Shown: positions 1 to 5,488 of the stretch, in pieces
Numbering within the stretch: the first letter of the stretch is position 1
How the letters are laid out: the number at the start of each line of letters is the position of its first letter
Source of the DNA: an uncultured bacterium
GTDB lineage: Bacteria; Patescibacteriota; Minisyncoccia; Spechtbacterales; HO2-43-30
Assembly (NCBI GenBank): GCA_913054525.1
Contig: CAJXHR010000054.1
Location: forward strand, 1-5,488
DNA length: 5,488 nt
Direction of reading: 5' to 3'
Translations under genes and position numbers: made by a program
The notes under the pieces: generated by a model
Database searches by the model: none
What the model saw: the letters and a program-made list of their open reading frames with translations, nothing else
What the model was told of the DNA's origin: nothing

Positions 1-897
1 TGCATCCACGGTACAATTCAAGAACATTTTGCCTCCGCAGAACTCGACGAAGAACAAATACGGGAGCTTCAACCCGACCTTGTGCGGCTTTGTGAAAAAA
101 GACCTTCCTGGAATCCCACACTACAACAAACCTCAAGCTGTTATCACGAGATAGGTCATCTCTCAATGTATCTTACTGGTGCTGATGTAAATGCTGCTAC
201 CGCGGTCTGTGAGGCTGTTGGCATAAAAGAAGACGGGAGAAATTACCTTCAGACATGCTATGAAGGAATTTTTATGCAAATATTTCAGCCGCGCGAACCG
301 GAAGATTTTGCGCTCATATATAATATCGTCCCCCTCAAAAAAAACTTGGTGGAATGTGATCAATATACCAACGGGATAGACAAGGGAATTTGTTGGGAGC
401 GAGGTTGGCGGGGGGAACTTAGTTCTTTTTGCGGTCAGTTTCCCCAGGAGATTCAGTGGGGATGCTTTCGGGAAGCGTGGATAGTGGGTAATAAGGAAAA
501 AGAAATAGAGACTTCGGAAGATATTATTGATTACTGTTCCTACTCTATGGACCCGAGGGAGCATAAGTTATGCTATAATAAGCTCTTTTTTTCGATTGCG
601 GTTCGTTTCGAATTTCAAGCAAGTCGTATGAATGCTCTATGTACAGGGATGCCGGAAGAAATAAAGGCACAGTGTTTTGCTAATATGGCTTCGCGTATGG
701 TTGAAACAGATAAAAATTTAATTGAGAGGGCAGTTGGAATCTGTGAGTATGCCCGGAAGTTTGAGCTAGAAAATGAATGCTACAAGGAGCTTCTATATTA
801 TTCAACTTTTTCCGTACATCCAGAATCTGAAGAATTTATTCAATATTGTAGTTACCTTCCAGATTTCTGGAATGCAAGATGCCGAGATAGAATTTAG
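1..897 (+). CDS. Cys/His-rich solenoid protein, paralog 1 (5' end missing)
   Basis: The frame is open from base 1 and ends with TAG at 895-897, giving 298 visible residues; the start lies upstream. The GTG at 82 is an internal Val codon, because upstream codons read CIHGTIQEHF, which matches the C-x-H-G motif of the two paralogs in this window. C-Y-H-E-I-G-H lies at residues 47-53. After it come cysteine pairs at 70/86, 119/131, 144/155, 179/191, 214/225, 248/260 and 283/294. From residue 144 the first cysteines are spaced 35, 35, 34 and 35 residues apart. This looks like an alpha-solenoid of Sel1/TPR-like repeat length with one probable disulfide per repeat. The Glu of the paralogs' H-G-x2-E motif is Gln here (H3, Q7). 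An exported location is inferred from the paralogs' anchors and the cysteine content. I do not recognise the family, and the function is unknown. It is a real gene with high confidence; the role is a guess. Confidence 0.85.
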   Translation, partial: CIHGTIQEHFASAELDEEQIRELQPDLVRLCEKRPSWNPTLQQTSSCYHEIGHLSMYLTGADVNAATAVCEAVGIKEDGRNYLQTCYEGIFMQIFQPREPEDFALIYNIVPLKKNLVECDQYTNGIDKGICWERGWRGELSSFCGQFPQEIQWGCFREAWIVGNKEKEIETSEDIIDYCSYSMDPREHKLCYNKLFFSIAVRFEFQASRMNALCTGMPEEIKAQCFANMASRMVETDKNLIERAVGICEYARKFELENECYKELLYYSTFSVHPESEEFIQYCSYLPDFWNARCRDRI

Positions 898-912
898 GCG
901 TTATAGTATAAT
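884..912 (+). promoter_or_regulatory. Putative promoter with perfect -10 box
   Basis: A perfect TATAAT lies at 907-912, in the 23-base gap after the upstream gene. The candidate -35 at 884-889 (GAGATA, 17-base spacer) matches the consensus at only three of six positions. Transcription would begin at about 919-921, which is the GTG start of the next gene, so the transcript could be leaderless. The site would drive the four genes from 921 to 4990. The -10 is persuasive; the -35 is weak. Confidence 0.5.
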
Positions 913-920
913 GAAAGGCA

Positions 921-1400
921 GTGTCATACAATTTTCTTAAAATATTTCTTACTTCTACCATACTTTTGTATTTTTACATGGGATTTTACTTCAGTAGCCA
1001 TACCTCCGAAGGAGAAGCGTACCCGTTTTTCTCCTGGTTTGTATTCACGAGAGTTCCACCTCAGTTCATAACGGGGTATGCGCTAAAAATTGTTGAATAT
1101 GAAGGTAAAAAGTTAGATTCCCCTGTCTTTTTCCAGGATTCCCACGGTATATACTTTAAAAAAATTCTAACCATGACTGAGTATGATTATACAATACGAG
1201 TCTTGGGCGAAAATATTGAACGCGGGGAAACTGAAAAGGTAGAGCAGTATCGCAAAACCATAGAGGAAAGTTTCCTATCACAACCCGTTGTTTATGAAAT
1301 AGTAAGGATTGAATTTGACACATTGAAGTATTGGAAGACGGGACAATTTACTGAAGGCGAAAGAATAGCTACCCTTACCGCTAAAGAGAAGGATTTATGA
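921..1400 (+). CDS. Small membrane-anchored protein, HTTM-associated
   Basis: This is a 159-residue protein with one N-terminal membrane segment (about residues 6-25) and an outside domain. A conserved-looking motif, YPFFSWFVFTRVPP, sits at 34-47, followed by a short beta-rich stretch near 50-72 and a helix around 100-118. I recall short proteins with a similar PFFxWxxF motif encoded next to HTTM genes, but that is memory and not a search result. The GTG at 921 is the most upstream start possible, because TGA at 912-914 closes the frame. AAAGG at 914-918 is only two bases from the GTG, too close for a normal Shine-Dalgarno, while a TATAAT box ends eight bases before it, so leaderless translation is plausible. 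Its stop overlaps the HTTM start (ATGA, 1397-1400), so the two products are probably made together and may form a complex. The function is unknown. Confidence 0.82.
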   Translation: MSYNFLKIFLTSTILLYFYMGFYFSSHTSEGEAYPFFSWFVFTRVPPQFITGYALKIVEYEGKKLDSPVFFQDSHGIYFKKILTMTEYDYTIRVLGENIERGETEKVEQYRKTIEESFLSQPVVYEIVRIEFDTLKYWKTGQFTEGERIATLTAKEKDL

Positions 1401-2380
1401 AACAAATAACAACCATTAAAAAATATCTCTCAAGTATATTTCCTTTTTCAATAGAATCTTTTGCTGCGAGGGGGAAGCCATTTACTAAGGCGAAAACCAT
1501 TGTGCAATTTTTTTATTACTTTCTTGCATTCCAAGCTCTGGTGGTTATTAATGGTGGGAAGTTTCTTTCCCAAGAAGAAAATTTTTCTCCTGTATGGTCA
1601 ATTCCATGGGCAAATCACTTGAGCCTTGCTACTACAGCAAACATTATACAATTCTTTTTTCTTATAAGCGCTTTTATCGGGGCGTTCTTTTTTCAAAATC
1701 GTATAGCCCGTATATTTGTTTTTTTGGGAATATTCCAGCTCAACGCACTGCTCAGTTCAGTATTGCGAGCTGATCATCACTGGTACCCATGGTTGTACGT
1801 GTCTTTCTTGTTGATTTTTCTACCGGATGCCTGGGCGGGGAAAGCGCATTCTCTACAAGTTCGCAAAAAATTCTTGTTGGTATTTTTTAGCGCTCAGGCC
1901 GTAACACTTTTTATATATTCAATGGCGGGCCTGGGTAAAATACAGGGCGCAATCTATCAGTACTTTGCGGGGCAGACACACGCATTTGCCCCCGAAGCTC
2001 TCGCCCTGCATATTGCCTATTGGCTGCGCAACATCGACTCAACAAGTTTACTCGGTTCCTTTTTTGTTGAGCATGTCATCGTGGGATGGCCTCTTTTTCT
2101 TGGTATGATTTACCTACAGTTCTTTTCCTTATGGATTGCCTTCAAGCCCTCCCTTCACAATATTTGGGCATTTGGGTTAATATTTATGCATACGGGAATT
2201 TATTTAACTATGGATATGCTCTTCTTCCCTACTGCCCTACTTTTAATCTTTTTGTTTTTCGATTCGCCTTTCAAAAAACACGATACTTCCTGGAGAGAGA
2301 CAGTGGGAGACTTGCCAATCTTTGGTTGGATGCTAAGACGTATATTGTTTCGCCCCGGGAATAGTCATTCAATATCATGA
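1397..2380 (+). CDS. HTTM-domain membrane protein (vitamin K gamma-carboxylase-like)
   Basis: This 327-residue polytopic membrane protein has hydrophobic segments near residues 35-51, 80-99, 103-121, 130-146, 158-178, 218-248 and 256-288. It fits the HTTM family, the membrane core shared with vitamin K-dependent gamma-glutamyl carboxylase (GGCX). Two stretches support this when aligned by eye with human GGCX as I remember it. Residues 126-140 (DHHWYPWLYVSFLLI) resemble the region of catalytic His160. Residues 174-182 (YSMAGLGKI) resemble the region of the active-site base Lys218, making Lys181 its counterpart. A further motif, MHTGIYLTMDMLFFP, at 264-278 matches the family's late helix. The large lumenal domain of GGCX is absent, so this is HTTM only. 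AGAAGGA at 1387-1393 is a good but close ribosome site, and both ends overlap neighbours as ATGA. Carboxylation is only one possibility; the substrate and cofactor are unknown. Confidence 0.82.
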   Translation: MKQITTIKKYLSSIFPFSIESFAARGKPFTKAKTIVQFFYYFLAFQALVVINGGKFLSQEENFSPVWSIPWANHLSLATTANIIQFFFLISAFIGAFFFQNRIARIFVFLGIFQLNALLSSVLRADHHWYPWLYVSFLLIFLPDAWAGKAHSLQVRKKFLLVFFSAQAVTLFIYSMAGLGKIQGAIYQYFAGQTHAFAPEALALHIAYWLRNIDSTSLLGSFFVEHVIVGWPLFLGMIYLQFFSLWIAFKPSLHNIWAFGLIFMHTGIYLTMDMLFFPTALLLIFLFFDSPFKKHDTSWRETVGDLPIFGWMLRRILFRPGNSHSIS

Positions 2381-3861
2381 AATTTGTATACTTATTTATC
2401 ATTTTAGTCGTAGGCGGCGGAGCCATATTTTTCTTGAAAGGGGTTAAGTCAGCGCCAATCGTCGAGCCGGAAGCGGAGCAGGTCCATATTATAGAATTGC
2501 GTGATGATGGCTTTTATCCTGCGGAACTTAGTATACATGAAGGTGATACGGTAACATTTAGTACCACAAAGGATAATTTTTTTTGGCCGGCAAGCAATTC
2601 TCATCCCACGCATACAATCTATCCCGAGTTTGACCCCAAGGAGCCTATAGCGTCAGACAAAGAATGGAGTTTTAAATTTGATAAGCCGGGGACATGGAGA
2701 TACCACGACCATGTCAGAGCTTCTGCTATAGGAAAAATAATTGTTATAGGCAAGAATCGGGAAGAGGTATATATGGATTGCCAGAATTTGGATAAACTTA
2801 ATGAACAAGAAAGAGAACAGTGCTGGGATTCACTCTTGTCTGACACGCTTAAGGAGAAGGGCGTGAAGGCTTCTTTCGAGGTCTTCGCAAACATTTACCG
2901 GACCGATCCCTTATTTTCATTTAAGGGGTGCCATTGGTACGCACATCGGCTTGGAGAGGAGTTTTACGCGGAAGAATATCCCAAATATAAAGATATAGAA
3001 GCGCTGGACCTACCTCCCGAAACCTATTACTGCGGCTTTGGTTTTTTTCATGGCTGGTTGGAGCATATGCTGAGAGACGATCCGGATGTAGAAAAAACGA
3101 AACGCCTTTGTGATTATCTCGACAATCAATTATCGGACGAGCGGCCGCGAATACGTTTGAATTGCTATCATGCAATCGGCCACGGCTTTGTTAACGAACC
3201 ATTCGATCCTGCAAGCTGGGGAAAAGCTCAAGAGATAATAAATCCTGCTCTGGAGATTTGCGACGGGGTCTCGAATAATCCAAATGAGGTCCGGGAATGT
3301 CTCCAAGGGGCTTTTAATGTTATCTCTGATTGGATCTTTCGGGCAGAGTACGGCCTAGCTCCTGTCATTGAGGACCCTCTCTGGCTCTGTCCTAAGCAGC
3401 GCACATATGAGCATACGAAGGCCTGCTATTATGAAATGGCCATGCATCTTAACGGCCTTGTCGGCGACGACCTTTCTAAGCTTGCTGAGTTTACCAAAGA
3501 TATTGAAGATGATAAAATCGCTTGGCTAGTCATAGATGTAGTGGCTGCGGGCGCAACGCAAAGAGCCCTTTCAAAAGATGATTATAGCGAATATATATTT
3601 GCGTGCCGTGGCCTTCCCGAACGCCTGCGGGTTGGGTGTCTGCATGGTTTCGCAGGCGGGTTTATGGCTCACGGCGAACCCGAGAAAGAGTACGTAAAAG
3701 CATTAAAATTTTGCGGTTCCGAAGAGCTTCTGGAAGACGAGAAGCATGTTTGCTATAAAAATATAATCAGGACCTTCAAGGGCTCTTATCCCCGTGAAAA
3801 AGTAGAAGGCATTTGTGCGACTATCGATGAAGCGTATCGAATATATTGCTCATACGAATAA
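2377..3861 (+). CDS. Cupredoxin-like domain fused to Cys/His-rich solenoid, paralog 2
   Basis: This is a 494-residue exported protein. A membrane anchor or signal lies at about residues 3-20. A cupredoxin-like beta-sandwich spans about 35-125, with H76-P-T-H79 and Y109-H-D-H112 as candidate metal ligands. The Cys and Met of a classical blue-copper site are absent. A helical lead-in runs about 128-183. The family core follows: C185-H186-x2-A-H190, C219 with H225-G-x2-E229, and C245 with C263-Y-H265-A-I-G-H269. Solenoid cysteine pairs then sit at 295/308, 338/350, 410/421, 446/459 and 480/491. All 16 cysteines can be paired, 14 of them at 11-18 residue spacing, which suggests an oxidising compartment. 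The start overlaps the HTTM stop by ATGA with no clear Shine-Dalgarno, implying coupled reinitiation. It probably binds copper or another metal outside the membrane. The enzymatic or sensory role is unknown. Confidence 0.85.
   Translation: MKFVYLFIILVVGGGAIFFLKGVKSAPIVEPEAEQVHIIELRDDGFYPAELSIHEGDTVTFSTTKDNFFWPASNSHPTHTIYPEFDPKEPIASDKEWSFKFDKPGTWRYHDHVRASAIGKIIVIGKNREEVYMDCQNLDKLNEQEREQCWDSLLSDTLKEKGVKASFEVFANIYRTDPLFSFKGCHWYAHRLGEEFYAEEYPKYKDIEALDLPPETYYCGFGFFHGWLEHMLRDDPDVEKTKRLCDYLDNQLSDERPRIRLNCYHAIGHGFVNEPFDPASWGKAQEIINPALEICDGVSNNPNEVRECLQGAFNVISDWIFRAEYGLAPVIEDPLWLCPKQRTYEHTKACYYEMAMHLNGLVGDDLSKLAEFTKDIEDDKIAWLVIDVVAAGATQRALSKDDYSEYIFACRGLPERLRVGCLHGFAGGFMAHGEPEKEYVKALKFCGSEELLEDEKHVCYKNIIRTFKGSYPREKVEGICATIDEAYRIYCSYE
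3804..3809 (+). promoter_or_regulatory. Ribosome binding site deciding the GTG start at 3815
   Basis: AGAAGG lies five bases before GTG 3815, a good Shine-Dalgarno distance. The competing in-frame ATG at 3827 has no such element at usable spacing. The site lies inside the end of the upstream gene. Confidence 0.55.
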
Positions 3862-4990
3862 AAGCAGAAAACTAAAGATTATACTTTTTGTTATTTTGGT
3901 TTTCGCTGTTTTATTAGAGATTGTTTTTTTATCCTCACCCAAAGAGATAAAGTTTGGTGCTGAAGAATTAAGCAATATTAAAATTACTGAAATTGCAAAA
4001 AATGAAAAGGTTTTGCAAGCTGTGGTGAAGCGGGTGGGCGTGAAAGCGGTCATGGAAAAACTGGCCGCAGAAACCGGCGGCGGGTCTTTTCTTGATTGTC
4101 ATCAGGGGGCGCATTATATCGGCAGAGCTGCGTACAACGTTTATAAGGAGGAAGCCTTTCAAAGATGCGACTCTTCATGCCATTCGGGGTGCTACCACGG
4201 AGCCATGGAAGGGATTCTGATAGAAAAGGGCAGTATTGATTTTCTTAGAAACCTTGAAGATATCTGCACGTCCTTTGACGGGGCATTCGGCGTTTTTGAG
4301 TGTTATCACGGCCTGGGGCACGCTATATTGGCTTACTTAAATTATGATCTTCCCGGCACCCTTAAACAGTGCAAAGAACTCTCAAATAGCTTTGGTTTTG
4401 AAATAAATGCCTGCTATGCGGGGGCATTCATGGAAAATGTTGTAACAGGTCAGGGCTTGGGGACGGCAAAAAGCCCTCATGCCACAGAATGGCTAAATAC
4501 GACCGACCCACATTTTCCTTGCAACAAAATTGATCAGGAATACTCCATACAGCACGAGTGTTACGGCATGCAGACAAGCTGGATGCTGTATCTTAATCAC
4601 TACAATTTTGATGAAGTTATAGGGGAGTGCTATAATGTACCCGAAAATATGGTCCTTGTTTGCTTTCAAAGTTTGGGCAGGGATATAGCCGGCTATACCT
4701 TGCGCAAGCCAGAGAGAATCGCAGAGTTATGCGGCAAAGTGCCGAAAGATAAGCACTATTATGACCGCTGTATAGACGGCGCGTTAAACGTGATTCTTGA
4801 TTTTTGGGGACCCGGCCTCAAGGACCAGGCGACCGCTCTATGCCGGCTCGTCGAAGAACCGAGCAAAAGAAGTTGTTATTCAATTTTAGCAAATGCCCTG
4901 TCTTTTATATTTCTCACCCCAGAGGAAGCAGAGCCCGTCTGTAGAAGTTTTGAGGAGAAATACAGAAATCTTTGCGCACCCCCCCGCTAA
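3815..4990 (+). CDS. Membrane-anchored Cys/His-rich solenoid protein, paralog 3
   Basis: This 391-residue protein has a basic N-terminus and one membrane segment (about residues 21-40), so the rest is probably outside. A helical lead-in containing G-V-K-A (75-78) parallels the region after the cupredoxin domain in paralog 2 (G-V-K-A at 162-165). The core follows: C95-H96-x2-A-H100-x2-G, C126-Y-H128-G-x2-E132, and C163-Y-H165-G-L-G-H169. Cysteine pairs are 151/163, 186/200, 236/249, 272/283, 306/319, 343/354 and 376/387. The first cysteines are mostly 33-37 residues apart. There are 18 cysteines in total, an even number, with extra ones at 118 and 122. It ends in the same half-repeat as paralog 2 (C-x10-C with YR before the last Cys). 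GTG 3815 is chosen for its Shine-Dalgarno; ATG 3827 is the alternative. It overlaps the previous gene by 47 bases, so the two were probably kept together for co-expression. The family is unnamed to me and the function unknown. Confidence 0.87.
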   Translation: MRLSMKRIEYIAHTNKSRKLKIILFVILVFAVLLEIVFLSSPKEIKFGAEELSNIKITEIAKNEKVLQAVVKRVGVKAVMEKLAAETGGGSFLDCHQGAHYIGRAAYNVYKEEAFQRCDSSCHSGCYHGAMEGILIEKGSIDFLRNLEDICTSFDGAFGVFECYHGLGHAILAYLNYDLPGTLKQCKELSNSFGFEINACYAGAFMENVVTGQGLGTAKSPHATEWLNTTDPHFPCNKIDQEYSIQHECYGMQTSWMLYLNHYNFDEVIGECYNVPENMVLVCFQSLGRDIAGYTLRKPERIAELCGKVPKDKHYYDRCIDGALNVILDFWGPGLKDQATALCRLVEEPSKRSCYSILANALSFIFLTPEEAEPVCRSFEEKYRNLCAPPR

Positions 4991-5000
4991 ATCTCGACTA

Positions 5001-5032
5001 TAGTCAATCATCTAATCTATATGGTATAAAAT
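5001..5032 (+). promoter_or_regulatory. Putative promoter of the DUF5989-carbamoyltransferase cassette
   Basis: A -35-like TAGTCA (5001-5006, four of six consensus bases) is followed after 18 bases by TATAAA (5025-5030); the overlapping TAAAAT (5027-5032) is an alternative -10. It fills the only gap of more than 25 bases in the window, at the boundary between the two gene groups. The start point predicted from the -10 coincides with GTG 5037 and no Shine-Dalgarno precedes it, so the message may be leaderless. A perfect 10-base palindrome, GACTATAGTC (4996-5005), overlaps the -35. Confidence 0.55.
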
Positions 5033-5036
5033 ATCT

Positions 5037-5189
5037 GTGCTTGAAACCGTAAAACAACTTTTAGCGCTAGCGCTCAAGACAAACAAAATTTGGTTGCTGC
5101 CAATATTGCTGATTTTAATTATCGCGGCGGTGTTAATAATCAGTGCGCAAATTTCTCCTGTTCCGGTATTTCTGTATCCTATAATATGA
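5037..5189 (+). CDS. DUF5989 family small membrane protein
   Basis: This 50-residue protein has a short amphipathic, basic N-terminus (MLETVKQLLALALKTNKIW), one membrane helix (about residues 19-38) and a short tail, SPVPVFLYPII. The layout is K/W followed by LLP, a hydrophobic helix, then a P-x-x-x-x-Y-P ending. This matches DUF5989 proteins, which are about 50 residues long and commonly sit beside SxtJ-like proteins and NodU-type carbamoyltransferases; both follow here in order. The molecular role is unknown, and it may anchor or stabilise the carbamoyltransferase at the membrane. The frame is closed by TAA at 5013-5015. GTG 5037 is the first usable start and lies just behind the -10 box. 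The neighbouring order gives good confidence in the assignment despite the short length. Confidence 0.82.
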   Translation: MLETVKQLLALALKTNKIWLLPILLILIIAAVLIISAQISPVPVFLYPII

Positions 5190-5192
5190 AGC

Positions 5193-5402
5193 ATGCTCTC
5201 AGCCGCTAGAACAATTGTCCGTAAAATGAACGACCTTTTTATTTCCGCGGTTTTGGTGGTGTTTTATTTCTTCGTAGTCGGCATCACGGCATTACTCTTA
5301 TTGGCCGTCACAAAAATTAAAGGCAGAAAAAGTCAGAGTTCTTACTGGAAGAACGCAGACGGCAAAAAATTTACTGCCGATTATTTCAGGTCGCCATATT
5401 AA
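5193..5402 (+). CDS. Short SxtJ-like membrane protein (C-terminal-tail form)
   Basis: This 69-residue protein has one membrane helix (about residues 14-40), a basic stretch (KIKGRK) and a tail with S-Y-W (50-52) and D-Y-F-R (63-66). SxtJ-family proteins, as I recall them, are roughly twice this length, with an N-terminal membrane hairpin and a C-terminal tail carrying SYW and YFR-type motifs; only the last part is present here. The identification rests on that tail and on the position between DUF5989 and a carbamoyltransferase. It starts three bases after the DUF5989 stop and ends one base before the next start, so translation is probably coupled. ATG 5226 (residue 12) is an alternative start that still leaves the membrane helix intact. 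The function is unknown; it is likely a membrane partner of the carbamoyltransferase. Confidence 0.68.
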   Translation: MLSAARTIVRKMNDLFISAVLVVFYFFVVGITALLLLAVTKIKGRKSQSSYWKNADGKKFTADYFRSPY

Positions 5403-5403
5403 T

Positions 5404-5488
5404 ATGTACATTCTCGGAATTTCTGCGTTTTATCATGATAGCGCCGCCGCCCTTATAAAGGACGGCCGTGTTTTATATGCCGTAGAGG
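5404..5488 (+). CDS. NodU/TobZ-type carbamoyltransferase (3' end missing)
   Basis: Only 28 codons are visible before the window ends. They read MYILGISAFYHDSAAALI followed by KDGRVLYAVE, the characteristic opening of NodU/CmcH/TobZ-family O-carbamoyltransferases: a first beta strand, the H-D-[SA]-A-A motif (H11, D12), and the D-G turn before the V-x-x-x-E strand. In this family the N-terminal Kae1-like and C-terminal YrdC-like domains use carbamoyl phosphate and ATP to carbamoylate a hydroxyl through a carbamoyl-adenylate intermediate. The acceptor cannot be told from this fragment. It follows the SxtJ-like gene by one base, and CAGG at 5387-5390 is too far away to be a convincing ribosome site, so coupling is likely. 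The family assignment is firm; completeness is unknown. Confidence 0.92.
   Translation, partial: MYILGISAFYHDSAAALIKDGRVLYAVE

Follow-up and report, generated by a model that had tools for sequence, protein, structure and literature searches.

We identified a family of predicted envelope proteins in which five histidines, set in i/i+4 pairs on predicted helices, are conserved far beyond chance; three members lie within a single 5,488-nucleotide stretch of Patescibacteria DNA (the window). From alignments, predicted structures and analogy with the EfeO/EfeM proteins, we propose, as a reading with close to an even chance of being right, that the family consists of envelope-anchored, disulfide-stapled solenoids whose His residues bind a transition metal, with copper or iron the probable choice. 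The relevant features of the window are as follows.

1..897, + strand: incomplete five-His-domain protein of 298 aa, truncated at its 5′ end by the contig boundary (profile E 1.4e-37)
+ strand, motif residues of the partial protein: H3 (7-9), Q7 (19-21), H49 (145-147), H53 (157-159)
921..1400, + strand: 159-aa protein with one N-terminal hydrophobic segment
1397..2380, + strand: 327-aa multi-pass membrane protein; the gene overlaps that of the 159-aa protein by 4 bases
2377..3861, + strand: 494-aa protein with an N-terminal membrane segment, a cupredoxin-fold domain and a five-His helical domain
2485..2748, + strand: cupredoxin-fold domain of the 494-aa protein, residues 37-124
+ strand, cupredoxin set, first half: H76 (2602-2604), H79 (2611-2613), D86 (2632-2634)
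+ strand, cupredoxin set, second half: H110 (2704-2706), D111 (2707-2709), H112 (2710-2712)
2932..3183, + strand: His-pair region of the 494-aa protein
+ strand, pairs of the 494-aa protein: H186 (2932-2934), H190 (2944-2946), H225 (3049-3051), E229 (3061-3063), H265 (3169-3171), H269 (3181-3183)
3830..4990, + strand: 386-aa five-His protein lacking a cupredoxin domain, ATG at 3830
4097..4321, + strand: His-pair region of the 386-aa protein
+ strand, 386-aa protein, first half: C90 (4097-4099), H91 (4100-4102), H95 (4112-4114), H123 (4196-4198)
+ strand, 386-aa protein, second half: E127 (4208-4210), H160 (4307-4309), H164 (4319-4321)
4430..4435, + strand: M201-E202 of the FMEN motif, one helix beyond the His pairs of the 386-aa protein, conserved in the alignment

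A GTG at 3815 is an alternative start that would lengthen the 386-aa protein to 391 aa; 386-aa numbering, used below unless stated, equals 391-aa numbering minus 5.

Conservation of the putative ligands

An earlier note, made from the sequence of the window, had placed three motifs at H186/H190, H225/E229 and H265/H269 of the 494-aa protein and at H96/H100, H128/E132 and H165/H169 of the 391-aa open reading frame. These assignments are correct, and the partial protein does retain the last two motifs with Gln for Glu (H3/Q7, H49/H53). When 160 homologs and the three window proteins are aligned together, none of the five His columns shows a substitution (162/162 or 163/163 per column, the first pair being absent from the partial protein) and Glu occupies the sixth position in 159 of 163. 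The wide alignment, which the earlier note had named as a test of the motifs, retained 501 of 528 aligned rows after removal of 27 with >35% gaps, and gave His at H91 in 495/496, H95 in 496/497, H123 in 496/499, H160 in 497/501 and H164 in 497/501, figures that are biased upward because members were gathered by similarity and the scan of genome contigs used two motif-bearing peptide patterns. As a counterweight, other array members were found by profile beside the pattern matches, and 217 of the 223 array-member rows with all six positions aligned retain all five His. Mean column identity among 52 diverse members is only 18%.

The description of these residues as five invariant His and a Glu thus holds for the His (99-100% of 501 aligned members) and fails for the Glu, which is present in about half of the array members: among 230 array rows the sixth position is E in 112, G in 31, Q in 30, I in 16 and V in 10. 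The wide alignment therefore rules out Glu as an invariant sixth ligand across the family. A further candidate ligand, absent from the earlier list, is M201 (Met in 386 of 394 aligned rows), and the adjacent E202 is Glu in 353 of 397. Glycines adjoining the His are also conserved (G163 in 501/501, G124 in 389/499, G161 in 426/501), as might be expected if a groove lined by glycines held scavenged heme, with at least two of the five His, and perhaps Met201, as its ligands. A ligand set of His and Met also occurs in heme proteins. However, the non-blue cupredoxin and the N-terminal-His and galactose-oxidase-like neighbours described below suggest copper rather than heme, and we regard the heme explanation as improbable.

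The five-His domain matches no Pfam or NCBIfam model, in agreement with the earlier view that no named family carries this signature. A sulphur oxygenase reductase match in Pfam (E 6.3e-4) was taken as chance because it occurred in only 1 of 52 members. Sequence searches of the PDB gave a best E of 0.43 for the 386-aa protein and 0.12 for His-domain profile A2; profile A3 reached 0.0013 with designed helical repeats, with no single stretch passing alone. The His domain is without a clear PDB relative by sequence, and Foldseek returned nothing for the 386-aa model at E up to 0.001. A literature search by title or abstract start, outside subscription journals and preprints, found no paper on the family.

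Predicted solenoid fold and cupredoxin domain

The 386-aa protein is predicted with confidence (mean pLDDT 90.7) to be a helical solenoid in which the His lie on helices 91-112, 116-133 and 152-169, as anticipated from the i/i+4 spacing, and the His domain is all-helical in the confident models of both the 494-aa and 386-aa proteins. The solenoid hairpins carry near-invariant Cys pairs, and the His pairs fall at matching sites of three successive repeats, offset from the repeat Cys position by +2/+6, or by +1/+5 in the first repeat. M201 lies at +6 in the next repeat, the same offset as that of H164 from its own repeat Cys. C90 and C117 covary, Cys being present at both positions in 160, at neither in 60 and at a single one in 1. 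Within the 20 commonest classes, the sixth residue tracks C90: of 159 with C90, 137 have Glu or Gln, and of 59 without it, 46 have Gly, Ile or Val. A hydrophobic N-terminal segment is predicted in 255 of the 271 listed members starting with Met, which supports the earlier assignment of the family to the envelope. The solenoid fold, membrane anchor and disulfides are all predicted features.

Covariation gave a significant helix register for B3-B4 and B5-B6 (0 of 300 shuffles as good), and no significant one for the His-bearing pairs B1-B2 (p 0.27) and B2-B3 (p 0.46) or for B4-B5, B6-B7 and B7-B8 (p 0.08-0.12). When neighbouring B helices were pooled, 24 of 36 strong couplings fell at offsets of -3 to +3, a count that we judged less fair than the per-pair register test. 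His-His couplings at ranks 22 and 23 were not counted as contacts: the columns concerned hardly vary, and do so only in a few rows missing more than one His.

The later repeats are conserved in little except Cys, which would suit a structural or recognition role in which tandem, diverged solenoids serve as binding proteins at the surface, while the His either make up a structural zinc site or cap the first repeats through hydrogen bonds. Yet five near-invariant His and a near-invariant Met exceed the needs of a cap, and the Glu tracks the presence of a cupredoxin domain, leaving such a role with a small chance of being correct.

Residues 37-124 of the 494-aa protein have a cupredoxin fold, and the set H76, H79, D86, H110, D111 and H112 is kept in 91-93 of 93 members. 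D111 occupies the column of amicyanin's copper-binding Cys, where 92 of 93 members have Asp; the second-His column (residue 114) and the Met column are variable, so that the type-1 blue copper set (His, Cys, His, Met) is not present. A role as electron carrier is doubtful because the domain is without these ligands. Among 280 homologs listed, the cupredoxin precedes the His domain in 90 and follows it in 8. In the tree set, Glu is found in 51 of 52 cupredoxin-fused versus 49 of 160 unfused members, an association counted with kinship ignored and one that may have a single clade as its cause.

If the His do hold a transition metal, the five His and Met201, joined by Glu127 in one class, would converge into one pocket, and the protein would work like EfeO/EfeM, a periplasmic metal-binding pair, on an unrelated helical domain. 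In the Glu class, which includes nearly every cupredoxin-fused member, metal or electrons might pass between the His pocket and the cupredoxin His/Asp site.

Gene arrays and genomic neighbours

The family occurs mostly in Patescibacteria, with one myxobacterial member also found. Its genes are often arrayed, with up to nine old, distinct paralogs side by side, counts that are rough because the gene caller, with its bias towards the longest frame, overlooked the myxobacterial member; some of the 88 compared loci also overlap. On the tree, the nearest relative lies in the same locus for 10 of 158 (shuffled labels average 3.2, maximum 11). We counted 24 family-bearing genomes; the profile matched 70 of 380, and 46 that matched by the cupredoxin part alone were left out. 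Copies per genome are lower bounds because few candidates were scored per genome (4 in the larger cases). The earlier note had overlooked these arrays, as it had the Met, the repeats with paired Cys and the cupredoxin domain that the 494-aa protein carries.

The families of the 159-aa and 327-aa proteins co-occur in the same 6 of 88 loci and are adjacent in all 6, as judged by locus comparison and alignment. NCBIfam gave no match of note for the 159-aa protein, nor did Pfam and NCBIfam for the 327-aa protein, and an HTTM scan of the window's own genome found no match. HTTM or Sdp-like names for this pair, suggested by size and look, were dropped because none of these searches supported them.

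In 12 of 88 loci a neighbouring protein has an invariant His directly after a signal-like peptide, and elsewhere in the window's own genome a galactose-oxidase-like protein lies beside two more family members; these neighbours suggest copper. The iron permease FTR1 is not linked to the family (2 of 24 family-bearing versus 16 of 356 other genomes, p 0.32), and a search of the own genome (89% complete) did not find it; with no co-occurrence we rejected FTR1-coupled iron uptake. VKOR, a disulfide-forming enzyme, was likewise rejected as a partner, being no commoner with the family (10/24 versus 147/356, p 1.0) and not found in the same 89% complete genome.

Plain metal capture does not readily account for rows of many diverged paralogs. 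They could be redox enzymes in which a mono- or dinuclear copper or iron pocket activates oxygen and array paralogs take different substrates, an explanation that we consider unlikely but well short of negligible. A metal site on solenoid repeats is a known design, reported for deoxyhypusine hydroxylase (DOHH; PMC3306375), the age and distinctness of the paralogs fit, and Gly, Ile or Val at the sixth position in 57 of 230 rows would leave space for substrate or oxygen. COX1, of cytochrome oxidase, is somewhat commoner with the family (5/24 versus 24/356 genomes; p 0.028, uncorrected for three tests and with genome kinship ignored), but it was not found in the own genome, and among the 88 compared loci no catalytic partner is shared by the majority. 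Under the EfeO/EfeM-like proposal, array paralogs would instead handle metal in different coordination states.

The genomes of Patescibacteria are very small, and a large part of the surface of these cells is unexplained; some of them devote several kilobases or more to rows of one unnamed family with strict His. If the His form a metal centre, extracellular metal binding would gain a new protein design, and there would be a concrete, testable clue to how these bacteria draw on or act upon their hosts or surroundings. The family also adds a type of non-blue cupredoxin that has a near-invariant putative ligand set of its own. It is possible, though on balance we doubt it, that the whole represents a new metalloprotein class, an undescribed copper or iron machine of the Patescibacteria surface, with a five-His, one-Met centre across disulfide-stapled repeats, anciently distinct paralog rows and a cupredoxin whose His/Asp metal site would be without precedent.

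Comparison with known metalloproteins

EfeO and EfeM are peptidase-M75 proteins of the EfeUOB ferrous-iron uptake system. EfeO is described as a cupredoxin joined to a helical HXXE domain, whereas EfeM consists of the helical domain only; the preferred metals are copper, iron and zinc (PMC9174327). The five-His family resembles them in its predicted extracytoplasmic location and in an all-helical His/Glu domain with or without a cupredoxin. It differs in that its helical domain is unrelated by sequence to peptidase-M75 and carries HxxxH, HxxxE/Q/G and HxxxH on Cys-paired repeats instead of HXXE; it also has no link to an FTR1-type permease. Membership in Peptidase_M75 (PF09375) was rejected for want of a profile match: none turned up at E up to 10 in the own genome, although 7 of 14 control genomes were positive, nor among the window proteins, or among 25 of the 31 families listed for the 52 members. 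In Foldseek, EfeO (7wgu) stood at rank 38 (TM 0.16/0.22, rmsd 23.5 over 434 columns) and the VIA list was filled by cupredoxins, although absence of EfeO or any other family from structure-match lists excludes none of them.

DOHH is a cytosolic enzyme. Its reported di-iron site is built from His-Glu motifs on HEAT repeats (PMC3306375), and in both proteins metal ligands, putative ones in our family, sit on alpha-hairpin repeats, which in our family are predicted; the DOHH ligands are His-Glu neighbours, whereas ours are i/i+4 pairs. HEAT models in Pfam gave no match to the window proteins at E up to 10, a range in which most matches above 0.1 are discarded by the HMMER filters.

Residues 37-124 of the 494-aa protein fold like plastocyanin, amicyanin and purple cupredoxin, but have other residues in the columns of the ligand Cys, second His and Met. 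FtrB is described as a cupredoxin without the usual copper set in which an Asp is required for Cu2+ binding (PMC11966278). An Asp in the metal site of a cupredoxin fold, shown in FtrB (Cup-II), is likewise suggested by alignment for the 494-aa protein, which differs from FtrB in also having near-invariant H76, H79, D86, H110 and H112, with a variable residue 114.

Conserved residues and extent of the five-His family

The window is an entire contig of a 634-kb genome (100 contigs, 89% complete), in which the following features were found.

1-897, + strand: partial five-His protein
921-1400, + strand: 159-aa protein with a YPFFSWF motif
1397-2380, + strand: 327-aa multi-pass membrane protein
2377-3861, + strand: 494-aa protein
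3830-4990, + strand: 386-aa protein (391 aa from GTG)
5226-5402, + strand: small membrane protein, presumably resembling DUF5989 (no Pfam match)
5404 to the window end at 5488, + strand: carbamoyltransferase, start only (PF02543, E 5.5e-6)

The earlier note had described three i/i+4 pairs of candidate metal ligands (H-x3-H, H-x3-E, H-x3-H) in the window proteins, and its motifs and residue numbers were exact on re-check. The five His that it called invariant (H91, H95, H123, H160 and H164 in the 386-aa protein) are so in an alignment of 163 sequences, 159 of which have Glu at the sixth position, residue 127. The Glu did not hold as an invariant ligand: among 230 rows from array members, this position was E in 112, G in 31, Q in 30, I in 16 and V in 10. 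For these 239 array members (251 rows), conservation was 226/227 for H91, 226/228 for H95, 228/231 for H123 and 226/235 for both H160 and H164. A combined alignment (501 of 528 rows used) gave 495/496, 496/497, 496/499, 497/501 and 497/501 for the same five His, 386/394 and 353/397 for M201 and E202 of the FMEN motif where aligned, and 501/501 for five Cys positions. We therefore define the signature as five His, one Met and Cys pairs, with Glu as the mark of a class.

Neither Pfam nor NCBIfam models named the His domain in the window proteins, and among the matches listed for a Pfam scan of 52 diverse members, no family was shared by two or more. In a search of 5.8 billion proteins, the 386-aa protein had 310 relatives (120 listed) and the 494-aa protein 40; a profile built from 52 distant members, scored against the 7996 candidates sharing most words, gave at least 288 (120 listed). 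Among the matches listed, no relative's name gives the His domain a function; some read 'plastocyanin' or 'cupredoxin', taken from the other domain.

A one-genome-per-species set yielded 61 loci, 51 of which have in their record titles a group that we take to belong to Patescibacteria; the other ten are 'bacterium' or 'uncultured bacterium' (8), Deltaproteobacteria (1) and Myxococcales (1). The Deltaproteobacteria record, a 3.4-kb contig having one neighbouring gene family in common with a Sungiibacteriota locus, may be misbinned. The Myxococcales record (L049:7701-8888) is convincing: a 395-aa frame of 69% GC, matching the surrounding stretch, retains the FMEN motif as well as the Glu and all five His, reaches a profile E of 1.5e-67 when searched on its own, and has a Cys after a signal-like stretch, as in a lipoprotein signal. 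Because of this myxobacterial member, the family is not limited to Patescibacteria. Its distribution is patchy, since the domain occurred in 24 of the 380 Patescibacteria genomes sampled (tallied from the match table). We conclude that the family is real and large, that its His signature is strict, and that the databases and literature searched do not describe it.

Predicted fold of the His domain

Both structure models were confident (mean pLDDT 91.9 and 90.7). The His domain was modelled as a row of helical hairpins, each a short helix A and a long helix B, with one Cys close to the end of A and a second within B. Among rows aligned at both positions, both Cys were kept in 225/231 (146-158), 235/235 (181-195), 225/226 (231-244), 221/226 (301-314), 218/218 (338-349) and 147/149 (371-382), and we therefore predict that each hairpin has one disulfide. 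Covariation of C90 and C117 is almost perfect (both in 160 rows, neither in 60, one alone in 1), which predicts, for one class, a staple between the first and second of the helices that carry His.

The placement of the His pairs on helices, as the earlier note had supposed, agrees with the model, in which helices 91-112, 116-133 and 152-169 carry them. Relative to a Cys position, the pairs occupy equivalent sites in their repeats, and M201 occupies the corresponding site one repeat further on. That the five His would converge is suggested by the homology of the repeats, by the C90-C117 pair and by where the model sets the helix boundaries. Covariation (413 effective sequences, 294 columns) supported side-by-side packing in register for B3-B4 and B5-B6 (0 of 300 shuffles as good); register was significant neither for B1-B2 (p 0.27) and B2-B3 (p 0.46) nor for the three remaining neighbouring pairs (p 0.08-0.12). 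No structure stood out in a PDB search with the model.

Fused cupredoxins, arrays and neighbouring genes

Residues 37-124 of the 494-aa protein adopt a cupredoxin fold in the model. Among the 93 members that have it, H76 is conserved in 91, H79 in 92, D86 in 93 and H110, D111 and H112 in 92 each. Where a type-1 site has its second His and its Met, the residues vary, and the amicyanin Cys aligns with D111. Recognised via a short motif, the cupredoxin precedes the His domain in 90 of 280 listed homologs and follows it in 8. That Glu occurs in 51/52 fused versus 49/160 unfused members (tree set of 212; uncorrected for relatedness) is our strongest hint that the cupredoxin site and the His pocket may work together.

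At least two five-His members were present in 38 of 61 loci, with a maximum of nine within 17 kb. In a tree without branch-support test, 158 sequences came from arrays with at least three members, and only 10 of them had their nearest relative in the same locus (shuffled labels: mean 3.2, at most 11); an array therefore looks like a collection of old types that differ from one another. Among 88 compared loci, separate cupredoxins adjoin in 15, and 12, including L052:8901-9431, L054:9143-9658 and L064:12356-12922, encode, often at the array end, a protein with a His just past a signal-like peptide (12/12), a hint that the mature N-terminus may bind copper. Proteins of an unknown family, about 530-580 aa long, are encoded in 9 (among them L052:9448-11079, L065:13474-15114 and L056:9135-10718), often on the opposite strand near arrays and close to an AMP-binding-like gene. 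The 159-aa and 327-aa genes occur together in 6 (the window at 921-2380, L066, L068, L072, L073 and L074), never apart; adjoining five-His genes, this pair gave no match of note in Pfam or NCBIfam.

The window's own genome has two more members on contig C28, one cut, directly adjoining a galactose-oxidase-like protein (L108:1689-3869; PF09118 on its C-terminal part, E 7.3e-21). Contig C17 has two further members, one cut and one diverged; the latter (L109:369-1604) lacks the second His motif, reading CMMGLYKR there, and is perhaps a degenerate paralog. The same locus encodes two large proteins, presumably of the FG-GAP/ASPIC type (1585-3699 and 6781-8739), with inserted Cys-rich, helical-looking stretches akin to the five-His hairpin repeats.

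Candidate metal site and known parallels

A hydrophobic N-terminal segment was present in 255 of 271 members versus 22 of 271 shuffled. An extracytoplasmic copper or iron site would agree with the predicted envelope location, the Cys pairing and the His/Met set, and also with the fusion to a non-blue cupredoxin and with some neighbours that look copper-related. We counted against this reading the lack of a link with FTR1 (2/24 family-bearing genomes versus 16/356 others, p 0.32) or VKOR (10/24 versus 147/356, p 1.0); COX1 showed a weak link (5/24 versus 24/356; p 0.028 with no correction for relatedness or for the three tests run). In the window's own genome, at 89% completeness, we found neither FTR1 nor VKOR nor COX1. 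As the main rival, the domain might be an enzyme similar in kind to deoxyhypusine hydroxylase (PMC3306375).

Patescibacteria cupredoxins are treated as electron carriers to nitrite reductase in the available parts of two sources (PMC12931201, PMC5581439), and those parts do not mention the five-His domain. The family appears to belong to neither EfeO/EfeM nor FtrB; EfeO/EfeM (PMC9174327) is the closest working parallel of the five-His proteins. FtrB, a cupredoxin that lacks the usual ligand set yet binds Cu2+ (PMC11966278), offers a parallel for the family's non-blue cupredoxin.
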